From contig JAJYRY010000071.1 in NCBI GenBank assembly GCA_021793855.1, positions 1-5,719 on the forward strand: DNA of 5,719 bases, given 5' to 3'. Origin of the DNA: Thermoplasmata archaeon (GTDB lineage: Archaea; Thermoplasmatota; Thermoplasmata; Thermoplasmatales; GCA-001856825). A program made the translations under genes and the position numbers. Under the pieces are notes generated by a model. It ran no database searches and had not been told where the DNA came from. It worked only from the letters and a program-made list of their open reading frames with translations. This document shows positions 1 to 5,719 of the stretch, in pieces; the stretch's first letter is position 1, and each line of letters starts with the position of its first letter.

Positions 1-661
1 CCCCGACCGCTCCCTCTTGGAGGGCGTTGTAGACGAGGTTGAAAACGTCCGTCTCGGTGTTTAACTTTGGTCCACCGGCAACAACCAGTGGTACTGGCGT
101 TCCATCGGCTACCCTCCTGAAATTCTCGCAGTAGTAAGTCTTCACAACGTGCGCACCTAATTCAGCCGCAAGTCTGCAAGCCAGAGCTAGATACTTTGCA
201 TCCCTCTTCTCGAGTTCCTTACCGACTGCGGTTATTGCCATGACCGGCATACCAAAGTCTTCCCCCTGGTTGACCAGTTCTCCGAGATTGATAAGTGACT
301 GTTTCTCGTGTGGCGTCCCAACAAAGATCGACAACGCGACTGCTGAAACGTTGAGTCTCACAGCATCTTCCATGGATGTAGTGATCTCTTCATCGCTCAG
401 GTCCTCTTTGAGAACGCTCGCTCCTCCAGAGACCCTCAGCAGGATCGGAGTATCCCACTTGGGATCGATGGAAGATCTCAGGATACCCCTAGTGACCGCG
501 ACGGTGTCTGCGTATGGTAACAGCGGTTCGAGCATTTTCCTTGGATTTTCCAGTTTGTGCGTTGGTCCCATGAAGTATCCGTGGTCGGCTGCGAGCATCA
601 CGGATCGTCCAGTGGAAGGCTTTATCATTCTTGAAATTCGGTTACTCATTCCCCAGTCCAT
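1..661 (-). CDS. lsrF: LsrF-like class I aldolase/thiolase (DhnA family), 3' end beyond window
   Basis: The first 220 residues are visible; the C-terminus, probably about 45 residues judging from E. coli LsrF, lies past the left edge. The N-terminus DWGMSNRISRMIKPSTGRS, then VMLAADHGYFMGPT (21-34) and VTRGILRSS (56-64), closely follow E. coli LsrF as I remember it. LsrF is a DhnA-type TIM-barrel enzyme that cleaves 3-hydroxy-5-phosphonooxypentane-2,4-dione in autoinducer-2 breakdown. The Schiff-base lysine is expected at K174 in HVVKTYYCEN, and VVAGGPKL (193-200) fits the phosphate-binding loop. The ATG start has a purine-rich ribosome site (AAGGGGAAG) ending a few bases upstream. The reading frame stays open further upstream but that part does not resemble the family, so the protein lacks the roughly 30-residue N-terminal extension of E. 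coli LsrF. No other lsr gene is visible, so an AI-2 role is unproven; another sugar-phosphate or aminoshikimate-type aldolase substrate is possible. Confidence 0.8.
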   Translation of the reverse strand, partial: MDWGMSNRISRMIKPSTGRSVMLAADHGYFMGPTHKLENPRKMLEPLLPYADTVAVTRGILRSSIDPKWDTPILLRVSGGASVLKEDLSDEEITTSMEDAVRLNVSAVALSIFVGTPHEKQSLINLGELVNQGEDFGMPVMAITAVGKELEKRDAKYLALACRLAAELGAHVVKTYYCENFRRVADGTPVPLVVAGGPKLNTETDVFNLVYNALQEGAVG

Positions 662-701
662 TTTTCTTCCCCTTTTTAGCGGCCGCAAATGCCATCTTAG
701 G

Positions 702-713
702 CTAATAATATTT
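702..713 (-). promoter_or_regulatory. Possible TATA box for the LsrF-like gene
   Basis: On the minus strand the AT-rich stretch AAATATTATTAG lies in the 75-base gap after the GltD-like gene. It is about 45 bases before the LsrF-like start, which would give a leader of about 20 bases carrying the ribosome site AAGGGGAAG. This would let the aldolase be transcribed apart from the upstream flavoprotein gene. AT-rich stretches are common by chance, so this is a weak call. Confidence 0.3.
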
Positions 714-736
714 CTGTAGCAGGGACTGGCCAATCA

Positions 737-2176
737 CTAATAGTAGCTCTCTCCGTAGGGTCCCCTTTCAAAGTTGATCAACTTGACCGGAACGCTATCT
801 ATTTTTCCCATGTCCTTGAAGTAAAAGAGCATCCCCATACTTGCTCTTCCCGAGTCAGCTACTCCGCTTATTATGTCCTTCCTTGAGTTCGTTATGTCTC
901 CACCTGCAAATATACCCGGGAAACTCGTCATGTTGTACTGATTAACTATCAGATCACCAGAAGGAGTCACGTTGATCTTCTTCATCATTTCACGTGGAAT
1001 GAATGAGAAATCTCCCTTCTGACCGGTCGCTTCAATTACGGTGTCGACCTCAACCAAGTATTCTTTATCCTTGATCGGAACCGGTTCCCTTCGTCCCGTT
1101 CCCTTGTCAACCATCTCATTTTTCCAATACTTGATTCCCTTGACTTTTCCATTTTCTCCGACGTACTCGGTGGGTGTCACTTCCCAGATGAATTGGACCC
1201 TCTCCTCCTCTGCCTCATCGAGTTCTTCATTCGCGTTGCTCGATGGATAACCCGGTCTGTCAGTAACAGCCCTCCTGTACATAACTATGACTTTTTTCGC
1301 ACCAAGTCTGAAAGAAATTCTCGCTGCATCGAAAGCGGTGAATCCGCCCCCTATTATAGCAACAGTTTCTCCGACTTCTATCTTCTTTCCATAATTGACT
1401 TGCCCGAGGAAATCTAGGGCATGATATACCCCTTTGAGATCGACTCCCGGCGTGCGGGTCTTTGAGGGCTTCCAGTTTCCAATTGCGATGTAGACTCCAT
1501 TGTACTTTTGCACAAGTTCGTCAAACTGGACATCCCTTCCTATCTTCGTGTTGTAATGTATCTTGGCCCCGTAAGAAAGAACGTGATCCGTTTCCTTCTC
1601 TACAGTATCTCTTGATAGTCTGAAATCGGGGATTCCATGCACCATCATCCCTCCTGGTTTTTCGGTCTGTTCGAAAACATCAACCTGGATTCCATTGATT
1701 GAAAGATAAAATGCAGCGGAAAGACCGGAGGGTCCAGCTCCGATAATTGCAACCCTAGGATGACCTCCGAGGTCACTCTGAACAACGTCCAGCATCTCCC
1801 TGTAATCGGGGGAATTTTCTGAGATAAATCTCTTAATGTGTCTCGTGGCAACCGGTCCATTGTTATCGTCTAGAAGGCAATTGTCTTCGCAGGGATGCGG
1901 ACAGACGCTTCCACACACTCCAACAAAAGGAAGTTTCTCGAAATTGATCTTCAGCCCTTCCGCCAGGTTTCCGTTCTTTACCGCTATCTGGAATCCCGGT
2001 ACGTCGATCCTTGCAGGGCATCCTTCAATACAAAGACCGCATCCAATGCATCTGGATGCTTCGGCAGCGACTTCCTCTATCGTATAAGGTACCAGTGTTT
2101 GAACGTCCAGACTCTTAACTCTGTTGTCTGGATCAAAATGTTTTATAGGTACTCTCGAGTAGTTCACACTGTTCAA
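737..2176 (-). CDS. GltD-like FAD/NAD(P) oxidoreductase with N-terminal 4Fe-4S domain
   Basis: A complete 479-residue protein, the usual length of GltD/NfnL-type proteins. The N-terminal helical domain holds C43, C46, C49, C53 (CIGCGLCIEGCP) and C88, C92, C96, C100 (CGSVCPHPCEDNC), the two iron-sulfur motifs of the dihydropyrimidine dehydrogenase domain II family. An FAD-binding GAGPSG follows at 146-151, then PGGMMVHGIPDFRL (174-187), an NAD(P)-binding GGGFTA at 276-281 with MYRR (299-302) likely holding the NADPH phosphate, IEATGQ (381-386), and the closing flavin motif GIFAGGDI (421-428). Known relatives pass electrons between NAD(P)H and ferredoxin, glutamate synthase large subunit or sulfur compounds. 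No GltB partner is visible, so the electron acceptor is unknown. The start is TTG, supported by GGTGGA five bases upstream; a GTG three codons later would be too far from that site. The first cysteine motif is two residues shorter than the family norm. Confidence 0.9.
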   Translation of the reverse strand: MNSVNYSRVPIKHFDPDNRVKSLDVQTLVPYTIEEVAAEASRCIGCGLCIEGCPARIDVPGFQIAVKNGNLAEGLKINFEKLPFVGVCGSVCPHPCEDNCLLDDNNGPVATRHIKRFISENSPDYREMLDVVQSDLGGHPRVAIIGAGPSGLSAAFYLSINGIQVDVFEQTEKPGGMMVHGIPDFRLSRDTVEKETDHVLSYGAKIHYNTKIGRDVQFDELVQKYNGVYIAIGNWKPSKTRTPGVDLKGVYHALDFLGQVNYGKKIEVGETVAIIGGGFTAFDAARISFRLGAKKVIVMYRRAVTDRPGYPSSNANEELDEAEEERVQFIWEVTPTEYVGENGKVKGIKYWKNEMVDKGTGRREPVPIKDKEYLVEVDTVIEATGQKGDFSFIPREMMKKINVTPSGDLIVNQYNMTSFPGIFAGGDITNSRKDIISGVADSGRASMGMLFYFKDMGKIDSVPVKLINFERGPYGESYY

Positions 2177-2180
2177 ATAG

Positions 2181-2188
2181 ATCCACCG
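2181..2188 (-). promoter_or_regulatory. Ribosome binding site that decides the TTG start
   Basis: Minus-strand GGTGGA lies five bases before the TTG at 2176. It selects this TTG over the in-frame GTG at 2167, and a stop codon further upstream prevents a much longer N-terminus. It also implies that this gene, unlike its neighbours with leaderless-type promoters, is translated from a short leader. Confidence 0.5.
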
Positions 2189-2207
2189 ATTACGACAGTC
2201 CTTCCGA

Positions 2208-2215
2208 TAATAAAA
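2208..2215 (-). promoter_or_regulatory. Candidate TATA box for the GltD-like gene
   Basis: Minus-strand TTTTATTA lies 32-39 bases before the TTG start. Transcription starting about 25 bases downstream would leave a leader of roughly 10-15 bases, just enough to include the GGTGGA ribosome site. A second AT-rich site, the palindrome GTTTAAAC at 2231-2238, lies further upstream and could be an alternative element. Confidence 0.35.
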
Positions 2216-2250
2216 TGATTATGAGATAGGGTTTAAACTATTACCACCAA

Positions 2251-2267
2251 ATACTGTATGATACTGT
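2251..2267. repeat. ATACTGT direct repeat with nested palindrome, possible operator
   Basis: ATACTGT occurs twice with a 10-base period (2251-2257 and 2261-2267), so the copies lie on the same face of the helix. The first copy extends into the odd palindrome ATAC-T-GTAT (2251-2259). It lies between the GltD-like gene and the TnpB element, about 75-90 bases upstream of the GltD-like start. No regulator can be named, and a chance repeat in AT-rich DNA is possible. Confidence 0.25.
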
Positions 2268-2338
2268 TGAATGATGTGCAATCCTCATTGCTGCGTTTAA
2301 TGGAGAAAATTCATTTTTTCATTTTATTCATTTGGTAG

Positions 2339-2355
2339 AAGGGTACTCAACCCTT
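2339..2355 (+). repeat. Perfect hairpin upstream of tnpB, candidate left-end (LE) hairpin
   Basis: AAGGGT (2339-2344) and ACCCTT (2350-2355) form a perfect 6-bp stem with the 5-base loop ACTCA. It ends 28 bases before the tnpB start and overlaps the candidate TATA box. IS200/IS605 elements lack terminal inverted repeats and instead have subterminal hairpins bound by TnpA, so this fits a left-end hairpin. The left tip cannot be fixed from one copy; TTTAA at 2296-2300 is one possible target motif next to it. Confidence 0.45.
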
Positions 2356-2360
2356 ATATC
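2354..2360 (+). promoter_or_regulatory. TATA box for tnpB, leaderless-type spacing
   Basis: TTATATC lies 24-30 bases before the TTG start codon, the distance at which an archaeal TATA box would start transcription at or very near the first codon. The 3' arm of the upstream hairpin (ACCCTT, 2350-2355) runs into it, so factors binding the hairpin could interfere with TBP. Confidence 0.45.
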
Positions 2361-2383
2361 CAGAAAGAGAGGATATTGAAACA

Positions 2384-3622
2384 TTGGCTCATCCTTGGAA
2401 GTCTTCAGGATCAAAGAGAAGCATATGGTGGTACTACTCTCCATCCGACAACATTCTCCTTTATCTCAGAGACATGAGGGAAGCAACAAGATACGGAGTG
2501 ATGAAATCTTATCTTCACTGGAAGGGTGAAGGAACGATACCTTCTCCAATAGACCTCAGGAGGGAGATGAAGTCATGGTTCGACTCCCGCTACTGTTATG
2601 CGAGGCACCACATCAATCCGGTGTGCAGATCATCCATTGCCATACTCCGCTCATTCAGGAAGAACATGAGGGGGAAGGCATTCCCAGAAGTGAGGAAGCT
2701 ATCGATGAGACTGGACTCAGAGCTGGTCAAGATCGTCGGTGACAGGATAAGGATAACGATCAGGCCAGGTGAATATGAGTTCATCCCAATAAACACCAGG
2801 AATAAAAAGTTCAATGAGTACAGCAGATACAGAATTTCAGAACTTCTCATTACTGACAGGATAGTTTCCATCTCCTTCTCAATTAAGGTCGATAAGGAAA
2901 TATCTTCAGAGACTGTCGGAATGGACATCAATTTCAGTAACATCACTGGAACGGTCATAGACAGCGGCAGGATCACTGGAGTGATCGATATACCCACCAA
3001 TAACATTGTGAGCATACAGAACGACTTCTCACGAAGGAGACAGAAGTTACAGAAGCATCTAAGGAATCCACAGAAGATGAAGAAGAAGCTCAAGCAGACG
3101 AGAGGAAGACAGCAGAACCGCGTGAAAGATGCGATGCACAAGCTGTCCTCATCCCTCATAAAGGAGCATCCAGACTCCTCTTTCATATTGGAAGATTTGA
3201 AGAATATAAGAAGAACATCTGAACCAAAATCGAAGAAGCTCATAACATATCTCAACAGGTGGCCCTATAACCAATTCCAGAAGATGCTTGAATATAAATC
3301 TCATTACAAGACAATATACGTGAATCCAGAAGGGACTTCATCAGAATGTCCCGTATGTGGTGGAAAGGTAAAGCACCCAGCCTGGAAGATATCCAGATGT
3401 GAGAACTGTGGTCGGGACTACGACAGGGACAGGTTAGCCTCGCTGGCTATATCCCTCCGTGGACTTGACCTATGCGGAGACCCGTTCCCCGTGAGTGCGA
3501 TAGCCTCTATACCATCGATGATGGATGAATATCTGTACACCAGAAATCAGCCTGAGATTTCTGGAGCAGATGGGACTGAGATGGCATACGCTTCGAACGA
3601 TGTTATGCACAACAATGCATAA
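2384..3622 (+). CDS. tnpB: TnpB, RNA-guided RuvC-like nuclease of an IS200/IS605 (IS1341-type) element
   Basis: A complete 412-residue protein, typical of TnpB. RuvC-I is VGMDINFSNITG with D181; RuvC-II is FILEDLKNIRR with E270; a zinc finger with C322, C325, C339 and C342 (CPVCGGK ... CENCG) leads into RuvC-III DYDRDRLASLAI, with D349 (or D347) as the last acidic residue. All catalytic positions are kept, and the linker NRWPYNQFQKMLEYKS before the finger is as in the family. A basic, lysine- and arginine-rich stretch (217-246) may contact RNA. TnpB enzymes cut DNA next to a short motif, guided by RNA from the element's right end, and favour retention of the element. The tail after about residue 362 is unlike the family core and is encoded by DNA with strong hairpins, so its sequence is probably set by the overlapping RNA. 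The TTG start is chosen because a stop (TAG, 2336-2338) precedes it, no ATG lies between, and a TATA box is well placed. No tnpA is present. Confidence 0.92.
   Translation: MAHPWKSSGSKRSIWWYYSPSDNILLYLRDMREATRYGVMKSYLHWKGEGTIPSPIDLRREMKSWFDSRYCYARHHINPVCRSSIAILRSFRKNMRGKAFPEVRKLSMRLDSELVKIVGDRIRITIRPGEYEFIPINTRNKKFNEYSRYRISELLITDRIVSISFSIKVDKEISSETVGMDINFSNITGTVIDSGRITGVIDIPTNNIVSIQNDFSRRRQKLQKHLRNPQKMKKKLKQTRGRQQNRVKDAMHKLSSSLIKEHPDSSFILEDLKNIRRTSEPKSKKLITYLNRWPYNQFQKMLEYKSHYKTIYVNPEGTSSECPVCGGKVKHPAWKISRCENCGRDYDRDRLASLAISLRGLDLCGDPFPVSAIASIPSMMDEYLYTRNQPEISGADGTEMAYASNDVMHNNA
3540..3564 (+). repeat. 9-bp perfect inverted repeat inside the tnpB 3' coding end
   Basis: CCAGAAATC at 3540-3548 and GATTTCTGG at 3556-3564 are exact reverse complements separated by AGCCTGA. 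The loop could partly re-pair as TCAG/CTGA. It lies in the codons for the non-conserved C-terminal tail (about residues 386-394), which suggests selection on the RNA rather than the protein. Confidence 0.75.
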
Positions 3623-3624
3623 TG
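3601..3624 (+). repeat. Hairpin spanning the tnpB stop codon
   Basis: TTATGCA (3603-3609) and TGCATAA (3616-3622) pair perfectly around the loop CAACAA, and the flanking TG at each end can add two G-U pairs in RNA. The TAA stop is inside the 3' arm. A competing pairing of GCATA (3584-3588) with TATGC (3604-3608) is possible. Confidence 0.7.
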
Positions 3625-3798
3625 TTTAGAGAACGGTGTCTCTGGACCGATTTACTTTACTCTAGCCTCTCCTGTGGAGTTCAACGAATCTCAAAATATG
3701 CTATCACGAGGTTGCGAGTCAAGTGAGATCAGGAAAGCAAATGATAATGGTCTTTCAACTTCCCACGATTGCCGATAAAATGCGATATTAGATCTCCT

Positions 3799-4335
3799 TT
3801 ATCTTAGATGCATATTTTCAAGACTGTGGGCCGCCCGATAGAAGGTCGGATCTATATCCAGGCTCTTCTTGTACATTCTTTCAGCAAGCTTTTTTTTGCC
3901 GAGGCTTTCGAATATCTGGCCCTTCACGAAATAGAGGTCTGCCTTTTCTGGATTCAGTCTGGAGATTACTCTAAGATCGTCCAGTGCCATCTTCGGGAAA
4001 CCTATCATAGCGAGAGTTATTGCTCTGTTAAAGTATGAATCTACAGCCCTCTTGTTGCCCGCCTTTCTGAGCATTGCGATCGATTTTGAATAAAGGTCTA
4101 TGGCCTCTGAGTACAGTGAATCTTCTACCATTCCATTGGCAATTTCGTAGTACCTCCGTGAGATATTCCTGATCGCTTCTGCTCTGACCTTCTTACTTTC
4201 TGGAGAAGAAAACTCAGTTCTCAGCGAGTCTATCTGCTTTTCGACCTCGATCTCCTGTCTGTCCCTATCCAGAACACGCTCCATTTTTTCAGCGTTTACC
4301 GCCATAGCTAAAGTCGAGTTCTCACCATCTTTCAT
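3799..4335 (-). CDS. TPR-repeat protein, function unknown
   Basis: A complete 178-residue soluble protein with no signal peptide or membrane segment. Residues 15-57 are charged and helical (EKMERVLDRDRQEIEVEKQ and onward), possibly a coiled coil. After that come about three tetratricopeptide repeats: 60-93 (ANGMVEDSLYSEAIDLYSKS, degenerate), 100-133 (FNRAITLAMIGFPKMALDDL ... LNPEKAD) and 134-167 (FVKGQIFESLGKKKLAERMY ... DIDPTFYR). The repeats show the usual small and aromatic positions and the closing LNP/IDP turns. TPR arrays bind partner proteins; no partner can be named here. The gene converges on the TnpB element and is 248 bases from the next gene upstream, so it is probably a single-gene unit. 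The ATG is supported by a TATA-like box about 25 bases upstream, giving a leaderless message; a second ATG at residue 11 is less likely. Confidence 0.8.
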   Translation of the reverse strand: MKDGENSTLAMAVNAEKMERVLDRDRQEIEVEKQIDSLRTEFSSPESKKVRAEAIRNISRRYYEIANGMVEDSLYSEAIDLYSKSIAMLRKAGNKRAVDSYFNRAITLAMIGFPKMALDDLRVISRLNPEKADLYFVKGQIFESLGKKKLAERMYKKSLDIDPTFYRAAHSLENMHLR

Positions 4336-4355
4336 TAAGAAATTATGATAAATTT

Positions 4356-4365
4356 GATATTAAAG
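4356..4365 (-). promoter_or_regulatory. TATA box for the TPR gene, leaderless-type spacing
   Basis: Minus-strand CTTTAATATC is centred about 25 bases before the ATG at 4335, so transcription would start at or next to the start codon. No ribosome site precedes this ATG (the bases just before it read ATAATTTCTTA), which agrees with a leaderless message. Confidence 0.45.
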
Positions 4366-4562
4366 ACTTTTGTATCTTCAAAACACTTTTAGTCACATTG
4401 CATTTCTAAGTTACACTTCAATTTTACTGACCGAAAAGTTTGCCTGAAAGAGGTAGTAAGAGTTAGTGGGTCGACTATTTCTTTCATTGGAAATGCTGTG
4501 AGCTGGATGACGTTACTCTTCCCGGATTCGCTTGGTGGAGGGTTTACTAAATTTCTTTGAAC

Positions 4563-4582
4563 AAACTGAGTTTCCTAGAGGA
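4563..4582. repeat. Two adjacent small palindromes after the 108-residue gene
   Basis: AAACT-G-AGTTT (4563-4573) is directly followed by TCCT-AG-AGGA (4573-4582), ending two bases short of the stop codon of the minus-strand gene. The central gaps are too short for RNA hairpins, so they are more likely protein-binding sites or chance. The rest of the gap down to 4336 holds only the TPR gene promoter, as far as I can see. Confidence 0.25.
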
Positions 4583-4583
4583 C

Positions 4584-4910
4584 CTATATGCTATCGCGCC
4601 TGAACTCAATTCTTCCTTCCTCAAAAGTGAGAGAATATATGTCGTTCACTTCAAACTTTATGCCAAGTGACTCGTATTCCTCGTCAGATAGCCTCAGAAT
4701 AAGTTTTTGGTTCGGACGAGATTGGATTCCGACGGTTTGGGATATTCCCTTCATCAGGTCATTCACTAAATCTGGACCAAAAGTGAAACTCTGGACGGGA
4801 TGGTCCTTTTCGGTGACATATTCATCCAGGTCAATCTCCCGTCCCCTTGTTCTCGTATCTTGATCGTAATATGATGAAATATTTATGACCATAACCTTCT
4901 TGCTCAGCAT
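4584..4910 (-). CDS. Small conserved-looking protein of unknown function, possibly arcadin-1-like
   Basis: A complete 108-residue acidic protein without signal peptide, membrane segment or cysteines. The N-terminal part reads VMVINISSYYDQDTRTRGRE, a beta strand followed by a D-x-x-T-R-x-x-G turn. The middle (40-70) is variable, and the C-terminal half holds KLILRLSDEEYESLGIKFEV followed by NDIYSLTFEEGRIEFRR, a strand-helix-strand pattern. This layout reminds me of the arcadin-1-type small proteins first noticed beside crenactin in Crenarchaeota, but that is a recollection of pattern, not an alignment, and no actin gene is visible here. The gene has its own promoter: TTATAATATA lies about 25 bases before the ATG, again leaderless. 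An alternative start is M7, where the likeness to the family would begin. QueG lies 63 bases upstream in the same direction but need not be in the same transcript. Confidence 0.7.
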   Translation of the reverse strand: MLSKKVMVINISSYYDQDTRTRGREIDLDEYVTEKDHPVQSFTFGPDLVNDLMKGISQTVGIQSRPNQKLILRLSDEEYESLGIKFEVNDIYSLTFEEGRIEFRRDSI

Positions 4911-4930
4911 AATTCGTCAATGTAAATTGA

Positions 4931-4940
4931 TATATTATAA
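4931..4940 (-). promoter_or_regulatory. Strong TATA box for the 108-residue gene
   Basis: Minus-strand TTATAATATA, the best TATA-like match in the window, is centred about 25 bases before the ATG at 4910, so the message should be leaderless. It lies in the 63-base gap after queG and gives the small gene its own promoter. Confidence 0.55.
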
Positions 4941-4973
4941 TGTAGGTGCGCAGAATTCAGTGATCGAACCCGC

Positions 4974-5719
4974 TTAACGCTTCTCCAGGAGCATGGCAGC
5001 CTGCTCTCTCCTCAAGTCTGAAAACTGCTTGGAAGATTCCTTCACGATTTCATCCCTGCCCGTGTTGTGCAATGCTATCAGTGCATTTCTCGCGAAGCCC
5101 TCAAACGTGGCCCTCTTGATTGCGCTACCTTTGTAATTGAAGTCGAACGACTCTTTGTCCAAGAATGCAATATCCTCTAGCTTCATCTTATTGGAAAAGA
5201 GATCATCTTGAACCTGTGGTATGGAAGATTCCTTTGTCTGCCTGTTCCAGGGGCAGACGTCATTGCAAATATCGCACCCAAACAACATGTCGCCCATCCG
5301 ATCATAAACCAGTTTAGGGATGGCGCCCCGATTCTCGATGGTGTGATATGAGATGCATAGGTTTGAATCTACTGTTCTATCTTTGTTTATCGCGCTCGTA
5401 GGGCAGCTGTCAATGCATCTTGTACACGTACCACAAAGATCAGGGGAAGGAACAAAACTTGAGTCTAAAGATAAATCGCTGATGGATACACCGATGAAGG
5501 TATACGATCCCAACTGCTGATTGATGAGCATAGAATTCTTGCCTACCCATCCAAGAGACGAGATTCTTGCCTGGCCTCTTTCCAAGATGGGCCCGGTATC
5601 TACGTAGGATTTATAGCCATTCAAGAACAGCTCGTTTTTGATCATGAACTCGTCTATAATGTCTGGGAAAAATTTGTGATAGTCTTTGAACGATGCATAA
5701 GAAGCGATTTTCCCGTATC
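4974..5719 (-). CDS. queG: QueG-type epoxyqueuosine reductase, N-terminus beyond window
   Basis: The reading frame runs to the right edge, so the visible 247 residues are the C-terminal part of a gene whose start lies outside; an internal ATG at 5645 is not the start, because the 24 residues before it (YGKIASYASFKDYHKFFPDI...) match the QueG family pattern IARYARGRDYHK. Next come VDTGPILER with the probable catalytic aspartate D40, LGWVGKNSMLI, and the two 4Fe-4S motifs: C95, C98, C101, C105 (CGTCTRCIDSCP) and C121 with C148, C151, C155 (CISYHT; GCDICNDVCPWN). The C-terminal KRATFEGFARNALIALHNTG is the HEAT-like helical end of the family. QueG uses cobalamin and two iron-sulfur clusters to reduce epoxyqueuosine to queuosine at tRNA position 34. 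Archaea normally lack queuosine, so the substrate here may differ or the gene may have come from bacteria. Confidence 0.88.
   Translation of the reverse strand, partial: YGKIASYASFKDYHKFFPDIIDEFMIKNELFLNGYKSYVDTGPILERGQARISSLGWVGKNSMLINQQLGSYTFIGVSISDLSLDSSFVPSPDLCGTCTRCIDSCPTSAINKDRTVDSNLCISYHTIENRGAIPKLVYDRMGDMLFGCDICNDVCPWNRQTKESSIPQVQDDLFSNKMKLEDIAFLDKESFDFNYKGSAIKRATFEGFARNALIALHNTGRDEIVKESSKQFSDLRREQAAMLLEKR

What the first reader, a model, noticed from the sequence alone, without database searches (positions are those of the whole stretch)
3540..3705. Unannotated guide-RNA (omega/reRNA) candidate at the 3' end of tnpB
Seen: four consecutive hairpins (9 bp, 7 bp, 8 pairs with two G-U, 4 bp) within 140 bases, starting in the last 83 bases of tnpB, bridging the stop codon and ending in GGAGTTCAAC. 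Known: TnpB nucleases use an RNA made from the right end of their element, overlapping the tnpB 3' end, with the flank as guide; IS608 is cut on the right at TCAA, which is present here at 3681-3684. Inferred: the scaffold spans about 3540-3684 and the guide begins with CGAATCTCAAAATATGCTAT. The poorly conserved C-terminal tail of the protein coincides with this RNA region.
Basis: partly seen in the sequence, partly recalled or inferred. Interest (0 to 1): 0.75.

Follow-up and report, generated by a model that had tools for sequence, protein, structure and literature searches.

The report
Transposon guide RNA, boundaries corrected
The 3' end of this archaeal transposon gene very probably also encodes a folded guide RNA for its DNA-cutting protein, but the RNA starts and ends at other bases than first proposed, and shortened mobile copies in related genomes keep this RNA region while losing most of the gene.

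Summary
The guide-RNA idea is right; its boundaries and the IS608 analogy are wrong. The window holds a 1.4-kb IS607-type element without tnpA. The conserved RNA scaffold is 3481-3636 (156 nt, 139 of them coding). It has six helices, one closing CCGTTC (3482-3487) onto the terminal GAACGG. Across 15 copies 95% of pair cells are kept and 13 of 42 pairs have changes on both sides. Third codon positions are more conserved in the scaffold (0.77) than in the gene body (0.47), with similar amino-acid identity (0.62, 0.64). The guide therefore begins TGTCTCTGGACCGATTTACT (3637), next to AGGG in the empty site, matching the GGG motif reported for one IS607 TnpB. Relatives carry an IS607 tnpA. Rfam has no match. 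Unexpectedly, 11 of 52 scaffold copies examined, in seven genomes, are miniature elements (244-476 bp): left end, scaffold, little else. One sits in a site that is uninterrupted in two relatives. Expression, cleavage and use of TnpB in trans are untested.

The parts
2228..2231 (+). AGGG at the left junction: target-derived motif (TAM candidate) whose last GG (2230-2231) is the predicted IS607 crossover core
   Evidence: Empty site reads GATAGGG|TGTCTC in L056, L057 and L058. Of 23 copies with a recognised left end 16 have AGGG and 21 NGGG (the scoring matrix was built from 12 of these 23).
2232..3636 (+). Inserted element, 1405 bp net (1407 bp counting both GG cores), without tnpA
   Evidence: Empty sites in three genomes; 360/362 identity of the joined flanks in the closest.
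2384..3622 (+). tnpB, predicted RNA-guided nuclease (412 aa, TTG start), with RuvC-type motifs GMDINFSN (residue 179), FILEDLKN (267), DYDRDRLAS (345) and CPVC/CENC zinc-finger motifs
   Evidence: Pfam PF07282 and PF01385 above cutoff; NCBIfam guided_TnpB 101.3 bits against cutoff 100; sequence relatives among solved structures 8bf8, 8h1j; motif positions. Assignment of the motifs to the RuvC site is recalled.
3481..3636 (+). reRNA/omegaRNA scaffold (156 nt; 139 coding bases, the stop codon and 14 bases beyond)
   Evidence: Alignment of 15 copies, structure with compensatory changes, covariance-model matches in 28 of 400 genomes, fold z -4.31, third-position conservation.
3482..3487 (+). 5' strand of closing helix 1 (CCGTTC), pairs with 3631-3636
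   Evidence: 100% of cells paired in 15 copies, but 5 of 6 pairs never vary; found again in the distant group folded alone.
3495..3504 (+). 5' strand of helix 2, pairs with 3590-3598
   Evidence: 98.3% paired, 2 of 8 pairs with changes on both sides.
3510..3516 (+). 5' strand of helix 3, pairs with 3580-3586
   Evidence: 94.3% paired, 2 of 7 pairs with changes on both sides.
3532..3535 (+). 5' strand of helix 4, pairs with 3567-3570
   Evidence: 95% paired, 1 of 4 pairs with changes on both sides.
3540..3564 (+).
   Evidence: 94.8% paired; 7 of 9 pairs with changes on both sides. Absent in the distant group.
3602..3623 (+).
   Evidence: 90% paired, 1 of 8 pairs with changes on both sides; a hairpin at this place is found again in the distant group.
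3629..3636 (+). Right end GAGAACGG; GG (3635-3636) is the right crossover core; GAACGG is the 3' strand of helix 1
   Evidence: Of 52 model matches 42 end in AACGG, 2 in AATGG, 8 differ; empty site.
3637..3656 (+). Predicted guide, TGTCTCTGGACCGATTTACT (a length of about 16-20 nt is assumed from known TnpBs)
   Evidence: First host bases after the right end; the same bases follow ATAGGG in the three empty sites.

Best explanation
This is an IS607-type transposon without tnpA, inserted between GG and TGTC of an AGGG target. Its tnpB encodes an RNA-guided nuclease, and the last 142 bases of the gene (stop codon included) plus 14 bases beyond form, on the same strand, a 156-nt multi-helix scaffold closed by CCGTTC:GAACGG. 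Host sequence directly after the right end is transcribed as the guide. The TnpB-reRNA complex would recognise AGGG-TGTCTCTGGACC... in chromosomes that lack the element and cut there, so that repair from an occupied copy restores the element. The occupied right junction reads ACGG instead of AGGG, which would spare the element. Shown here: insertion boundaries, scaffold extent, conserved pairing, IS607 kinship. Inferred: transcription, processing, guide length, TAM, cleavage and homing.
For: Empty site in three genomes. 13 distinct copies stop matching at 3636-3637. Alignment of 15 copies: 95.2% of cells paired against 87.6 shuffled, 59 cells with both-side changes against 19.1, covariation score 0.307 against 0.154, none of 500 shuffles reaching any of these three; sliding the partners drops pairing to 31-41%. 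Identical codons given the same amino acid: 710/867 in the scaffold against 3493/6560 in codons 20-312. IS607 TnpA in two relatives tested. AGGG at 16 of 23 left junctions. An IS607 TnpB, ISXfa1, is reported with GG crossover, a GGG TAM and a ~150-nt reRNA (PMC10711439, section 25 and passages).
Against: No RNA data. The 15 copies fall into few clades, so independent compensatory events are fewer than the cell counts. On A2 one measure does not exceed shuffles (further pair types 30 against 31.4) and one does so weakly (13 pairs with both-side changes, reached by 11 of 500). Single-sequence folding does not always find the consensus: helix 1 is in the minimum-energy fold of 14 of 15 copies (not L031), helix 2 in 5 of 15, and the window's own fold has helices 1, 4, 5 and 6 but not 2 and 3. 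The distant group folded alone gives helices 1 and 6 but other inner helices. The protein passes the guided_TnpB cutoff by only 1.3 bits and is far below both the IS607 (30 against 350) and IS200 (56 against 425) TnpB subfamily models. Pseudoknots were not tested.
Confidence: 0.9

Rival explanations
1. The right end is conserved as DNA, as binding sites for the transposase, and the hairpins are recombinase recognition features rather than RNA.
For: The right end should be needed for transposition, and miniature elements keep it. Among the four G001 miniatures the scaffold is not significantly slower-evolving than the middle region (31/157 against 40/160 variable sites, Fisher p = 0.28).
Against: Long-range helices 2 and 3, whose strands lie 85 and 63 nt apart, keep pairing through changes on both sides. 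The closing helix ends exactly at the guide boundary. IS607 elements are said to move as double-stranded circles (PMC10711439, passage), so intrastrand pairing has no obvious use.
Confidence: 0.06
2. IS608/IS605-type element cut at TCAA 3684.
For: TCAA is present at 3681-3684.
Against: In the three empty sites host DNA runs on from 3637 through this place; TCAA itself is kept in the closest genome (L056) but reads TCGA in L058 and CCGA in L057. No related copy matches past 3637. Relatives have an IS607 transposase.
Confidence: 0.01
3. Decayed element whose tnpB 3' end merely looks structured.
For: The window copy lacks tnpA. Many scaffold matches elsewhere are fragments.
Against: Open 412-aa frame with RuvC-type motifs; 41 of 42 pairs intact; third-position conservation across nine genes.
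Confidence: 0.03

Closest known systems
IS607 TnpB/reRNA of ISXfa1 (PMC10711439; section 25 and passages read)
   Same: IS607 serine recombinase in the family, GG crossover, GGG flank next to the target, ~150-nt RNA running past the right end.
   Different: This one is archaeal; I did not compare the two scaffolds; TAM and cleavage are not measured here; the window copy has no tnpA.
RAGATH-18 reRNA with IS607 TnpBs (PMC11061315; passages read)
   Same: IS607 TnpB, guide at the right end, G-rich TAMs (AGGAG in 18 of 22 strains, GAGGG in 4 of 22, as that paper reports).
   Different: That paper calls its reRNA totally independent of the coding sequence; here 139 of 156 scaffold bases are coding. 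No Rfam match at E up to 1.
Haloarchaeal sotRNA/omegaRNA of IS200/IS605 (RF02656, RF02657; PMC12558985, passages read)
   Same: Archaeal sense RNA overlapping tnpB.
   Different: IS200/IS605 elements; no Rfam match here.
PATEs of Haloquadratum (PMC3119063, passages read)
   Same: Transposase-free short elements, some derived by core deletion, no target duplication; comparable to the miniature elements found here.
   Different: IS605-type ends and near-terminal palindromes; the passages I read mention no guide RNA.

Membership tests
IS607 transposon | Serine-recombinase TnpA with MerR-type helix-turn-helix | tested here: met
   Met in relatives with the same ends, not in the window copy: L029 and L036 match NF033518 above cutoff and Pfam Resolvase plus MerR. 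The window copy has no tnpA.
IS607 transposon | Insertion at a GG core without target duplication | tested here: met
   Met for the window element. For miniature L107 the site is uninterrupted in two relatives, but their core bases differ (AAGG, AAAG), so the core cannot be confirmed there.
IS200/IS605 (IS608-like) | Right end cut at TCAA 3684 | tested here: not met
   Element ends at 3636.
TnpB reRNA/omegaRNA | Conserved structure at the element's right end, same strand as tnpB, ending where the guide begins | tested here: met
TnpB reRNA/omegaRNA | RNA expressed and bound to TnpB | not testable with these tools
   No expression data.
TnpB RNA-guided nuclease | RuvC D-E-D motifs and zinc finger | tested here: met
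   Motifs present; Pfam and NCBIfam matches. Residue roles are assigned by motif from recall; no structure was modelled.
RAGATH-18 or sotRNA (Rfam) | Match to the family's covariance model | tested here: not met
   No Rfam match with E up to 1 in the window.

The most novel reading that the evidence does not exclude
The miniature elements are mobile guide-RNA genes: left end plus scaffold, 244-476 bp, with no nuclease or transposase of their own, each taking up a new guide on insertion and lending it to TnpB made elsewhere in the cell. They would be satellites that home by borrowed RNA-guided cutting.
Probability: 0.3. Interest if true: 0.7.

Novelty: new member of a known kind. Interest (0 to 1): 0.5.

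Why it matters
It gives an exactly bounded guide RNA for an archaeal IS607-type TnpB, with a predicted guide, TAM and natural target (the empty site of sister genomes), so activity can be tested at once. The scaffold is both protein-coding and RNA-structural. The miniature elements raise a testable question: can guide RNAs spread as mobile units apart from their nuclease?

Tried and rejected
Rejected: IS608/TCAA boundary; Rfam membership; viral carriage (one stretch matched a pattern, none encodes a relative); plasmid carriage (no DNA match).

Inconclusive: slower evolution of the scaffold in the four G001 miniatures (31/157 against 40/160 variable sites, p = 0.28; the pair L012-L013 shows 9/157 against 34/160, the pair L010-L011 23/157 against 19/161). 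No second empty site for the full element L029: all 10 genomes searched matched mainly the last ~80 bases of its 1000-bp flank, a stretch present many times per genome.

Grouping note: I placed L007 with copies cut by a contig end; by its coordinates it is a truncated copy inside a contig. Counts in the report are corrected: of 52 matches, 17 with full or nearly full tnpB (L035 and L090 with broken frames), 11 miniature, 10 cut by a contig end, 14 without a recognised left end.

Full report
What is there. The window carries tnpB at 2384-3622 (412 aa), matching Pfam Cas12f1-like_TNB and OrfB_IS605 and just passing the NCBIfam guided_TnpB cutoff. In whole genomes, 27 of 400 drawn from the class of G001 match at E up to 1e-30. 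G001 is Thermoplasmata archaeon LSA5.bin55. No genome of the window's own organism is held.

Where the element ends. No blastn match of a related copy runs past window 3637; 13 distinct copies stop at 3636-3637, and more diverged ones stop earlier (L031 and L033 at 3597, L051 at 3580, others at 3497 or 3538). By inspection, the bases after GAGAACGG differ from copy to copy, except L031 and L033, whose flanks resemble each other. Neighbour genes led to the same locus in other genomes (14 of 400 carry the TPR-protein neighbour). All 11 of those loci that I compared lack the element. In the three closest (93-96% TPR-protein identity; G352, G242, G224) the junction can be read...GATTATGAGATAGGG|TGTCTCTGGACC..., aligned to the joined window flanks with 360/362 (L056), 346/362 (L058) and 343/362 (L057) identities; in the other eight the intergenic stretch is too diverged. 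The inserted DNA is 2232-3636, with GG at both junctions and no other duplication.

What family. Relatives with the same ends (L029, L034, L032, L035, L036) encode an upstream resolvase-like protein; the two tested match NF033518 IS607 transposase, 186 and 181 bits against 110, and Pfam Resolvase plus MerR. The window copy, L001 and L006 lack tnpA but keep both ends. Left ends begin at [A/T]GGG followed by (C/T)TTTAAC or a variant; 23 copies have a recognised left end: 16 AGGG, 4 TGGG, 1 GGGG, 1 AGAG, 1 AGGA. The scoring matrix was built from 12 of these, so the tally is partly self-selected; the empty site of the window copy is independent.

The RNA. Fifteen right ends aligned by MAFFT without structure information give an RNAalifold consensus of 39 pairs, 12 with changes on both sides. 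My 42-pair version was counted: 95.2% of 630 cells paired (shuffles 87.6), 13 pairs and 59 cells with changes on both sides (shuffles 9.2 and 19.1), covariation score 0.307 (shuffles 0.154); sliding partners by 1-3 columns drops pairing to 31-41%. The number of pair types does not exceed shuffles (30 against 31.4), and 11 of 500 shuffles reach 13 pairs. As single sequences, L001 and L013 fold into all six helices; helix 1 is in the minimum-energy fold of 14 of 15 copies, helix 2 in 5 of 15; the window's own has helices 1, 4, 5 and 6. The distant group of eight copies (proteins 42-52% identical over the longest matched stretch), aligned and folded alone, again gives helix 1 and a hairpin at helix 6, but other inner helices. 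All 52 model matches together give 88.5% paired against 74.7 shuffled and 33 of 42 pairs with both-side changes; that alignment was fitted to the model and leans towards it.

Coding and structure together. Among nine full-length genes (36 pairs), codons 367-407 have amino-acid identity 0.62, third-position identity 0.77 and 710/867 identical codons where the amino acid is the same. Codons 20-312 have 0.64, 0.47 and 3493/6560; codons 313-366 have 0.84, 0.66 and 1065/1601. Pairs are not independent, so the Fisher value is only indicative.

How it most likely works. By analogy with characterised TnpBs (PMC10278001, abstract and passages: TnpB processes its own mRNA into guide RNA; PMC10711439, section 25 and passages: ISXfa1), the reRNA is cut from the 3' end of the tnpB transcript and TnpB cuts chromosomes with the empty site. 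The 5' flank of that target is ATAGGG, and ISXfa1 is reported to need GGG. At the occupied right end the base before GG is C, so the guide sequence there is not preceded by GGG. This protection is an inference.

Miniature elements. The covariance model gave 55 matches in 28 of 400 genomes (strict filters, which lose weak matches). I examined 51 of these plus the window: 17 have full or nearly full tnpB (12 of them with a recognised left end), 11 are miniature elements with both ends, 10 are cut by contig ends and 14 have no recognised left end. The miniatures (core-to-core length) are L010 and L011 (476), L013 (475), L012 (458) in G001; L078 (475) in G292; L079 and L098 (380) in G077; L081 (398) in G180; L105 (327) in G084; L107 (319) in G105; L103 (244) in G002. 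Where TnpB homology resumes differs between genomes (codon 313 in G001, 361 in G292, about 308 in G077, 329 in G180), so they probably arose several times. Each matches the model from position 1 to 156, but L103, L105 and L107 lack all or most of helix 5, as the distant full-length group does. Pairs kept: G001 copies 39-42 of 42; the others 26-38, with 4-8 broken and up to 11 gapped; L078 has a changed right end. L107's site is uninterrupted in G184 and G388 (4 of 8 genomes searched had the flank). G105 has three open IS607 tnpA genes and three tnpB copies. G077 and G180 have only distant or broken partners; in G001 and G292 only a fragment of tnpA was found and in G002 none. Whether the miniatures make functional guides is untested; keeping the right end for transposition may explain them.

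Novelty. Searches of the paper library: IS607 with TnpB and guide RNA (18 papers), TnpB with archaea and IS1341, TnpB with IStron, TnpB with MITE and guide RNA, PATE or TnpB (411 papers, 15 listed), TnpB with non-autonomous and reRNA, Thermoplasmatales with TnpB (none), IS607 with MITE and archaea. Beyond listings I saw passages of PMC11061315, PMC12558985, PMC3119063 and PMC3852290, section 25 and passages of PMC10711439, abstract and passages of PMC10278001, and a term search without hits in PMC11043419. In these I saw no description of this scaffold or of guide-bearing IS607 miniatures in Thermoplasmata. The library lacks many subscription papers, including work on IStrons and TnpB homing that I only recall, so this is not proof of absence.

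Noticed in passing
L010, L011, L012, L013, L078, L079, L098, L081, L105, L107, L103: Miniature IS607-type elements of 244-476 bp made of left end plus guide-RNA scaffold, in seven genomes, with TnpB homology resuming at different codons.
   Followed up: partly
L031 and L033, bases after 2745: Right flanks of two full tnpB copies in different genomes (G220, G361) look alike by eye, so this may be one inherited insertion whose left end is no longer recognisable although tnpB stays open: a candidate for a nuclease kept after mobility was lost.
   Followed up: no
window 4584-4910 (-): 108-aa protein matching Pfam Arcadin_1 (E 4.2e-10), a partner of archaeal actin (recalled).
   Followed up: no
L056-L066: In all 11 loci compared, the gene left of the insertion (window 737-2176) lies beside the TPR-protein gene as in the window, so the neighbourhood is conserved.
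   Followed up: no
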